Source: Bacteroidaceae bacterium (GTDB lineage: Bacteria; Bacteroidota; Bacteroidia; Bacteroidales; Bacteroidaceae). Taken from it: DNA of 64,000 nt. The DNA is taken from assembly GCA_017965425.1 (NCBI GenBank), contig JAGCPY010000089.1:1-64000 (forward strand), read 5' to 3'. The notes beneath the pieces were generated by a model. It was not told where the DNA came from and searched no databases. It saw only the letters and a list, made by a program, of their open reading frames with translations. A program made the position numbers and the translations under genes. Of the stretch, positions 1-64,000 are shown in pieces. Each line of letters begins with the position of its first letter. Positions within the stretch are counted from its first letter, which is position 1.

Positions 1-2
1 AA

Positions 3-554
3 GAAAAAGAAAGAGAAAGAACCACCACCACCACCAAGCGCGCGCGTGAGAACGAAATCGACATCCAGAAGTTCATCGACTACTTCAACAAACAAGTCAC
101 GGACCACCACGCACGCATCCCCAAAATACAGCGCATTGAGGGCAAGCGCCGGGAAGCCCTCAACGCACGATGCCGCGAGTATAAGAAGCCCAAGCTCATT
201 GAAATGATTCAACACGCAGTGCACAGCACCTTCCTCAACGGAGGCGGAAACAAAGGGTGGGTCGCCAACATCGACTGGCTGCTGGCACCCTCCAACTTCC
301 TCAAAGTCATCGAAGGCAACTACGACAACATCCGTGGAGCTTTCAAACCCTACACCCAGGACGATGTCCGCAGGGCTACGGCACGAATCATCGAGCAGGA
401 AAGACATCAAGAACTGCAGCGCCAAATCGAGGAACGACAAAAGAAATGCGTCACCTACGAGAAATATCTCCAGATGCTCAAAGAAGGACTCATAAAACCA
501 CCAGAACAACCACCCTCCAGCCCAAAACCTGAAACCCTGCAACGTGAAACCTGA
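3..554 (+). CDS. C-terminal part of a phage/mobile-element-type replication protein (partial)
   Basis: The frame is open from the left edge to TGA at 552-554, so the start lies outside the window; an internal ATG at 204 is unlikely to be the start because the frame stays coding-like before it. The part seen has a basic, Thr-rich stretch, then the motif around NGGGNKGWVANIDWLLAPSN followed by FLKVIEGNYDN. This resembles the conserved C-terminal block (W-x-A-x-FDWL ... NF-x-K-x-LEGNY) of phage replisome-organiser and DnaD-like proteins. A charged helical tail and a Pro-rich end follow. The role in replication is inferred from that block only. It may be the edge of a prophage or integrated element, but nothing else in the window supports one. 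Confidence 0.6.
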   Translation, partial: EKERERTTTTTKRARENEIDIQKFIDYFNKQVTDHHARIPKIQRIEGKRREALNARCREYKKPKLIEMIQHAVHSTFLNGGGNKGWVANIDWLLAPSNFLKVIEGNYDNIRGAFKPYTQDDVRRATARIIEQERHQELQRQIEERQKKCVTYEKYLQMLKEGLIKPPEQPPSSPKPETLQRET

Positions 555-568
555 AACCCTCATACATA

Positions 569-606
569 CAACGTGTACACCTTCCACCCCGAAGGTGTAC
601 ACCTTA
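569..606. repeat. 22-bp repeat array 1 (2 units)
   Basis: Two 16-bp cores, at 569-584 and 591-606, are separated by a 6-bp spacer (CACCCC). The inner 12 bases of the two cores (GTGTACACCTTC and GAAGGTGTACAC) are reverse complements, so the pair can fold into a 12-bp stem with a 6-nt loop. It lies just after the stop of the upstream gene. It is the first of eight arrays with the same 16+6 layout in this window. A transcription-end role is possible, but no T-tract follows. Confidence 0.75.
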
Positions 607-740
607 TTATATATACGCCTGCACCTTCCCGACAAGCGGAAAATCCCTTCCAGCCACCTCGCGAACAACAGAACAACAGAAAAAACAAGGGATTTAAGGT
701 AATTTAACAGGGGGGGGTAAACTAACGTTAAAAGAATGCG

Positions 741-748
741 TACCTTTG
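741..748 (+). promoter_or_regulatory. Bacteroidetes -7 box (TACCTTTG) for the OMP at 796
   Basis: TACCTTTG matches the Bacteroidetes sigma-ABfr -7 consensus TAnnTTTG. It lies 47 bp before the ATG at 796. No clear TTG element is seen 19-21 bp upstream; that region holds a run of eight G (710-717). The box rules out an upstream start at 736, which would lie before the transcription start. Confidence 0.6.
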
Positions 749-795
749 CACCAATTTCAAAACCATTTATTGTAAACTATAAATTTATAACAGTT

Positions 796-1383
796 ATGAA
801 GAAACTATTCTTTATTGCCACACTGCTTTTGGCAGGTGTGTTAGGAGCTCAAGCTCAGTTTATGGACAAAAGAGCTCGTTTTGGTGTCACTTTAGATCTG
901 AATGTGGCAAAGTTGTCTGGAGAAGACCTTACCAATAAGCTTGGCGCGGCCATTGGTTTCAAGGGCAATTACTTGTTCACGAACAATGTGTTTATGAACT
1001 ATGGGCTCAAATGGAGCATGAAGGGCTTCAAGATTGATGGTTTAAAAGATTTCAAAGGAACAGCCCATTATTTCGACATCCCTATTCACGTGGGCTTGCG
1101 CTATCCTTTCGGCTATGATGGTTCAACAGCCGTGTATGCCGAGTTCGGCCCTTATGTCGGCGTTGGTCTGGCAGGAACTTTTGAATATGGTAATGGCCGA
1201 GACGGCGATTATTTTGACGATGATGCAAGCCGCTTTGATTTTGGTTTAGGCTTCGGCGTGGGCTTTACTTATAAGGCTTTTGACCTTCATCTTGGCTACG
1301 ATTTCGGTCTGGTCAATGTGATAGATGCTTCAGATGATCCCAAGAACAGGGTTCTGTATGTAGGTCTTGGCTTTATGTTCTAA
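796..1383 (+). CDS. PorT-like outer membrane beta-barrel protein
   Basis: A 195-aa precursor begins with a clear signal peptide (MKKLFFIATLLLAGVLGAQA, cleaved before Q). The mature part has alternating hydrophobic/aromatic strands and Gly-rich turns, and ends in F (GLGFMF), as beta-barrels often do. This fits the small PorT/OMP_b-brl class of Bacteroidetes outer membrane proteins; no ligand or function can be assigned. The start was set at 796 because the frame upstream runs through the promoter. The next gene (a lipoprotein) begins 50 bp downstream, so the two may be co-transcribed. Confidence 0.75.
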   Translation: MKKLFFIATLLLAGVLGAQAQFMDKRARFGVTLDLNVAKLSGEDLTNKLGAAIGFKGNYLFTNNVFMNYGLKWSMKGFKIDGLKDFKGTAHYFDIPIHVGLRYPFGYDGSTAVYAEFGPYVGVGLAGTFEYGNGRDGDYFDDDASRFDFGLGFGVGFTYKAFDLHLGYDFGLVNVIDASDDPKNRVLYVGLGFMF

Positions 1384-1433
1384 CATCTAATCATGAAGTA
1401 GCAGAATCTTTGCTTAATTATAAAAAAATCAAG

Positions 1434-2417
1434 ATGACAACAAAAAATGTATTAAGTCTGTTGGCCGCTTCTACACTTCTTGTGAGTTGCGGAGCCACCC
1501 AGTTCGCTATCACAGATAGCGGCGAAAGCCTCACGGCATTAACAAAAGTAACGGATAATGAAGAGCCATGCGTATCGCCTTATGGTGGTGACAATGGCAA
1601 GGATCTTTTCTTTGCAGCATGTGAGAGTCGTAACTACTACAACATCTTCAAGAAGGAGAACCCCTTCTCCAGTGCCATGAGCCAAAAGACAAGTGGCAAG
1701 AACTTCAACCTCTCTCCAGCATATAATGCTGTCGCGGACAAAATAGCCTTCCGTTGCCAGCTCGAGGGTGCATCCACTTCTGATATCTATATGATGAACA
1801 ACAATCAGGGCAAGGCACTCACGCAAATAACCGAGAGTATGAATGCCTTTGAGGATAATCCCTGTTTTAGTCCGGATGGCAAGTTCCTGGTTTATGATAA
1901 GACCGTTAGCACTTACTATCGTCAGGTGACTCCAGGGAGCCTGCTCTTCGGAATGGGAGCGGCTAACCTCCTCGTCGTCCAGAATTCGGAAATTTGGATG
2001 AGAAACCTGTCCACTGGTGAAAGCATCCTCTTGGGCAATGGCTCGCAGCCAGCATTCTCACCCGATGGACAAAGCCTGGTTTTCACCAAATATTCTTCAG
2101 ATGCCCGCAGTTGTAGTATCTGGACAATGAGCACAGATGGCAGTAATCAGGTGCAGGTGACAGATGCCAAGAAGGGATATGCTTTCCATCCACGTTTCAG
2201 CCCAGATGGCAAGCGTATTGTCTTCGATGCTTCTCGCAAGGATAAGAAGGACTCCGACATTTACATCATAGATGTAGATGGTAACAACCTGATTCAGGTG
2301 ACGGCCAATAAGTCCTACGATGGCCAGCCCTATTGGACAACAGACGGATATATCTACTTTGTATCCGACCGTGGTGGTCGCGTTGGCAATCGTCAGATTT
2401 GGAGATTTAAGCTCTAA
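1434..2417 (+). CDS. TolB-like PD40 beta-propeller lipoprotein
   Basis: A 327-aa lipoprotein: the N-terminus (MTTKNVLSLLAASTLLVSC) has a lipobox with Cys19. The body carries several PD40/WD40-like blades, visible as repeats of (F/S)SPDGK-x-(I/L)-x-(F/Y) near residues 145, 205, 255 and 300, followed by D-I-Y/W strands. These are typical of TolB-type six-bladed propellers. A scaffold or binding role at the envelope is likely; an enzyme role is not indicated. ATG 1434 is preferred over an upstream TTG because it gives a clean signal peptide. It follows the OMP gene and is followed by a hairpin at 2460. Confidence 0.75.
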   Translation: MTTKNVLSLLAASTLLVSCGATQFAITDSGESLTALTKVTDNEEPCVSPYGGDNGKDLFFAACESRNYYNIFKKENPFSSAMSQKTSGKNFNLSPAYNAVADKIAFRCQLEGASTSDIYMMNNNQGKALTQITESMNAFEDNPCFSPDGKFLVYDKTVSTYYRQVTPGSLLFGMGAANLLVVQNSEIWMRNLSTGESILLGNGSQPAFSPDGQSLVFTKYSSDARSCSIWTMSTDGSNQVQVTDAKKGYAFHPRFSPDGKRIVFDASRKDKKDSDIYIIDVDGNNLIQVTANKSYDGQPYWTTDGYIYFVSDRGGRVGNRQIWRFKL

Positions 2418-2459
2418 ACTGGACGAATAGGACTATTTATTTATACATTTACCCTTTCT

Positions 2460-2492
2460 GCGGCTGCTTTCACGTGAAGTGACGGCAGCCGC
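2460..2492 (+). terminator. Hairpin downstream of the PD40 lipoprotein
   Basis: GCGGCTGC (2460-2467) pairs with GCAGCCGC (2485-2492) around a 17-nt loop that itself contains TTCACGTGAA. Only a weak T-rich tail (CTCTTTG) follows. A transcription terminator is likely by position but not certain. Confidence 0.45.
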
Positions 2493-2563
2493 GCTCTTTG
2501 AAAGGCAGTTCAGAAACTGTGTCGGAAGAAAACGATGCGGTTGTTTGGGCTTGAAAAAGAAAC

Positions 2564-2590
2564 GACCGCCTCAGTTGATGTGAGGCGGTC
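2564..2590 (-). terminator. Intrinsic terminator of the TonB-domain gene
   Basis: GACCGCCTCA (2564-2573) and TGAGGCGGTC (2581-2590) form a perfect 10-bp stem with a 7-nt loop. On the minus strand it is followed by GTTTCTTTTTC. It lies 25 bp past the stop of the gene at 2615-3493 and suits termination of that gene. Confidence 0.75.
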
Positions 2591-2614
2591 GGTAATGGTT
2601 GATGAATAAAGCGT

Positions 2615-3493
2615 TTACGGCTCTTTTTTCTTCTCTGGATTTGAAAGCCGGAACATGATGGGAAGGTTGTAGCGCGAACGAACGGGCTTTCCGCCTAGCA
2701 TGGCTGGTTTCCACTTGGGCATTGCCTGTATGACGCGCACGGCTTCCTTGGAGAGCAATGGATCGGGTGAACGGACGGCTTTGACGTCAACGATGGAACC
2801 GTCGGTGTTGACGACGAACTGCACGAAGACGCGCCCCTGTATGCCTTTTTGCTGGGCCTCGGCAGGATAGCGTATGTTTTGTGCGAGCCAGGCGTAGCAG
2901 GCTTGCTCTCCATCGGGGAATTGTGAAGGGACCTCGACGACTTCCATGATTTTGCTGTCGGCGACCGCTTCCTGTGAACCCTCGGTTGGGTGTGCTTGGT
3001 TGAGAGACCCCTGTGATCCCCCGGCGGGGGAGGCTTGGTTGTCGTCGGCAGAGAGTTTGAACATGACGGGCAGGTTGAACCGTGAACGCACGGGCTTGTT
3101 GCCTTGCATGGCTGGTGTCCACTTGGGCATTGTCTGGATGACGCGCACGGCTTCCTTGGCGAGCGATTCGTGGGGCGAGCGGATGGCTTTCACTTCGGAG
3201 AGCGAACCGTCTTTTTCGACGATAAACTGCACGATGACGCGGCCCTGTATGCCCTGTTCAATGGCTTCGGCAGGATAACGTACGTTCTGTGCGAGCCATT
3301 CGAAGCAGGCTTTATCGCCGCCGATGAATTGTGCGTTGGTTTCGACGGTGTCGTCATAGATTTGTTTGTTGGTAGATGTCTGGGCGTGAAGGAGGGCCGT
3401 GTGTCCCGAAGTCAGCATCAGGCAGAGTGTGGCAAGGAACGTTCTCACGAGCATTGTGAGAGCGGACGGTTTCTGTAGGTTTTTCTTTTCCAT
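2615..3493 (-). CDS. Protein with two tandem TonB C-terminal domains
   Basis: A 292-aa protein has an N-terminal hydrophobic segment (about residues 11-37, signal or anchor) and then two copies of the TonB C-terminal domain, near residues 55-150 and 190-285. Each copy carries W-LAQN-(I/V)RYPAEA, GIQGRV-x-VQF-(I/V)V, (K/T)DGS and W-x-PAM-x-(G/N)-x-KPVRSR-(F/Y)NLP. The two are close enough to be a recent internal duplication. TonB passes energy from the inner-membrane ExbB/ExbD complex to outer membrane receptors. This protein lacks a long Pro-rich linker, so it may be a periplasmic TonB-like protein rather than a standard transducer. It stands alone, ending in its own terminator. Confidence 0.8.
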   Translation of the reverse strand: MEKKNLQKPSALTMLVRTFLATLCLMLTSGHTALLHAQTSTNKQIYDDTVETNAQFIGGDKACFEWLAQNVRYPAEAIEQGIQGRVIVQFIVEKDGSLSEVKAIRSPHESLAKEAVRVIQTMPKWTPAMQGNKPVRSRFNLPVMFKLSADDNQASPAGGSQGSLNQAHPTEGSQEAVADSKIMEVVEVPSQFPDGEQACYAWLAQNIRYPAEAQQKGIQGRVFVQFVVNTDGSIVDVKAVRSPDPLLSKEAVRVIQAMPKWKPAMLGGKPVRSRYNLPIMFRLSNPEKKKEP

Positions 3494-3547
3494 TGTTGTT
3501 TGTTGATCTTTTTGGTTGGTTTTCGGTCTTGTTAAATTGTTTCCGTC

Positions 3548-4105
3548 TTAATCCTCGTTTTCGTCGCCGTCGTCGTCATCATCAAGGTCGAAGTCGAAAT
3601 CGCTGAAGAAGACGGGCGTGCTGGCGGCAGTGTCGGCGAAGTCGTCGAGGGCTCTGCGCTCTTTCTTCGTGGGGCGTCCGGTGCCGCGTGCTCGTCCGAC
3701 GAAACCGCTGATGCGGTTCATTTCCAGTAGCTCGTATTGTTCGGGAGAGGTGACGTTCTCGAGGATTTCCGGGATGAGCTTGGCGCCGACTCGGTGCTCG
3801 ATGGCTTGGAGGATGCGGAAACTGTAGGTGATAGGCGGCTTGCGAACGTCAATCACATCTCCTGCCTTCACCATGCGTGAGGGTTTCATCTGCGCGCCGG
3901 CGATGCTAACCTGCCCTTTCTTGCAGGCGGCAGCGGCGAGGGTGCGTGTCTTGAAAATGCGTGCGGCCCACAGCCATTTGTCCAAATGGGCCTGCCTTCC
4001 TCCCCGCTCCTCCCTTGCAGAGTGAGGAAAGGACCCTCCCCCCTGTCCCTCCCCTGTAGGGAGGGGAGTGGTTACTTTTGAATGGTTGTTATGGCTTGAG
4101 TCCAT
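3548..4105 (-). CDS. hslR: S4-domain RNA-binding protein, Hsp15-like, with element-derived N-terminus
   Basis: A 185-aa protein. Residues about 37-90 form the S4 domain (LDKWLWAARIFKTRTLAAAA, then KKGQVSIAG and VKAGDVI). This matches Hsp15/HslR, which binds the large ribosomal subunit with stalled nascent chains. The family is usually about 130 aa. The extra length comes from an N-terminal stretch containing PLPTGEGQGGGSFPHSARE, encoded by a palindromic repeat element, and an acidic tail (DFDFDLDDDDDGDENED). The start codon itself lies in the interval between the element's two arms (4032-4160). The stop of pth is 15 bp upstream on the same strand. Confidence 0.85.
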   Translation of the reverse strand: MDSSHNNHSKVTTPLPTGEGQGGGSFPHSAREERGGRQAHLDKWLWAARIFKTRTLAAAACKKGQVSIAGAQMKPSRMVKAGDVIDVRKPPITYSFRILQAIEHRVGAKLIPEILENVTSPEQYELLEMNRISGFVGRARGTGRPTKKERRALDDFADTAASTPVFFSDFDFDLDDDDDGDENED

Positions 4106-4160
4106 ATCTTAAAATGTTTTTACTCTCTTCCCTGCGAGGAAGGGGCAGAGGGGAGGGACT
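4032..4160. mobile_element. Paired palindromic (MITE-like) element 1, pth/hslR junction
   Basis: Left arm 4032-4085: GACCCTCC outer end, stem CCCTCCC/GGGAGGG at 4047-4065, inner end GTGGTTACTTTTG. Right arm 4122-4160 is inverted and ends GGGAGGGACT. Read on the minus strand, the element covers the last codons of pth (tail [12 protein letters not shown]), the junction, and the start codon and first ~20 codons of hslR. A second degenerate arm-like stretch (about 3999-4030) lies next to it. Confidence 0.75.
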
Positions 4161-4752
4161 GTTCCTTATTCTTCCTGTTCAGCTGATTCATGGCCATCTG
4201 AATGCCTGCCAGGCAGAAGGTCTTGATGGCTGCGGAGGTTTCCTTGGTGCGTTCTGGGATGAGGGCCTCTTCCTCGGGCGGGAAGGTGCTGAGGACGTAA
4301 TCGGCCTGCTGACCCTTGAAGAAGTCGTTGCCTATGCCGAAGCGGAGGCGGGCATACTGCTGTGTGCCGAGGATTTGTGCGATGTGCTTCAGTCCGTTGT
4401 GTCCGGCGTCGCTGCCAGCGGGTTTCATGCGCAGCTGTCCGAAGGGAAGGGCGATGTCATCGACGCAGATGAGGAGGTGAGGGAGTTCGATTTTCTCCTG
4501 CTGCATCCAGTAGCGTACGGCATTGCCGCTGAGGTTCATATAGGTGGTGGGCTTCAAGAGGATGAGCTGTCGTCCCTTGACGCTGATGCGTGTGACGAAG
4601 CCGTAGCGCTTGTCTTCCCATACGGTGGCGTTGCCTTTTTCTTCGTTGACGGAGGCAGCCAGTGCATCAACCATACGGAAACCGATGTTATGACGTGTGC
4701 CCTCGTATTCACGTCCCATGTTGCCCAGACCGACGATGAGGAATTTTTCCAT
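4120..4752 (-). CDS. pth: Peptidyl-tRNA hydrolase
   Basis: Pth releases tRNA from peptidyl-tRNA dropped by the ribosome. The 210-aa protein begins [20 protein letters not shown]; the catalytic His is in TRHNIGF, and the Asn/Asp substrate-binding residues lie in [21 protein letters not shown] and DAGHNGLKH. All are intact. The frame stays open to 4842, giving 30 extra residues (containing [15 protein letters not shown]) that are encoded by a palindromic element arm; homologues start at the ATG chosen here, but the longer form cannot be excluded. The C-terminal tail is also element-derived. The gene follows rplY on the same strand, a common Bacteroidetes order. Confidence 0.9.
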
Positions 4753-4759
4753 AGGAATG

Positions 4760-4984
4760 GAAGACTCGGACTCTCTCTCCGTCCTCCCTAAAAGGGAAGG
4801 ACCGGTCACCTTTGCTACAAGTTTTTTTAGGAATGCAAACATTAAAGAGAGTTAAGTCGTATTTTGAAAATCAAATATTAACCTAAATGAAGAAGACGCA
4901 AAGTCCATGTTGTGTTCCTTGCGTCTTCATATCTTGTCTTGAAGGTAGTTCCTCCCCAGCTTGATGGGGAGCGGTGAGGAGGTC
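4760..4984. mobile_element. Paired palindromic element 2, rplY/pth junction
   Basis: Left arm 4760-4815 begins GAAGACTC, has a CCTCCC/GGGAAGG stem and ends GGTCACCTTTGC. Right arm 4941-4984, inverted, reads GAAGGTAGTTCCTCCCC ... GGTGAGGAGGTCT. The ~125 bp between holds the rplY terminator hairpin and an AT-rich stretch likely to be the pth promoter region. This is the widest short pair and its arms are more degenerate than most. Confidence 0.6.
4892..4928 (-). terminator. Hairpin after rplY
   Basis: GAAGACGCAA (4892-4901) pairs with TTGCGTCTTC (4919-4928) around a 17-nt loop. On the minus strand TTCATTTAGG follows. It sits 59 bp past the rplY stop and probably ends that transcript. Confidence 0.55.
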
Positions 4985-4986
4985 TA

Positions 4987-5589
4987 TTATGCCTGAGCTT
5001 CCTCAGCGCTGGCGGCGCTGCGTGCGTTACGTGTCATCTTGACTTGGCATACGACGACGCTGGGGCTGGTGACGATTTCGAGGCCCTCGAAGCTGAGTTC
5101 TCCGACCTTGATGGTCTTGCCGAGTTCAAGGTGTGTCACGTCGATGTCGAGGCGCTCGGGGATAGCCGTGTGCACGGCCTTCACCTTGAGTTTGCGCACG
5201 CTGGCAGCGAGTTTACCGCCGGCCTTGACGCCCTCTGCGAGACCGTTGAGGCGGATGGGCACTTCCATGACGATGGGCTTCTCGTCGGTGATCTGGTAGA
5301 AATCCACGTGCAGGATGTTGTCCTTGACGGGGTGGAACTGTGCTTCCTTGAGGATGGCGAGGCACTGGTTGCCATCGATGTCGAGCTTCACGGTGTGGAT
5401 GTCGGGCGTGTAGATGAGCTTGCGGAGCTCAGATTCTGTTGTGCTGAAAGCGAAAGCCTTGGGCAGACCTTTCTCGTCCTTCATTTCGCCATAGACATTG
5501 CAGGGGATGAATCCCTGCTTGCGGAGCAGTTTGGCAGCCTTCTTGCCGCCGACCTCACGGGCAGTGCCCTTGATTTCAATTGTTTTCAT
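4987..5589 (-). CDS. rplY: 50S ribosomal protein L25/Ctc
   Basis: A 200-aa long-form (CTC) L25 that binds 5S rRNA in the large subunit. The N-terminal L25 domain (residues ~1-90) has REVGGKKAAKLLRKQGFIPC and the VNLDGK-like strand VKLDIDGNQCLAILKEAQFH with HPVKDNILHVDFY. The C-terminal TL5-type domain (~95-180) has VPIRLNGLAEGVKAGGKL. The Ala/Glu-rich end (SAASAEEAQA) is usual. Length fits the Bacteroidetes family. It is transcribed toward pth, with a hairpin between. Confidence 0.95.
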   Translation of the reverse strand: MKTIEIKGTAREVGGKKAAKLLRKQGFIPCNVYGEMKDEKGLPKAFAFSTTESELRKLIYTPDIHTVKLDIDGNQCLAILKEAQFHPVKDNILHVDFYQITDEKPIVMEVPIRLNGLAEGVKAGGKLAASVRKLKVKAVHTAIPERLDIDVTHLELGKTIKVGELSFEGLEIVTSPSVVVCQVKMTRNARSAASAEEAQA

Positions 5590-5810
5590 TTCGTTTAAGT
5601 TTTGTGTTACTCTAAATTAAGTTTGTTTTGCTTAATTCGCCATCACACGATCGCCCGAGGGCGTGGATGTGCTCAAAAGCGGGCGCAAAGGTAGATAAAA
5701 TAGTTGAAAGTTTAAAGTTTAAAGAGGAAAGATTTGTCTTTTGCACGCATATTTTCCTCTTTTCCCTCGTTTTTTCTGCTCTTCTCACGCTTCGTATCAC
5801 AATAAATGTG

Positions 5811-5818
5811 TATCTTTG
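5811..5818 (+). promoter_or_regulatory. -7 box TATCTTTG for the toxin-antitoxin pair
   Basis: TATCTTTG matches TAnnTTTG, 35 bp before the ATG at 5853, in an AT-rich, gene-free stretch between the divergent rplY (start 5589) and the antitoxin. No good TTG at the expected distance. Confidence 0.5.
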
Positions 5819-5852
5819 GAGCCGAAAAAGAAGAATACAAAGCCATACAGAC

Positions 5853-6245
5853 ATGGAAACAAAGGAACCCGCAGCACCCTATTATACCCGCCCGAAGATG
5901 CAGTTCATGCGTCAAGCCATCATACGTGGCATCGAACAGGAAAACGACGTGCAGCAGTTGGAGCAGCTCTACGCGCGCTATAACCCCTTGGGCAAGACCT
6001 TTGAGGAGGAAGTGGCCGAGGCCCGTGCGTGGGCGGAAGCACACTTTGAGCCGGAGGACGTGGAGGAATTGGCCAAAGTGGATTTCACCGTGGGGCACGA
6101 CCCCGAGGAATGGAACTGGAATCCGCCCACGACAGACGAGGAATGGGAACGGCAAATCGCCGAATGGGAGGAGGAAGAGAAGATGGACGGCTGGATTACG
6201 CTCGAAGAGTTTGAACGCCGCTACGCAAAACTTCTTGACCCATGA
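5853..6245 (+). CDS. Probable antitoxin partner of a RelE/ParE-type toxin
   Basis: A 130-aa, very acidic, Trp/Glu-rich protein (EEVAEARAWAEAHFEPEDVEE; later EEWERQIAEWEEEEKMDGWI) without a recognised domain. Its role is inferred from position: its stop overlaps the start of a ParE/RelE-like toxin by ATGA (6242-6245), the usual antitoxin-toxin arrangement, and its charge suits neutralising a basic toxin. It is longer than most RelB/ParD antitoxins, and no ribbon-helix-helix or HTH segment is obvious. The start is the first ATG after the promoter; the open frame extends further upstream through the promoter. Confidence 0.6.
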   Translation: METKEPAAPYYTRPKMQFMRQAIIRGIEQENDVQQLEQLYARYNPLGKTFEEEVAEARAWAEAHFEPEDVEELAKVDFTVGHDPEEWNWNPPTTDEEWERQIAEWEEEEKMDGWITLEEFERRYAKLLDP

Positions 6246-6547
6246 AGTTCGCAGTCTCACCTCTTGTCCGAAGACAATTCGAGGAACGGGCTCAATGGTA
6301 TGAACATTATCGGGGTAAGGACTTTGTAAAAAGCTTTGCCCAGAATATTTTTTCCACCTATCGCGCCATCGCCCAAATGCCCACCATCGGACGCATTGAG
6401 CAGAAAGGCAAGAGAGCCACTTATCGTTCCTTCCTCGCCCATCCGGGATGCCGCATCTACTACGTACACGACCAGACGCTCATCCGCATCCAACGTCTCC
6501 ACTTCTCGGCTATGGAAACGCCACCGTCAACACTCAACCGAAACTAA
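6242..6547 (+). CDS. RelE/ParE-family toxin
   Basis: A 101-aa basic protein with the ParE/RelE fold pattern: helix (VRRQFEERAQWYEHYRGKDF), helix (FAQNIFSTYRAIAQMPTIGR) and the terminal strands with RSFLAHPGCRIYYVHDQTLIRIQRLHF. The family includes mRNA interferases (RelE) and gyrase inhibitors (ParE); the sequence does not decide between them. It overlaps its acidic partner by 4 nt. The large secreted protein starts 17 bp later, so read-through is possible. Confidence 0.8.
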   Translation: MKFAVSPLVRRQFEERAQWYEHYRGKDFVKSFAQNIFSTYRAIAQMPTIGRIEQKGKRATYRSFLAHPGCRIYYVHDQTLIRIQRLHFSAMETPPSTLNRN

Positions 6548-6563
6548 AAACAGACATAACAAT

Positions 6564-9500
6564 ATGAATCATTTAAGAAGACTTCTGCTTTCTGCCTTCG
6601 TTGGCATGAGCATCGCCGCACAGGCACAGACCGACGTCAGCACCCAGTACCTGACCAATCCTTCATTCGAGGCCGATGCGTCAAAATGCACCGACGCCGT
6701 CAAGAAGAGCGAGAGCGCCGACGGCCTTCGCGGTTGGGACGTCAGCGCCATTACCGGCTGGACGACCACGCGCCCCGACAAGCAACTGCTGATTACCGCC
6801 GACTGCTTCACGGACAACAATTTCGGCAAGACCGCCATCGCCGACGGGCAGTATGCCCTGTTCCAGCGCATGGGATGGAACAACGGCACGAGCACTATCC
6901 GGCAGACGAGCGCCAGCCTTCCTGCTGGTTCTTACCTGTTGAAGATGAAGACGAAAGCCTTCTATGCCAATAGCGCCACGAGTTCCGCCGTCTTGCAAGT
7001 GACCGCTGGCGGCAAGACCCTCGGCAGCACTTCCTTCAGCTTCGATCAGGGTTCTGCTGGTTGCATGGCCAGCAGCAACTGGGCCGATCAGAATTTGTAT
7101 TTCAAGGTCGAGAGCGCATCGAAAGTGGAGATCCTGCTCAGCATCACATGGGTCAGTGGCGGCAGCCAAATCGCCGTGGACGACGTGCGCCTGCTGAGCA
7201 TCCCCGACGATTACGTGGAGCCCACGATCATCGGCGGCAAGGAGACCGACGTGCCTTCGTTCACCGAGGGCGTCATTACCCACCAGTTCGTCCCCGAAGC
7301 CCAGATGATGCAGGATCTTTTGCAGATGCTGACCAACCATCTGCCCTACATGAAGAGCCTCTACACACCCTGTCAGTCACCCAACAGCCAGGGCGAGGCC
7401 TGCGCCTTTTTCAAGGACACCGAGGGCTCCAACAACGACGAGAAAGTCGTGCGCCCCAATGCCGACTTCTCCATGGTCTGCGCCTTCCTCTACAAGTACG
7501 CCAAGGGAAAGACCACCCTGCCCGCAGGCATCACATGGGACGACGTCAAGGAGATGGCCATCAAGAGCCTCATCTGGGGATATAGTAGCCACAACGCCAA
7601 CAAGTTCAAAGTCACCTCGCGCAACGCCTATTGGGGCAGCACTTCCACATCGCAATATACTTGGGAAAGCTCTCTCTGGGCCATGTCGCTCTGCTACGCC
7701 GCCCACTTCCTCGCTGAAGAGTTGACCGCCACGCAGCGCACCTATATTTATAATATGGTGAAAGCCGAGTGCAACTATGAGCTTTACCGCAGCATCCCCA
7801 CGGGCTATGCCGGCGACACAAAGGCCGAAGAGAACGGCTGGGAGGCCGACATCCTGGCCTGTGCCCTTGGGCTCTATCCCGACGATGCCCTGGCCTCGGC
7901 GTGGTTCGACCGTTTGCGTGACTTCGCCATCAACAGCTACTCGCAGGTCGATGATGCACAGGACCACACCGTCATCGACCCCGACTACGACCAGAAGACC
8001 GTCGCCGACTACTACCGTGGTAAAAACCTCTACGACGATTTCACTTTGCAGAACCACAACCTCTTCCACACCTCCTACCAGAACGTCGTGCAGCAGGAGC
8101 TGGGCGAGGCTCATCTGGCCATGCTCCTCTTCCAAGGCCGCAAGCCCTCATGGAAGACCAACGCCCTCATGCACAACCTTCAGAACGTGCAGAACGAAGT
8201 GCTCAACCGCCTCGCATTGGCTGACGGCGAGCTGGCCATGCCCAACGGCAACGACTGGAGCCTCTTCCTCTTCGACCAGATCACTTCATACAGCACCCTG
8301 GCCTGCTTCCTGCGCGACCCCAATGCCCTCTTGCTGGAGAACATGGCCTATAAGTTCATCAAGGCCCGCCAGCAAACAACGTCCGACGGTTCCTGGCTCC
8401 TGCGCAGCGACGTCGGCTCACGCCGCATGGGCGTAGAGGCTCACCGCGTCATGATGACCTACCTCATGCACGCCGTCGCCTCCACTGCCGACCTCAAGCC
8501 CACGACTTGGCAAGCCTTCAGCAAGGAGTACGAGGCCGCCCACCTCTTCAAGAGCCAGAACATCGTGCGCGCCAGCTCCAAGGACCGCTTCGTCACCTTC
8601 TCATGGAGCACCGGTCTGAAGAGCTACACCGGCTACTTCACCGACACCACCCCCGACCGCAACAAGATCATCTGTCCCTTCCGTGCCAACAACACGGGCA
8701 ACATCCTCGGATGGTACAACGTCAGCGGAAAGGGCACCAACGCCACGCCCGTCGTCAGCGGCGTCTATGACCTCCAGGAAAACGCCTTCACCATGAACGG
8801 GCGCATCAACACCAACGACGAGACCCTCGAGAACAGCTTTGTCCTCGCCGCCACACGCGGAAACGCCATCATCTACATGAACCATGTCCGTGGCCTGCAG
8901 AGCGGCACCATCACGGGTCGCCGTGGAGGCCTGCTGGCCATCACCACCGACCCCTTCACCCGTCCTCAGCGCACCCTCTACCATGCCGCCGGACGCGTGC
9001 AGACCGATGGTGTGCAGACCGTGCAGTTCGAGAGTCCCTGGGCCAACATCGACAACAGCATCGGCGTCGTCACCCTTCAAGGCACGGGCCGCATGGCCTT
9101 TGGCGAACAAGCCAACAACAACAGCATCCTCTGCTCCAAGTTCTATCCCCTCTACTCCGCACAGACAGAGAGTTTCACCAAAGGCAAAGTCGTGGACCGC
9201 TCCATCGTCATCTACTACAGTCAAGTGGATAGCGCCACGACGAAGACCCTTGCTGCGCAGGCCGTCAGCCTCGCCGACCAACTGCCCTCGGGCTGGAACG
9301 GCCTCATCTGTGCCGATCCTGACGGCGAGCGCAACCTCGTCGTGGCCAACCTCGCCGGAGGCAACACGAACCGTGCCCAACTGAAAAACCTGGCCGTCGA
9401 AGGGCTGGGAGCTCCCGTCCTGCCCGTTGAGACCAACATCGTCGGCGGCAAGGCATCGGGCACCATCGCCCTGGATGTGGATCACGCCATGATGCATCCC

Positions 9501-10637
9501 CTGACCGTCTTCGTCAGCGGAGGAGACGTCGTGGTGAAAGCCTTCAACCCGTGGGACGACAGCCAGATCAGCGTTCGCACCATCGGCAACAAGACACAGC
9601 GTGTGAACGTTGCCTACCTCTCCGGAGGAAAGACCATCAACGGACAGTTCAGCATCGAACCCTCGGCCACCTATCTCATCCGCCTCGACGACAGCGGACT
9701 TACCGCCCAGGTCGAGAAGCAAGACCCCTCTGCCATTACCTACACCGACATCACGTCTGCCGTCCTCGCAAACCCTAATTTCGAGGAGGACCAGACATGG
9801 GCGACCACGGGCAGCATCACCCTCAACGGCACCACCTACAACCCCTGTTTCACACAGTCTGTGGCTCCTGCCGACAGCCGTTTCCCCCAAGTCCTGCCCG
9901 TCGTAGGGTGGACACCCGAGAACGGCCTCTCGTCCTCCTCGAACTTCGCGCTGCTTTATTCCATGCCCTACAGCTTCACCCAGTACTGCGTCTCCCCCAG
10001 CAACGTCGGCAACAGCGCCAGTATCATGGCCCAGCCTGCCGCCTTTGCCGACGAGGCCGGCGACCGTTGCCTGAGCGTCATGAATTCGTGGACTGCCGGC
10101 TTGAACGCCATCCGCCAGGACGTCACCCTCGAACCGGGAGACTACATGCTGACGCTCGATCTGCGCTATGCCTGTGCCAACGAGAGCCGCCGCACCGCAC
10201 CTAACGTCGTTGCCACCTCTGGCGGCAATGTCTGCACGGCATACTGCGGCGTCGTCACGGACGGCGAAGAACACTACGCCCCCTTGCCCTCCGTCGCCGA
10301 AGCGTGGGAGCAGAAGGACGTCACCTTCACCATTCCTGCGGGCTCGCCTAAGACCGTGACCCTCCGCGTGGGTTTGCACACGACTGAAAGCCAAGGCGCT
10401 GCCAACCAGACGCGTCTGTATGTCGATAACCTCCGCCTGCTGCAGCGTGCCTATCCCAAAGGCGATGTCAACCGCGACTATGTCGTCACGATTGCCGACG
10501 TCACCGCCTTGGTCAACATCATCCTCAACAGGACCGGCTCAACGGCCTACAACCTCGGAGCCGCCGACGTCAATGGCGACAACACCGTGACCATTGCCGA
10601 CGTGACAGCCCTGGTCAACATCATCCTCGGAAGGTAA
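6564..10637 (+). CDS. Large secreted multidomain protein with C-terminal dockerin-like repeats
   Basis: A 1,357-aa protein with a signal peptide (MNHLRRLLLSAFVGMSIAAQAQ). Residues ~28-210 look like a carbohydrate-binding beta-sandwich (LTNPSFEAD ... GW ... QIAVDDVRL). Residues ~230-640 are helix-rich with aromatic/His patches (HNLFHTSYQNVVQQELGEAH), as in alpha/alpha toroids of polysaccharide lyases, followed by a beta-rich part (~650-1000). A second NPNFEEDQTW ... VDNLRLL sandwich fills ~1090-1295. The end has two EF-hand-like dockerin repeats (GDVNRDYVVTIADVTALVNI and ADVNGDNTVTIADVTALVNI). A polysaccharide lyase or glycosidase role is plausible, but no catalytic motif was recognised. The start at 6564 gives the signal peptide. 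Confidence 0.7.
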   Translation: MNHLRRLLLSAFVGMSIAAQAQTDVSTQYLTNPSFEADASKCTDAVKKSESADGLRGWDVSAITGWTTTRPDKQLLITADCFTDNNFGKTAIADGQYALFQRMGWNNGTSTIRQTSASLPAGSYLLKMKTKAFYANSATSSAVLQVTAGGKTLGSTSFSFDQGSAGCMASSNWADQNLYFKVESASKVEILLSITWVSGGSQIAVDDVRLLSIPDDYVEPTIIGGKETDVPSFTEGVITHQFVPEAQMMQDLLQMLTNHLPYMKSLYTPCQSPNSQGEACAFFKDTEGSNNDEKVVRPNADFSMVCAFLYKYAKGKTTLPAGITWDDVKEMAIKSLIWGYSSHNANKFKVTSRNAYWGSTSTSQYTWESSLWAMSLCYAAHFLAEELTATQRTYIYNMVKAECNYELYRSIPTGYAGDTKAEENGWEADILACALGLYPDDALASAWFDRLRDFAINSYSQVDDAQDHTVIDPDYDQKTVADYYRGKNLYDDFTLQNHNLFHTSYQNVVQQELGEAHLAMLLFQGRKPSWKTNALMHNLQNVQNEVLNRLALADGELAMPNGNDWSLFLFDQITSYSTLACFLRDPNALLLENMAYKFIKARQQTTSDGSWLLRSDVGSRRMGVEAHRVMMTYLMHAVASTADLKPTTWQAFSKEYEAAHLFKSQNIVRASSKDRFVTFSWSTGLKSYTGYFTDTTPDRNKIICPFRANNTGNILGWYNVSGKGTNATPVVSGVYDLQENAFTMNGRINTNDETLENSFVLAATRGNAIIYMNHVRGLQSGTITGRRGGLLAITTDPFTRPQRTLYHAAGRVQTDGVQTVQFESPWANIDNSIGVVTLQGTGRMAFGEQANNNSILCSKFYPLYSAQTESFTKGKVVDRSIVIYYSQVDSATTKTLAAQAVSLADQLPSGWNGLICADPDGERNLVVANLAGGNTNRAQLKNLAVEGLGAPVLPVETNIVGGKASGTIALDVDHAMMHPLTVFVSGGDVVVKAFNPWDDSQISVRTIGNKTQRVNVAYLSGGKTINGQFSIEPSATYLIRLDDSGLTAQVEKQDPSAITYTDITSAVLANPNFEEDQTWATTGSITLNGTTYNPCFTQSVAPADSRFPQVLPVVGWTPENGLSSSSNFALLYSMPYSFTQYCVSPSNVGNSASIMAQPAAFADEAGDRCLSVMNSWTAGLNAIRQDVTLEPGDYMLTLDLRYACANESRRTAPNVVATSGGNVCTAYCGVVTDGEEHYAPLPSVAEAWEQKDVTFTIPAGSPKTVTLRVGLHTTESQGAANQTRLYVDNLRLLQRAYPKGDVNRDYVVTIADVTALVNIILNRTGSTAYNLGAADVNGDNTVTIADVTALVNIILGR

Positions 10638-10656
10638 CCTGCCGACCGCCACCGAC

Positions 10657-11718
10657 ATGAAACAAACCAACAACGAACCCCGGCGGACCGCACGCATCCT
10701 GCTCATCTACACGGGCGGAACCATCGGCATGGGCCTCAATCCCAGAACGGGAGCCTTGGAGCCGCTGGACTTCAACGAGTTGGTGGCCAGACTGCCCGAG
10801 CTCCACGACATCCCCGCCGGCGTCGATGTCCATCAGTTTCCGCAGCCCATTGACAGCAGCGACATGAATCCCCAGCTGTGGGGGCGCATCGTGGAGATTA
10901 TCGCCGACGGCTACGACCATTACGACGGCTTCGTCATCCTCCACGGGACAGACACGATGGCCTTCACCGCCTCGGCACTCTCCTTCATGCTCGAGAACCT
11001 GACCAAGCCCGTCATCCTCACCGGTTCCCAGTTGCCCATCCACCAGTTGCGCACCGACGGACGCGAGAACCTCATCACCAGTATCGAGATAGCGGCAGCC
11101 CGCAAGCCCGACGGCACTCCCCGCGTGCCCGAAGTCTGCATCTATTTTAGCGGGAAGCTGCTCAGGGGAAACCGCTCGACGAAAATCAACAGCGAGGGCT
11201 TCAACGCTTTCGACAGCTTCAACTTCCCTCCTTTGGCCGATGCGGGCGTGAAGATTGTCTATCACGACGAACTCATCCTCCATCCCGACTATTCGCGACC
11301 CATGACGCCTCACTTCGCCTTGGACGCCAACGTCGTGGTCTTCACGCTCTTCCCGGGCATTCAGGAGGCCACCGTGCGCTATCTGCTGGCCACTCCCGGC
11401 CTGCGCTCCATCGTCATGCGCACCTATGGCAGCGGCAACGCCCCCCAGTCGCCTTGGCTCGAACAAGTCCTCAACGAGGCCAACAGCCACGGCATCGTCA
11501 TCATCAACATCACCCAGTGCGCCGCGGGACCCGTGGAAATGGCACGCTACAGCGGCGGATTCCTCCTCAAGAACGCGGGCGTCCTCTCTGGCTACGACAG
11601 CACCGTGGAGTGTGCCATCGCCAAACTCATGCACCTCCAAGGCCACACCTCTGACCCGGAGGCCATACGCCGTCTCATGGCGCGTCCGCTCTGTGGAGAA
11701 ATCACCATCGAGCCTTAA
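10657..11718 (+). CDS. ansA: Type I (cytoplasmic) L-asparaginase
   Basis: Hydrolyses L-asparagine to aspartate and ammonia. The 353-aa protein lacks a signal peptide, so it is the cytoplasmic form. The first catalytic Thr is in LLIYTGGTIGM (about residue 19) and the second in ILHGTDTMAFTASALSFML; the C-terminal half has TYGSGNAP and the allosteric-type region ITQCAAGPVEM. Length fits the AnsA family (330-350 aa). It begins 20 bp after the dockerin-bearing protein and may be read from the same transcript. A 22-bp repeat array follows the stop. Confidence 0.93.
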   Translation: MKQTNNEPRRTARILLIYTGGTIGMGLNPRTGALEPLDFNELVARLPELHDIPAGVDVHQFPQPIDSSDMNPQLWGRIVEIIADGYDHYDGFVILHGTDTMAFTASALSFMLENLTKPVILTGSQLPIHQLRTDGRENLITSIEIAAARKPDGTPRVPEVCIYFSGKLLRGNRSTKINSEGFNAFDSFNFPPLADAGVKIVYHDELILHPDYSRPMTPHFALDANVVVFTLFPGIQEATVRYLLATPGLRSIVMRTYGSGNAPQSPWLEQVLNEANSHGIVIINITQCAAGPVEMARYSGGFLLKNAGVLSGYDSTVECAIAKLMHLQGHTSDPEAIRRLMARPLCGEITIEP

Positions 11719-11745
11719 TGAAAGCCCTCCTGACGGCCAAGCCAC

Positions 11746-11827
11746 GGACGTCTGCACCCGACACCCCGAACGTGTGCACCTTCCACCATGAAGGTGCACA
11801 CGTTCTGCTTGAAACCAGCACACCATC
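11746..11827. repeat. 22-bp repeat array 2 (4 units, perfect hairpin in the middle)
   Basis: Cores at 11746, 11768, 11790 and 11812, each 16 bp with 6-bp spacers. The two central cores, GAACGTGTGCACCTTC and GAAGGTGCACACGTTC, are exact reverse complements, giving a perfect 16-bp stem with a 6-nt loop (CACCAT). The outer two are degenerate. The array starts 28 bp after the ansA stop. Confidence 0.8.
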
Positions 11828-12023
11828 CCGCTCCCGCGCCTTTCCGTGCCCCTCTTCATCGCCATCTTCCCGCCCTCCGATGTCGGTTCCTGCCTCGGAA
11901 AAAGTGGGGCGGCTCCGCCCGACGTCGATGTGTCCTGGACGGCGCGACGAGGAAAAAACCGACCCGATGAACTATTTCTTGAAAATTATCTTGAAAACAT
12001 GCGGAGAGTTGCGTCTTTTTGAG
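11828..12023. other. Gene-free stretch before lplA
   Basis: Part of the 362-bp gap between ansA and lplA. It holds a small GC hairpin (GGGCGG and CCGCCC at 11907-11920) and becomes AT-rich toward the lplA promoter. No convincing small ORF or RNA was seen. Confidence 0.4.
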
Positions 12024-12031
12024 TATATTTG
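12024..12031 (+). promoter_or_regulatory. -7 box TATATTTG for lplA
   Basis: TATATTTG matches TAnnTTTG and lies 50 bp before the lplA ATG. It is the nearest promoter-like site for the lipoate ligase and possibly for the gcv genes that follow. Confidence 0.5.
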
Positions 12032-12080
12032 CCCGCGAAAAGGCTGAAAAGCCCTTTGGCTGCTACCAAAAAGACCGTCT

Positions 12081-12803
12081 ATGACCCACCTTGTCTTGCC
12101 TTCTTGCGAAGTCCGCCGCCTCAGTTTCTACTTGGCGATGGAGGAGTATGCCGCGCGCCGCCTTCGACTGCAGGACGACGTCTTCTTCCTTTGGCAGGTG
12201 GAGCCCACGGTCATCTTCGGTCGCAACCAGGACATTCAGGCAGAGGTGAACCTCGACTATTGTCGCCGCCACGGCATCCAGTTCTTCCGCCGCAAGAGCG
12301 GAGGCGGATGTGTCTATGCCGACCGCTCGAACGTGATGATGAGCTACGTCACCCCTTCCGACGAAGTGGTCGTGACGTTCTCGCGCTACATGCAGATGGT
12401 GGTCGACATGCTCAGGCAGCTTGGGGTGCCCGCCACATCTACCCAGCACAACGACGTGCTCATCGGGGGCCAAAAGGTGTCGGGCAACGCCTTCTACCAC
12501 ATCCCCGGCTACAGCATCGTCCACGGAACCATGCTCTTCGACACAGACATGCAACACATGCTCAACGCCATCACCCCGCCACAGGCGAAACTCGACAAGC
12601 ACGGCGTCGAGAGCGTCAGACAGCGCATCACCTTGATGCGAGACCACACGGCGCTGACCATCGACGAGTTCAAGCGTTTTGCCGTCAGCCACCTCTGCAA
12701 CAAGGAGCTGAAGCTGCGCGAAGACGACGTCTGCGCCATCGAAGAACTGGAACGCTCCTACCTTCAACCCTCGTTCATCTACGGTCAGCAGCCGGCCACT
12801 TAA
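12081..12803 (+). CDS. lplA: Lipoate-protein ligase A family protein
   Basis: Attaches free lipoate to the lysine of lipoyl domains through lipoyl-AMP. The 240-aa protein has the LplA/BPL fold motifs: WQVEPTVIFGRNQ, then FFRRKSGGGCVYAD (substrate loop RR-x-SGGG) and TQHNDVLIGGQKVSGNAFYH with the adenylate-binding Lys. It ends soon after the catalytic domain and lacks the separate C-terminal accessory domain of E. coli LplA. It lies just upstream of the glycine cleavage genes, whose H protein and lipoamide dehydrogenase need lipoate, so it probably lipoylates GcvH. Confidence 0.88.
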   Translation: MTHLVLPSCEVRRLSFYLAMEEYAARRLRLQDDVFFLWQVEPTVIFGRNQDIQAEVNLDYCRRHGIQFFRRKSGGGCVYADRSNVMMSYVTPSDEVVVTFSRYMQMVVDMLRQLGVPATSTQHNDVLIGGQKVSGNAFYHIPGYSIVHGTMLFDTDMQHMLNAITPPQAKLDKHGVESVRQRITLMRDHTALTIDEFKRFAVSHLCNKELKLREDDVCAIEELERSYLQPSFIYGQQPAT

Positions 12804-12894
12804 CCGTAATCCGTTCAACCCCTCATCCCCAAAACTTCCCTCATTCCCGTTTGCACCTTTAGAACCATAAGCCTTATTAAACCTCATACATCAC

Positions 12895-13998
12895 ATGGAA
12901 AAGAAAACCTGTCTCTATGACCACCACGTGGCCCTCGGCGCTCTGATGTCGCCCTTTGGCGGATTCATCATGCCCATTCAGTACACGAACATCACCGACG
13001 AGCACAACGCCGTGCGCCAGCACTGCGGGGTCTTCGACGTCAGCCACATGGGCGAAGTGCGCATCACGGGTGCCGACGCCGAGCGCTACGTCCAGCACAT
13101 CTTCACCAACGACGTGACCGACGCACCCCTCGGGCAAATCTACTACGGCATGATGTGTTACCCCGACGGCGGCACCGTCGATGACCTGCTCGTCTATAAG
13201 ATGGGCGACAACGACTTCTTCCTTGTCATCAACGCCGCCAACATCGACAAGGATGTGGCCTGGATGCAAGAGCAAGCCCAAGGCTTCGACATCTGCCTCG
13301 ACCACCAGAGCGACTACTACGGCCAGCTTGCCGTACAGGGGCCCGAGGCAGAGGCCGTTGTCGAGGAAGTCCTCGGATTGCCCTGCAAGGAACTGAAGTT
13401 CTACACGGCCAAGACGCTGGAGGTTGCCGAAGGCGACGAGGGCGAAACCATCATCATCTCACGTACTGGCTACACCGGCGAGGACGGCTTTGAGATCTAC
13501 GGTTCCCACGACTTCACACAGAAGGCATGGGAAAAGCTGATGCAGAGCGGACGTTGCAAACCCTGTGGCCTCGGATGCCGCGACACCCTCCGCTTTGAAG
13601 TCGGTCTGCCCCTCTACGGCGACGAACTTAGCGCCGACATCAGTCCCGTCATGGCTGGCCTCTCAATCTTCGTCAAGCTGGATAAAGACGAGTTCATCGG
13701 CAAGGAAGCCCTCGCCAATCAGAAGGCCAACGGCGTGGCCCGGAAACTCGTGGGCATTGAGCTCGCAGACAAGGCCATTCCACGTCACGGATATGCCGTC
13801 CTCACTCCCGAGGGAGACACCGTGGGCGAAGTGACGACGGGCTACCACTGCCTCAGTGTTGACAAGAGCGTCTGCATGGCTCTCGTCAAGACAGACTACG
13901 CCAAGCTGGGAACGCCCCTCGCCGTACAGATCCGAAAGAAGACCTTCCCCGGCGTGGTCGTCAAGAAGAAGTTCTACGACAAACATTATAAGAAGTAA
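12895..13998 (+). CDS. gcvT: Glycine cleavage system T protein (aminomethyltransferase)
   Basis: Takes the aminomethyl group from GcvH and, with tetrahydrofolate, makes methylene-THF and ammonia. The 367-aa protein begins with HVALGALMSPFGGFIMPIQY, then GVFDVSHMGEVRITG, and has the folate-site Asp region TNDVTDAPLGQIYYGMM, ISRTGYTGEDGFEIY and the C-terminal barrel (GEVTTGYHCLSVDKSVCMAL). Length is normal. It heads the gcvT-gcvH-gcvPA-gcvPB-lpdA set, 91 bp after lplA. A palindromic element starts at its stop codon. Confidence 0.95.
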   Translation: MEKKTCLYDHHVALGALMSPFGGFIMPIQYTNITDEHNAVRQHCGVFDVSHMGEVRITGADAERYVQHIFTNDVTDAPLGQIYYGMMCYPDGGTVDDLLVYKMGDNDFFLVINAANIDKDVAWMQEQAQGFDICLDHQSDYYGQLAVQGPEAEAVVEEVLGLPCKELKFYTAKTLEVAEGDEGETIIISRTGYTGEDGFEIYGSHDFTQKAWEKLMQSGRCKPCGLGCRDTLRFEVGLPLYGDELSADISPVMAGLSIFVKLDKDEFIGKEALANQKANGVARKLVGIELADKAIPRHGYAVLTPEGDTVGEVTTGYHCLSVDKSVCMALVKTDYAKLGTPLAVQIRKKTFPGVVVKKKFYDKHYKK

Positions 13999-14144
13999 AA
14001 GACCAGCCCCGACTCCTCTCAGGGGAGAGAGGTGTATATACTTGAAAACATATCATTTATTAACTCACTTTTAACATGCAAGTCTTATCTCCCAAAGGTA
14101 ATCACTCCCCTCTCATTTCGGAGAGGGGGTGGGGGTGAGGCTTC
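13999..14144. mobile_element. Paired palindromic element 3, gcvT/gcvH junction
   Basis: Left arm 13999-14041 (AAGACCAGCCCC, stem CTCCTCTC/GAGAGAGG) begins at the gcvT stop. The inverted right arm 14094-14144 (AAAGGTAATCACTCCCCTC ... GGGGTGAGGCTTC) ends 15 bp before the gcvH start. The ~50 bp between is AT-rich. Here the element stays outside both coding regions. Confidence 0.75.
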
Positions 14145-14159
14145 TTCCCTTTCAACATT

Positions 14160-14537
14160 ATGGCACAATTTGAATCCGGACTCTTCTATTCAGAGTCACA
14201 CGAGTACGTTCGCGTAGAAGGCGAATTTGGTTTTATCGGCATCTCAGACTACGCCCAGCACGCCCTGGGTAACGTGGTATATGTTGACATGCCCGAAGTG
14301 GACGACGAGGTCACCGCCGGCGAAGAGTTTGGCGCTGTCGAGAGCGTCAAGGCTGCCAGCGATCTGATCGCACCCGTCAGCGGCACCGTCGTGGAGGTCA
14401 ACGAGGCTCTCGAAGACCAGCCCGAACTGCTGAATAAGGACGCTTTTGCCAACTGGATCATCAAGGTCCAGCTTTCCGACCCCACCGAGCTCGATGCGCT
14501 CATGGACGTGGAAGCGTATAAAAAGCACTGCGAATAA
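14160..14537 (+). CDS. gcvH: Glycine cleavage system H protein
   Basis: The lipoyl shuttle of the glycine cleavage complex. The 125-aa protein has the H-protein fold (SHEYVRVEGEFGFIGISDYA, LGNVVYVDMPEVDDEV) with the lipoyl lysine at about residue 64 in GAVESVKAASDLIAPVSG. Length is standard. The lysine is the likely target of the lipoate ligase encoded at 12081. It is flanked on both sides by palindromic elements, which lie outside the gene. Confidence 0.96.
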   Translation: MAQFESGLFYSESHEYVRVEGEFGFIGISDYAQHALGNVVYVDMPEVDDEVTAGEEFGAVESVKAASDLIAPVSGTVVEVNEALEDQPELLNKDAFANWIIKVQLSDPTELDALMDVEAYKKHCE

Positions 14538-14540
14538 GTA

Positions 14541-14687
14541 GAAGACCCACCCCTCACCCTCCTTGTGAGGGAGGGGGTGGTCGCCTTTCAAGAATGGTTA
14601 GTCAATCTATCATACAATGAACGAAAAGCAAACAACAAAAGCTACGGCTCCCCTCCCGGGAAAGGAAGGGCAGGGGAGTGGGGCTTT
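14541..14687. mobile_element. Paired palindromic element 4, gcvH/gcvPA junction
   Basis: Left arm 14541-14598 begins GAAGACCCACCCC three bases after the gcvH stop, with stem CCCTCC TTGT GAGGGAGGG and inner end CGCCTTTCAAGAATGGT. The inverted right arm 14644-14687 (CTCCCCTCCCGGG ... GGGGCTTTT) is read in frame as the N-terminus of gcvPA. The gcvPA ATG (14617) lies in the interval between the arms. Confidence 0.8.
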
Positions 14688-16017
14688 TAAATATTTCCCC
14701 CACACCGAAGAAGATTTTCGGGAGATGCTCGACGCGGTTGGCGCTTCCTCTGTCCACGACCTCTTCGCTGACGTGCCAGAGGCAGCCCGCTTCCAACGCG
14801 ACTATGACCTGCCCCAGGCGCTCTCCGAGACCGACCTGCGCCTCTTCTTCGAGCAACTGACGCACCCCGTCAATGCACAACAGCTCGTCTGTTTTGCCGG
14901 TGCCGGTTGCTACGACCACTATGCTCCCAGCGTCGTGCAGAACCTCATCCAACGTTCTGAATTCCTGACCTCCTACACGCCTTATCAGGCCGAGATCTCG
15001 CAAGGTACGCTGCACTACATCTTTGAATACCAGTCGATGATAGCTGAACTCACGGGACTCGACATCAGCAATGCTTCGATGTACGACGGCTCCACGGCCA
15101 CCGCCGAGGCCATGATGATGGCCTGGGGAAACGCCAAGAAAGCCACCCGCGTGCTCGTCAGTGAGACCATCGACCCGAAGGTGCGACGCGTCGTAGATAC
15201 ATACGCCCACTTCCACGGTGTTCCCCTCCAGCTCATCCCCGCCAAGAACGGAGCTCTCGACCGTGAAGCCCTTGACAAGGAACTGGCAGAAGGCGGCGTG
15301 GCCGGCGTCATCGTCCAACAGCCCAACTACTTCGGCATCATCGAGGATTTCACGGGCATCGCCGACGCCGTGCATGAACAAAAAGGCATCTTCGTCATCA
15401 ACGCCAACCCCAGCGACCTGGCCATCCTGAAGACACCGGGTGAATGGGGAGCCGATGTCGCCGTGGGCGAAGGCCAGAGTCTGGGAATCCCCATGACGTT
15501 CGGAGGTCCCGGCGTGGGCTTCATGGCTTGCACAGAGAAGCTCATCCGCAAGATGCCCGGACGCATCGTGGGTCAGACCCTCGACAACCGCGGACAGCGC
15601 GCATTCGTCCTGACATTGCAGGCTCGCGAGCAGCACATCCGTCGTCAGAAAGCCACCTCCAACATCTGTTCCAACCAGAGTTTGATGGCGCTCTACGTGA
15701 CCATCTACCTTTCCGTCATGGGCAAACAGGGGTTGCGCGAGGCAGCTGAAATGAGTTATGCCGGAGCCCACAGCCTTTGCGACAAGCTCCTTGCCACCGG
15801 TAAGTTCCACCTTACTTACCCTGGCCAACTGTTCTTTAACGAGTTCTGCGTTGACTACGATGGCGACCTCGATGCCCTGTTGGCAGAAGCCACCGAATGT
15901 GGGTATCTTGCCGGCGTGAAAGTGGGCGAGAAGACCCTCATGATTGCCGTCACCGAGCAGCGCACGCCCGAGGAAATAGAGGAACTTGTTGATATTCTCG
16001 GAAAAGATATACTCTAA
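14617..16017 (+). CDS. gcvPA: Glycine dehydrogenase (decarboxylating) subunit 1
   Basis: The N-terminal half of the split P protein, which with GcvPB decarboxylates glycine and passes the aminomethyl group to GcvH. The 466-aa protein matches the family from YFPHTEEDFREMLDAVGA onward, with SVVQNLI, YTPYQAEISQGTLHYIFEYQ, the substrate/PLP regions MYDGSTATAEAMMMAWGNA and SLGIPMTFGGPGVGFMACTE, and FVLTLQAREQHIRRQKATSN. The first ~22 residues (containing KATAPLPGKEGQGSGAFK) are encoded by palindromic element 4, so the element has replaced or extended the normal N-terminus. A 45-aa ORF starts two bases after the stop. Confidence 0.95.
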   Translation: MNEKQTTKATAPLPGKEGQGSGAFKYFPHTEEDFREMLDAVGASSVHDLFADVPEAARFQRDYDLPQALSETDLRLFFEQLTHPVNAQQLVCFAGAGCYDHYAPSVVQNLIQRSEFLTSYTPYQAEISQGTLHYIFEYQSMIAELTGLDISNASMYDGSTATAEAMMMAWGNAKKATRVLVSETIDPKVRRVVDTYAHFHGVPLQLIPAKNGALDREALDKELAEGGVAGVIVQQPNYFGIIEDFTGIADAVHEQKGIFVINANPSDLAILKTPGEWGADVAVGEGQSLGIPMTFGGPGVGFMACTEKLIRKMPGRIVGQTLDNRGQRAFVLTLQAREQHIRRQKATSNICSNQSLMALYVTIYLSVMGKQGLREAAEMSYAGAHSLCDKLLATGKFHLTYPGQLFFNEFCVDYDGDLDALLAEATECGYLAGVKVGEKTLMIAVTEQRTPEEIEELVDILGKDIL

Positions 16018-16019
16018 GC

Positions 16020-16157
16020 ATGGATTCGCTCTTTACCTTTGCAAAGAACAACTTTGATGTGATCACCTTGCTCGTCGCCATTGTTGGCGTACTGGTAAGC
16101 ATCATCTCCTTTGTTTATGAGGTGAAGAAGCGAAAACCTAACAGAAAGAAACAATGA
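16020..16157 (+). CDS. 45-aa single-pass membrane protein between gcvPA and gcvPB
   Basis: ATG 16020 follows the gcvPA stop by two bases and the TGA overlaps the gcvPB start (ATGA, 16154-16157). The product begins MDSLFTFAKNNFDVI, has a hydrophobic helix (about residues 15-33, VITLLVAIVGVLVSIISFVY) and ends with a basic tail (EVKKRKPNRKKQ), predicting an inner-membrane segment with a cytoplasmic C-terminus. The tight spacing on both sides strongly suggests it is translated. No family is recognised, and a link to glycine cleavage rests only on position. Confidence 0.65.
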   Translation: MDSLFTFAKNNFDVITLLVAIVGVLVSIISFVYEVKKRKPNRKKQ

Positions 16158-17698
16158 ACAGAACATTATACGGAAACCTCATCTTTGAACTCTCGAAGAA
16201 AGGTCGCAAGGGCTACTCCCTGCCACAAGATTACGACCGCAGCCACACGACTGCCGAACTGCCCGAAGTGCTGCGCCGGAGAGAGGCTGCCCGTCTGCCC
16301 GAGTGCGACGAGCTGACTGTCGTGCGCCACTATACGAACCTCAGCCACAATAACTTTGGTGTGAACGACGGATTCTATCCCCTTGGTTCTTGCACGATGA
16401 AGTACAACCCCGTCATCAACGAGGAGATTGCCGCTATGAAGGCTTTTGCAGGCCTTCACCCCTTGCAGCCTGCCGATACCTGCCAAGGCGCGTTGGAGGT
16501 CTATTTCAACCTTCAACAGTCTCTGGCCGAATTGGCAGGACTCAGCGAGTTCACCCTGAATCCTTGTGCCGGTGCTCATGGAGAGCTGACGGGCTTGATG
16601 GTCATACGTGCGTATCATGAAGCGAATAACGAAACGAGGAATAAGGTTCTCATCCCGGACTCTGCCCACGGCACCAACCCCGCCTCGGCGGCTGTCTGTG
16701 GCCTGGAAGTTGTGGAGGTGAAGAGCCTGTCGGACGGCACGGTCGATGTCGATCACTTGCGCCAGCTCCTCGAAGAAATGGGCGATCAGGTGGCTGCCAT
16801 GATGATGACCAACCCCAACACCCTTGGCATCTTTGAGCCACGTGTGTTGGAAATCACCGACATGGTTCACAAAGCGGGCGGTCTCATGTACTACGACGGC
16901 GCCAACCTCAATGCCCTCCTCGGCGAATGTAGGCCCGGCGACATGGGCTTCGACGTCATGCACATCAATCTCCACAAGACCTTCTCCACCCCTCACGGAG
17001 GCGGCGGTCCCGGCAGCGGCCCCGTCGGCGTCCGCAAGGGATTGGAGCAGTTCCTGCCGTCGCCACGCGTCGTGTTGGTGGCCCCCCATACTGTCCCCGA
17101 GGGGGCTTCGGCGCCAATCTTTACTGTGGATTATGGTAATGTGTCCCCCTCGACGGACGAAGGGGCAGCCAGCTCTTCCCCTTGCTCCGTCGGCAGTTTC
17201 TTCGGTAACTTCGGTGTTATATTGAAAGCCTATGCTTACATTCTCAGCCTCGGTCGCGAGAATGTGAAGATGGTTGGTCCGCTGGCCACGCTGAACGCCA
17301 ATTACATTAAGGAACGCCTGCGCGACGATTACCTGTTGCCTATCGGCGGCTTGTGCAAGCACGAAGTGGTCTTTGACGGCCTCGTCGATAAGAGCACGGG
17401 CGTCACCACGATGGACGTGGCCAAGCGTCTGCTCGACTATGGCTACCACGCTCCCACCATCTACTTCCCCCTGCTCTTCCATGAATCCCTCATGATCGAG
17501 CCTACGGAGAACGAGAGCAAGGAGACCATCGATGCCTTCATCGACGTCATGCACAAGATCGCCGCAGAGGCAAAGACCGACCCCGAGCTGGTCAAGAGCG
17601 CTCCCCACAACACCCCCATCGGTCGCGTGGACGATGTGCTGGCGGCCAAGCAACCGGTAACAACTTATTGGAAGACCCTGCAGACATCAGACCTTTAG
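16154..17698 (+). CDS. gcvPB: Glycine dehydrogenase (decarboxylating) subunit 2
   Basis: The PLP-bearing half of the split P protein. The 514-aa protein has NFGVNDGFYPLGSCTMKYNP, GAHGELTGLMVIRAYH, the Asp/His region DSAHGTNPASAAVCG, and the PLP lysine at about residue 275 in INLHKTFSTPHGGGGPGSGP. All expected residues are present and the length fits the family. It overlaps the 45-aa ORF by 4 nt. A double palindromic element begins at its stop, before lpdA. Confidence 0.96.
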   Translation: MNRTLYGNLIFELSKKGRKGYSLPQDYDRSHTTAELPEVLRRREAARLPECDELTVVRHYTNLSHNNFGVNDGFYPLGSCTMKYNPVINEEIAAMKAFAGLHPLQPADTCQGALEVYFNLQQSLAELAGLSEFTLNPCAGAHGELTGLMVIRAYHEANNETRNKVLIPDSAHGTNPASAAVCGLEVVEVKSLSDGTVDVDHLRQLLEEMGDQVAAMMMTNPNTLGIFEPRVLEITDMVHKAGGLMYYDGANLNALLGECRPGDMGFDVMHINLHKTFSTPHGGGGPGSGPVGVRKGLEQFLPSPRVVLVAPHTVPEGASAPIFTVDYGNVSPSTDEGAASSSPCSVGSFFGNFGVILKAYAYILSLGRENVKMVGPLATLNANYIKERLRDDYLLPIGGLCKHEVVFDGLVDKSTGVTTMDVAKRLLDYGYHAPTIYFPLLFHESLMIEPTENESKETIDAFIDVMHKIAAEAKTDPELVKSAPHNTPIGRVDDVLAAKQPVTTYWKTLQTSDL

Positions 17699-17701
17699 GG
17701 A

Positions 17702-17869
17702 GAAGACCCAGCCCCCGCCCTCCTTGTGAGGGAGGGGGACGCACTCCTTACCCTCCCTGTGAAGGAGGGGGCTGTTTACCTTACAAGAATAGTGTGTTAT
17801 TATGAATACAAATAGCCAAACTCATCCTACTCCCCTCTCTTCAGGGGAGGGGCACACGGACGGGGCTTC
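17702..17869. mobile_element. Paired palindromic element 5, gcvPB/lpdA junction
   Basis: The left side (17702-17791) begins GAAGACCCAGCCCCC and contains two successive stems (around 17716-17738 and 17749-17772) before the inner end GTTTACCTTACAAGAAT. The inverted right arm (17826-17869, CCTACTCCCCTC ... GGGGCTTC) is read in frame in lpdA. The lpdA ATG (17802) lies between the arms. The doubled left arm is unique in this window. Confidence 0.78.
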
Positions 17870-19133
17870 CCTTCTCATCATCGGTGCTGGCCCCGGCGGT
17901 TATCGGGCAGCTGTCCATGCAGCTCATCACGGCCTCAAGGTCACTATCTTTGAAGGCGGGCACGTGGGCGGCACTTGCCTCAACGTCGGGTGCATACCCA
18001 CGAAGACCTACGTCCACTCGGCCTCCTTCGCCGAAGCCGTGGAGCGTCAGCCGCAAGTCGTGGAGCAGTTGCGCGGGGGCGTGGAGACGTTGCTCGCTCA
18101 TCCCAATATCACCCTGGTCAAAGAGCGTGCAAGCTTCATCGATGCGCACACCGTGGAGACGCCCAGCGGGCAGCGCTTCTCGGCTGAGAACATCATCATT
18201 GCCACGGGCAGCTCTTCCAAGATGTTGCCCATTCCCGGCGTGGACGGCCCCCGTGTGGTAGATTCCACGGGATTGCTGCAACTGAAGGAATTGCCTCGCC
18301 GTCTTTGCATCATCGGTGCCGGCGTGATAGGCATGGAATTTGCTAGCGTCTTCCAGCGTTTTGGCTCGGAAGTGGTGGTCATTGAATACCTGAAAGAGTG
18401 TCTTCCGATGGTCGATGGCGACATCGCCAAACGTCTGCGCAAGCAGCTGGAGAAGCGCGGCATCACCTTCTTTATGGGAGCGGGCGTGAAAGCCATCGAC
18501 GGCGCGGCTGTCCTCTTCGAGCAGAAGGGCAAGGAACTGTCCGTCGAGGCAGATGTCATCCTCATGGCAACGGGTCGCAAGCCCAACGTCTCGCCCGACT
18601 TCGTCAACGCGGGCCTTGAGTTCGATGAGCGAAAGGGTGTTGTCGTCAATGAGCAATTCCAGACCTCCGTGCCGGGCATCTTTGCCATCGGCGACGTCAA
18701 CGGCCGCCAGATGTTGGCCCACGCTGCGGAAATGCAAGGCATTCACGTGGTGAACAGCCTCCTCGGGCAGCCCGACGAGCTGGACTTCAGCATCATGCCG
18801 GCAGCCATCTTCACGGAGCCAGAAGCCGCCTGTGTGGGACCTTCGGAAGACCAGCTGAAAGCCGCCGGCACACCTTTTGAGTGCCACAAAGCTTTCTACC
18901 GTGCCAACGGTAAGGCCTTGGCCATGAAGGATACAGAGGGAATGCTGAAGCTCTGCTGCGAACCCGGCAGGGGGCGCATACTCAGCTGTCACGTTTTCGG
19001 CGCCCATGCTGCCGACCTCGTGCAGGAGGCAAGCGTCCTGATGTGCTGCCACGCCACCGTTGCCCAGCTCCGTTCGATGGTGCACATCCATCCGACCCTC
19101 AGCGAGCTGCTTCTCGCTGCCGCCGAGGCGTAA
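17802..19133 (+). CDS. lpdA: Dihydrolipoyl dehydrogenase
   Basis: The L protein, a flavoenzyme that reoxidises dihydrolipoate on GcvH with NAD+. The 443-aa protein has the FAD motif LLIIGAGPGGYRAAVHAAHH, the redox-active disulfide in GGTCLNVGCIPTK, the NAD motif CIIGAGVIGMEFASVFQRFG, the second FAD region GIFAIGDVNGRQMLAHAAEM and the C-terminal active His in HIHPTLSELL. The first ~20 residues (SQTHPTPLSSGEGHTDGA) are encoded by palindromic element 5. It completes the glycine cleavage set. A 22-bp repeat array follows its stop. Confidence 0.95.
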   Translation: MNTNSQTHPTPLSSGEGHTDGASLLIIGAGPGGYRAAVHAAHHGLKVTIFEGGHVGGTCLNVGCIPTKTYVHSASFAEAVERQPQVVEQLRGGVETLLAHPNITLVKERASFIDAHTVETPSGQRFSAENIIIATGSSSKMLPIPGVDGPRVVDSTGLLQLKELPRRLCIIGAGVIGMEFASVFQRFGSEVVVIEYLKECLPMVDGDIAKRLRKQLEKRGITFFMGAGVKAIDGAAVLFEQKGKELSVEADVILMATGRKPNVSPDFVNAGLEFDERKGVVVNEQFQTSVPGIFAIGDVNGRQMLAHAAEMQGIHVVNSLLGQPDELDFSIMPAAIFTEPEAACVGPSEDQLKAAGTPFECHKAFYRANGKALAMKDTEGMLKLCCEPGRGRILSCHVFGAHAADLVQEASVLMCCHATVAQLRSMVHIHPTLSELLLAAAEA

Positions 19134-19147
19134 GGCCGCATCATTTT

Positions 19148-19251
19148 ACACAAGTACACCTTCCAGTCAGAACATATTGACATTCTGGCTGGAAGGTGTA
19201 CGCGTTCGGACGGTAAGGTGCACACGTTCGGAGGTGAACGTGCAGGGTGGG
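19148..19251. repeat. 22-bp repeat array 3 (5 units)
   Basis: Cores begin at 19148, 19170, 19192, 19214 and 19236, exactly 22 bp apart, with 6-bp spacers (CAGTCA, TGGCTG, GGACGG, GGAGGT). Bases 19154-19171 and 19182-19199 are reverse complements over 18 bp with one mismatch. The array fills the whole space between the convergent lpdA and pepT genes and may act as a two-way terminator. Confidence 0.8.
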
Positions 19252-19254
19252 GGG

Positions 19255-20535
19255 CTATTCCGCCACGATCTTGCAGATGTTGACGACGGTGTGCATGGCC
19301 TTCTCCATAGATTGTATGGGCACGAATTCGTGGCGCCCGTGGAAGTTGAGGCCTCCGGCGAAGATGTTGGGGCAAGGCAGTCCTTTGAAGGAGAGCTGTG
19401 CGCCGTCTGTTCCTCCTCGGATGGCTTTGACCACGCACTTCATGCCTGCCTGCTCGATGGCCCGACGTGCGATGTCGATGATGTGTTCCTTGCCTTCGAG
19501 TTGCTGGCGCATGTTATAGTATTGGTCGCGTATGTCGGCCTCGACGACGCCTTTGCCATAGCGCTCCTCGAACACAGCCACGAGATCCGACACGAAGTCC
19601 TTGCGCTCTTCGAAGCGCTGGCGGTCGTGGTCGCGTATGATGTAGGAGAGGGTGGCTTCTTCGACGGTGGCCCGAATGCCGGTGAGGTGATAGAATCCCT
19701 CGTAGCCCTCGGTGCGCTCGGGTACTTCGTCCTTGGGCATGGCCTCTGCAAATTCCGTGGCGATGAGGCAGGCGTTGCGCATCTTGCCTTTGGCGTAGCC
19801 GGGATGGACGTTCCGTCCTCGGACGTGGATGGTGGCGCTGGCGGCGTTGAAGTTCTCATACTCCAGTTCGCCGACCTCTGAGCCGTCCATGGTGTAGGCC
19901 CATTCGGCACCGAACTTCTCGACGTCGAAGAGGTGGGCACCGGCTCCGATTTCCTCGTCGGGGTTAAAGGCAATGCGGATGCGTCCGTGCGGGATGTCGG
20001 GGTGTTCCATGAGGAAAGCCATTGCCTCGACAATCTCTGCGATGCCCGCCTTGTCGTCGGCACCGAGCAGGGTGTGACCGTCGGTGACGATGAGGTCTTC
20101 GCCTACGTGTTCCAGCATTTCGGGGAACAACTTCGGCGACGTCACGATGCCCTCTTCAGCATCGAGGACGATGTCTCCGCCGTCGTAGTTTCTGACGATG
20201 CGGGGATGGATGTCAGCTCCGGAGCAGTCGGGGCTGGTGTCGTAATGGGCAATGAATCCGACCGTGGGCACGTCGGCGGGGACGTTGGAGGGTAGGGTGG
20301 CATAGATGTAGCCCTGTTCGTCCATCGTCACGTCTTCGAGTCCCATCTCTTCGAGGGAGTCGGCCAGGTGACGGGCAAAGACCAGCTGTTTCGGGGTGCT
20401 GGGACAGCCCTCAGCCTCTTCGGAGGATTGGGTGTCGTAGCTAACGTAATCGAGGAAGCGGGCGATGAGATAAGACCCACCCCCTTCCCTCCCTTGTAGA
20501 GAGGGAGCTATTTCTTGTGCTGGATGATATTCCAT
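19255..20535 (-). CDS. pepT: Peptidase T (tripeptide aminopeptidase)
   Basis: A zinc M20 peptidase that removes N-terminal residues from tripeptides. The 426-aa protein carries the metal ligands in [11 protein letters not shown] and [20 protein letters not shown], the catalytic Glu in [14 protein letters not shown], and the C-terminal His in [19 protein letters not shown]. The normal family start (ERFL-x-YV-x-DTQS) corresponds to [16 protein letters not shown]; before it lies an element-encoded stretch ([18 protein letters not shown]). ATG 20535 is preferred to a GTG at 20571 that lies in the palindromic arm. It is downstream of the ROK kinase on the same strand. Confidence 0.93.
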
Positions 20536-20606
20536 ATTGTATGTATAACAATTCTTGAAAGGTAATCTCACCTTCCCTGCAAGGGAGGGCGGGGGGAGGG
20601 TCTTTT
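20471..20606. mobile_element. Paired palindromic element 6, glk/pepT junction
   Basis: Left arm 20471-20515 (TAAGACCCACCCCC, stem CCCTCCCTTGTAGAGAGGGAG) lies in the 5' coding part of pepT. Inverted right arm 20551-20606 (ATTCTTGAAAGGTAATCTC ... GGGGGGAGGGTCTT) touches the glk stop codon. The pepT start codon is between them. The internal end CTTGAAAGGTAAT matches the reverse complement of ATTACCTTTCAAG-like ends in other copies. Confidence 0.8.
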
Positions 20607-21564
20607 ACTTGACTTCCCATCCCAGGGCGCTGGCACCGAGCACGGCAGCTGCTGCCCCGTCGAGCTCGCTGACGAGCATCTTGGCCTTGCCTTGGAAGAT
20701 GCGGAGGACGGATGCATCGTAGGCACGCTTGATGGGATCCATGATGAGGTCGCCGGCCTTGGTGAGTCCGCCGAAGAAGATAAAGGCTTCGGGGCTGCTG
20801 AAGGCCGCAAAGTTGGCACAGGCTTCGCCCAGGATGCGACCGGTTTCCTCGAAGATCTGCTTCGCCACTTCGTCGCCCTTGCCGGCGGCGATGGCTACGT
20901 CCTTCGACTCAATCTTGTCGAGCGGAATCTCGCGGAGCAGGGTTGGTTTGTCGGTCTTCTCGATAATCTCGCGCGCCGTGCGTGCGACGCCGGTCGCAGA
21001 GCAGTAAGCTTCCAGACAGCCTTTGCGACCGCAGCCACACTGTCGGCCATTCTTCTCCACGATGACGTGGCCGAGTTCGCCGGCCATGCCGTCGCAACCC
21101 AGCACCATCTGACCATTGACCACGATGCCGCTGCCGACACCCGTGCCCAGTGTGATCATGATGAAGTTCTGCATTCCCTTGGCGGCGCCATACTGCATTT
21201 CTCCCATAGCGGCGGCGTTGGCGTCGTTGGTCAGACGGACAGGGATGCCGAGGCGCTCGCTAAACATCTGGGCCAAGGGGATCTTGCCCTTCCACGGGAG
21301 GTTGGGGGCGAACTCGATGGAGCCTGAATAATAGTTGCCGTTAGGGGCTCCGATGCCCATTGCGTGGATCTTTCCGATGCCGCCCACCTCGTCGATGATG
21401 GGACGGAGGGCTTCTACGCAGTCATCTACGTATTGGTTGATGTCGCCGTGTCCTTGTGTTTTGATGGAGGTGGTGGCGACGACGTTGGCGTTTTGGTCAA
21501 CAATACCGAAGACCGAGTTGGTGCCTCCGAGGTCGAGGCCAATTACATAAGGTTTCTTTTCCAT
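20605..21564 (-). CDS. glk: ROK-family glucokinase
   Basis: Phosphorylates glucose (or a related sugar) with ATP. The 319-aa protein has the phosphate motif VIGLDLGGTNSVFGIVD, the sugar-site region LTNDANAAAMGEMQYGAAKG with catalytic Asp, TLGTGVGSGIVVNGQ, and the ROK zinc motif GHVIVEKNGRQCGCGRKGCL. All are intact. ATG 21564 gives the usual ROK N-terminus; an upstream in-frame start adds only 11 residues. Whether glucose is the true substrate cannot be told, since ROK members also act on N-acetylmannosamine and other sugars. It is divergent from lysE. Confidence 0.87.
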   Translation of the reverse strand: MEKKPYVIGLDLGGTNSVFGIVDQNANVVATTSIKTQGHGDINQYVDDCVEALRPIIDEVGGIGKIHAMGIGAPNGNYYSGSIEFAPNLPWKGKIPLAQMFSERLGIPVRLTNDANAAAMGEMQYGAAKGMQNFIMITLGTGVGSGIVVNGQMVLGCDGMAGELGHVIVEKNGRQCGCGRKGCLEAYCSATGVARTAREIIEKTDKPTLLREIPLDKIESKDVAIAAGKGDEVAKQIFEETGRILGEACANFAAFSSPEAFIFFGGLTKAGDLIMDPIKRAYDASVLRIFQGKAKMLVSELDGAAAAVLGASALGWEVK

Positions 21565-21731
21565 GTTAATTAAAGAGGTTAGGTTTGCGAATTTCAAGCG
21601 CCAAAGATAAGCAAAGGAACGAAAAGAGAGAAGAGAAAGGGGAAAAAAGTGCCTTTTCAGGTGAAAAGATGTTCTTTTCTGGCAAAATCCTTCGTCGTTT
21701 CATGGAAAAAAGCGAACTTTGTAGCCGCATT

Positions 21732-22385
21732 ATGTGGTTTGAACACGTTACATTACTTGATTTGACAGTAAAAGGACTGTTGGTCGGCATCGTTGCCAGC
21801 GCTCCGATGGGTCCCGTGGGTGTCCTTTGTGTGCAGCGCACGCTGAACAAGGGCAGATGGTATGGGCTGGTCACGGGTGTGGGAGCCGCGGTCAGTGATA
21901 TCATCTATGCCCTGATCACTGGCTTCGGCATGAGCTTCGTCTTGGAGTTCATCGAGCAACCGCGGACCATGTACTTCCTGCAGCTAATAGGCAGCCTCAT
22001 GCTCTTTGGCTTCGGATGGTTCACCTTCCGGACGAAACCGACGTTGCGTCCACCCTCTAAGAACAAAGGTTCGCTCATGCACAACTTCGCCACTGGATTT
22101 TTGGTGACACTCTCCAATCCGCTCATCATTTTCCTGTTCATGGCGCTCTTCGCACGCTTTACCTTTGTGGTGCCCGAGCATCCGTGGCAGCAGGCGCTGG
22201 GCTACTTGAGCATATTCCTGGGAGCAATCCTCTGGTGGTGTGGCCTCACCTATGTGGTTGATAAGCTGAGGACGACGTTCGATTTGGCGCGCATCAGTCT
22301 CATCAACCGCCTTATCGGCGCCATCGTGATGGTCGTTTCCATGTTGGGATTGCTATCGACGTTGCTGGGCTTGACGCTTTATTAG
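21732..22385 (+). CDS. LysE-family amino acid exporter
   Basis: A 217-aa inner-membrane protein with about six hydrophobic helices. The first, GLLVGIVASAPMGPVGVLCV, carries the LysE/RhtB hallmark (G-x-x-x-A-x-x-P-GP). Family members export amino acids such as lysine or homoserine; the substrate here is unknown. The start at 21732 follows a weak -7-like site (GAACTTTG, 21714-21721); a longer in-frame upstream start would cross it. It leads a run of same-strand genes (DUF4924, rfbD, prfC, tsaC) with short gaps. Confidence 0.82.
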   Translation: MWFEHVTLLDLTVKGLLVGIVASAPMGPVGVLCVQRTLNKGRWYGLVTGVGAAVSDIIYALITGFGMSFVLEFIEQPRTMYFLQLIGSLMLFGFGWFTFRTKPTLRPPSKNKGSLMHNFATGFLVTLSNPLIIFLFMALFARFTFVVPEHPWQQALGYLSIFLGAILWWCGLTYVVDKLRTTFDLARISLINRLIGAIVMVVSMLGLLSTLLGLTLY

Positions 22386-22403
22386 TATATAGTTTTAGGA
22401 AAA

Positions 22404-22946
22404 GTGAAGATTGCCAAAGAACTGAAGGACTCCAACATTGCTGAGTACCTATTGTATATGTGGCAGCTGGAAGACACCCTTCGTGTCTATGGCTGTGACC
22501 CCGACCGCCTGCGGGAAGAATATGTGACCCGCTTTGATTATTCCGAGGAAGAAAAGAGCCAGGAAGCGCAATGGCTGGCCGACCTCTGCCAGATGATGAG
22601 AGAAGAAGGCAAGACGCAACAGGGGCATCTGCAAATCAATCAAGGCACGCTCTCCCTGCTCACCGACCTTCACCTGCAATTGCTGCAGAGCACGAAGCAT
22701 CCCTTTTATTCGGCGGCCTACTACAAAGCCTTGCCTTACATCGTGGAACTGCGCGCCCGTAGCGGTCACACAGAATCCCCGGAACTGGAAAACTGCCTGG
22801 AAGCACTCTACGGTGTCCTCCTCCTGCGCCTCCAACATAAACCCGTTTCCAAAGAGACACAGGAGGCTGTCGCCCACATCTCACACTTGTTGGCTCTTTT
22901 GTCTGAAGCCTGGAAGAAAGAAAAGGCAGGAGAGCTGGAACTTTGA
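22404..22946 (+). CDS. DUF4924 family protein
   Basis: A 180-aa, mostly helical, soluble protein starting at GTG 22404 (MKIAKELKDSNIAEYLLYMW, the conserved start of the Bacteroidetes DUF4924 family), with EEEKSQEAQWLADLCQMMRE and QINQGTLSLLTDLHLQLLQS. No function is known. It sits 18 bp after lysE and 11 bp before rfbD in a likely operon. Confidence 0.75.
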   Translation: MKIAKELKDSNIAEYLLYMWQLEDTLRVYGCDPDRLREEYVTRFDYSEEEKSQEAQWLADLCQMMREEGKTQQGHLQINQGTLSLLTDLHLQLLQSTKHPFYSAAYYKALPYIVELRARSGHTESPELENCLEALYGVLLLRLQHKPVSKETQEAVAHISHLLALLSEAWKKEKAGELEL

Positions 22947-22957
22947 ATAGAAAAGAT

Positions 22958-23839
22958 ATGAAACACATCCTTGTTACTGGTGCCTGCGGACAGTTGGGCA
23001 ATGAAATGCAACGGCAAGCACTGGCCAACGCGGAATACCGCTGGTTCTTCACCGATGTCGTGGACGTGGACGGTCTTGAAACCATTTCTTCCCTCGACAT
23101 CACGAACCAGTTTGCCGTCGAGTCTTTTGTCCAAAAGAACGAGATAGACGTCGTCGTCAACTGTGCGGCCTATACGGCGGTCGATCGTGCTGAAAGCGAA
23201 CCGGATAAAGCGCTCCTTCTCAACGCCACCGCACCGGGGTTCCTTGCTGCGGCCATCGAAAGACGTGGCGGCCAGCTCATACAAATCTCCACGGATTATG
23301 TCTTTGACGGCACGGCTCACACGCCTTATACCGAAGACCAACCCACCTGCCCCACGTCGGTCTATGGTCATACCAAACTCGCCGGCGAACAAGCCGTACT
23401 AACAGCCAACCCCACGGCCATGATCATCCGCACAGCTTGGCTCTTCAGCCGCTTCGGCAACAACTTCGTCAAGACCATGCTGCGCCTCGGGCGAGAAAAG
23501 GATTCACTCGGCGTCATCTTCGACCAGATAGGCACGCCCACTTACGCCCGCGACCTTGCCGCCGTCATCATGGCTGCCGTCAATCAGGGCATCATCCCAG
23601 GCATCTATCATTTCTCCAACGAAGGCGTCATCTCTTGGTACGACTTCACCAAGGCCATCCATCGCCTCGCCGGCATCAACACCTGCCACGTCCGGCCTCT
23701 TCACACCACCGAATATCCCACTCCTGCCTCACGGCCCCACTATAGCGTCCTCGACAAGACAAAAATCAAGCAAACCTACGGCATCGACATTCCTTACTGG
23801 GAGGACAGCCTCAAAGATTGTGTTCAGGAACTTCAGTGA
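22958..23839 (+). CDS. rfbD: dTDP-4-dehydrorhamnose reductase
   Basis: Last step of dTDP-L-rhamnose synthesis (NAD(P)H reduction of the 4-keto sugar). The 293-aa SDR protein has the nucleotide motif ILVTGACGQLGNEMQ, CAAYTAVDRAESEPDKA, the strand QISTDYVFDGT and the catalytic Tyr-x-x-x-Lys in SVYGHTKLAGEQA. The C-terminal half has GTPTYARDLA and GIYHFSNEGVISWYDFTK. ATG 22958 is preferred to a TTG at 22943. The other rml genes are not in the window, so its partners must be elsewhere. Confidence 0.92.
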   Translation: MKHILVTGACGQLGNEMQRQALANAEYRWFFTDVVDVDGLETISSLDITNQFAVESFVQKNEIDVVVNCAAYTAVDRAESEPDKALLLNATAPGFLAAAIERRGGQLIQISTDYVFDGTAHTPYTEDQPTCPTSVYGHTKLAGEQAVLTANPTAMIIRTAWLFSRFGNNFVKTMLRLGREKDSLGVIFDQIGTPTYARDLAAVIMAAVNQGIIPGIYHFSNEGVISWYDFTKAIHRLAGINTCHVRPLHTTEYPTPASRPHYSVLDKTKIKQTYGIDIPYWEDSLKDCVQELQ

Positions 23840-23881
23840 TTTCCAAGATTCCCTTCGCCCCATCTGCCTCATTACAAACCC

Positions 23882-25498
23882 ATGAACCAAGAAATAGAAC
23901 GCAGGCGAACCTTCGCCATCATCTCACACCCCGATGCGGGTAAGACCACACTCACCGAGAAGTTCCTCCTCTTCGGCGGACAGATTCAGGTGGCTGGTGC
24001 CGTCAAGAGCAATAAAATCAAGAAGACAGCTACCTCCGACTGGATGGACATTGAGAAGCAGCGCGGTATCTCTGTGACCACCTCCGTCATGGAGTTCGAC
24101 TACTCCCCTTCGGAACCATCGGTGGACGGCGGTTTGCCTGCCGTCTCCTCCCCCGAATATAAGGTCAACATCCTCGACACTCCAGGCCACCAGGACTTCG
24201 CCGAGGACACCTTCCGCACCCTCACAGCCGTCGATAGCGCCATCATCGTCGTTGATGGTGCCAAGGGCGTCGAGGCGCAGACACGTAAGCTGATGACCGT
24301 CTGCCGGATGCGCAAGACACCCGTCATCGTCTTCATCAACAAGATGGACCGCGAAGGCAAAGACCCCTTCGACCTCCTCGACGAAATCGAAGAAGAACTG
24401 CAAATCAAGGTGCGCCCCCTCTCCTGGCCCATCAACCAGGGACAGCGTTTCAAAGGTGTCTATAACATCTACGAGCAGAACCTCAACCTCTTCCGCCCTG
24501 ACAAACAACGCGTCACCGAGAAGGTGAGTGTGCAACTCGGTTCTCCCGAGTTGGATCAGACGGTCGGCCCCGAAGACGCACAGAAGCTCCGCGACGACCT
24601 TGAGATCATCGAGGGCGTCTATCCCGAGTTCGACCGCCAGGCCTACCTCGATGCCGAGGTGGCACCCGTCTTCTTCGGCTCAGCACTCAATAACTTCGGC
24701 GTGAAGGAACTCCTCGACTGCTTCGTCGAGATAGCCCCTGCTCCCAAACCCGTCAAGGCCGAGGAGCGCGACGTGCAACCCGAAGAACCGAAGTTCACGG
24801 GCTTCATCTTCAAGATCACCGCCAACATCGACCCGAACCACCGCTCCTGCATCGCCTTCTGCAAGGTCTGTTCCGGCAAGTTCGTCCGCAACGCACCTTA
24901 TCTGCATGTGCGTCAGGGAAAGACCGTACGTTTCTCTTCGCCCGCGCAGTTCATGGCGCAGCGCAAATCCACCATCGACGAGGCATGGCCGGGCGATATC
25001 GTCGGACTGCCCGACAACGGCATCTTCAAGATCGGCGACACCCTCACCGAGGGCGAGCAGCTACACTTCCGCGGACTGCCCTCCTTCTCCCCGGAGATGT
25101 TCAAGTACATCGAGAACGCCGACCCCATGAAGACCAAGCAGCTCGAAAAGGGCATCTCGCAACTCATGGACGAGGGCGTGGCACAGCTCTTTAGCAACCA
25201 GTTCAACGGTCGCAAGCTCATCGGCACCGTCGGTCAGCTGCAGTTCGAGGTCATCCAGTATCGTCTCGAGAACGAGTACGGCGCCAAGTGCCGCTGGGAA
25301 CCCGCCTCGCTCTACAAAGCCTGCTGGATAGAGAGCGACGACGATGCCCAGCTCGAGCAGTTCAAGAAGCGTAAATATCAGTACATGGCCCGCGACATCG
25401 AAGGCCGCGACGTCTTCCTCGCCGACTCCGCCTACGTCTTGCAGATGGCACAGCAGGACTTCGAGCACATCAAGTTCCACTTCACCAGCGAATTCTAA
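23882..25498 (+). CDS. prfC: Peptide chain release factor 3
   Basis: A GTPase that removes RF1/RF2 from the ribosome after peptide release. The 538-aa protein has the GTPase motifs [20 protein letters not shown] (P-loop), [13 protein letters not shown] (switch I), [13 protein letters not shown] (switch II) and [19 protein letters not shown] (NKMD). RF3-specific regions follow ([32 protein letters not shown]). Length is typical. Its stop overlaps the start of tsaC by one base (TAATG). Confidence 0.95.
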
Positions 25499-26073
25499 TG
25501 AGTAAAGAAAGAGACGCAGATATCCGAGCCGCCATCGACGTGATGAAGCGCGGCGGCACCATCCTCTATCCGACCGACACCATCTGGGGCATCGGCTGCG
25601 ACGCCACCAACCCCGAGGCCGTACGCAAGGTCTTCGAAATCAAGCAACGCGAGGACTCCAAGGCCCTCATCTGCCTCGTCGATAGCCCGGGACGGTTGCA
25701 GCGATACGTCCGCAACGTCCCCGACGTGGCATGGGACATCATCGACCTCGCCACCAAACCCACCACCATCATCCTCAACGGCGCTGCAGGGCTCGCACCC
25801 AACCTCCTTGCCGAGGACGGCAGCGTAGGACTCCGCGTCACAGCCGAAGTCTTCTCCCAGCAGCTGTGCTACCGCTTCCAGAAAGCCATCGTCAGCACCT
25901 CCGCCAATATTAGCGGACAGCCAGCTCCCCAGACCTTTGCTGACATTTCCGACGAGATCAAGAATGCCGTCGATTACGTCTGCCTGTCACGTCAGCGCGA
26001 CACCTCACGCCACGAGCCATCCTCCATCATCAAGTTCACACCCTCTGGCGAAGTCACCATCATCCGCCGCTGA
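25498..26073 (+). CDS. tsaC: L-threonylcarbamoyladenylate synthase (YrdC/Sua5 type)
   Basis: Makes threonylcarbamoyl-AMP from threonine, bicarbonate and ATP for the t6A37 modification of ANN-reading tRNAs. The 191-aa protein is the YrdC domain alone: GGTILYPTDTIWGIGCDATN, KQREDSKALICLVDS, KPTTIILNGAAGLAPNL, GSVGLRVTAEVFSQQL and STSANISGQPAPQTF. It is translationally coupled to prfC. No terminator is evident in the 104 bp before the ClC gene. Confidence 0.93.
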   Translation: MSKERDADIRAAIDVMKRGGTILYPTDTIWGIGCDATNPEAVRKVFEIKQREDSKALICLVDSPGRLQRYVRNVPDVAWDIIDLATKPTTIILNGAAGLAPNLLAEDGSVGLRVTAEVFSQQLCYRFQKAIVSTSANISGQPAPQTFADISDEIKNAVDYVCLSRQRDTSRHEPSSIIKFTPSGEVTIIRR

Positions 26074-26137
26074 CATACAATCTTTTTCCTATCTTTTCCC
26101 GACTATCCGTTCTTACAACAAAATAACGTCTTCTTTT

Positions 26138-26168
26138 TTGGCGACTTGGCTGGAATGTCGTACCTTTG
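26138..26168 (+). promoter_or_regulatory. Promoter of the ClC gene (TTG ... TACCTTTG)
   Basis: TTG at 26138-26140, a 20-bp spacer and TACCTTTG at 26161-26168 match the Bacteroidetes -33/-7 promoter. The start codon at 26178 lies only 9 bp after the -7 box, so the transcript should be leaderless or nearly so. Confidence 0.7.
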
Positions 26169-26177
26169 CGGGCGTAA

Positions 26178-27959
26178 ATGACAGAAAACTGGAATCGCAT
26201 CATCAACTGGCGCACGGCGCACATCAAGGACCGGCAGTTCATGCTGCTGTTGGCCTTCGTGATTGGTGTGCTCACGGCACTGGCAGGCCTGTTGCTGAAG
26301 TGGCTCATCCATCAGATCGAGTACATGCTGACGAACCACTTCTCCATCACGGGTGCCAACTGGCTCTACTTGGTCTATCCCGTGGTGGGCATCCTGCTGA
26401 CGGGTCTCTTCGTGCGCCACGTGGTGCGCGACGATATCGGCCACGGCATCACGAAGATTCTGTATGCCATCGCCCGCAAGAAGAGTTACATCCGGACGCA
26501 CAACACGTGGTCGTCGGTGGTGGCATCGGGCATCACCATCGGTTTCGGCGGCAGCGTGGGTGCCGAGGCGCCTATCGTGTTGACGGGCAGCGCCATCGGC
26601 TCGAACCTTGGGCAGCTGTTCCGTCTGGACAGCAAGAAGATGATGCTGCTCGTGGGCTGTGGAGCGGCAGGTGCCGTCTCGGGAATCTTCAAGGCGCCGA
26701 TAGCAGGGCTGGTGTTCACGCTGGAGGTGCTGATGATCGACTTCACGCTGGGCAGCCTGCTTCCCCTGCTGGTGTCCTGTGTGACAGCCGCCGCCGTCAC
26801 TTTCGCCATTTCGGGTACGGATAACCTCTTTGAGTTTCACCTTACCAACGCTTTCGCCATCTCGCGCGTACCCGCGTATATATTATTAGGTATCTTCTGC
26901 GGTCTCGTCTCGCTCTACTTCACCCGTGTCATGAACTGGCTCGAAGACCAGTTCCGCCGATTAGGTTCTCCGTGGAAACGTTTCCTCGTGGCCAGCCCCA
27001 TTCTCAGCGTGCTCATCTTCCTCTTCCCGTCGCTCTACGGCGAAGGCTACGGCATGATCCGCCTGCTGCTGAATGGCCAGGGACAGGCCGACTGGAACCA
27101 AGTGCTGGAAGGCTCCTTCTTCTATGCGACCCCCCATCTGCTGCTCCTCTATTTGGCTGGCATCATCGTCTTCAAGGTGTTTGCCACGACGGCCACCAAC
27201 AGCGGGGGTGGTTGCGGCGGTACGTTTGCGCCGAGTCTGTTCCTCGGCTGTGTGTCGGGCTTCCTGTTCGCTTCTTTGTGGAACCTGTTGCCGGGCAATA
27301 CCATCATCGTGCCAGAGAATAACTTTTCTCTTCTTGGCATGGCAGGCCTGATGAGCGGCGTCATGCACGCTCCGCTGACGGGCATCTTCCTGATTGCCGA
27401 GCTGACGGGCGGCTATGGCTTGTTCCTGCCGCTGATGATAGTCGCCGTCTGTGCCTACTTGACCATCATCATCTTCGAGCCTCACAGCATCTACACCATG
27501 CGCCTGGCGCGCAAGGGCGAGCTTGTCACCCATAACCGCGACAAGGCCATTCTCACTTTGATGTCGATGGACTCCGTCATCGAGCGCTATGAAGAACATT
27601 TGCATCCCGACGACGACCTCGGCGAGATTGTGCGTCAGGTGGCAGGCTCGAACCGCGATGTCTTCCCCGTCGTCGATGAGGCAGGCAAGCTTCTTGGCGT
27701 GCTCATCCTCGACCGTGTGCGCCATGTCATGTTCCGCACCGAGCTTTATCATCGCCTGCATGTCAGTGACCTCATGTCACAATATGCTGCACGTCTGACC
27801 ACCAACGATTCGATGGATGTTGTCATGTCAACTTTCGACCGTACCCAGGCGTGGACGCTGCCCGTCGTCGATGCCGATGGCATCTTCATGGGCTTCATCC
27901 GTCGCAGCCACGTCACAGCATTGTATCGGACCATGATGGCGGACTTGAGTGATGAATAG
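26178..27959 (+). CDS. ClC-family chloride channel/antiporter with CBS domains
   Basis: A 593-aa membrane protein: ~11 hydrophobic helices in residues 20-430, then two CBS domains (~450-580, with SNRDVFPVVDEAGKLLGVLI and TLPVVDADGIFMGFIRRSHV). The ClC pore signature is seen in GFGGSVGAEAPIVLTGSAIG (equivalent of G(K/R)EGP), GCGAAGAVSGIFKAPIAGLV and GGGCGGTFAPSLFLG. The gating Glu of GKEGP-type antiporters is shifted here (GAEAP), so whether it is a channel or a Cl-/H+ exchanger is open. CBS domains often sense adenine nucleotides. Its stop touches palindromic element 7. Confidence 0.88.
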   Translation: MTENWNRIINWRTAHIKDRQFMLLLAFVIGVLTALAGLLLKWLIHQIEYMLTNHFSITGANWLYLVYPVVGILLTGLFVRHVVRDDIGHGITKILYAIARKKSYIRTHNTWSSVVASGITIGFGGSVGAEAPIVLTGSAIGSNLGQLFRLDSKKMMLLVGCGAAGAVSGIFKAPIAGLVFTLEVLMIDFTLGSLLPLLVSCVTAAAVTFAISGTDNLFEFHLTNAFAISRVPAYILLGIFCGLVSLYFTRVMNWLEDQFRRLGSPWKRFLVASPILSVLIFLFPSLYGEGYGMIRLLLNGQGQADWNQVLEGSFFYATPHLLLLYLAGIIVFKVFATTATNSGGGCGGTFAPSLFLGCVSGFLFASLWNLLPGNTIIVPENNFSLLGMAGLMSGVMHAPLTGIFLIAELTGGYGLFLPLMIVAVCAYLTIIIFEPHSIYTMRLARKGELVTHNRDKAILTLMSMDSVIERYEEHLHPDDDLGEIVRQVAGSNRDVFPVVDEAGKLLGVLILDRVRHVMFRTELYHRLHVSDLMSQYAARLTTNDSMDVVMSTFDRTQAWTLPVVDADGIFMGFIRRSHVTALYRTMMADLSDE

Positions 27960-28462
27960 GAAGACCCACCCCCCTGCCCCTCCCTTGTAGGGAAGGGAGT
28001 GGATACCTTTGCAGATGGAACAGAAAACGGCTTCATATAAAACTTCCTCGCCCGATAGGTATCTCTTGCTTCGGGCCTATGCCAGAGAGAATCGGAAGAA
28101 CGCGACGATGGCAGAGGAGTATCTGTGGGAGCAGCTGAGGGGTGGTTCTTTGGGTGTTGATTTCTTGCGGCAACATATCGTAGGTGACTATATCGCAGAT
28201 TTCGCTTCGCGGCATGGCGGGCTGATCATTGAGGTGGATGGAGGCTACCATGCGGAACGTCAGCAGCAGGAGGACGATGCCGTCAGGGAACAGGCTCTGG
28301 AGCAGATGGGCTTCCATGTCATGCGTTTCACCAACGAAGAAGTCCTATACGACATCAACAATGTTTTACAGCAAATAGATAGTTATTTCAATGAATAAGC
28401 ACACATCCAGTCAAATACATCTTACTCCCCTCCCTGCAAGGGAGGGGCAGGGGGGAGGGTCT
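27960..28462. mobile_element. Paired palindromic element 7 enclosing a DUF559 gene (putative full-length form)
   Basis: Left arm 27960-28012 begins GAAGACCCACCCCCC right after the clc stop (TAG), has stem CCCTCCCTTGTAGGGAAGGG and inner end GTGGATACCTTTGC. The inverted right arm 28421-28462 (CTTACTCCCCTCCCTGC ... GGGGGGAGGGTCT) lies in the first codons of fmt. Between the arms is a complete DUF559 reading frame starting 3 bp after the left arm. All other pairs have only ~30-125 bp between arms. The layout is that of an autonomous unit with its shortened derivatives, though DUF559 has no shown role in transposition. Confidence 0.7.
28015..28398 (+). CDS. DUF559 (Vsr-like endonuclease fold) protein inside element 7
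   Basis: A 127-aa protein of the DUF559 family, related to Vsr/PD-(D/E)xK-type nucleases. It has the family start LLLRAYARENRKNATMAEEY with LWEQLRGG, then FLRQHIVGDYIADFASRHGG and LIIEVDGGYHAERQQQEDDA (putative metal-site E-x-D and His), and GFHVMRFTNEEVL. Key residues are intact. ATG 28015 is chosen; a TTG at 28009 is possible. It sits between the two inverted arms and its end overlaps fmt by 8 nt. Catalysis has been proposed for this family from fold only; a role in moving the palindromic elements is my inference. Confidence 0.82.
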   Translation: MEQKTASYKTSSPDRYLLLRAYARENRKNATMAEEYLWEQLRGGSLGVDFLRQHIVGDYIADFASRHGGLIIEVDGGYHAERQQQEDDAVREQALEQMGFHVMRFTNEEVLYDINNVLQQIDSYFNE

Positions 28463-29506
28463 GCCTCACTCCGTATCGTCTTCATGGGCACGCCTGACTT
28501 CGCCGTCGCCTCCCTTCGCAAGCTGGTAGAGAACCATTGTAACGTCGTGGCCGTCGTCACGATGCCCGATAAACCCGTAGGCCGACACCACGACACGCTG
28601 CAGGCCTCGCCCGTGAAGCAGTATGCCGTCAGCCAGGGCATCCCCGTCTTGCAACCAGAACGGCTGAAGGATGAGGCTTTTCTAGAAGAACTGCGCAGCT
28701 ACCGTGCCGACCTTCAGGTTGTTGTTGCCTTCCGTATGTTGCCCGAAGTCGTCTGGGCCATGCCCCCTCTCGGAACTTTCAACCTCCACGCTGCCCTTTT
28801 GCCACAGTACCGTGGAGCGGCACCCATCAACTGGGCTGTCATCAACGGTGAGACCGAGACGGGCATCACCACCTTCTTCCTCGACCACGACATCGACACG
28901 GGGCGCATCATTCACCGTGTGCCCTCGCCCATTGCCGACACCGACACCGTCGGCGATGTTCATGACCGCTTGATGGAACTCGGTGCCGACCTCGTCCTCC
29001 GCACCGTGAAGGATATTGCCGCAGGCACCGCCAACCCCGTGGACCAGGACACTGTGCTCGGCGGTTCTCCCGCCGAGTCCCTCAATCCCGCTCCCAAGCT
29101 TACCCGCGACAACACCCAGATTCGCTGGCATGAGCACACGGTCAAGTCTGCCTATGACTTCATCCGTGGACTCTCGCCATACCCGGGAGCATGGACCACC
29201 TTGTGCACAGCCGACGGCAAGGAGACACAGCTGAAAGTGTTTGGAAGCCTCACCACCGCCCCCTCTCCGGACGGAGAGGGGAGTAGATACTCTCAAGGAC
29301 AGGAAGCCAACAACGAACAAACTGCACAAGTAATCACTCCCCTCGCCATTCAGAGAGGGGTTGGGGGTGAGGCTTCCCTCCTCGTTCCCCTCCGCGACGG
29401 CGACCTTCGTCTCACCGACCTCCAACTGGCGGGAAAACGGCGTATGCCCGTCCAAGAATTCCTCCGTGGTGCCCATTTAGAGGGCGCGATTCTGAAAGAA
29501 TGTTAA
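28391..29506 (+). CDS. fmt: Methionyl-tRNA formyltransferase with two element-derived inserts
   Basis: Formylates the initiator Met-tRNA with 10-formyl-THF. The catalytic domain is intact: RIVFMGTPDFAVASLRKLVE, the Asn/His/Asp set in FNLHAALLPQYRGAAPINWA and FFLDHDIDTGRIIHRV, and later FIRGLSPYPGAWTTL. At 371 aa it is ~50 longer than usual. Two extra stretches explain this: the N-terminus (HLTPLPAREGQGGGSASL, right arm of element 7) and a block in the C-terminal OB-fold domain (TTAPSPDGEGSRYSQGQEAN through IQRGVGGEAS, element 8). After it the normal end resumes (LQLAGKRRMPVQEFLRG). The frame is kept throughout, so the protein is probably functional. Confidence 0.93.
   Translation: MNKHTSSQIHLTPLPAREGQGGGSASLRIVFMGTPDFAVASLRKLVENHCNVVAVVTMPDKPVGRHHDTLQASPVKQYAVSQGIPVLQPERLKDEAFLEELRSYRADLQVVVAFRMLPEVVWAMPPLGTFNLHAALLPQYRGAAPINWAVINGETETGITTFFLDHDIDTGRIIHRVPSPIADTDTVGDVHDRLMELGADLVLRTVKDIAAGTANPVDQDTVLGGSPAESLNPAPKLTRDNTQIRWHEHTVKSAYDFIRGLSPYPGAWTTLCTADGKETQLKVFGSLTTAPSPDGEGSRYSQGQEANNEQTAQVITPLAIQRGVGGEASLLVPLRDGDLRLTDLQLAGKRRMPVQEFLRGAHLEGAILKEC
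29243..29376. mobile_element. Paired palindromic element 8, inside fmt
   Basis: Left arm 29243-29298 (GGAAGCCTCACC ... CCCTCTCCGGACGGAGAGGGG ... GTAGATACT) and inverted right arm 29328-29376 (AAGTAATCACTCCCCTC ... GGGGGTGAGGCTTCC) are both read in frame within fmt, ~30 bp apart. The outer ends are the GAAGCCTCACC type rather than GAAGACCC, as in elements 9 and the right end of 3. Confidence 0.78.
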
Positions 29507-29566
29507 AAAACCGTCTGAAATCCATATTTAACCGTTACAAAGTTTCAACGTTTCAACATTTCCATA

Positions 29567-29574
29567 TACCTTTG
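29567..29574 (+). promoter_or_regulatory. -7 box TACCTTTG for the ECF sigma gene
   Basis: TACCTTTG matches TAnnTTTG, 72 bp before the ATG at 29646, in an AT-rich gap after fmt. A weak TTTC lies about 20 bp upstream rather than TTG. Confidence 0.55.
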
Positions 29575-29645
29575 CCCCGCTAAACCCATTAAAATACATT
29601 GCCTATCGACAAAACATTACTCCTAAACCATCCTATTAGATAGTA

Positions 29646-30242
29646 ATGCAAAATCTCAGAACAGAGACTGACGAGCAACTCGTCAAGCTCTATGAAGAAG
29701 GCAATGACGCAGCATTCGACATCTTGCTGCAGCGTTATCAACAACCCCTTTTTGGCTATATTCTTGCCCTTGTCTGCGACGAGGACAAAGCCAATGACAT
29801 CTTCCAAGAGACGTTCTTCAAGGTCATCAACTATGTCCGTGCCCACCGCTATGTCGATAATGGCAAGTTCCAGGCATGGATCATGCGCATCGCCCGCAAC
29901 CTCATTGCCGACAACTATCGCCACAAGTCGCCCTTCGTGGAAATCTCCGGTGAGCAGGAACGCCATCGCGTGTTCGACAATGCACCCCTGGCCACGCCTT
30001 CCATAGAAGACAACTACCACAACGAGCAGACGGTCAACGAGCTGACTCAGATGATTGACCGCCTGCCCCTGCCACAGCAGGAAGTCGTGAGAATGCGCAT
30101 CTACGAAAACCGCTCCTTTAAGGAAATCGCTGCCCTGACAGATTGCAGCATCAACACCGCCCTCGGACGGATGCGCTATGCTATCATCAACCTCCGTCGC
30201 ATGGCCGCCACCAAGGACCTCTCCATGGTGGAGTACGATTAA
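29646..30242 (+). CDS. ECF-type RNA polymerase sigma-70 factor
   Basis: A 198-aa sigma factor with region 2 (residues ~10-85: YEEGNDAAFDILLQRYQQPL, DIFQETFFKVI, GKFQAWIMRIARNLIADNYR) and region 4 (~125-185: LPLPQQEVVRMRIYENRSFK, EIAALTDCSINTALGRMRYA). It should direct polymerase to a specific regulon. No anti-sigma (FecR-like) gene lies next to it, unlike most Bacteroidetes SusC-linked ECF factors. The next gene, 709 bp downstream, is susC, but co-regulation is only suggested by proximity. Confidence 0.9.
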   Translation: MQNLRTETDEQLVKLYEEGNDAAFDILLQRYQQPLFGYILALVCDEDKANDIFQETFFKVINYVRAHRYVDNGKFQAWIMRIARNLIADNYRHKSPFVEISGEQERHRVFDNAPLATPSIEDNYHNEQTVNELTQMIDRLPLPQQEVVRMRIYENRSFKEIAALTDCSINTALGRMRYAIINLRRMAATKDLSMVEYD

Positions 30243-30313
30243 CCCCCTTTCTTCTCAAAAAAGTCTCAATTCCTCACCTTTTGTCACATCTTATTGGTGA
30301 ACAGATGGTTGCC

Positions 30314-30469
30314 GGTGAGGGAAAGGTGAGGAATAGGTGAGGGATGGTGAGGCTTTTGCATTCTCCTCCTCCGAGGAACCCTCATCTTGCGTGGCTGGAT
30401 GACGGTCGCATGATGGCTTCGAGGCCATTCCCTCACCATCCCTCACCTATTCCTCACCTTTCCCTCACC
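30314..30469. repeat. 39-bp perfect inverted repeat built from GGTGAGG units
   Basis: The left half 30314-30352 and right half 30431-30469 are exact reverse complements over 39 bp, 78 bp apart. Each half contains four GGTGAGG motifs about 10-12 bp apart. Looser copies of the same motif flank both sides (CCTCACCTTTTG near 30273; CAAAAGGTGAGGG near 30494), so the symmetry extends further with mismatches. No transposase is present. It could be an operator cluster, a recombination site or a large RNA hairpin. Confidence 0.85.
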
Positions 30470-30566
30470 CGTAAATAGCTTCTTTTCAGTCAGATATGGC
30501 AAAAGGTGAGGGATTTCCTTTGTTTGTACCCTTACATGGTGTGAGGCAGTTCATGTCCAGTCGCAG

Positions 30567-30632
30567 AAACATGTTGACCGTCTCAGCAGAACGTCAACAC
30601 CTTCTTCGTTGAACGTGTACACCCTCCACTCA
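30567..30632. repeat. 22-bp repeat array 4 (3 units)
   Basis: Cores at 30567 (AAACATGTTGACCGTC), 30589 (GAACGTCAACACCTTC) and 30611 (GAACGTGTACACCCTC), 22 bp apart with spacers TCAGCA, TTCGTT and CACTCA. This is the only array that lies upstream of a same-strand gene (susC, ~320 bp away) rather than at a gene end or between divergent genes. Confidence 0.75.
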
Positions 30633-30813
30633 TATTATATATTATATGTTCGCGCGCGCACGTATCTACGAAGTCCGTCCTCCGTGCGACAAAATGGTGT
30701 TCTTTTGTGCTTCCGAGGTTCCATTTTGTATCTTAAAAGGTGTTTTTCCTAAAAAAACAGCCCTAAAATCCATCTTTTTTCACAATTTTTATCGTTGTTA
30801 GCTAAAAAAGTAT

Positions 30814-30821
30814 TAACTTTG
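30814..30821 (+). promoter_or_regulatory. Likely susC -7 box (TAACTTTG)
   Basis: TAACTTTG fits TAnnTTTG. A TTG at 30795-30797 is 16 bp upstream, somewhat close. The predicted leader is ~125 nt, long enough for regulation at the RNA level. Confidence 0.5.
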
Positions 30822-30951
30822 CGCCGTTTTAGTCCGTGCTTCATAGGAAATGGGCCATTGACCGTATCACTGACATTGTCCGTTCAGGAAAGGCAAAAAT
30901 ATAGAGAGTAAACAAGATAACAAGTATTATGTTTAATTTAAGAGAGTATTT

Positions 30952-33900
30952 ATGGAAAAAAGATTCATGACTCTTTTGGCGGGGCTGTTCCTATCTTTAG
31001 GAGTGGCTTTCGCTCAAGTTCAAGTGAAAGGCACCATTATCAGTGCAGATGATGGTGAACCATTGCCTGGTGCCTCCGTGAAGGTACTCGGACAGAAGAC
31101 AGGCACTGTGACCAACATCGATGGTGAGTTCGTCATCAGCGTTCCCAGTGCAGATACGCGTCTCGAGATCTCACACATCGGCATGTTGCCGCGTGTCGTC
31201 AAGGCCCGCAACGGTATGCGCATCTCCCTCGACACGGATGACAAGATGCTCGAGGAAGTGATGATTGTAGGTTATGGTACCAGTACACGTTCTGCGTTCA
31301 CCGGTTCTGCCGTGGAAATCAAGAGCGAGGACATCACCAACCACGTCACCTCGACGGCCACGAGTGCACTCGTGGGTAAGGTGGCAGGTATCACCGCCAA
31401 TTCCAGCGACGGTGCTCCCGGTAGCGCTCCTACCATCCGCATCCGTGGTATTGGCTCCTACATGGCATCGACCACGCCGCTGTATGTCATCGACGGTGTG
31501 CCCATGTCACAAAGCATGGCCACGATCAACCCCAGCGACATTGAGAGCATCTCTGTCCTGAAGGATGCCAGTGCAACGGCCATCTACGGTAACCGTGGTG
31601 CAAACGGTGTCATCATCATCACCACCAAGAAAGCCAAAGGTGCTGCCAAGGATGCTGAGGTGACCTTCGATGCACGTATCGGTTCCAACGCACGCCTGAC
31701 TCCGCGCTACGACATCATCACTGATCCCGGCCAGTATCTGGAAACACAGTACCGTGCCCTGTACAACAGCGTGGCCTACAATGGCGGCACAGCTTCTGAC
31801 GCCTATGCAGCCGCTGATGAAATCCTTTGTGGTGACGTCAACAACGGCGGTCTGGGCTACCAGATCTTCACAGTGCCCGCAGGCGAGAAGCTCATCGGTA
31901 CTAACTTCAAGCTCAACCCCAATGCCAAATTGGGCTACAGCGATGGACAGTACTTCTACACACCAGACGATTGGTACAACGAGGTTTATCATTCCTCCTT
32001 GCGTCAAGAGTACAACGCCAGCGTCAGCGGCAACACCGGTCGTCTGAGCTACTTCGCCAGCGCAGGCTATCTGAACGATGGCGGACAGGTGAACAATTCG
32101 CAGTTTGAACGTTACACGGGTCGTACCAATGTGGAGTATCAGGCTAAGAAGTGGTTGCGTCTGACCACCAACATGGCTTACACTCACTACGACAACCAGC
32201 GTCCCTCCTACAGCGACACCTACGGCAGCAGCACCAACGTATTCTACACGATCAATGGTATTGCTCCCATCTATCCCCTTTACGTGCGTGACAAGGACGG
32301 CAACATCATGAACCAAAACGGTCGCACCGTCTATGATGCCAACAACACCAACTTCCGCCGTGCCAGCTTTGGCGGAAACAGTGTCCGCGACAACGAGAAC
32401 GACCGCCGTCGCACCTACTCCGATAACTTCTTCGGACAGTGGGGTGTCACGGTGACTCCCATCGAAGGACTTGACATCAAGGCCAATCTCAGTGCTACCA
32501 GCATTAACTCACGTGCTACCACCCTCTCCAGCCGTTTCGGCTCTGCCAACAGTGTTGACGGTGCAGCTGGTGTCAGCACCAGCCGCTACTTCTCTGTCAA
32601 CCAGCAGTACATGGTCAACTACATCCACACCTTCAACCAAGTTCATAATCTCGGCATCGTGGCCGGTTACGAACAGCTGAAGGACAAGGATCAGGCTCTT
32701 TCTGCATCTAACACCCACCTCTACGATCCCTTCATCGGAGAAATCAACAATGCCGTTGGTCCCAACGACGACATGAGTATGAGTTCTTCTACCGACAACT
32801 ATATGACAGAAGGTTTCCTCGCACGTGCTACCTATGATTATGCCGAGCGTTACTTTGCCAACGCCAGCTTCCGTCGCGACGCCAGTTCGAAGTTCGCTCC
32901 CGGTCACCGCTGGGGTACGTTCTGGAGTGCCGGTTTAGCATGGCAGATCAACAAGGAAGAGTTCATGAAGAACGTCTCTTGGGTGGATCTCCTCAAGCTG
33001 AAGGCTTCGTACGGTGAAAATGGTAACGACGGTGGTATGGGTTGGCACGCTTACGCTGACCGCTATTCCACCAGTTACAACAGCGATTCCAAGTCCTACA
33101 ATGTCGTCATGGCCGCCAAGGGTAATGAAGAACTGACTTGGGAGACTAAGAAGATGTGGAACTTCGGTATCGACTTCTCTCTCTTCAACTACCGCTTGAA
33201 CGGTACTCTTGAATTCTACACCGGTACCACCAGCGACCTTCTCTGGTCCAAGCAGGTGCCTTTGAGCTCTGGTCTTCCTGTGACCTCCTTCCCCCTCAAC
33301 GTCGGCAAGCTCCTCAACCGTGGTGTTGAGTTCTCTCTGAATGGCGACGTTATCCGCACCAAGGACATCAAGTGGAACATCAACTTGAATCTGGCTCATA
33401 ACCACAACGAGTTCACCGAACTCGACGAGAGCATCAGCGAGAAGGGTCTGCGCTACAGCAACCAGATTATCCGCGTAGGCGGCTCCAGTGCACATGCTTA
33501 CATGAAGCGTTTTGCCGGTGTGGACCAGAGCAATGGTCGTGCACAGTATTGGAAGGCTTATACCTATGCTGATCAGGAAGAGAAAAACCCGGACAAGCTC
33601 ACTTTGATGACTAACACATACGGTGAAGGTCCCATCGTGAAGGAAGAACTCACCTACGACATCACGGAAGCCAGCCTCTATGACTGCGGCGACATCCTGC
33701 CCAAAGTACAGGGCGGCTTCGGCACGACCCTCGAACTCTACGGCTTCGACCTCAGTGCACAGTTCAGCTTCCAGCTCGGCGGCAAGACCTACGACGGCGG
33801 CTACCAGCAGCTCATGCACAACGGCAGCGGCCAACAGCTCGGTACTGCCATGCACAAGGATCTCCTCGATGCCTGGACTCCCGAGAATCCCAACTCCGAC

Positions 33901-34227
33901 ATCCCACGTCTGAGCACAGCAGCCATCGACGATCCAGGTTCTGGTTCACAGACACCGCTTGACCGCTTCCTCACCAACAGCAACTATCTCTGCCTGAGCA
34001 ACCTCACCGTAGGTTACACGTTGCCCTCCAAGTGGGTGAAGCCTCTCAGCATCAAGAGCGTCCGCCTCTACTTCGCAGGCGAGAACCTCTTCCTGCTCAC
34101 AGCACGTCAGGGTCTTGACCCACGTTATAACCTTGGCATCGGTAGCTTCACCACAGGTCAGGGTCTGTCTTCGGGTAGCTACTCTGCTATGCGTACGCTC
34201 ACAGGTGGTATCACCGTGACCTTCTAA
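30952..34227 (+). CDS. SusC/RagA-family TonB-dependent outer membrane transporter
   Basis: A 1,091-aa outer membrane beta-barrel. It has a signal peptide (MEKRFMTLLAGLFLSLGVAF, cut before QVQVKG), a carboxypeptidase-like N-terminal domain (~22-100, with GEPLPGASVKVLG and TVTNIDGEFVIS), the EEVMIVGYGT motif just before the plug, the SusC plug (~120-230; PTIRIRGIGSYMASTTPLYV, YGNRGANGVIIITTKKAKG) and a long barrel ending in F. SusC proteins import ligands captured by SusD using TonB energy. The locus encodes two secreted C10 proteases instead of glycosidases, so peptides are a better guess than glycans, as shown for RagAB of Porphyromonas gingivalis. Confidence 0.95.
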   Translation: MEKRFMTLLAGLFLSLGVAFAQVQVKGTIISADDGEPLPGASVKVLGQKTGTVTNIDGEFVISVPSADTRLEISHIGMLPRVVKARNGMRISLDTDDKMLEEVMIVGYGTSTRSAFTGSAVEIKSEDITNHVTSTATSALVGKVAGITANSSDGAPGSAPTIRIRGIGSYMASTTPLYVIDGVPMSQSMATINPSDIESISVLKDASATAIYGNRGANGVIIITTKKAKGAAKDAEVTFDARIGSNARLTPRYDIITDPGQYLETQYRALYNSVAYNGGTASDAYAAADEILCGDVNNGGLGYQIFTVPAGEKLIGTNFKLNPNAKLGYSDGQYFYTPDDWYNEVYHSSLRQEYNASVSGNTGRLSYFASAGYLNDGGQVNNSQFERYTGRTNVEYQAKKWLRLTTNMAYTHYDNQRPSYSDTYGSSTNVFYTINGIAPIYPLYVRDKDGNIMNQNGRTVYDANNTNFRRASFGGNSVRDNENDRRRTYSDNFFGQWGVTVTPIEGLDIKANLSATSINSRATTLSSRFGSANSVDGAAGVSTSRYFSVNQQYMVNYIHTFNQVHNLGIVAGYEQLKDKDQALSASNTHLYDPFIGEINNAVGPNDDMSMSSSTDNYMTEGFLARATYDYAERYFANASFRRDASSKFAPGHRWGTFWSAGLAWQINKEEFMKNVSWVDLLKLKASYGENGNDGGMGWHAYADRYSTSYNSDSKSYNVVMAAKGNEELTWETKKMWNFGIDFSLFNYRLNGTLEFYTGTTSDLLWSKQVPLSSGLPVTSFPLNVGKLLNRGVEFSLNGDVIRTKDIKWNINLNLAHNHNEFTELDESISEKGLRYSNQIIRVGGSSAHAYMKRFAGVDQSNGRAQYWKAYTYADQEEKNPDKLTLMTNTYGEGPIVKEELTYDITEASLYDCGDILPKVQGGFGTTLELYGFDLSAQFSFQLGGKTYDGGYQQLMHNGSGQQLGTAMHKDLLDAWTPENPNSDIPRLSTAAIDDPGSGSQTPLDRFLTNSNYLCLSNLTVGYTLPSKWVKPLSIKSVRLYFAGENLFLLTARQGLDPRYNLGIGSFTTGQGLSSGSYSAMRTLTGGITVTF

Positions 34228-34270
34228 TCACCTTCACATTATACCTATCAATTTTAAATATCGGATATAT

Positions 34271-35935
34271 ATGAAACTATATAAGATTTCCATCTTTATG
34301 CTCGGTGCAGCCCTGTTGACCACAGCTTGCAACGACATCGACGAGCAGGAGCCTGAAGGCGGTTCTATCACCAAAGAGCAGCTTCAGGAAACGAACCTTG
34401 CTATTCCCGAGCGTGCAGAAGCAGTATTCAATGGTATGTTCGACATGATGGGCAAGCCCCATACCTGCTGGCCCACGGGCGGTAACAGCACTCGTGCCGA
34501 TGATTTCGGATTCATCACCATCGCTTTCTCGGCTGACCTCGAAGGTGCAGACATCTGTCTGCCTAACAGCGGTTACAACTGGTTCTCCACTTGCTCGGAG
34601 TATTCCACACGTAACGCCAACTATGCCAATCCCTACATGCGCTACCGCATCCCTTACAACCAGATCGGTGCTGCCAATGAGGTGCTGGCTCTCTATCCTG
34701 AAGACACGACCGAACCCGCTGCCATCAACATGAAGGCACAGGCTCGTGCCATTCGTGCTTTCGACTACATGAACCTTGCTCCTTACTTCCAATTCAGTGC
34801 TGCTATTGCTGCAGACCAGCCTTGTGTACCCATCCTGCGTGATGGAGTGGACTACAGCAACAACCCGCGTGCTACTGTGAAGGAAGTGTATGAGTACATC
34901 ATCGAAGACCTTAACTATGCTGTTGACAATCTGAAGATCGGTGAACGCACCAGTAAGGATCGTATTGATAAGAACGTGGCTCTTGCCTTGCGTGCACGTG
35001 CCAACCTTGCCCTGGGCAATTGGGCTCAGGCTGCTGCTGACGCTGAGGCTGCTATGGAAGGCTACACGCCTGCAAGCATTGTTGAAGTCAGCAAACCTGC
35101 CTTCTGCTCCCTTGATGAACACAACTGGATTTGGGGTATCAACATCACCACTGAGATGGCTGGTATCGATGGTGCACCCACCTCTTCTTCATGGATGTGC
35201 TCCTTCACCGGCGACGGTTATGCTCCTTACATAAATCCTCCGTTCATCAACATCTTGCTTTACAACAAGATTGCTGACACGGACGTGCGTAAGGGCTGGT
35301 GGCTGAACGCCGAGGGCGTGTCACCCAACCTCGAAGGTCTCTCCTGGACAGACCCCACAACGGGTGAAGTCGCCAATGGAAACGAGATTCCCAGCTTTGA
35401 AATTGAGGACGTGAAGATTGCCTACGATCCCTACACCAATGTGAAGTTTGGCATGAAGAGTGGTGTCGGTTCCACCGTGAACAACAATGACTGGCCTCTC
35501 ATCCGTGTCGAGGAAATGATTCTCACTTTGGCTGAAGCACAGCTGCGTAGCGGTGATGCTGCCAAAGCCAAGACCACCCTCGAAAACTTCGTGAAGACCT
35601 ATCGTGATCCCGCCTACACAGCAGATGCTGGTGGCCGTACACTTGAGAACGAGATTTGGTTCCAGCGTCGCGTAGAGTTGTGGGGCGAGGGCTTGTTCAT
35701 CTTCGACGCCAAGCGTCTGAACAAACACATCGTCCGCTTCCACGGCAAGGGTACTACCAACTTCCCCGATGCCTTCCAGTTCAACGTCGAGAACAACGAC
35801 CCGTGGCTGAACATGCGCTTCCCCAACACCGAGCTCAACAACAACTATGCCATTGTTGACAACAACGGTGGTGCACAGCCCGTAGCAGGTGACGCTGAAG
35901 GCAAGCCCGTTCTCCGCGACGGTGTGACTGACTAA
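34271..35935 (+). CDS. SusD/RagB-family ligand-binding lipoprotein
   Basis: A 554-aa surface lipoprotein (lipobox LLTTAC, Cys ~20) partnered with the SusC upstream (43 bp gap). It has the SusD N-terminal helices with TPR-like packing (YNQIGAANEVLALYP, AQARAIRAFDYMNLAPYF, YEYIIEDLNYAVDNL, RIDKNVALALRARANLALG) and the RagB/SusD C-terminal region with WPLIRVEEMILTLAEAQLRS and RRVELWGEGLFIFDAKRLNK. It acts as the lid on the transporter. Substrate is unknown; the neighbouring proteases favour peptides. Confidence 0.95.
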   Translation: MKLYKISIFMLGAALLTTACNDIDEQEPEGGSITKEQLQETNLAIPERAEAVFNGMFDMMGKPHTCWPTGGNSTRADDFGFITIAFSADLEGADICLPNSGYNWFSTCSEYSTRNANYANPYMRYRIPYNQIGAANEVLALYPEDTTEPAAINMKAQARAIRAFDYMNLAPYFQFSAAIAADQPCVPILRDGVDYSNNPRATVKEVYEYIIEDLNYAVDNLKIGERTSKDRIDKNVALALRARANLALGNWAQAAADAEAAMEGYTPASIVEVSKPAFCSLDEHNWIWGINITTEMAGIDGAPTSSSWMCSFTGDGYAPYINPPFINILLYNKIADTDVRKGWWLNAEGVSPNLEGLSWTDPTTGEVANGNEIPSFEIEDVKIAYDPYTNVKFGMKSGVGSTVNNNDWPLIRVEEMILTLAEAQLRSGDAAKAKTTLENFVKTYRDPAYTADAGGRTLENEIWFQRRVELWGEGLFIFDAKRLNKHIVRFHGKGTTNFPDAFQFNVENNDPWLNMRFPNTELNNNYAIVDNNGGAQPVAGDAEGKPVLRDGVTD

Positions 35936-35979
35936 TGAGAGAATACCACATATCAACCATTTAAATAAAGAACATCGTT

Positions 35980-36927
35980 ATGAAACTGAATAAGATATTC
36001 CTCATGTCGTTGATTGCAGCCACAGGCTTGGCATTCACTGCCTGTAGCGAAGACGACGAATACACTGTCGGCGGAGGCGTTGGCAACATCAACGTGACTT
36101 TCGCCGATGAGGAGAACAAGACACTGGCTTTGGAGGACACGGAGTTCACCATCAAGGTGCAACGCGCTGACAATAAGGGTGAACTCACTGTACCCATTAT
36201 CGTGCTGCACAAGCCCGAAGTCTTCACGGTCCCTGAATCTGTAACCTTTGCCGACGGTGAGGACACCAAGGAAATTACTATTGCCGTGAGCGAAAAGACC
36301 GAGGCTTTCGTCGACTACATCCTCATGCTTACCTTCCCGAAGGAATACTGTGCTGTCACCTATAAGGATATTGACGCCACCTATCTTGATACGACGATTG
36401 TGGACAGAGTCGACGAGGAAGGCATTGTTGTGAAAGATGAAGAAGGCAATGTCATGAGGGACACTTTGATTCAGGAAGTTCCCTTCATTGACCCGGCCAG
36501 CACAGCCTACGGTTACTCCACCATGCAGATTACCGTGCACAAGGAGGACTACAAGCCTTGGGGTTCGCTGACCTACTTCAGTTGGCTCTTCGAGGATGCG
36601 TGGGATTCGAACGTCTACTACTCTGAGTACCTTGACCTCTATCGCTGCGACATCTTCTTTGACGGCTACAGCTACTGGTTCAAGTACGATGCCGAGAATC
36701 ACACTATCGCCTTCACTGATGGTGCAGGTGTGGAGAAAACCGACACCTATTTTGGTTACGTGCATTCCACCTATGGTGATATGTTCACCCGTTGGCTGAA
36801 AGAGAACCAGTATAATGAGGAGGAAGACGTCTACTACATACCAATGGCTTATCGCGTGTCCGCAGGTAGCTTTGGTGACGATTATGATGCCATCCAGATG
36901 CACGAAGGTGTATTTGCAGAAGAATAA
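35980..36927 (+). CDS. Surface lipoprotein with a Calx-beta-like N-terminal domain
   Basis: A 315-aa lipoprotein (lipobox LAFTAC, followed by SEDDEYTVGGG, acidic residues after Cys that often mark surface export in Bacteroidetes). Residues ~30-115 look like a beta-sandwich of Calx-beta/DUF type (NVTFADEENKTLALEDTEFT, VPESVTFADGEDTKEITIAV). The rest (Trp/Tyr-rich, ~180-315) is unrecognised. It sits 44 bp after susD and 2 bp before the first C10 protease, so it is part of the locus and probably an extra ligand-binding subunit. Confidence 0.7.
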   Translation: MKLNKIFLMSLIAATGLAFTACSEDDEYTVGGGVGNINVTFADEENKTLALEDTEFTIKVQRADNKGELTVPIIVLHKPEVFTVPESVTFADGEDTKEITIAVSEKTEAFVDYILMLTFPKEYCAVTYKDIDATYLDTTIVDRVDEEGIVVKDEEGNVMRDTLIQEVPFIDPASTAYGYSTMQITVHKEDYKPWGSLTYFSWLFEDAWDSNVYYSEYLDLYRCDIFFDGYSYWFKYDAENHTIAFTDGAGVEKTDTYFGYVHSTYGDMFTRWLKENQYNEEEDVYYIPMAYRVSAGSFGDDYDAIQMHEGVFAEE

Positions 36928-36929
36928 GT

Positions 36930-38561
36930 ATGCGAAACAAGACAGCAATAATCTTGCTGCTCACGATGCTACCGGCTCTGCTTTTTGCAGAGCCGGTAGG
37001 CTTGCTTCAAGCACAGCGTCAGGCTGAAGCCGTCATGGGAAAGCACATGACGAGAATGCCTAACACGGTAACGCGTTCTACTGCTGATCTGCAACTGCCA
37101 TATTATATTTTCATGGCAGAAGACGGCATGGGATTCTGCATTGTGGCTGCCAATGACACCCTGCCCGCCATCTTAGGTTATAGCCGCGAGAACAAGGTGA
37201 CGTCTGCTGAGGCGATGCCAGATGGCCTGAAACTATATCTAAAGCATATCTCTTTGCTGGAAAGCAACAAGATGGATGCCTTGGATATTCAGGTGTCACC
37301 TGTGGTGGAACCTCTTTGTCCCAGCTCATGGGGACAGGATAAGCCGTACAATAATCTCTGTCCACTTAAAGATGGCCAGGCTTGCCCTACTGGTTGTGTG
37401 GCTACGGCCATGGCACAAATTATGTACCGATGGCAGTGGCCCGAACAGGGGATAGGTTATAGTTGGGCGAAGGATGGTGTCGGCGAGACCTATCATGGTT
37501 CTTTGGAACATGTCTATGATTGGGCGTCCATGTGCGCTACTACGGCAGAGAATATAGTCTCGGAAGCTGCCTCGGAAGCTGTTTCCACTCTGCTCTATGA
37601 CTGTGGTCTCTCTGTCAACATGAACTACAAAACGGATGGCAGCGGAGCGGTTTCACCCATCAAGGCGTTTTATACTAACTTCGGGTTTATACCGACCACA
37701 CTCAGGATGCATCATCGCGACTGCTACACAGCCGATGAATGGCTTGCACTTATCAAAAACGAGTTGTCCAACGGGCGTCCTATATTCTATTCCGCTTTTG
37801 AAACGTCAGCAGGTGGGGATTTATCTGGCCATGCTTTTATTGTCGATGGATATGATGAGACAGACTATGTACATGTCAACTGGGGATGGGACGGAACATG
37901 GAACGGCTACTTTCCTCTCGCAAGGTTGAATCCTGGTGGACATCTGTACAATGTGGGACAGAGAATGACTTTAGGAATTGAGCCGGCACGCAATGGAGAG
38001 ACAGGCACGCCGATAGAGTATCCTTTCATATCTTCCCCATTGAAATGCAGCATCGGTACTTCTATGCGGAAATCACAAGCATTCACCGTGAGTGTGTTTG
38101 ACATTAGCAACCCGAATGCCAACAGCCACACATGGCAACTCTCTATGGGTATTTTTGATACGAAAGGCCAGATGCTTGGTGAAATCAAAAGTGGACCTGT
38201 TCCTTCCGTGGCGTTGAGTTCTGGTTATATAACATCTTCCGGAACGACGATAAACTGTAAACTGAAGGATTCAACCCCCAACGGTGACTATGCTCTGCGT
38301 TTGCTCTTCCGCGAATCGGGTGACACTGAATGGTTGCAGCCTGACATCTATGGAGGCTTCACCAAGAGCGCTATCTACATTCGCATCAACGGCACGAAAG
38401 TGGACATCACCGATGGAACGGATTATATTCGCACGGCTGTTCGTGAAGTAAGGAACGATTCTCCTTCCACGATTAACTACTATGACCTGCAAGGCCGTCC
38501 TGCCGTGAATCCCCATCAGGGGATTTATGTCCGAAACGGTCGCACAGTACTCTTCCGATAA
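36930..38561 (+). CDS. C10-family (streptopain/interpain-like) cysteine protease
   Basis: A 543-aa secreted pre-pro-protease: signal peptide (MRNKTAIILLLTMLPALLFA), Spi-like propeptide (~20-125, with YYIFMAEDGMGFCIVAANDT), and a catalytic C10 domain. The catalytic Cys is in GQACPTGCVATAMAQIMYRW, the His in SGHAFIVDGYDETDYVHVNW, and the Trp-rich NWGWDGTWNGYFPL follows. Both active residues are intact. The C-terminus has a beta domain and ends YDLQGRPAVNPHQGIYVRNG then RTVLFR, like a T9SS sorting tail. A strong hairpin (36969-36999) lies in the signal-peptide codons. It follows the lipoprotein by 2 bp. Confidence 0.92.
   Translation: MRNKTAIILLLTMLPALLFAEPVGLLQAQRQAEAVMGKHMTRMPNTVTRSTADLQLPYYIFMAEDGMGFCIVAANDTLPAILGYSRENKVTSAEAMPDGLKLYLKHISLLESNKMDALDIQVSPVVEPLCPSSWGQDKPYNNLCPLKDGQACPTGCVATAMAQIMYRWQWPEQGIGYSWAKDGVGETYHGSLEHVYDWASMCATTAENIVSEAASEAVSTLLYDCGLSVNMNYKTDGSGAVSPIKAFYTNFGFIPTTLRMHHRDCYTADEWLALIKNELSNGRPIFYSAFETSAGGDLSGHAFIVDGYDETDYVHVNWGWDGTWNGYFPLARLNPGGHLYNVGQRMTLGIEPARNGETGTPIEYPFISSPLKCSIGTSMRKSQAFTVSVFDISNPNANSHTWQLSMGIFDTKGQMLGEIKSGPVPSVALSSGYITSSGTTINCKLKDSTPNGDYALRLLFRESGDTEWLQPDIYGGFTKSAIYIRINGTKVDITDGTDYIRTAVREVRNDSPSTINYYDLQGRPAVNPHQGIYVRNGRTVLFR
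36969..36999 (+). other. Perfect 13-bp hairpin inside the signal-peptide codons of the first C10 protease
   Basis: CTACCGGCTCTGC (36969-36981) and GCAGAGCCGGTAG (36987-36999) are exact reverse complements around a TTTTT loop, 37 nt after the start codon. No T-tract follows, so it is not a standard terminator. Such a stable stem near the start could lower translation or slow the ribosome during signal-peptide export. Confidence 0.7.
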
Positions 38562-38569
38562 CTATTGAT

Positions 38570-40333
38570 ATGAGGTACCTAATTCTTTTATTGCTTATGC
38601 CGCTGGTTGCCGTGGGCACTGCAACGGCTGATAACCGCTCCTTTGAGCAAATGCGTGACATTGCAGCAGCCAAGCTGAACAGAGTTGCCGCTGTCAAGGG
38701 GCAGATAAATGGGCATGTACAGCCTGTGAACTTGGAGTGCGTAGCCGATGCTGATGCCTATACAATCTTCACATCCACTGATGGCATTGACGGCTTCGCC
38801 ATCGTAGCAAAAAGTGAACTTGTGGATCCTCTCATCGGTTATTCCACGGAGCATTTCGATCCCGCTGACATGCCGGCAGGACTGAAGTGGTATCTACAGA
38901 CTGTGAGCCGCCAGCTGGTGGCGATAGAATCTGGAGTCATGAAGGCACCATGCCGCTCGGCTGCTTCTTTCATCCCCGTGGAGAACTTCATTACCACACA
39001 ATGGAGTCAGGACTATCCCTTCGACCGCAAGACTCCCGAAAACTATCCTAGCGGTTGCATGGCTACTGCTTTGGCGCAATGTCTCAATTACCGCCAATAC
39101 CCGCCTTCTGCCGAGTTTGATGCTACCTACTATGTCACCACCAAGGTTGGAAAGAACGATACGGACATAAAGAAGACTGCTCATGTCAGTTCCACCTACA
39201 CTTGGCCTTACCAGAACACATATTCGTCTTTCCGAGAATATAGTGATAACATTGACGTGTTGCTACGTGATTGCGGTTATGCCACCTATATGACATATTC
39301 CAATAACAGCAGTGGAACAGCTGGCTATTTGGCTGGAATTGCGCTGACCAAGTTTTTCGGATATCCTGAGGAATGCGTTAAGTATTACCAGTTAGATTAT
39401 TTCAGGGATGTGAACGAATGGAACCAGATTATCTATGACGAGCTTGCTGTTCGCAGCCCTATCCTCTATGGTGCTTTCGATCCTAATCCAAAAGTTGGTG
39501 GACATGCTTTCGTCTTCTCAGGAGTGGATGCAGAAGGACTTGTCTATGTGAACTGGGGTTGGAGAGGCGTGGCCAATGGCTTCTATTCGATAGAATTGCT
39601 GAATCCAACCACGAATGGAACAACAGACCATTTCACAGACGGCCACGTTATGATCACTGGCATCCGCACTGCACCTCTTGCTACAGACCAGGTACAACCA
39701 CGTATTTGGGGATATACGGGTGACCCCTATACTTTCCGCTGGGGAAAAGAGACCGACGACAAAGGAACGGAACATGTTACGCTCTATGCTGACCTGCCCT
39801 ATGGCTTTCTCAATTTTTCCCCATCTTCTTTCAACGGCGTCTTCGGGCTGTTCGCTAAAGATCTGACAGACGGTTCTGAGTGGGTCATTGCAGAGGAGTT
39901 GCAGGACCGTGATACTATCCTCGCCGGCTATGGTTATTGTGGTGATACAGATAGTTACAAATCCTTCTATTACTATTATTTTGTCGATGGAGAACAAGGC
40001 CTGAAGCCTGGTCATACCTACCGAATGAGTTTTGGCACAAAGGATGATCGTGAAGGAAGCTGGCACAGCATCCTCTGCCTTGGCGGTGAAATCGTCTATG
40101 AGCTTTACTACACGGGCGACCCCGCAACCTCCACCGTTTCCGAGGTCATTTCTCCGCTCGATGACCGCATCACTGCTACACGCAGGACGGATGACGGCAT
40201 CACACGGGTCTATGACCTTCAAGGCCGTCTGGTATATTCGGTTTCTACAGAACGATTTAACCTTTGGGAAGTGCCCGCCCGTGGCGTACTCGTGGTGCGT
40301 CAAGGTGAATGCACAAAGAAGGTTGTCCGTTGA
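38570..40333 (+). CDS. Second C10-family cysteine protease
   Basis: A 587-aa secreted protease starting 8 bp after the first. It has a signal peptide (MRYLILLLLMPLVAVGTATA), a propeptide (~25-120) and a C10 domain with catalytic Cys in YPSGCMATALAQCLNYRQYP and His in GGHAFVFSGVDAEGLVYVNW, followed by GWRGVANGFYSIELL. The C-terminus (RVYDLQGRLVY, RGVLVVRQGECTKKVVR) is again a sorting-like tail. It differs clearly from its neighbour, so the pair is an old duplication or independently acquired. It ends the susCD locus; array 5 follows. Confidence 0.9.
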   Translation: MRYLILLLLMPLVAVGTATADNRSFEQMRDIAAAKLNRVAAVKGQINGHVQPVNLECVADADAYTIFTSTDGIDGFAIVAKSELVDPLIGYSTEHFDPADMPAGLKWYLQTVSRQLVAIESGVMKAPCRSAASFIPVENFITTQWSQDYPFDRKTPENYPSGCMATALAQCLNYRQYPPSAEFDATYYVTTKVGKNDTDIKKTAHVSSTYTWPYQNTYSSFREYSDNIDVLLRDCGYATYMTYSNNSSGTAGYLAGIALTKFFGYPEECVKYYQLDYFRDVNEWNQIIYDELAVRSPILYGAFDPNPKVGGHAFVFSGVDAEGLVYVNWGWRGVANGFYSIELLNPTTNGTTDHFTDGHVMITGIRTAPLATDQVQPRIWGYTGDPYTFRWGKETDDKGTEHVTLYADLPYGFLNFSPSSFNGVFGLFAKDLTDGSEWVIAEELQDRDTILAGYGYCGDTDSYKSFYYYYFVDGEQGLKPGHTYRMSFGTKDDREGSWHSILCLGGEIVYELYYTGDPATSTVSEVISPLDDRITATRRTDDGITRVYDLQGRLVYSVSTERFNLWEVPARGVLVVRQGECTKKVVR

Positions 40334-40344
40334 TGTTAGCGAAA

Positions 40345-40426
40345 ATACGTATAGACGTGAAAGCCAAAACGTATATACCTTCCGGCTTTCACGTCTATAC
40401 GTTTACGCCTGAACGGACATTCATGA
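40345..40426. repeat. 22-bp repeat array 5 (4 units, long hairpin)
   Basis: Cores at 40345, 40367, 40389 and 40411, all 22 bp apart. Bases 40347-40365 and 40384-40402 are exact reverse complements over 19 bp (ACGTATAGACGTGAAAGCC and its complement), so the array folds into a strong stem-loop 13 bp after the protease stop. Cores here are mostly of the CGTATATACC subtype. It may end the susCD transcript. Confidence 0.78.
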
Positions 40427-40510
40427 AAATCTTTTCGTCTAAGCACAATAAAGGGCAGGCTTTAAGCGTTCTATTATCGTAAGCACTTTACCACTATATA
40501 GAAAACGCCT

Positions 40511-40654
40511 ATGAAGCAGCCTGTACGCATTCCTATTCAACTGACCCCACTGACGCTCGACGCCCAACTGGCCGCTCTGGGATGTTCAGTTTCTCCACGA
40601 CCTTCCACCCTTAACCGCATCCGTGCCTACGCACGTGCTGTCCGTCCGCTATGA
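40511..40654 (+). CDS. 47-aa hypothetical protein overlapping rpe
   Basis: ATG 40511 opens a 47-aa frame (MKQPVRIPIQLTPLTLDAQL ... STLNRIRAYARAVRPL) whose TGA overlaps the rpe start (ATGA, 40651-40654). The product is basic at its C-terminus, with no membrane segment or known domain. The 4-nt overlap supports translation, perhaps coupled to rpe. It could be a leader peptide rather than a working protein. Confidence 0.5.
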   Translation: MKQPVRIPIQLTPLTLDAQLAALGCSVSPRPSTLNRIRAYARAVRPL

Positions 40655-41316
40655 AACTGATTGCCCCTTCGCTCTTGGCAGCAGACTTCGGCAACCTGGA
40701 GCGTGAGATGGAGTGGTTCAACCGCTCTGAGGCCGACTGGTTGCATCTGGATGTGATGGACGGTGTGTTTGTTCCTAACATCTCTTTCGGCTTTCCCGTG
40801 ATGAAGCATGTGGCACGCCTGACGCAGAAGCCGTTGGATGTCCACTTGATGATTGTGCAGCCCGAAAAGTTCATTGGTCAAGTGCGTGATCTGGGTGCCG
40901 CCGTGATGAACGTGCATCAGGAAACGTGCCCTCACCTCTACCGCACCGTCCAGCAGATTCACGAGGCGGGCATGAAGGCGGCCGTCTCGCTGTGCCCTGC
41001 CACCCCCATCTGCACGTTGGAAGACATCATCGCTGAGGTGGATGTGGTGATGCTGATGACCGTCGAGCCTGGTTTCGGCGGACAGAAGTTCATCGCTCAC
41101 AGCTTGGAGAAAGTGCGGCGCATGAAGGAGATGATTGCCTCCAGTGGTTCCCATGCCCTCATCGAAGTAGATGGTGGCGTGAACCGTCAGACCGCTCCGC
41201 AGTTGTCCGAGGCTGGTGTTGACGTCTTCGTCACTGGCAGTGCCGTCTTTGGCGCAGATGATCCGGCGGCTGAGGTCAGGGTCTTGAAGGATTTGGTGTT
41301 GACGAGTCGCGCTTGA
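40651..41316 (+). CDS. rpe: Ribulose-phosphate 3-epimerase
   Basis: Interconverts ribulose-5-P and xylulose-5-P in the pentose phosphate pathway. The 221-aa TIM barrel begins MKLIAPSLLAADFGNLEREM, with catalytic and metal residues in WLHLDVMDGVFVPNISFGFP (Asp), LDVHLMIVQPEKFI (His), VMLMTVEPGFGGQKFI and ALIEVDGGVNRQTAPQLSEA (second Asp). All are intact and the length is standard. It precedes comEC by 4 bp. Confidence 0.96.
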   Translation: MKLIAPSLLAADFGNLEREMEWFNRSEADWLHLDVMDGVFVPNISFGFPVMKHVARLTQKPLDVHLMIVQPEKFIGQVRDLGAAVMNVHQETCPHLYRTVQQIHEAGMKAAVSLCPATPICTLEDIIAEVDVVMLMTVEPGFGGQKFIAHSLEKVRRMKEMIASSGSHALIEVDGGVNRQTAPQLSEAGVDVFVTGSAVFGADDPAAEVRVLKDLVLTSRA

Positions 41317-41320
41317 GCCC

Positions 41321-43079
41321 ATGTCGAAGCCCGTTCTCTTGGCCACGCTTTCGCTGGTCGTGGGCATTGTGGCAGCGCACATCTTGTTCTACGAAGCCTC
41401 CGTGGCAGTGCCCGTTTGGTTGGGTGCCTGCGCGTGGGGCTTCTGCTGTTTGTTGGCGCTGTTGGGGTGGCGTTTGAACCTCAGTTCATCGTCGTCTTCA
41501 TTTTCCAGCTTTCGTTTCTTGCTGGTGACGATGCTGTTCTTCTTCGTGCTCGGCTTTGCGCGTTATGCGTTTGTCGCACAGGATATTCGGCAGTCCTGGC
41601 AGGCAATGGAGCATCCGCCCTCGAACCGTGGCAATCCCGACGAATTTGACTATCGTCGTTGGCGATGGGTTCAAGGTGTGGAGTCCGCCCCGTCTTCGCT
41701 GGTGGGCCGTGTCCGTCGGTGTGCACTCGTTTGTCGTCAACGGCTGTTGGATCGTTATGCGTTATCGGGTTTGGAGGGAGAGACGTTGGCCATTGTGGCC
41801 GCGTCCACGTTGGGCGACCGTTCGCTGTTGCAGCGCGAGACGCGTGATCTTTACTCCGATGCCGGAGCCGCCCATCTGCTGGCCCTTTCGGGATTGCATT
41901 TAGGCATCCTCGTGGGGTTCCTTCTCTCGCTGCTGAATGGCCGTTTGCTGTTGTCGCGTTGGCGGAGTGGGGTAGGAGGATTGTTGCTGCTGTTCATCTG
42001 GTCCTACGCTTTCTTGGCCGGCTTGCCCACGTCATTGGTGCGTGCATCGTCGATGATGTCGGTCTTCGTCATTGCTTCTCTGCTTCAGCGCTACGGAGCC
42101 CCGTTGCAACATCTGTTGCTTACAGGCTTCTGTATGTTGCTGTTGAGCCCTTTGTATCTCTTCGATGTGGGTGCCCAGCTGTCGTTTCTGTCGGTGGCGG
42201 GAATCCTGGTGGTGCACCGGCGTTTGGCAGACTGGGTGCAAGAGCATTTCCATTTTGGACTCTATTGGTTGCAACGCTACCACTTGAGTTGGCCTCTGAC
42301 ACTGTTCTCGGTATCGTTGTCGGCTCAACTTTTTACCCTTCCTCTGGTGATGTATTATTTTCATCAGTTTTCGCCCTATACGGCATTGTTCAGTGTTCTT
42401 TTCGTTCCGCTGACCACGGTTCTCATCTTCTGTTCGATGGCTGTTCTTCTGACCAGTTTCCTGTTGCCGAGCCTTTCCACGCTGTTGTCGGTTGGCCTGT
42501 CCGCGTTAGTTGCCGTGCAGTTGTCGGTAATGCGCTTCGAAGTCTCTCTGCCATTCGCTGTCGTCCACGACTTTTGGAGTAGGAAGGCCGAGCCTCAACT
42601 GATTGTCTATCACAGCCGTCGCTGTCCTGCGTTGCATCTGATTGCCTCTCCCTCCAGGAGTTGGCTTCTCATGCCTGAGCCCGATTCCCTGGAGGTCGGG
42701 CTGAAGTCCATCTCGGCGACATTCTGGGCGCGACGACTGACAGCTGCGCCCGTGGTGCTGCGTGGACGCAAGTCTCTGGCAACCGGCACCTGTTCGGCGG
42801 TGATGTTAGATGTATCTGCCTCAGCGTCAAGGGATAAAATTACCCCCCCCCGAAATGGTTGATTTACTGTGGGTTACGAACAAACGTGTCGTTTCATTGG
42901 CCGATGCGGCCCGTCTTTGGCATCCACGCCTGTTGGTGCTCGACGCCAGTCTTCCCTCTTATCAGCGGAAGACGCTGGCGCAGGAGGCTGAAACCCTTGG
43001 GTGGAAGGTTTATGACGTGGCCGAGCAAGGAGCTTTCCGTGTGGCATTGGGAGGCTTCACCTCACACTCAGGTCGTTAA
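41321..43079 (+). CDS. comEC: ComEC/Rec2-family DNA uptake protein, reading frame broken at a C9 tract
   Basis: The inner-membrane channel for single-stranded DNA in natural transformation. The first frame (41321-42862, 513 aa) has many hydrophobic helices and the ComEC signature AAHLLALSGLHLGILVGFLL, with DVGAQLSFLSVAGILVV. It stops soon after nine C (42843-42851). The frame that continues beyond, to 43079 (EMVDLLWVTNKRVVSLADAA ... LVLDASLPSYQRKTLAQEAE), completes the soluble C-terminal domain of Bacteroidetes ComEC. With eight C the two join into 585 aa. This may be a phase-variable switch, a real frameshift mutation or a sequencing error. Like many Bacteroidetes forms, it has no metallo-beta-lactamase domain. 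Confidence 0.82.
42843..42851 (+). repeat. Poly-C (C9) tract in comEC
   Basis: Nine consecutive C at the exact point where the comEC frame must shift by one base. Homopolymers of this length are prone to slipped-strand errors in replication and to base-count errors in sequencing. Confidence 0.85.
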
Positions 43080-43137
43080 TAATCTTTAAAAAGAGGATAT
43101 TGTTGTCTTCTTGTGAATGCAAAATGCTTTTTTTCTG

Positions 43138-43145
43138 TACCTTTG
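43138..43145 (+). promoter_or_regulatory. -7 box TACCTTTG for the caspase/SUMF1 operon
   Basis: TACCTTTG lies 28 bp before the ATG at 43174. A TTG at 43111-43113 is 24 bp upstream, slightly too far. The box shows that the in-frame start at 43117 cannot be the true one. Confidence 0.6.
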
Positions 43146-43173
43146 CGCGTTGAATCATAAGATAAAAGCCAAT

Positions 43174-44862
43174 ATGGAAATACGAATGAGGCTTTCTGTC
43201 CTGCTTGCAGCTCTGTTCATGGTTTGCGTGTTGTCTGCGCAGAATCAAGGTACAGAGCCCGAGAAGGATATCGATACCAGCCTGCCCGTCACGGAGACGG
43301 TGGACGAGAACACCTACGTTGTCATCATCTCCAACGAGAACTACAAGCATGAGGTGCCGGTGCCATTCGCCTTGAACGACGGCGCCGCCTTCAAGACCTA
43401 CTGCCACATGACGTTGGGCATTCCAGAGGAAAACATCAAGTTCGTTCCCGACGCTTCTTTGAACGACATGAACTTCCAACTCTCTTGGCTCGAGAAGATC
43501 ATGAAGGTCAATGGTGGAAAGGCGCGTGCCATTTTCTATTATAGTGGCCACGGAATGCCCGACGAGGAGAGCAAGAAAGCCTACCTGTTGCCCGTGGACG
43601 GTTATGCCACCTACCTGGAAAGCGGCTTGAGCACCGAGGTTCTCTATAAGCGGCTGGGGGCGATGCCCTCACGTGGCACCATCGCCTTCCTTGATGCTTG
43701 CTTCAGTGGCTCCAAGCGCGAAGGCGGCACCATTGTTGAGGCTCGTTCCGTGGCCTTGAAGCCCAAAGCCGCTACCGTCAACGGCAACGTCGTCTCCTTC
43801 TCTGCCGCCACTGGCACAGAGACGGCTTTTCCCTATAAAACGAAGGAACATGGCATGTTCACCTACTACCTCTTGCGAAAGCTGAACGAGAGCGGGGGAG
43901 CCGTCACCCTTGGCGAGCTCACCGACTACGTCAGTCAGGAAGTGGGCGTGCGGTCGATGAAAGAGAACAGCAAGCCACAGACTCCCACCGTCTCGGCTTC
44001 AGAAACCTGTGCCGACTGGCGCAGCTGGAAACTCGCAGAGACGGCAGCCACAAAGACCGTCAACATTCCCCGACCAACCGTCTCGGCGCACAAAACCGTC
44101 GTCGAAGACCTGGAACCTTCCAACAAGCCGAAGCCCATTCCCGTCCAGTCTAAAGGCCTCGACGTCTCGGCGGGAGGTGCTTTCCTGCTGGCCGGAGTCA
44201 TGTATGACCTTGTGCGGATTGACAAGGGCATGTTCATGATGGGCTCCAAGGAGGGTTTGAACGGCTATAGCACCTTCAGCCTCTCTCAGCCAGTGCATCA
44301 GGTGGTGCTCGATGCCTATGTCATCGGCAAGACCGAGGTGACGCAGGAGTTGTGGCAGGCTGTCATGGGGTCTAACCCCTCGTCCCACAAGGGTGCCAAG
44401 CTGCCCGTGGAGAACGTATCGTGGGACGATGTACAGGAATTCATCGAGAAGCTCAACGAAAAATGCGGCACCCGTTTCCGCCTACCGACGGAGGCCGAAT
44501 GGGAATATGCTGCCGACGGACGCGACGACAAACAGAGCGACAGCTTCTCCGGCATCACCCGTCCGGATGCTGTTGCACACATCGGCGACGCCACTGCCGA
44601 CTGCGGCAGCAAGAAGGCTTCTGCCATCGGACTTCAGGACATGACCGGCAATGTGGCCGAATGGTGTCACGACAACTTCGGACGCTATCCCTCGGCTCGG
44701 GTGGTGAACCCGAAGGGACCCAGGGAGGGTGTGCAGCGGGTCGTCCGTGGAGGCTCGTTCCAGGATGCGGGCGATTGTCTGCGTAACAGCTTCCGTGGCC
44801 ACATGCGTCCCTCCACCTCAAGCCCCACCGTGGGGTTCCGTCTGGCCCACAGTGTAGAGTAA
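43174..44862 (+). CDS. Secreted caspase-like (C14) protease fused to a SUMF1/FGE-like domain
   Basis: A 562-aa protein: signal peptide (MRLSVLLAALFMVCVLSAQN), caspase-like domain (~35-265) with NTYVVIISNENYKHEVPVPF, catalytic His in AIFYYSGHGMPDEES and Cys in IAFLDACFSGSKREGG, then a linker and a SUMF1/formylglycine-generating-type domain (~340-560) with IDKGMFMMGSKEG, TEVTQELWQAVMGSNPSSHK, RFRLPTEAEWEYAADGRDD and TVGFRLA. The second domain has one Cys in GDCLRNSFRGHMRP where true FGE enzymes have two, so it is more likely a binding domain than a sulfatase activator. It leads a three-gene operon. Confidence 0.88.
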   Translation: MEIRMRLSVLLAALFMVCVLSAQNQGTEPEKDIDTSLPVTETVDENTYVVIISNENYKHEVPVPFALNDGAAFKTYCHMTLGIPEENIKFVPDASLNDMNFQLSWLEKIMKVNGGKARAIFYYSGHGMPDEESKKAYLLPVDGYATYLESGLSTEVLYKRLGAMPSRGTIAFLDACFSGSKREGGTIVEARSVALKPKAATVNGNVVSFSAATGTETAFPYKTKEHGMFTYYLLRKLNESGGAVTLGELTDYVSQEVGVRSMKENSKPQTPTVSASETCADWRSWKLAETAATKTVNIPRPTVSAHKTVVEDLEPSNKPKPIPVQSKGLDVSAGGAFLLAGVMYDLVRIDKGMFMMGSKEGLNGYSTFSLSQPVHQVVLDAYVIGKTEVTQELWQAVMGSNPSSHKGAKLPVENVSWDDVQEFIEKLNEKCGTRFRLPTEAEWEYAADGRDDKQSDSFSGITRPDAVAHIGDATADCGSKKASAIGLQDMTGNVAEWCHDNFGRYPSARVVNPKGPREGVQRVVRGGSFQDAGDCLRNSFRGHMRPSTSSPTVGFRLAHSVE

Positions 44863-44898
44863 GAACAAATAGAGTATTCATATAAAAAAAGAAACGAC

Positions 44899-45738
44899 AT
44901 GAGAAAACTACTTGCAATGGCAACCCTGTTGCTGACCGTCATCGCCGCTTCGGCACAAGACGAAAAGAAAGTCGTCTTCGTAGAAGAATTCCACAACAAC
45001 GCAGGTTATAACAAGATTACCGTCAACAACTTGCGCCAGGCCATCATCTCCGGCATCATGGCCACCGAGCGTCTGACCGTTGTCGATGCCACGACCCTGC
45101 CCGACCTGCCCAAGGTGCGCAACGAACGCTTGCAGGCACTGGGCGAGAAGGGCTTCGACTATATGCTCGAAGGCACGCTCAACAGCATCACCGAGTCCCA
45201 ATCAACAAGCGATGGCAAGACCTCCTACAAGGCCGAGGTGAACTACACCCTCGTGCTCATCGACACTTCCACGGGTGTCACGGAGGCTTCCGAGACCTAT
45301 ACCGACAGCTGGAGCACTGGCAAGACCGCCGACGAGGCAATCATCAAGGCCCTCGGAAATGCCCAAAACCGCATGAAGCGCTTTGTCAACGAGTTCTTCC
45401 GTGTGCAGGCTACCGTCAAGGCCCTGGACGTGGTTGACAACAAGAAAGGCGTCAAGACCTGCTACGTCTCAGTGGGCTCTGGCATGGGTATTCAGAAGGG
45501 ACAGATTTTCGAAGTCTATGCGCTCGTGGACATTGCTGGCGAGAAGGTGAACAAGAAGGTTGGTGAGCTGAAAGCCAAAGAGGTGATGAGTGCCACGCTG
45601 ACACTCTGCGACGTCAAGAATGGCGGCCTCGACATCAAGAAGCATTTCGACGCAGGCACCGCCTTGAAGGTGATCAGCCGTCCGTCAAAGAACATCTTTG
45701 ATGACGTTTCCAGGGGGCTGGACAAGCTTCTTCAATAA
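44899..45738 (+). CDS. Secreted CsgG/LpoB-like periplasmic protein
   Basis: A 279-aa protein with signal peptide MRKLLAMATLLLTVIAASAQ. The N-terminal half follows the CsgG-type fold pattern: VVFVEEFHNNAGYNKITVNN, a helix, LTVVDATTLPD, GFDYMLEGTLNSITESQSTS, VNYTLVLIDTSTGVTEASET. The C-terminal ~100 residues (GSGMGIQKGQIFEVYALVDI) look like the beta-rich FlgT-type C-terminal domain. There is no lipobox, so it is probably soluble in the periplasm or secreted. It is 36 bp after the caspase fusion and 9 bp before the next secreted protein. Exact role unknown. Confidence 0.62.
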   Translation: MRKLLAMATLLLTVIAASAQDEKKVVFVEEFHNNAGYNKITVNNLRQAIISGIMATERLTVVDATTLPDLPKVRNERLQALGEKGFDYMLEGTLNSITESQSTSDGKTSYKAEVNYTLVLIDTSTGVTEASETYTDSWSTGKTADEAIIKALGNAQNRMKRFVNEFFRVQATVKALDVVDNKKGVKTCYVSVGSGMGIQKGQIFEVYALVDIAGEKVNKKVGELKAKEVMSATLTLCDVKNGGLDIKKHFDAGTALKVISRPSKNIFDDVSRGLDKLLQ

Positions 45739-45747
45739 ATCGACAAT

Positions 45748-46260
45748 ATGAACATCCGCAGACCATTCTTTTTCTTCCTCTGCCTGCTGGCAGCTCTTTC
45801 GGTCAGCGCCCAGCAGACCACACCCGCACGCGTGGAGCTACTCATCCTGGAAGGTGAGCAGGCTATCTTCAGTTCGGAAGGTACGGGCGAGAGCAAGAAG
45901 GATGCCGTGGAGAAGTCCCGCATGGCAGTCCTTCACAAGCTCCTCTATGAAGGCGTCGAGGACTATAATCAAGGCCTGCCCATCGTGAGCAGTGGACAAA
46001 CCACCAACCTCTGGCTGCGCGATTTCTTTGAAGGCAAGACCCCGGCCTACAAAGCCTTTGTCGGTGACGTTGAGCTGGTGGGCGACTTCCAGTCGATGCC
46101 TTCAGGCGAGTTCAGTTGCCAGACCAATGTGGTCGTGAATCTCGGTGCTTTGCTCCGCAACGCACGCTCACAGGGCCTCATGGAAGAGGGCGACGCTGCC
46201 CCCGCTCAGCCGCAGACACCCCCACGCCCGACAGCAAAGAAGCCGAGGAGCTTCCTTTAA
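45748..46260 (+). CDS. Small secreted protein of the caspase operon
   Basis: A 170-aa protein with signal peptide (MNIRRPFFFFLCLLAALSVSA, cut before QQ). Residues ~27-75 (LLILEGEQAIFSSEGTGESK then KDAVEKSRMAVLHKLLYEGV) resemble the LPP20/FlgT-N type domain, in which repeated E-A-x-x-x-A helices pack on strands. The C-terminal tail is Pro-rich (APAQPQTPPRPTAKKPRSFL). Family assignment is tentative. It is the last gene of the operon; its stop lies inside the first degenerate unit of array 6. Confidence 0.6.
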   Translation: MNIRRPFFFFLCLLAALSVSAQQTTPARVELLILEGEQAIFSSEGTGESKKDAVEKSRMAVLHKLLYEGVEDYNQGLPIVSSGQTTNLWLRDFFEGKTPAYKAFVGDVELVGDFQSMPSGEFSCQTNVVVNLGALLRNARSQGLMEEGDAAPAQPQTPPRPTAKKPRSFL

Positions 46261-46271
46261 CCTTCCGGCTT

Positions 46272-46353
46272 GAACGTGTGCACCTTTCGCCTTGAACGTA
46301 TATACCTGCCGTACGGAACGTATTGACCTTCCGGCCAGGAGGTATTGACCAGA
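46272..46353. repeat. 22-bp repeat array 6 (4 units)
   Basis: Cores at 46272 (GAACGTGTGCACCTTT), 46294 (GAACGTATATACCTGC), 46316 (GAACGTATTGACCTTC) and 46338 (GGAGGTATTGACCAGA), 22 bp apart; a fifth degenerate unit (46250-46265) overlaps the preceding stop codon. All units point the same way, so no long hairpin forms. This shows that the 22-bp period is kept even without pairing. Confidence 0.8.
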
Positions 46354-46392
46354 AAAGCTGACCGCCAACAAGTTCGTGGGCGGTCAGCTTTT
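46353..46392. terminator. Bidirectional terminator between the caspase operon and chromate transporters
   Basis: AAAAGCTGACCGCC (46353-46366) and GGCGGTCAGCTTTT (46379-46392) form a 14-bp stem with a 12-nt loop, A-rich on one side and T-rich on the other. It lies between convergent genes and suits both. Confidence 0.8.
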
Positions 46393-46409
46393 GATGTGGG
46401 GCTGCATGT

Positions 46410-46982
46410 TCAGAAAAGAAGGATGCCGACGAGGGCGCAGAAGAGCAACACGCGAATGGGATTCATCTTGTAGGTCTGGCAGGCGATGAGGGTCAGGATG
46501 AAGATGGCGACGGAGATGCAGAATTGCCAGGGAGATTCCGTGGGCGTGGAGAAGTTGTCAGGTGTCATCAAGAGCAGGCAGGCGGCAGCCAAGAGACCGA
46601 CGACGGCTGGGCGCAGACCCGTAAAGATGTGCTCCATGAGGGGGTGATGCTTATACTGCATGAGGAACTTGGAAATCAACAGCATGAGAATGAACGACGG
46701 GAGGACGACGGCAAAAGTGGCCGTGGCCGAGCCAAGTATGCCCATCCAGTGCGGAAGGCCTGCATTGACGACCGCCGTGTAGCCTACGTAAGTGGCCGAG
46801 TTGATGCCGATGGGGCCTGGAGTCATTTGCGAAACGGCCACAATGTCTGTAAATTCGCCCATCGTCATCCAATGGTGATTGGTGACGACTTCGCTCTGAA
46901 TCATGGACAGCATTGCATATCCGCCGCCGAAGCCGAAGAGTCCGATGAGGAAGAAGGTGTAGAAGAGTTGGACGTAGAGCAT
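46410..46982 (-). CDS. Chromate transporter, half-size subunit
   Basis: A 190-aa membrane protein of the CHR family with the conserved start LFYTFFLIGLFGFGGGYAML, QSEVVTNHHWMTMGEFTDIV, AVSQMTPGPIGINSATYVGY and about six hydrophobic helices. Short CHR proteins work as pairs of opposite topology; its partner lies upstream (47033). The family exports chromate or related anions; a chromate role in this host is unproven. Element 9 starts 9 bp before its start codon. Confidence 0.85.
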   Translation of the reverse strand: MLYVQLFYTFFLIGLFGFGGGYAMLSMIQSEVVTNHHWMTMGEFTDIVAVSQMTPGPIGINSATYVGYTAVVNAGLPHWMGILGSATATFAVVLPSFILMLLISKFLMQYKHHPLMEHIFTGLRPAVVGLLAAACLLLMTPDNFSTPTESPWQFCISVAIFILTLIACQTYKMNPIRVLLFCALVGILLF

Positions 46983-46990
46983 ATCAATTT

Positions 46991-47117
46991 GGAAGCCTCA
47001 CCTCCGCCCCCTTTCCAAAGGGAGAGGCGTGGTCACTGTTGAGGCTTGATGTCATTGGATGGTTCTTGAGAGTTAAGACTACCCTCGCCCTTTGGAGAGG
47101 ACTCGGGGGTGAAGCTC
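46991..47117. mobile_element. Paired palindromic element 9, junction of the two chromate transporter genes
   Basis: Left arm 46991-47042 (GGAAGCCTCACC, stem CCCTTTCCAAAGGGAGAGG, inner end GTGGTCACTGTTG) and inverted right arm 47075-47117 (AAGACTACCCTCGCCC ... GGGGGTGAAGCTC). The right arm is read in frame as the C-terminal tail of the upstream gene (TPESSPKGEGSLNSQE), whose stop lies in the left arm. Confidence 0.72.
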
Positions 47118-47641
47118 ATGAGTCTGCCGTAGAGATAACCTCCCAGTCCGGCGGCAACGATAATCCAGATGGGCGAAACACCGAACATCCAGATGAGAAA
47201 GGCGCTGAGGGCGGGAATCCATACGTTATAGAGACTGATTTTGGCCGTCTTCGCCATCTTGAACGTCGGAGCGGCTATGAGTGCGACGACGCAGGGACGG
47301 ATGCCGCGAAAAGCGCGTGCCACCCACGGATTGTCCTGGAACTGCCGGAAGAAAAGGGCGATGGACAGGATGATCAGGAACGAGGGCAGGATGCAACCGA
47401 GCGTTGACAGCAAAGCACCCCACACACCGCGTGTCTTGTATCCGATGAAGATGGCGATGTTCACCGCGAAGATGCCCGGACATGACTGCGCCACGGCCAT
47501 CAGGTCCAGCAGTTCCTCCCTCGAGATCCATTGCTTCTCATCGACGACCTTGGCCTCGATGAGCGGTATCATCGCATAGCCGCCGCCGATGGTGAAGAGG
47601 CCGATGTGGAAGAAGGTGGTGAAAAGTTGAATGGTTTGCAA
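47033..47641 (-). CDS. Chromate transporter, half-size subunit (partner)
   Basis: A CHR-family membrane protein of ~202 aa with LFTTFFHIGLFTIGGGYAMI, EAKVVDEKQWISREELLDLM, AVAQSCPGIFAVNIAIFIGY. The frame stays open to a TTG at 47677, but that codon overlaps the -7 box (47675-47682). A TTG at 47641 gives the N-terminus expected from its paralogue, so it is used here; the start remains uncertain. The C-terminal ~25 residues are encoded by palindromic element 9. With the gene at 46410 it forms the usual two-part transporter. Confidence 0.82.
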   Translation of the reverse strand: MQTIQLFTTFFHIGLFTIGGGYAMIPLIEAKVVDEKQWISREELLDLMAVAQSCPGIFAVNIAIFIGYKTRGVWGALLSTLGCILPSFLIILSIALFFRQFQDNPWVARAFRGIRPCVVALIAAPTFKMAKTAKISLYNVWIPALSAFLIWMFGVSPIWIIVAAGLGGYLYGRLMSFTPESSPKGEGSLNSQEPSNDIKPQQ

Positions 47642-47674
47642 GGCAGATGGGCTGGGGCTTTGATAATTGCGCAG

Positions 47675-47705
47675 CAAAGGTAGTGCAATTCCGAGAATCT
47701 GGCAA
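47675..47705 (-). promoter_or_regulatory. Promoter of the chromate transporter pair
   Basis: On the minus strand, TTG (47705-47703), 20 bp, then TACCTTTG (47682-47675): a good Bacteroidetes promoter. It is divergent from the GH95 promoter about 80 bp away. Confidence 0.68.
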
Positions 47706-47762
47706 AGGAAGAAGCTTAATTTTGTCTTTTTACGGCCCTGCGGAGGAAAAGTCCGTAAAATG

Positions 47763-47794
47763 TTTGGCTATGTCGGCAAATGCCCTTACCTTTG
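47763..47794 (+). promoter_or_regulatory. Promoter of the GH95 gene
   Basis: TTTG at 47763-47766, a 20-bp spacer and TACCTTTG at 47787-47794 match the Bacteroidetes consensus. The leader to the ATG at 47829 is ~28 nt. Confidence 0.72.
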
Positions 47795-47828
47795 CTGCAA
47801 ACTCACATAGTACTAATCCATTCAAACC

Positions 47829-50800
47829 ATGAGAAAAAGACTTACATTACTCTTGCTGACATTGATGTCAGCCCTGCCCGCCACGTTGTGGGCTCAGTTG
47901 GCACCCATCTTCTCCGATGATGCCACAGAGGTGTGGTACGTCATCCGTTTCAGCAACGGCAAGGCCGCGTTGCAAGACATGGGTGAAGGAGCTAACCTCC
48001 AGACTGCCACGCTCGATTGGACCAACAGCAACCAGTTGTGGAAGTTCGTCGGAACAACGTCGAACTGCGAAATCGTGAGCAAGAATGGCCGCCACGTCTT
48101 TTACAACGGAAGCCGCTATGCAGCTTCCGTGTCGAAGACAGGGAACATCAAGCTCGCGGCCTCGGCCAACACCACATACACCTCGGCGTGGGAAATCCAG
48201 ACCCCGACGACTGGCACGAACAGCATGAACCAATGGGCCGGTGCCGGAGCAGGCAAGGAGCTTGGCTCCTGGAGCGCCAGCGACAACAACAACCCCGTGC
48301 AGTTCATAGAGGTTCCCACGTTCAGCACCGACGACACTGGGCCGTGGTATATCATCCAGTTCCAAAATGGTTCTGCCGCTTTGAAGGACATGGGGGAAGG
48401 CGCGAATTTGCAGACGGCGGCTGTGAGCTACGTCAGCGCCGACCAGCAGTGGCGCCTGACGGGTTCGCCAGATAACTGCGAAATCATCAGCCGCAACGGT
48501 CGCCACATTTATTACAACAATGGGCAAAGCCGATATGCAGCTTCCGCTTCGCAGGCAGGCAACTTGAAACTCTACGTCACCACGAACGGCTCCTATGCGC
48601 CGGCTTTGGAGATTCAGTCGCAAAGCATCAGCGGGCAGAGCATGAACCAGTGGGGCGGTGCCGGCGCAGGAAGGGCGTTGGGCTCTTGGAGCGCCAACGA
48701 TGGCAACAATCCCCTGCTCTTCTTGCCCATTGAACCGCCATGCCCGGTCTTCAGCAACGGTGATGCCGAGACGTGGTACATCATCCAGTTCCGCAATGGT
48801 GAAGGAGCCGTTCAGGACATGGGCGCTGGTCAGGATGTGATGACCGCCAAGCCCAACCAGTTCCGGACATCACAGCTGTGGAAACTCGTCGGCACCAAGA
48901 ACGACTGCGAGATTATCAACAAGGAAGGCCGTCATCTGTACTTCGACACCAACACGGGCTTCTTCTCCACCTCCGCATCCACCGATGGCCATCTGAAGCT
49001 TTTTGCGACGACGAACGGAACGTGGGCTCCGGCGTGGGAGATCCAAGCTGCTAACACCGGTGGCCAGAGCATGAACCAGTACCAAGGGGCTGGCATTGGC
49101 CGCCGGATTAGCAAATGGACGGCAGGCGACACAAATAATCCGCTGCTCTTCATTGATCCCGTGAACTTCGAGATCACCGAATGGGCTTATCAAGGCGCCA
49201 GTTCATGGCAACCCGGGAATGCGCTGACGCTGTGGTACACCGACCCCGTCACCGCGTCGGAGGTGTCTGACCCCTGGATGGAATATGCACTGCCTATCGG
49301 AAATGGTCAACTCGGCGGCATGATCTACGGCGGCATCTACCGCGATTGCGTACAGCTGAATGAGAAGACCGTCTGGAGCGGTTCTTACTACAACTATGAC
49401 CGTGGCGGCGGTTACCAGAATCTGGGATACATCTACATGGAAGACCTCTCGGAGCTCTTCGACACAGAAACCAAGGCAGCCAAAGAATATGCCCGCAGTC
49501 TCGATTTGACCAATGCCACGGCTTCGGCTACCTGGCAGAGCCCAGACGGCACCGTCACCTTCCGTCGCGACTACATCTCTTCCTATCCAGATCAGGTCAT
49601 CGCCGTCCATCTCTCTGCCTCTAAGGCTGGTCAGATCAGTCAGCGCTTCACCTTGGCAGGAACCCACAACGAGACGCCGTCCTATGCCAACGGTGAAGGC
49701 TCCTATGCGGGTAAGCTCGAAACCGTGAGCTACAACGCCCGCATGAAAGTCATCCCGACGGGTGGCACCTTGACGACCGACGAGACGGGCATTAACGTTG
49801 TAGGCGCAGACGAAGTCCTGGTCGTCTTCACGGCTGCCACCGACTACGATGCCACGGGAACGGGTTATCTCTTAGGCATTAGCGCCAGCGAGCTGGCCTC
49901 CAGAGTGCAGGCCACCATCAATGCCGCTTCCGCCAAGAGCTGGCAAACCATCTATGCTGCACATGTTAGCGACTATCAAGAATTCTTCAACCGTTGCCAG
50001 CTCAGCCTCAATGGCGCTGCCAACACCATGACCACCAAAGAGCTTGTGGATAACTATGCGTCCAACAGCTTTGCAGCACGCACGTTGGAACAGCTCTATT
50101 TCGCATACGGGCGCTATATGCTCATCGCTTCATCGAGGGGTATTGACCTGCCCAACAACCTGCAAGGCATCTGGAACCACAAGAATAACCCGCCTTGGTG
50201 CTCGGATATTCATGCCAACATCAACATCCAAATGAACTACTGGCCTGCCGAGAATACCGGCCTGCCCGAGATGCACGAGAAGTACCTTAATTATATGTAC
50301 TACAACGCTCTCGTCAAGCCCGTCTGGCGCGACTACGCCACTGGGAACGGCTCCGATGGTCGATACCTGCACCACTCCACGGGTTGGGCATTCTATACCG
50401 AGAACAATATCTTCGGATGCAGCAGCACATGGATGGCAGCCAGTTACCCAGAAGCTGGCGCGTGGAGCGTGGACCACTTCTGGCAGCATTACGCATTCAC
50501 TCAGGACGTTGACTTCCTGCGCACGAAGGCTCTTCCCGTCATGATTCCTGCCGTGCAGATGTGGATGGAACGGCTTGTGAAGGGCAGCGACGGTCTCTGG
50601 GAATGCCCCAATGAATACTCGCCTGAACACGGTCCCACCGAGAACGCCACGGCCCACTCCCAACAGATCGTGTGGAACCTCTTCGACAAGACAATCAAGA
50701 GCATCGACATTGTTGGAACTGCCGCTGCCGGCATCAGCGAGAGCGACTTCACAGCGATGAAGGAGAAGTTCGCCGCCCTTGACAATGGCCTTCACACCGA

Positions 50801-52199
50801 ACTCTATAACGGCGTGCATGGTGCGACGCGCGAAGGCGTCAGCACTGGCGATCCCATCCTGCGCGAATGGAAATACACGGACTTTGCTACAGGCAATGGC
50901 AGCGAGGCCGGCCATCGTCACCTCTCTCACATGATGGCTCTCTATCCTTTCGCCAATCTGCCCGCCGACAACGATTTTTACCAGCCGGCTCTCAACAGTC
51001 TCGCTCTGCGCGGCCTGCCTTCCACGGGATGGTCGATGGGGTGGAAGATCAACCTCTGGGCGCGTGCACTGAATCCCGATAACTGCATGGCCATCATGAA
51101 GCTCGCCTTGACCCATAGCACCAGCTACGGCACCGACCAATCGAAGGGCGGCCTCTACTACAACCTCTTCGATTCACACGCTCCCTTCCAGATCGACGGC
51201 AACTTTGGTGTCACGGCAGGAATCGCCGAGATGCTGTTGCAAAGCCATACCGGCACCCTGCAGTTGCTGCCCGCCCTGCCATCACAATGGGCCAAGGGAA
51301 GCATTAAGGGCCTGCGTGGGGTAGGGGCTTTCACGGTGGATATGGCATGGGAAGGCGGCAAACTCACCGAGGCTTCCGTGCTCAGTCGTGCTGGACTGCC
51401 GCTGACCATTTCATATCCAGGCATTTCCGCTTTCAAGGTCATGGCCAGCAACGGAGAGCCTGTCAGTGTCACCAAGGTCGCTAACAACTGCATCACCATA
51501 GCTGAAACCGTGGCGGGCGTGACCTACACCCTCTCCGCCGACCGCACATTGACGCTTCGCGAGAGCGATACTACGCCGGCTGCCGCTGCCGCTGGCGTGG
51601 ACGTCACCCTCCAGCGCACGCTGACGGCCAACGTCTGGCAGGGTTTCTCGGTTCCCTTTGCACTCACGCAAGAACAGCTGGAAACCTCTGCATTGGCAGA
51701 AACAGACATTCTGGAGCTGACGAGTGCAGAAGGAAACACACTCCACTTTTCCAATGTCACTTCCATCAGTGCCGGAACACCTTATTTTGTTCGCCCGGCG
51801 GCTGACGTGGAAAATCCTCTCTTCGAGGGTGTCAACATCACCGAGACGGAAGGTAAGAGCGTCACTTTCGGAGCATACAGCTTTGTCGCGCAGTTATATA
51901 AGAAGACGCTTCCCTTAGACGGAACCGTGGCCTATCTCAGCAAAGATTCCGGCGCCTTGAAGAAACTGACGTCGGGAGGGTTGTCGGGCTTGCGCTCCTA
52001 CCTTCTCCTGCCGTCGGGGGATGCGGAAGTTAAGCTGGATTTCGGCGACGCGGAAACCGGTGTTGGTGGAATTGTTCATTCACAAGGTGTTGCCGGTCAA
52101 GCCGCATCGTGGTTCACGCCTACGGGTGCACGGGTCAATGGGCTGCCCACTCAGAAAGGAATCTATTTACAGCGTGGCAAGAAGTTATTGGTTAAATAA
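47829..52199 (+). CDS. GH95 alpha-L-fucosidase with three N-terminal beta-trefoil-like repeats
   Basis: A 1,456-aa secreted enzyme. After the signal peptide ([20 protein letters not shown]) come three ~130-aa repeats (~30-155, 175-300, 310-435), each with WY-(V/I)-I-(R/Q)F, LQDMGEG-like, CEI(V/I)S, GRH and SMNQ(W/Y), resembling ricin-type lectin units. The GH95 part (~460-1215) begins [20 protein letters not shown]; active-site regions by comparison with Bifidobacterium AfcA are [15 protein letters not shown] (Asn pair), [13 protein letters not shown] (Glu) and [17 protein letters not shown] (Asp). It ends in a T9SS-like tail ([14 protein letters not shown]). It should remove fucose from host glycans; GH95 also includes galactosidases. 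Confidence 0.9.
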
Positions 52200-52217
52200 G
52201 TAAATAATGAATCGACT

Positions 52218-52397
52218 ATGAAGAAAATGTATATACAACCCTCCATGAGCGGGTTCACCATCGGCACTTGTGCTCCTTTGCTTTCCAACAGCCTCGTTGA
52301 CAACAAAATAAATATCGATACTTCCTCCATGGAGGAAGGTGATGGCAGTGACGGCGTGAAATCAGACCAAGACTGGGATGATATATGGAGTGACTGA
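52218..52397 (+). CDS. 59-aa hypothetical protein after GH95
   Basis: ATG 52218 opens a 59-aa frame starting MKKMYIQPSMSGFTIGTCAP and ending with an acidic DQDWDDIWSD. The MKK-x-Y-x-x-P start with a short hydrophobic middle and acidic end resembles small Bacteroidetes peptides often found downstream of secreted-protein genes; their function is unknown. It lies 18 bp after GH95 and is followed by a strong terminator, so it is probably co-transcribed. Confidence 0.6.
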   Translation: MKKMYIQPSMSGFTIGTCAPLLSNSLVDNKINIDTSSMEEGDGSDGVKSDQDWDDIWSD

Positions 52398-52412
52398 CCA
52401 ATAGCTGAATAT

Positions 52413-52451
52413 GCCGGGAGTTTCGTTGATTCGAGACTCCCGGCTTTTCTT
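52413..52451 (+). terminator. Terminator of the GH95 operon
   Basis: GCCGGGAGT (52413-52421) and ACTCCCGGC (52436-52444) form a 9-bp GC-rich stem, followed at once by TTTTCTT. It lies between the convergent 59-aa ORF and purL. Confidence 0.8.
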
Positions 52452-52478
52452 CAGACCATCCGAAAGGAATCTAACAGC

Positions 52479-55400
52479 CTACTGTCGCTCACACCATTTG
52501 CGTGCGTTGACAAAGGCTTCGAGCCACGGTGTTGCCTCGTCCTTGCTTCGGCTGGCAGGATAATAGGCACACTGCCAGGGGAAAATAGCTCGTTCGAGAT
52601 GCGGCATCATGGCCAAGTGTCGGCCATCGGCAGAACAAAGTCCTGCGACTGCGTAATCCGAACCGTTGGGGTTGCCCGGGTAGGTCGCATAGTTATACTT
52701 GGCGACGACATGGTAAGCACTTTCCGGCTGTGGCAGATGGAACTTACCTTCACCGTGGGCAACCCAGATGCCAAGCTTCGAGCCGGCAAGGGAACCGAAC
52801 ATCACGCTCCTGTTCTCGGGAATCGTCAGACCGAGGAAGGCCGACTCGAACTTGTGGCTGTCGTTGTGCATCATCTTGACGCCTTGCAGGTTTCCATCCT
52901 GTGAGAGAAGCCCCAATTCCACCATCAGCTGACACCCGTTGCAGATGCCGAGCGAGAGCGTGTCGGGTCGGGCGTAGAAGCGGTCGAGGGCAGCTTTGGC
53001 CTTGGGGTTGTAGAGGAAGGCGCCTGCCCATCCTTTGGCAGAGCCGAGTACGTCGCTGTTCGAGAAACCGCCGCAGAAGACAATCATCTGAATGTCATCC
53101 AGCGTTTCGCGTCCAGAGATGAGGTCGGTCATCATGACGTCTTTCACGTCGAAGCCGGCGAGGTAGAGGCAGTAGGCCATTTCTCGTTCGCCGTTGGTGC
53201 CTTTCTCGCGGATGATGGCTGCACGCGGAAGCCCCGCTTCCGCCTTGTTGCCCTCGTGTGCAGTGAGCAGCTTAGCGGGGCTGAGTGCAGGCCTGTTCAT
53301 TCTCCAGACGAGCGGTTGTTGCTTGTAGTTGTTGAAGCGCTGTTCGGCACAGCCGTTCATGCTCTGTTTCTGGTCGAGACGGAAGGACGTGGAGTACCAG
53401 ATGTCGCGAAGGGCATCGATGTCCAAGGTTTCTTCGAAGTCTGCCTTGCGTATGCGTAGGGTGCGCTCGCGAGAGGGTACACCTATATATATATAGGCCA
53501 CTCCGGTTTCGTCCATCAGCTTTTTGAATTCATCTTCGTGTTTGTTGGCAACTTGCACGACGATGCCAGGATTTTCGGCGAAGAGAATCTTGGTCAGGTC
53601 GTCCGAGGCGAAGTTGTTGAGGTTGAGCTTGATGCCGCCTTTCGTGTTGGCGAAGCACATTTCCAGCAACGTCGTGATGAGGCCGCCCGCGCTGATGTCG
53701 TGGCCAGCCAGCAGGAGTCCCTTGCGAACACATTCCTGCACCACGTCGAAAGCATCGCGGAAGTATTCGGGGTTCGTGCAAGTGGGAACGTCGCTGCCCA
53801 CCTTGCCGTGGGCCTGTGCGTAGGCGCTGCCTCCGAGTCGGAGCTCGTCGAAAGAGAAGTCGATGTGGTAGAGGGCGGATTTCTGTTCGTCGGCCATGAC
53901 TGGACTGACGACCTTGCGGATGTCCGCGACTTCGCCGCCGGAGCTGACGATGACGGTGCCCGGGGCAATCACCTTGGTGCCGTCAGGGTACTTCTGCGTC
54001 ATGGAGAGGCTGTCCTTGCCGGTCGGCACGTTGATACCGAGGTCGCAGCAGAATTGAGAAAGCGCTTCGACAGCTTCATACAGGCGTGCGTCCTCGCCTT
54101 TCTGTGAGCGGCACGGCCACATCCAGTTGGCGCTGAGGCTGACGCTGTCGAGCCCTTCGGCCAGCGGTGCCCACACGATGTTCGTCAGGCTCTCGGCCAC
54201 GGAAAGCACGCTGCCAGCCGCAGGATTGGCCAATCCGGCCTGCGGCGCATGGCCAAGCGCGGTGGCGATGCCTTTTTTCCCTTGATAGTCCAAGGCCACG
54301 ACGCCACAGTCAGAGAGCGGCAGTTGCAGCTCGCCTTGGCATTGCTGGCGTGCCACCTTGCCGGTGACGGAGCGATCGACTTTGTTCGTCAGCCAGTCTT
54401 TGCAGGCGACGGCCTCTAAGGAGAGAACTGAGGCGAGGGCGGCGCCCACTCCTGTCCCCGTTTCGGGGAGGGTGGAGTCAACATCCTCGTAACGGCGTTC
54501 CACGGTCTCGTCCACCATCACCGTCTTGGGCGAGTGGCCGAACATCTGGGCGACGTCGAGGTCAAAGGGGCGGACGCCGTCGCCTTGTTGGAAGGCGAAG
54601 TGGGCGTCGCCCGTGGTCTCTCCGACGACGTAGAGCGGGGCCCGCTCGCGTTCAGCGATGGCGCGCACGTGTTCAAGATGTTCTTCCTGGATGAGCAGGC
54701 CCATGCGTTCCTGGCTTTCGTTGGCGATGATTTCCTTACTGGAGAGTGTGGGGTCGCCGATGGGCAGCTTGGTCATGTCGATCAGGCCTCCGCAATCTTC
54801 CACCAATTCCGACAGGCAGTTGACGTGACCCGCCGAGCCGTGGTCGTGAATAGACACGATGGGGTTCACGTCTTCCTCACACAGCGCGCGCACAAGGTTG
54901 TAGGCGCGTTTCTGCATTTCCGGATTGGCTCGCTGCACGGCGTTCAGCTCGATGCCGCTGCTGTATCTGCCCGTATCGACACTCGATACCGAGCCTCCGC
55001 CAAGTCCGATGCGGTAGTTGTCGCCACCGACGACGACAATCTTGTTACCCTTTTCGGGCGTGCCTTTCAGGCAGTCGCGCTTGGTGCCGTAGCCCACTCC
55101 GCCGGCCAGCATAATGACTTTGTCGTAGCCGTATTGCTCGCCGTTCTCTTCGTGTTCGAACGTGAGCACCGAGCCGGCAATCAGCGGCTGACCGAACTTG
55201 TTGCCGAAGTCCGAGGCGCCATTGCTGGCCTTGATGAGAATCTGTTCAGGGGTCTGGTAGAGCCAGGCGCGGGGCGGCAGGCCTGCCGCAGCCCCCTTCC
55301 CGTCAGGGGTTTGGGCGGGCCTTTCCGGATAGCTGGTCATATAGACCGCCGTGCCTGCTATCGGCCACGAGCCGGTGCCGCCGCCCATGCGGTCACGGAT

Positions 55401-56291
55401 TTCGCCGCCCGTGCCGGTGCTTGCACCGTTGAAGGGTTCCACCGTCGTGGGGAAGTTGTGGGTTTCGGCCTTGATGCTGATGACGCTTTCAATCTCCTTC
55501 ACACGGAAGAAATCGCTGGAGGCGTGGTCGGCAGGGGCAAACTGCTCGACGACGGGTCCTTCGGCGAAGGCCACGTTGTCCTTGTAGGCCGAGATAATCT
55601 TGTGCGGGTTCTCCTGGGTCGTCCGTTTGATCATCTGGAAGAGGCTGCTGGGCATCTCTTGTCCGTTGATGATGAAGGTGCCCCCGAAGATCTTGTGGCG
55701 GCAGTGTTCGCTGTTGATTTGCGCGAAGCCAAAGACCTCCGAGTCTGTCAGCTGCCGCCCCAGCTGTTTCTCGACATCGTGCAGGTAGTCGATCTCTTCG
55801 GGCGAGAGCGCCAGCCCTTCCTGCTCGTTGTAGGCTTCGAGGTCGCTGATGTGCTGGATGGGTGCCGGTTCGATGTTGACGGTGAAGATGTCCTGGTCGA
55901 GACGGTCGTAATGTCGCTGGAGCATGGGGTCGAAGGAGCAGCCCACCCCCTGCCCCTCCCCAGGGAGGGGGGCTTGGCTTTCCGATGGCGGCCCTAATAG
56001 TTCTCCCCTCCCTAGGGAGGGGATGGGGGTGGGCTCTTGAGGCCGATATTCCTCGATGCGCTTGATGCCGCAGAGCCCCATGTTTTGGGTAATCTCCACA
56101 GCGTTTGTGCTCCAAGGCGTGATCATCTCGCGACGGGGACCGATGAAGGCGCCGTCGAGCGTCGGAGTGTCAATAAGCGTGGCGTCGCCGAAGAGCCAGC
56201 AGAGCTTGTCGGTTTCTTCTTGAGTGAGCTGGTGGTCTGCCTGTGTGGCGACGATGCGCTGTTCAGGGGTGCGGAAAAAAAATATGGCCAT
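52479..56291 (-). CDS. purL: Phosphoribosylformylglycinamidine synthase (large single-chain form)
   Basis: Fourth step of purine synthesis: FGAR + glutamine + ATP to FGAM. The 1,270-aa chain begins MAIFFFRTPEQRIVATQADH; it contains the linker/AIRS halves (FAQINSEHCRHKIFGG, IKAETHNFPTTVEPFNGAST, GTGGEIRDRMGGGTGS, SIHDHGSAGHVNCLSELVED) and the C-terminal glutaminase (VFCGGFSNSDVLGSAKGWAG, catalytic Cys in LGICNGCQLMVEL, His-Glu pair near the end). Two stretches are extra: TPIPSLGRGELLGPPSESQA with PLPGEGQGVG (element 10) and AQTPDGKGAAAGLPPR (a lone arm). The frame upstream stays open to 56564 but crosses the promoter, so ATG 56291 is the start. Confidence 0.95.
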   Translation of the reverse strand: MAIFFFRTPEQRIVATQADHQLTQEETDKLCWLFGDATLIDTPTLDGAFIGPRREMITPWSTNAVEITQNMGLCGIKRIEEYRPQEPTPIPSLGRGELLGPPSESQAPLPGEGQGVGCSFDPMLQRHYDRLDQDIFTVNIEPAPIQHISDLEAYNEQEGLALSPEEIDYLHDVEKQLGRQLTDSEVFGFAQINSEHCRHKIFGGTFIINGQEMPSSLFQMIKRTTQENPHKIISAYKDNVAFAEGPVVEQFAPADHASSDFFRVKEIESVISIKAETHNFPTTVEPFNGASTGTGGEIRDRMGGGTGSWPIAGTAVYMTSYPERPAQTPDGKGAAAGLPPRAWLYQTPEQILIKASNGASDFGNKFGQPLIAGSVLTFEHEENGEQYGYDKVIMLAGGVGYGTKRDCLKGTPEKGNKIVVVGGDNYRIGLGGGSVSSVDTGRYSSGIELNAVQRANPEMQKRAYNLVRALCEEDVNPIVSIHDHGSAGHVNCLSELVEDCGGLIDMTKLPIGDPTLSSKEIIANESQERMGLLIQEEHLEHVRAIAERERAPLYVVGETTGDAHFAFQQGDGVRPFDLDVAQMFGHSPKTVMVDETVERRYEDVDSTLPETGTGVGAALASVLSLEAVACKDWLTNKVDRSVTGKVARQQCQGELQLPLSDCGVVALDYQGKKGIATALGHAPQAGLANPAAGSVLSVAESLTNIVWAPLAEGLDSVSLSANWMWPCRSQKGEDARLYEAVEALSQFCCDLGINVPTGKDSLSMTQKYPDGTKVIAPGTVIVSSGGEVADIRKVVSPVMADEQKSALYHIDFSFDELRLGGSAYAQAHGKVGSDVPTCTNPEYFRDAFDVVQECVRKGLLLAGHDISAGGLITTLLEMCFANTKGGIKLNLNNFASDDLTKILFAENPGIVVQVANKHEDEFKKLMDETGVAYIYIGVPSRERTLRIRKADFEETLDIDALRDIWYSTSFRLDQKQSMNGCAEQRFNNYKQQPLVWRMNRPALSPAKLLTAHEGNKAEAGLPRAAIIREKGTNGEREMAYCLYLAGFDVKDVMMTDLISGRETLDDIQMIVFCGGFSNSDVLGSAKGWAGAFLYNPKAKAALDRFYARPDTLSLGICNGCQLMVELGLLSQDGNLQGVKMMHNDSHKFESAFLGLTIPENRSVMFGSLAGSKLGIWVAHGEGKFHLPQPESAYHVVAKYNYATYPGNPNGSDYAVAGLCSADGRHLAMMPHLERAIFPWQCAYYPASRSKDEATPWLEAFVNARKWCERQ
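55276..55322. repeat. Lone, degenerate palindromic arm inside purL
   Basis: A GC-rich stretch with CAGCCCCCTTCCCGTCAGGG and GGGTTTGGGCGGGCC resembles one arm of the paired element and is read as AQTPDGKGAAAGLPPR in PurL. No matching inverted arm was found nearby. The similarity is weaker than in the ten pairs, so it may be an old remnant. Confidence 0.45.
55935..56042. mobile_element. Paired palindromic element 10, inside purL
   Basis: Left arm 55935-55984 (CAGCCCACCCCCTGCCCCTC, stem CCCCTCCCCAGGGAGGGG) and inverted right arm 55999-56042 (TTCTCCCCTCCCTAGGGAGG ... GGGGGTGGGCTCTTGAGG), only ~14 bp apart. It is read in frame as about 35 extra residues near PurL residue 90, between the N-terminal domain and the linker. 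Confidence 0.78.
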
Positions 56292-56322
56292 GATGGTAAG
56301 GTGTATATGCTGATTTGCGCTG

Positions 56323-56353
56323 CAAAGGTAGTGTAAACCGACGGGAAAACCAA
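56323..56353 (-). promoter_or_regulatory. purL promoter
   Basis: On the minus strand TTG (56353-56351), a 20-bp spacer and TACCTTTG (56330-56323) match the consensus. The leader to the ATG at 56291 is ~25 nt. No PurR-type or purine riboswitch structure was seen in it. Confidence 0.72.
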
Positions 56354-56406
56354 AACACGCTCCAAGTTTTTTCCGAATCTGCGCCGCTTCCTGTTCCTTC
56401 GTGCCG

Positions 56407-56488
56407 GAACGTATTGACCTTCGCGGTGGAAGGTGTGCACCTTCGCGCTGGAACGTATAGACCTTCATGGCGGAAGGCCTGTCCGTTT
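56407..56488. repeat. 22-bp repeat array 7 (4 units, between divergent promoters)
   Basis: Cores at 56407 (GAACGTATTGACCTTC), 56429 (GAAGGTGTGCACCTTC), 56451 (GAACGTATAGACCTTC) and 56473 (GAAGGCCTGTCCGTTT), 22 bp apart, with spacers GCGGTG, GCGCTG and ATGGCG; a degenerate fifth unit precedes. It lies in the 413-bp gap between the divergent purL and OMP genes, ~55 bp upstream of the purL promoter, so here a pure terminator role is unlikely. The rest of the gap (56489-56633) shows nothing else clear. Confidence 0.8.
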
Positions 56489-56633
56489 CTTTCAGCAGGT
56501 CTGGCAGGGCAACGGGGCACGTGTGAGGGCGAAAACGGCAATTTCTGGCGCATGGAGGTGGCACGTTAATCGGTGAAGAAGGGTGAAAGCGGCCTTTATC
56601 ACCTTAAAAAGAACAAAAAAACATCAAAAAAGT

Positions 56634-56663
56634 TGTCGCGTTTATGAATAAGCCTTACATTTG
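56634..56663 (+). promoter_or_regulatory. Promoter of the OMP gene at 56705
   Basis: TTG at 56634-56636, a 19-bp spacer and TACATTTG at 56656-56663 match the Bacteroidetes promoter. The leader is ~36 nt. Confidence 0.72.
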
Positions 56664-56704
56664 CGGCATCAAACGGATTATTCACTCTAATCTCTTTATT
56701 CCTC

Positions 56705-57514
56705 ATGAACAAAAAGATTTCTTTTCTTGTGGCAGCTCTCATGCTGTTGACAAGCACAGCACAGGCACAGAAGGACAACGACAAGTTTTTCTTCAACCAC
56801 CTCGGCGTGGGCGTATCCCTGGGTACAGATGGAATCGGCATTGAGGCCGCCACCCCTGTTACCCCCTTTGTCGGATTGCGCGCAGGCGTCAGCTTCTTTC
56901 CGAAAATCAGCGTGTCGGACAAAACCTTCAACTACTCCCGTCATGGGCGAGAGGCCAAGGGCAAGGTCGATGGCTCTTTCAAGAAAATAGATGGCAAGCT
57001 CTTGGTGGACATCTATCCTTTCGGAAATAAGTACAGCGTCCACGTCACCGGAGGCCTCTTCGTGGGTAACGATGAGTTCGTCACGGCCACCGTCACCGAA
57101 GGTCGCGACGCCCAGGGCAACGTCGTGGGCTTCGAAGGTTATGTGGTTCCCGCCAAGGACAACCCCAACGGCTACGCCATCGAACCCGGCCCAGCCTCCG
57201 AGACACTTAAGAGCATCAAGGCCAAGCTCACCTATAACAAAGTGAAGCCCTACGTGGGCATCGGTTTCGGACGCATGGTGCCCAAGCCAGGTAAACGCAT
57301 TGGCGTGAGTTGCGACATTGGCGTGCAGTTCCACAACAAACCCGAGGTGCTGGCCTATTCTTGGGAAGGCAAGCAATATATGTCCCTGACGGCAGGCGAC
57401 GTCAAATCCCTCATCGAGGGCGAAGACAAGACCATCGACGATGCCTTTGACATCAAGAACAAAGTCATTTGCTGGCCCGTCCTGAACATCCGCCTGACAG
57501 GGCGCATCTTCTAA
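56705..57514 (+). CDS. Outer membrane beta-barrel protein
   Basis: A 269-aa precursor with signal peptide MNKKISFLVAALMLLTSTAQ (cut at AQAQ). The mature part has alternating strands with Gly/aromatic girdles (FNHLGVGVSLGTDGIGIEAA, YVGIGFGRMVPKPGKRIGVS, CDIGVQFHNKPEVLA) and ends with F (IRLTGRIF). It is typical of unclassified Bacteroidetes OMPs; no ligand is evident. The following lipoprotein starts 43 bp later and is likely co-transcribed. Confidence 0.75.
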   Translation: MNKKISFLVAALMLLTSTAQAQKDNDKFFFNHLGVGVSLGTDGIGIEAATPVTPFVGLRAGVSFFPKISVSDKTFNYSRHGREAKGKVDGSFKKIDGKLLVDIYPFGNKYSVHVTGGLFVGNDEFVTATVTEGRDAQGNVVGFEGYVVPAKDNPNGYAIEPGPASETLKSIKAKLTYNKVKPYVGIGFGRMVPKPGKRIGVSCDIGVQFHNKPEVLAYSWEGKQYMSLTAGDVKSLIEGEDKTIDDAFDIKNKVICWPVLNIRLTGRIF

Positions 57515-57557
57515 GAGAAAACGCATTTAAATGTTTCACCCATAAACAAGAACGACT

Positions 57558-58529
57558 ATGAAAATTCAGAAACTTTTTTGGACGTTAATGGTGGCTGTGC
57601 TGCCTCTGGGCTTTGCTGCGTGCAGCAGTGACGACGATGGCGGCAGTTCGCAGGACACGACACCCTATGTGTACAAAGCTCCCGTCAACAAAGCCAACGC
57701 CGGCAAGTGGGAAATGAACAATGGCGGTTACGTGAACCTGGATGCTTCCAACACCGTTACTTTGCGCCTGCCGAGAATCAATGAAGAGCTCGGCGTAAAG
57801 GCCTCTGCCACTCGTGGCCAAGACATTTCGGCCCTCTTCGACTATATCGTAGGCGAGTACAAGAAGAACGGCGACCTCATAGAAATATACGTGGGCGGTC
57901 AGCTCTGGGGCACCGTGAAGATTGTTCCCAATGGCAATGGCAAGTTCACGGTGGTCATTCAGCCGAAGAACAGTGAACCCATTGAGGACGAGGCTTCCAA
58001 GAAAGAGCCCGTGGCTTCAAGCAGCGAGACCGAAAAGCTTTGCCGCACATGGAAACCCTATGAGATCCGCATCAACGTGCTCAAGCCCGGCGCCACCTCC
58101 TGGATTGGACGTAAGGCCATTCCCGACTTCGACGATGTCAAGAAAAAGGCAGAGGAAGAAGGCTGTCACGTTGACGACGACTTCGGCAAGGGCTATGCCA
58201 TCGAGCGCATCAGCTTTGACGATTGCGGCAGCTTCACCATTGGCTTCGACAAGAAGAAGAACCCAGACGCCAAAGACTATGTTGGCTCTTGGCGCTGGGA
58301 GAAAGAGAAAGAAGGCCTGTTGCATTATGATTGGGCCGACGACAACAAGGGAAAAGAGAACTCCTTTGCTACCGGTGAGGCTCAGATTGAACACAAGGTC
58401 GGCGAGTTCAAAGGCCAGTGCTGGCTCCACCTCAAGGGAGACATCGAGGACAAGAATGAGCATAAGATCTACAAAGTGGACCTCATCGTCTGCATGTATG
58501 ATCCCAACGATCCCGACGTGAAGATTTAG
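57558..58529 (+). CDS. Hypothetical surface lipoprotein
   Basis: A 323-aa lipoprotein with lipobox GFAAC and an acidic run after Cys (SSDDDGG), a pattern linked to surface export in Bacteroidetes. Residues ~45-140 are beta-rich and ~165-320 contain WKPYEIRINVLKPGATSW and GSWRWEKEKEGLLHYDWADD, resembling lipocalin-like strands in part. No family is firmly recognised. It forms a two-gene unit with the OMP, ended by a strong terminator. Confidence 0.65.
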   Translation: MKIQKLFWTLMVAVLPLGFAACSSDDDGGSSQDTTPYVYKAPVNKANAGKWEMNNGGYVNLDASNTVTLRLPRINEELGVKASATRGQDISALFDYIVGEYKKNGDLIEIYVGGQLWGTVKIVPNGNGKFTVVIQPKNSEPIEDEASKKEPVASSSETEKLCRTWKPYEIRINVLKPGATSWIGRKAIPDFDDVKKKAEEEGCHVDDDFGKGYAIERISFDDCGSFTIGFDKKKNPDAKDYVGSWRWEKEKEGLLHYDWADDNKGKENSFATGEAQIEHKVGEFKGQCWLHLKGDIEDKNEHKIYKVDLIVCMYDPNDPDVKI

Positions 58530-58552
58530 TAAGCAATTGCGAAACCCAACAG

Positions 58553-58591
58553 CAAGGGACCCTTTTCACGATGGAAAAGGGTCCCTTGTTT
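58553..58591. terminator. Strong terminator after the envelope pair
   Basis: CAAGGGACCCTTTTC (58553-58567) and GAAAAGGGTCCCTTG (58574-58588) form a perfect 15-bp stem with a 6-nt loop, followed by TTTG. It lies between convergent genes and may serve both. Confidence 0.85.
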
Positions 58592-58650
58592 GTAAAGGAA
58601 ATCACCATGACGGCTGGCAGAGGATGCCAAAGGCCGTTGATGCGAACGGG

Positions 58651-58992
58651 TTAAAACTCCATTTCGTCGAGGTGAATATCGTTGCGCGGCTCTTCGGGTC
58701 GCTGCTCGACCGGGCCTTGGTTGTCGTAGATGTACTTGATAGCATCTGCCAAGCTGGTGGTGAATTTCTCGAAGTCTTCAGGATAAATGAAAATCTTGTG
58801 CTTCTCAAAATTAAACTGAGGCATGTCAGGGTCGCCACTGACGATTTTCTTGCTCTCGGTGATGGCCAGGTACATATCTCCCCGGCTGCTTTGCTTGACA
58901 TCTACATAATAGAGGCGTTTACCTGCCTTGATGGAGCGGGAAAAGAGGATGTCCTTTTCTTGACTCCCGAAATTGTTGTGGTTTTCTTTCAT
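58651..58992 (-). CDS. DUF3276 (PUR-domain nucleic-acid-binding) protein
   Basis: A 113-aa protein with the PUR-alpha-like fold of DUF3276: DILFSRSIKAGKRLYYVDVK, YLAITESKKI, HKIFIYPEDFEKFTTSLADA. Bacterial PUR proteins bind single-stranded DNA/RNA; a homologue from Borrelia (EbfG/BpuR) does so, but the role here is untested. ATG 58992 is the first start after the promoter; an upstream in-frame ATG at 59040 lies in front of the -7 box. It is divergent from nusB with both promoters in ~170 bp. Confidence 0.85.
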   Translation of the reverse strand: MKENHNNFGSQEKDILFSRSIKAGKRLYYVDVKQSSRGDMYLAITESKKIVSGDPDMPQFNFEKHKIFIYPEDFEKFTTSLADAIKYIYDNQGPVEQRPEEPRNDIHLDEMEF

Positions 58993-59027
58993 AAGTCTTT
59001 CCTTGAATAAATCATCGAAACTGGGGG

Positions 59028-59035
59028 CAAATGTA
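59028..59035 (-). promoter_or_regulatory. -7 box TACATTTG for DUF3276
   Basis: TACATTTG on the minus strand, 36 bp before the ATG at 58992. It excludes the longer start at 59040. Confidence 0.55.
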
Positions 59036-59109
59036 GGCATAATTAGCCAAACAACCCTAAAAAAGAAGAAAAACTTGTCGAAAAGAGTGCATTTTTGCCT
59101 TAAAATGCC

Positions 59110-59117
59110 TACTTTTG
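59110..59117 (+). promoter_or_regulatory. -7 box TACTTTTG for nusB
   Basis: TACTTTTG, 46 bp before the nusB ATG at 59163, divergent from the DUF3276 promoter. Confidence 0.55.
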
Positions 59118-59162
59118 CACCCTCAAACTTTGAAAAGTGCGCGTCAAGCGCCGCGAAGACCT

Positions 59163-60194
59163 ATGATCAATAGAGAACTTATCCGGCTGAAGGTGGTTCA
59201 GCTCACGTATGCTTATCGTCTGAACGGAACCCAAAAGCTGGATACTGCAGAGAAGGAACTCTTCTTCAGCTTATCGAAAGCCTACGACTTGTATATGTAC
59301 ATGCTGGACCTGATGGTGGAAGTCAACCGGATGGCCGAACGTGCCGTGGAAACCGCCAACAGCCGCTATCGCCGCTTGAAGGAAGGACTGCCGCCAAGTA
59401 CAAAGTTCATCGACAACAGGTTCATAGCTCAGCTCCAGAGCAACCGTCAGTTGCGTGATTTCGTGGAGAACCAAAAGAAGACATGGGCAGACGACGAGGA
59501 TTTCGTGCGCAGACTTTATCGCCAAATCGCCGACGGTGACATCTACAAGGAGTGGATGGCAGGCCGCGAAGAGCCTACCTATGAGCAGGAACGTGAATTG
59601 TGGCGGAAGATATACCGCGCGCATATCGTGGACAACGAAGAATTGAGCCAGCTCATGGAGGAAAAGAGCCTCTACTGGAACGACGACCGTTACATCGTCG
59701 ATGCCTTTGTGATGAAGACCATCAAGCGGTTCGAACCCAAGACAGGGGCTGGCCAGCAGCTGATGCCCGAGTTCCGCGACGACGAAGACCGCGAGTTCGC
59801 CAAGCGCCTGTTCCGTGCCACTTTGTTGGGTGGCGAGCACTACCGGGCCCTCGTCTCGCCGTTCCTCAGGGGATGGGACATCAGCCGCTTGCCCGTCATG
59901 GATCAGATCATCCTCGAGACGGCGCTGGCCGAGATCTTCACCTTCTCGCAGATGCCGGTCACGGTGTCTATTAACGAGTACGTGGAAATTACAAAGATGT
60001 ACTCCACACCGCAAAGCGGTCGCTATATCAACGGCTTGCTCGATGCCGTCTGCCGTCAGCAGATCCAGGAGGGAAAGCTCAAGAAGCAGATGCCCGACTC
60101 GCGTCAGTATCATCGTGTCGATGAATTCAACGACGACGCTCCCCAAGCCGGTGACACCCCGCAGCAAGAAGAGAAAACAGACGAAGCTCAGTAG
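59163..60194 (+). CDS. nusB: Transcription antitermination factor NusB (long Bacteroidetes form)
   Basis: NusB binds boxA RNA with NusE in antitermination on rRNA operons. The 343-aa protein begins MINRELIRLKVVQLTYAYRL and has the NusB helices in its C-terminal third (RDDEDREFAKRLFRATLLGG, RLPVMDQIILETALAEIFTF then MPVTVSINEYVEITKMYSTP and FINGLLD-like GRYINGLLDAV). The ~170 N-terminal residues are the extra helical part typical of Bacteroidetes NusB. The C-terminal ~45 residues are charged and disordered. It leads nusB-yajC-ybbR-coaE-DUF5606. Confidence 0.9.
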   Translation: MINRELIRLKVVQLTYAYRLNGTQKLDTAEKELFFSLSKAYDLYMYMLDLMVEVNRMAERAVETANSRYRRLKEGLPPSTKFIDNRFIAQLQSNRQLRDFVENQKKTWADDEDFVRRLYRQIADGDIYKEWMAGREEPTYEQERELWRKIYRAHIVDNEELSQLMEEKSLYWNDDRYIVDAFVMKTIKRFEPKTGAGQQLMPEFRDDEDREFAKRLFRATLLGGEHYRALVSPFLRGWDISRLPVMDQIILETALAEIFTFSQMPVTVSINEYVEITKMYSTPQSGRYINGLLDAVCRQQIQEGKLKKQMPDSRQYHRVDEFNDDAPQAGDTPQQEEKTDEAQ

Positions 60195-60248
60195 GCAAGA
60201 CATCTGGCTTCAAGACATTTCAGCAAATCACTTTTATCATTCATTATT

Positions 60249-60572
60249 ATGCAACAACTCATTATCTTCCTTCAGGCCGCACAAGGCGACGGGGGCATGG
60301 GCATGATCCTCATGCTCGTGGCTATGTTCGCCATCATGTATTTCTTCATGATTCGTCCGCAGCAAAAGAAACAGAAGGAAATCCAGAACTTCCGGAAGGG
60401 CATCGAGAAAGGTCAGGAAATCGTCACGGCTGGCGGCATCTACGGCGTGGTGCGCGACATCGACGACTTGAACAATGTCCTCATCGTGGAAGTGGCCAGT
60501 GGTGTGCGCGTGCGCGTAGATCGCAACTCGGTCTTTGCTTCTGCCGCCAGCACCGAGAACTACGCCAAATAA
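60249..60572 (+). CDS. yajC: Sec translocon accessory protein YajC
   Basis: A 107-aa inner-membrane protein with one N-terminal helix (MILMLVAMFAIMYFFMIRPQ) followed by the family motif RPQQKKQKEIQNFRKGIEKG and GQEIVTAGGIYGVVRDID, then VASGVRVRVDRNSV. YajC associates with SecDF-SecYEG. Length and motif order are normal. It starts 54 bp after nusB and is followed closely by the YbbR gene. Confidence 0.95.
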   Translation: MQQLIIFLQAAQGDGGMGMILMLVAMFAIMYFFMIRPQQKKQKEIQNFRKGIEKGQEIVTAGGIYGVVRDIDDLNNVLIVEVASGVRVRVDRNSVFASAASTENYAK

Positions 60573-60579
60573 CTGAGGC

Positions 60580-61575
60580 ATGGACCGTGAGCGCCTTCGC
60601 CTCCTGAGCGAGAACATCAGGTCGTTCCTTACCGGCAAGCGGAGTAGGGATGCACTGGTGTTCGTCTTCTTCGTGCTCATCTCGACGGGCTTCTGGCTCC
60701 TTCAGACCTTGAACGAAAGCTATGAGTCGGATCTCCAAGTGAGGTTGGAACTGGACAGTGTGCCCGCGGGCACCGTCATCACCACCGAACTGCCCCCGAC
60801 GATGCAGGTGAGGGTGCGTGACAAGGGCTCAACTTTGATGGAGTACTACCTCAGCTTGAAGCGCCGGACCGTTCACATCGACTTTCGCACGCACGACGAT
60901 GGCAGCACTTCGGGACGTGTCATCCTCACGCACTCCGAAATCCAGAAGCAGCTCACGGACATGCTCGACAACTCCACCCGCATCGTGACCATCCGTCCAG
61001 ATACGCTGGAGTATTATTACAACCGTGGCTACAAGAGGCGTGTGCCCGTGACGTTCCGCGGTAACGTGGAGACGGCACCGCTTTTCTATCTTTACGCGTT
61101 GCATTTCGTACCTGATTCTGTGACCGTATGGGGCGACGAAGCCTATCTGGACTCGTTGGAGTCGGTGCCGACAGTGCCTGTCAACTGGGACGGCCTCACC
61201 GCGAATGCCAGCCGCGAGGTGCAGCTGATCAGCCGTCGCGGTGTGAAGGTGGAACCGTCGGAGGTAACACTGGTGGCCACCGTGGACTTGTTCACGGAGA
61301 AGAAAGTGGAGGTGCCTGTCGTGGGGACGAATTTCCCTGCGGGCTATGCGCTCAGGACGTTCCCTGCCACGGCTACCGTGACTTTCCGCATCGGTGCAAT
61401 GGACTTCAAGAACGTGGATGCCGAGGACTTCGTGCTGGCCACCACCTACGAGGAGCTGATTTCGTCTGGCGACAGCCTCATCCATTTACGTCTGCGGTCG
61501 CTGCCCAACGGCGTGTCGCAGGTGCGCATTCAGCCCGAGACGGTTCAGTATATGATTGAACAGACGGAGGAATAA
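60580..61575 (+). CDS. YbbR-like domain protein
   Basis: A 331-aa protein with one N-terminal membrane helix (DALVFVFFVLISTGFWLLQT) and a periplasmic region of about three YbbR-like repeats (YESDLQVRLELDSVPAGTVI, KRRVPVTFRGNVETA, VPVVGTNFPAGYALRTF). In Firmicutes YbbR (CdaR) modulates the diadenylate cyclase CdaA; no cdaA is next to it here, and the Bacteroidetes function is not established. Its stop overlaps the coaE start (TAATG). Confidence 0.8.
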   Translation: MDRERLRLLSENIRSFLTGKRSRDALVFVFFVLISTGFWLLQTLNESYESDLQVRLELDSVPAGTVITTELPPTMQVRVRDKGSTLMEYYLSLKRRTVHIDFRTHDDGSTSGRVILTHSEIQKQLTDMLDNSTRIVTIRPDTLEYYYNRGYKRRVPVTFRGNVETAPLFYLYALHFVPDSVTVWGDEAYLDSLESVPTVPVNWDGLTANASREVQLISRRGVKVEPSEVTLVATVDLFTEKKVEVPVVGTNFPAGYALRTFPATATVTFRIGAMDFKNVDAEDFVLATTYEELISSGDSLIHLRLRSLPNGVSQVRIQPETVQYMIEQTEE

Positions 61576-62195
61576 TGACGATAGGCATCACAGGCGGCAT
61601 TGGCAGCGGCAAGTCCTTCGTCTCGCGGCTGTTGGCGGAACACTTCGGCGTTCCCGTCTATGATTGTGACCGCGAGGCGCGCCGTCTGATGAACGAGTCG
61701 CCGACGTTGCGTCGGCAGCTGACAGCCCTCGTTGGTGCCGATGTCTATTCGCCTGACGGACAGCTCTGCAAGGCGGCGATGATTCGCTATCTGTTCGCCA
61801 GCGACGACCACGCCGCCGCCGTCAATGCCATCGTTCATCCCCTTGTCAGGCAGGATTTTCACCAGTGGGCGGGGCAGCGACTTTCTTCGCTCGCTTCACG
61901 GTCTTCCGTTCCAAATGTCGTCGCCGTCGAGAGTGCCCTGCTCGTGGAAGCCGGTATGGCCTCCGACGTGGACAGTGTGTGGCTAGTGACAGCCCCCGAA
62001 AGCCTCCGCATACGCCGTGCCATGCAGCGCGACGGAGCCACGGAGGTTGCCGTGCGCGAACGCATGGCGCGCCAGCTGCCTGAAGACCGTCTCAGACAGA
62101 TGGCCGATGTGGTCATCGAGAACGACGGGCGCGACCTGCTCCCACAAATCTCAGAACTTATTCATTCACTCAAAGACTCATACAACCATGCTTGA
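61575..62195 (+). CDS. coaE: Dephospho-CoA kinase
   Basis: Last step of coenzyme A synthesis: ATP-dependent phosphorylation of dephospho-CoA. The 206-aa protein has the P-loop TIGITGGIGSGKSFVSRLLA, VYDCDREARRLMNESP (catalytic Asp), IVHPLVRQDF and the lid region RRAMQRDGATEVAVRERMAR. Length is normal. It overlaps the YbbR gene by 1 nt and the DUF5606 gene by 8 nt, so the three are translationally coupled. Confidence 0.95.
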   Translation: MTIGITGGIGSGKSFVSRLLAEHFGVPVYDCDREARRLMNESPTLRRQLTALVGADVYSPDGQLCKAAMIRYLFASDDHAAAVNAIVHPLVRQDFHQWAGQRLSSLASRSSVPNVVAVESALLVEAGMASDVDSVWLVTAPESLRIRRAMQRDGATEVAVRERMARQLPEDRLRQMADVVIENDGRDLLPQISELIHSLKDSYNHA

Positions 62196-62631
62196 AACAA
62201 TTTTAGCCATTGCCGGCAAGCCAGGTCTCTATAAGCTGGTTTCGCGCGGAAACAAAAACCTCATCGTCGAGAGCATCGACGAAAGGAAACACCGTATGCC
62301 GGCCTTCAGCACCGACCGTGTCATCTCGCTGGCCGACATCGCCATGTTCACCGACGAGAAGGAAGTGCCGTTGGCAGAGGTGCTCACGTCCATCAAGGAG
62401 AAGGAGAATGGCGCCCAGTGCAGCCTCGACCTGAAGAAAGCCTCGAAGCAGGAACTCCTCGACTATCTGGGCGAAGTGCTTCCCAACTTCGACCGCGACC
62501 GCGTCTATCCTACCGATGCGCGCAAGCTCTTCCAATGGTATAACATCCTCGTCAGCAACGGTTACACCGATTTCTCTAAGCTTCAACCCACCGAGGGCGA
62601 CAACATCGACGACCGCAAGGCCGAGGCGTAA
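62188..62631 (+). CDS. DUF5606 family protein
   Basis: A 147-aa protein beginning MLETILAIAGKPGLYKLVSR, the conserved start of a Bacteroidetes-specific family (an SH3-like N-terminal part with NKNLIVESIDERKHRMPAFS, then a helical part ending FQWYNILVSNGYTDF). Function unknown; members regularly lie next to coaE in Bacteroidetes. The start overlaps coaE; earlier in-frame starts lie deep inside coaE and are rejected. Confidence 0.8.
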   Translation: MLETILAIAGKPGLYKLVSRGNKNLIVESIDERKHRMPAFSTDRVISLADIAMFTDEKEVPLAEVLTSIKEKENGAQCSLDLKKASKQELLDYLGEVLPNFDRDRVYPTDARKLFQWYNILVSNGYTDFSKLQPTEGDNIDDRKAEA

Positions 62632-62643
62632 ACCGACGGCTGG

Positions 62644-62747
62644 TAAGGTGTGCACGTTCAGCACGGAAGGGCAATACCTTCTCTGCTGAACGTGTACACT
62701 TTTTTGCAAGAAGGTGTGCACGTTCGCGAGGGAACGTGCACACTTTC
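62644..62747. repeat. 22-bp repeat array 8 (5 units)
   Basis: Cores at 62644 (TAAGGTGTGCACGTTC), 62666 (GAAGGGCAATACCTTC), 62688 (GAACGTGTACACTTTT), 62710 (GAAGGTGTGCACGTTC) and 62732 (GAACGTGCACACTTTC), exactly 22 bp apart; spacers AGCACG, TCTGCT, TTGCAA, GCGAGG. The last two cores pair over 15 of 16 bases. It fills the gap between the convergent DUF5606 and sialidase genes. This is the clearest example of the 16+6 layout. Confidence 0.85.
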
Positions 62748-62775
62748 CATCTCTGTGGTGAGTGCCTGGGGGCTT

Positions 62776-64000
62776 CTACTTGTACTTCCCGCCGGTGATC
62801 TCGCTGATGGTGAGGGGGCGGTAGGCCATATTGTAGCCGTTGTCTTTCTGTTCCTCCTCCCAGAAGAATGCGATGCGGCGGTCCTTCTGCTGAATCATTG
62901 TGGAGTATGCCGACGTGGTGTGGCTCACTTGCAGTCCTCGCGTCCACTGGTGTGCGAATGCGCGTGGCGAGTAGATGCCGTTCGGCAGGATTTCCTTATA
63001 GTAGATGCCGACGTCCTTGCGGCCTTCGCCGAAGGGCAGCGACTGCAACATCAGCTTGACGGCCCGTCCGCTGGCCACCTCCTTGGCATCCACGAGCAGG
63101 ATCTCGCCGTTGCACGAGTTGGCGCCGACCTTGATGCCCCCTTCGATGTCATGGCTGGCCACACATTGTCCCCACGTGCCCTGCTCCTGGTTGGAACGGA
63201 TGTCGTTGAAGTGGAAGACGTTGAAGAAGCGGCCATACCACTTGCGGGAGGAGAGGATGACGTCGCCGTTAGGCAGTTCCTCGGTCTTTGGCTCGTCGCC
63301 GTCGATGCAGGGGCTGTCGTGCCCGTCGAGGGTGGAGCCTCCCAGGACGGCCCACGTCTGTCCGAAGTCGTCGCTGTAGAGGACATAGTTGCAGGCCACG
63401 TCCTTGTCGTCCATCTGCGTGCGCGTCAGCACCGAGCAGTAGAGCCGGTAGAAGGTTCCTTTCTTCACGACGCGGCTCTGCATGATGCGCCCCGACCCGA
63501 TGAACATGGTGCGGGTGTTGGGCAACATTTGGTAGAAAGCGTCGGTGACATCCTCGGCCTTCGTCCACGAGCGTCCGCCATCGGTGCTCCGCCAACGGGC
63601 GATGCGGTTGGGGTTCGCGCGCGTACCTTTAATATATATAACGTTTCCCGTGACCGACATGCAGAGGATGTTGTCGGAGTTTCTGTCGGCGACGAGGGCC
63701 ACGTCTCCGTATCCGCAGTCGGTTGAGCCTTCGATGCCCGAGCCACGTTGGATGACGGTGTCGGGCGACCATGTGCGTCCGTTGTTTTTGCTCATACGTG
63801 CCGCAATGTCGATTTTGCCGAAACCGATGTCGAGCTGGCAGTAGCGGCGGTCAACGACGGCCAGGAGGTGTCCCTTGCGTGTCGTCGCGATGGCTGGGAT
63901 GCGGTAGGGAACACGGTAACTGTCGTAGGTTTGGAAGAGCACTTGTGCGGGTGCACCGTCCTTGACGGAGGCCGCAGAGGTGGCTGCCGTGAACGCGGGC
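62776..64000 (-). CDS. Exo-alpha-sialidase (partial, 5' end beyond the window)
   Basis: Removes terminal sialic acid from glycans. At least 408 residues are in the window, and the frame is still open at the right edge. The sialidase fold is shown by the Arg motif SYRVPYRIPAIATT (Y/F-R-I-P) and three Asp boxes: SKNNGRTWSPD, STDGGRSWTKAE and SDDFGQTWAVL. Catalytic Asp is likely in LLAVVDRRYCQLDIG, and the Tyr/Glu pair lies further on. An upstream part, possibly a signal peptide and a carbohydrate-binding domain, is missing. With the GH95 fucosidase it points to host mucin-type glycans. No nan genes lie in the window. Confidence 0.9.
   Translation of the reverse strand, partial: PAFTAATSAASVKDGAPAQVLFQTYDSYRVPYRIPAIATTRKGHLLAVVDRRYCQLDIGFGKIDIAARMSKNNGRTWSPDTVIQRGSGIEGSTDCGYGDVALVADRNSDNILCMSVTGNVIYIKGTRANPNRIARWRSTDGGRSWTKAEDVTDAFYQMLPNTRTMFIGSGRIMQSRVVKKGTFYRLYCSVLTRTQMDDKDVACNYVLYSDDFGQTWAVLGGSTLDGHDSPCIDGDEPKTEELPNGDVILSSRKWYGRFFNVFHFNDIRSNQEQGTWGQCVASHDIEGGIKVGANSCNGEILLVDAKEVASGRAVKLMLQSLPFGEGRKDVGIYYKEILPNGIYSPRAFAHQWTRGLQVSHTTSAYSTMIQQKDRRIAFFWEEEQKDNGYNMAYRPLTISEITGGKYK

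Follow-up and report, generated by a model that had tools for sequence, protein, structure and literature searches.

A stretch of 64,000 nucleotides from a Bacteroidaceae bacterium (here called the window) carries a small open reading frame enclosed by inverted, GC-rich palindromic arms, and similar arms recur across the same stretch. This raises the question of whether the gene and its arms form a mobile unit and, if so, how that unit spreads. We consider it well supported that a small mobile element, a nuclease gene flanked by mirrored hairpin arms, is present in one copy in the window. The element can sit between or inside genes with their reading frames intact and seems to leave many nuclease-free remnants.

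The element at the clc/fmt junction and its relatives in the window

A Pfam search identified the open reading frame enclosed by the arms at 27960-28462 as DUF559 (PF04480, 108.5 bits with a cut-off of 20.6), as the first-pass annotation had read it. The left arm (27960..28003, plus strand) starts at the first nucleotide past the CLC stop codon, which ends at 27959. The nuclease gene (28015..28398, plus strand) runs from an ATG at 28015 to a stop at 28398, with a TTG at 28009 as a possible alternative start, and is related to EDxHD/Vsr nucleases. It is followed by an outward-reading leader (28391..28468, plus strand) whose ATG overlaps the DUF559 stop and whose frame crosses the right arm (28418..28462, minus strand) into fmt. 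Both arms were recovered with our arm model, R1, and by a complementarity test. Comparison with the fmt loci L075 and L083 showed that the start codon at the native fmt start position is gone in the window. The same leader design recurs in L005, a second DUF559 locus of the source genome, and in the window pairs that begin at 14541 and 17702.

Ten forward-then-inverted pairs of GC-rich hairpin arms had been reported in the window, and all ten can be recognized by eye, but mutual complementarity of the outer 50-mers exceeded chance in only seven when scored against 4000 random placements in the window. Six pairs reached a p of ≤0.0005: the clc/fmt element (27960); a pair downstream of pth on the minus strand (4032..4160), with the first ATG of the next frame (4105) inside and no Pfam match for that ORF; a pair that separates two minus-strand genes, one of the ROK family and one for an M20 peptidase (20471..20606), and that contains the first ATG (20535) of the peptidase frame; a nuclease-less pair lying in frame within fmt (29243..29376); a pair lying where two minus-strand ORFs, transporter-like by eye, meet (46991..47117); and a pair embedded in a minus-strand open frame of 1375 aa (55935..56042). 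The pair between gcvH and gcvPA (14541..14687), within which the gcvPA frame has its first ATG (14617), gave a p of 0.0025. Arm-to-arm complementarity was not significant for the pair between gcvT, whose stop ends at 13998, and gcvH (13999..14144; p 0.077), for the pair between gcvPB and an lpd-like gene (17702..17869; p 0.23; first ATG of the lpd-like frame, 17802, inside), or for the pair between the L25 gene and pth, both on the minus strand (4760..4984; p 0.55; the open frame has its first ATG, 4842, within the pair, and a later ATG is also possible). These three are arm-like and lie at the same type of junction as the others, yet their two arms match each other poorly. The occupied junctions in the window include gcvT/gcvH, gcvH/gcvPA, gcvPB/lpd, clc/fmt, L25/pth, and ROK/M20, and the first ATG lies inside an element for the gcvPA, lpd, fmt, pth, and peptidase frames. 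Model R1, which was partly built from window arms, detected 12 arms in the window at an E of ≤0.01 and at least 64 genome-wide, with 150 of 1134 candidates scored.

Several other repeats were seen along the way. In L075 and L080, from other species, the fmt loop contains an A/T-rich inverted repeat or a tandem repeat, again in frame, where the window has a GC-arm pair. Short repeats like GAACGTGTACACCTTC, with a 22-bp spacing and some of them palindromic, lie at 547-624, 11746-11823, 19170-19229, and 30589-30626, and further repeats of this kind lie at 40347-40404, 46260-46350, 56405-56485, and 62644-62747. An 85-nt inverted repeat of another type (30268-30352/30431-30515) is 82% complementary, with its halves 78 nt apart.

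Inverted arms around DUF559 genes

The source genome (3.73 Mb, 96 contigs) contains four DUF559 genes (five matches, two of which are pieces of one gene), and all four are surrounded by inverted hairpin arms. In one of them, L005, the middle of the nuclease, presumed active site included, has been deleted in frame. DUF559 is present in 36 of the 121 genomes of the family. We aligned the 300 bp upstream of each gene locally with the reverse-complemented 300 bp downstream of it and used pseudo-placements on the same contigs as controls. In a first sample, which left out repeat loci (L004, L009, L012, L069, L070, L071, L073, and L074) and matches below 30 bits (L036 and L072), 51 of 67 distinct DUF559 genes exceeded the 99% quantile of 730 pseudo-placements. 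By eye, several of the genes below this threshold had weaker arms of the same kind, and arm-like peptides were visible in L011, L015, and one L046 copy. A second sample took the best 80 of 552 loci found with a profile of seven close DUF559 sequences, and it leans towards those seven; it consisted mostly of metagenome-assembled genomes with few isolates. With three repeats of earlier loci and three loci with less than 100 bp of flank left out, 69 of the 74 new loci exceeded the 99% level of 1490 pseudo-placements. L148 and L151, which are identical to each other, were both kept, and both fell under this level together with L159, L167, and L175. Such arm flanking, far above that of the pseudo-placements, supports the idea that DUF559 and its arms form a unit with nuclease-less relatives.

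Among the best 80 of the 552 loci, the top matches of the window's DUF559 family lie in Prevotellaceae and Bacteroidaceae. A draw across the phylum found DUF559 in 170 of 296 Bacteroidota genomes, and 29 of these loci were arm-tested. Ten gave a p of ≤0.009 (L189 is doubtful, as its two halves adjoin), nine gave a p of 0.018 to 0.027 (L203 is not arm-like), and ten failed. R1 arms and DUF559 tend to co-occur: by hand count of the 121 family genomes, 21 had both, 8 had arms only, 15 had DUF559 only, and 77 had neither. An element's own right arm was the best match in 65 of 120 cases against all elements and in 26 of 29 against others in the same genome; this was counted only in elements above the arm threshold, which itself favours own partners.

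Two Y1_Tnp genes are also present in the source genome (L006 and L007, on contigs C21 and C49 of G000), and an encoded transposase had been named beforehand as a possible alternative source of the arms. Under this explanation REP-like arms would be moved in trans by an HUH (RAYT-like) transposase, with DUF559 as a passenger, and the likeness of the arms to REP/REPIN hairpins would be accounted for along with the two genes themselves. However, both Y1_Tnp genes have matching inverted arms of a different sequence (the source genome alone was searched), and the gene between the arms studied here is DUF559. On these grounds we dismissed a RAYT as the mover of the DUF559 arms and regard the explanation as quite improbable.

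Placement, occupancy, and transfer

We scored the placement of 120 elements with arms by ORF length alone and without a random control; on this count, 65 come directly behind a long co-directional ORF (its stop codon within 12 bp, or overlapping by up to 40 bp), 6 follow such an ORF at a greater distance, and 14 are entered by the upstream frame, in 11 cases by way of DUF559. A longer antisense ORF occupies the upstream side of 26, and 9 have no long ORF there. On the downstream side, 87 of the 120 are entered by the open frame of a co-directional gene, whose first start codon lies inside the element in 76. Just outside the elements, a stop triplet is found within 14 bp at 86% of the left ends and at 62% of the right ends; an ATG occurs within 15 bp of 33% of right ends, compared with 15% of left ends in the same reading direction. 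An outward start codon together with a frame left open across the right arm could keep the host gene translated.

DUF559 also occurs in frame inside or at the end of genes. The hosts identified by Pfam are a DegT-type aminotransferase, a SpoIID-like protein, a MiaB-like radical SAM protein, LeuRS, HsdM, HsdR, MetH, IspG (GcpE), and Gmk, and those identified by eye are LeuB, PurL, phosphoglycerate mutase, and an acetyltransferase. Among these in-frame copies, those in DegT, HsdM, and three of four HsdR genes passed the arm test, and the MiaB copy gave a p of 0.018; the test failed for LeuRS (L185 and L188), MetH (L193), the SpoIID-like gene (L011), and one HsdR (L205). Ten DUF559-bearing proteins scanned with Pfam had no intein family among matches at an E of ≤1e-6, and their open frames contain the host domains beside DUF559. 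Post-stop placement, the outward start codon, in-frame insertion in genes, and the parallel PF05635 elements described below were not foreseen by the first-pass annotation.

Comparison among species showed that the arms are polymorphic at four orthologous sites, clc/fmt, the MiaB loop, gcvH/gcvPA, and etfA/acd, as a mobile unit had been expected to be. At clc/fmt, where 15 of 30 fmt loci were inspected, a DUF559 element is present in G000, G110, G162, and G130, a nuclease-less pair is present in G138, and no element is present in G137 or G160; the remaining loci have other spacers or other upstream genes. The MiaB loop could be read by eye in 29 of 31 loci (L243 and L251 were unreadable) and held one full element, three nuclease-less pairs, four scars or solo arms, and one other repeat, with 20 loci lacking an element; the element-free, scar, nuclease-less, and full states occur in different species. 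At etfA/acd (acd encoding an acyl-CoA dehydrogenase), 5 sites were occupied and 12 were empty, with a spacer of 11 to 35 bp, among 17 readable loci of 30 in the family, the other 13 being unreadable; of 17 extra loci chosen for carrying DUF559, 5 were unreadable. Occupied and empty etfA/acd sites were both found within genera g6 and g19. Arm pairs were seen by eye at 6 of 30 gcvH/gcvPA loci.

The clearest case of transfer is the etfA/acd element of Prevotella denticola NCTC13067 and P. veroralis DSM 19559, which is 97.2% identical over 597 bp. Identity is 0.97 to 1.00 over the nuclease and 0.90 to 0.92 over the left end, and it drops to about 0.8 within about 100 to 150 bp on the left side and about 100 bp on the right side. 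The synonymous difference (pS) is 0.015 in DUF559 versus 0.649 and 0.715 in the neighbor genes, so selection at the protein level is not the cause of the element's identity. This is a recent transfer at an orthologous site. A nuclease-less gcvH/gcvPA pair is 99.3% identical between G110 and G160, with gcvH at 89.7% and gcvP at 83.1%; both are draft genomes, so an assembly error could account for that identity.

Element and flank identities were compared in ten close same-site pairs, and an excess over the element was clear in three, mild in three, absent in three, and unjudgeable in one (L160/L177). It is present in L143/L153 and L046/L164, where it is milder than in the P. denticola/P. veroralis pair, slight in L115/L117, L131/L132, and L055/L058, and absent in L016/L022, L043/L049, and L019/L047. 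Same-site transfer thus happens, but seven of the ten pairs lack a clear excess, and same-site sharing may therefore be largely descent. The nuclease tree clusters by site (44 changes versus a shuffled mean of 83.8, 0 of 200 shuffles), a pattern that descent would also produce. In a tree of 66 nucleases, the fmt-site copies form two clades, each including one copy from another site. Related nucleases also occur with unrelated flanks: two L046 copies are 87% identical, and L041 and L077 are 80% identical. The 87% pair belongs to a group of three DUF559 genes within about 5 kb at L046 (contig C39 of G021).

If the arms were ordinary intercistronic hairpins beside vertically inherited host genes, and immobile, one would expect them between co-directional genes and would expect same-site pairs that look like descent, and both are seen. 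The number of sites argues against this, since 139 elements comprise 87 in 20 sites common to at least two loci and 52 in single sites, as do the in-frame insertions within unrelated genes, the mixture of occupied and empty sites inside genera, and the recent interspecies transfer. We find immobile hairpins very hard to credit.

The nuclease and its proposed mode of spread

An AlphaFold2 model of the window DUF559 protein, a single 129-aa domain, had a mean pLDDT of 85.8. Foldseek ranked 3hrl (NGO0050) first, followed by 3r3p (I-Bth0305I; E 4.8e-5, prob 1.00), with E. coli Vsr at rank 10 (E 0.23). A PDB profile search likewise placed 3r3p (E 3e-6) second to 3hrl, and a PADLOC HEase model matched at an E of 4e-5 alongside two other weak models. 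Profile and predicted fold thus point to homology between the DUF559 nuclease and I-Bth0305I, a known homing endonuclease. E36, D64, E75, D77, and H81 (numbered from the TTG at 28009) are invariant in 45 long copies aligned, and we take these to be catalytic-type residues from the PD-(D/E)XK pattern. The dN/dS was 0.04 to 0.20 in the 5 of 14 pairs with unsaturated dS. EDxHD enzymes are counted among the homing endonucleases in an excerpt of PMC3943268, and a Caulobacter DUF559 protein, VsrA, may cause DNA breaks according to an excerpt of PMC12907096. The first-pass suggestion of break-driven copying by a Vsr-related DUF559 enzyme is consistent with the same-site transfer and with the I-Bth0305I relationship, and cleavage itself is the part that we infer.

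Support is good for the element, the arms, and the short relatives. As to mechanism, we favor, with somewhat better than even confidence, homing-type spread of a nuclease element whose arms are REP-like and which gives rise to deletion derivatives; this is the best mechanism in view of a single clear case between named isolates, together with supporting cases and homology. The element comprises a left hairpin arm, the DUF559 gene, and a right hairpin arm over about 400 to 900 bp, mostly near 500. It sits behind an upstream stop codon or in frame within a gene, often with an outward start and an open right-arm frame. When an occupied locus meets a homologous, presumably empty one, the nuclease would cut or nick the junction, and repair would copy the element with little flanking DNA in a homing-like manner. 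Landing at a new junction would be rare, and the related copies with unrelated flanks are candidates for such events. Finally, the arms would permit loss of the middle, and the observed nuclease-less pairs, solo arms, and palindromic scars would be products of this loss.

The PF05635 genes (23S rRNA-intervening sequence protein) bear directly on this reading. They occupy gcvT/gcvH and gcvH/gcvPA in other species and were found in 10 of 12 genomes searched. Inverted arms above all 161 controls flank 15 of 16 PF05635 loci (L260, L265, L267, L268, and L314 to L325), a set of 12 fetched loci and 4 gcv loci chosen because repeats had been seen there; the arms are mostly A/T-rich or repeat-like. To our knowledge, PF05635 proteins are not nucleases. 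A nuclease is therefore unnecessary for the architecture or the sites, and the finding argues against DUF559 specificity as the sole cause of junction placement. These elements of equal architecture at the same junctions would be expected if the arms were mobile through host recombination, replication, or an unknown factor, with the ORF (DUF559 or PF05635) an accessory that aids persistence and same-site transfer resulting from ordinary homologous recombination after horizontal transfer. The genomes with R1 arms and no DUF559, and the same-site pairs without a clear excess, fit that account as well. Against it stand the invariant nuclease core, the P. denticola/P. veroralis tract, which peaks on the nuclease gene, and the relationship of the nuclease to a homing endonuclease, and we judge it unlikely, if still a serious competitor. 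We tentatively propose, at a little under even chances, an undescribed general class of translation-transparent armed elements with an outward start and interchangeable modules (DUF559 with GC-rich hairpins, or a PF05635 four-helix protein with A/T-rich repeat arms) that would copy into orthologous sites and seed palindromic repeats in Bacteroidota and perhaps also in cyanobacteria, alphaproteobacteria, and Deinococcus.

Known systems share parts of this design. EDxHD homing endonucleases such as I-Bth0305I and free-standing homing genes share the nuclease profile or fold and same-site transfer with little flank; here, no intron or intein was seen, and hairpin arms, in-frame read-through, and MITE-like relatives are present. 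A self-splicing intron or intein host is likewise missing from free-standing homing genes, and I-Bth0305I has a long DNA-binding part that the DUF559 protein lacks. REP/REPIN sequences with RAYT (REPtrons) and TIRtrons also have a gene between two inverted palindromic arms and dispersed gene-less pairs, but REPtrons enclose an HUH Y1 transposase, whereas the element here encloses a PD-(D/E)XK-type nuclease (PF04480). Most REPs, according to excerpts of PMC3733652, are located downstream of coding regions, where the neighboring ORFs are unidirectional or convergent. The GTAG/CGTC tag at the hairpin foot, a REP feature, is absent by eye from arm alignment A3, which shows GACCC/GCCTC-type outer ends. 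Classical insertion sequences with MITEs share the short gene-less relatives with the same ends, which are present here, and differ in target-site duplication, which had been suggested as a signature of mobility; the mean duplication was 1.43 versus 1.32 in shuffled data (p 0.155; 91 of 100 elements with anchored ends), and no such duplication was found.

Rickettsia palindromic elements (RPEs), compared by description, are also palindromic and inserted in frame in protein-coding genes, and they are about 150 bp long and encode a conserved peptide (excerpts of PMC10969869); here, in contrast, a nuclease-bearing form exists, at some sites that also hold short forms. The 23S rRNA intervening sequences with S23/PF05635 likewise have a small ORF in a selfish insert (excerpts of PMC4990558), but they reside in 23S rRNA, whereas the elements here lie between or inside protein-coding genes, and DUF559 and PF05635 are different Pfam families. 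A search of the open-access literature returned nothing on DUF559 with palindromic arms among the matches listed, and the excerpted text of PMC5771137, on Porphyromonas gingivalis repeats, has no bearing on such a pairing. DUF559 is common, yet its members usually go by no more than "endonuclease domain-containing." Should the family move or guard a palindromic element, many unexplained Bacteroidota repeats and odd gene fusions would have a cause, the origin of transposase-less REP-like repeats would become testable, and it would be seen how mobile DNA can persist in operons and housekeeping genes (fmt, MiaB, and glycine cleavage) without splicing.

A small cross-phylum application of the arm test covered 12 loci with 93 controls. 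The p value was 0 for Pseudanabaena, Sinorhizobium, and Deinococcus aetherius, 0.02 to 0.04 for Deinococcus NW-56, Picosynechococcus, and one phage record, and 0.06 to 0.09 for Azospirillum and Synechocystis; no arms were found at the single locus tested in each of Neisseria gonorrhoeae, E. coli, Photobacterium, and Shinella. On two Deinococcus plasmids (L218 and L222), DUF559 lies near hpaE of the 4-hydroxyphenylacetate cluster, with inverted arms at p values of 0.02 and 0.
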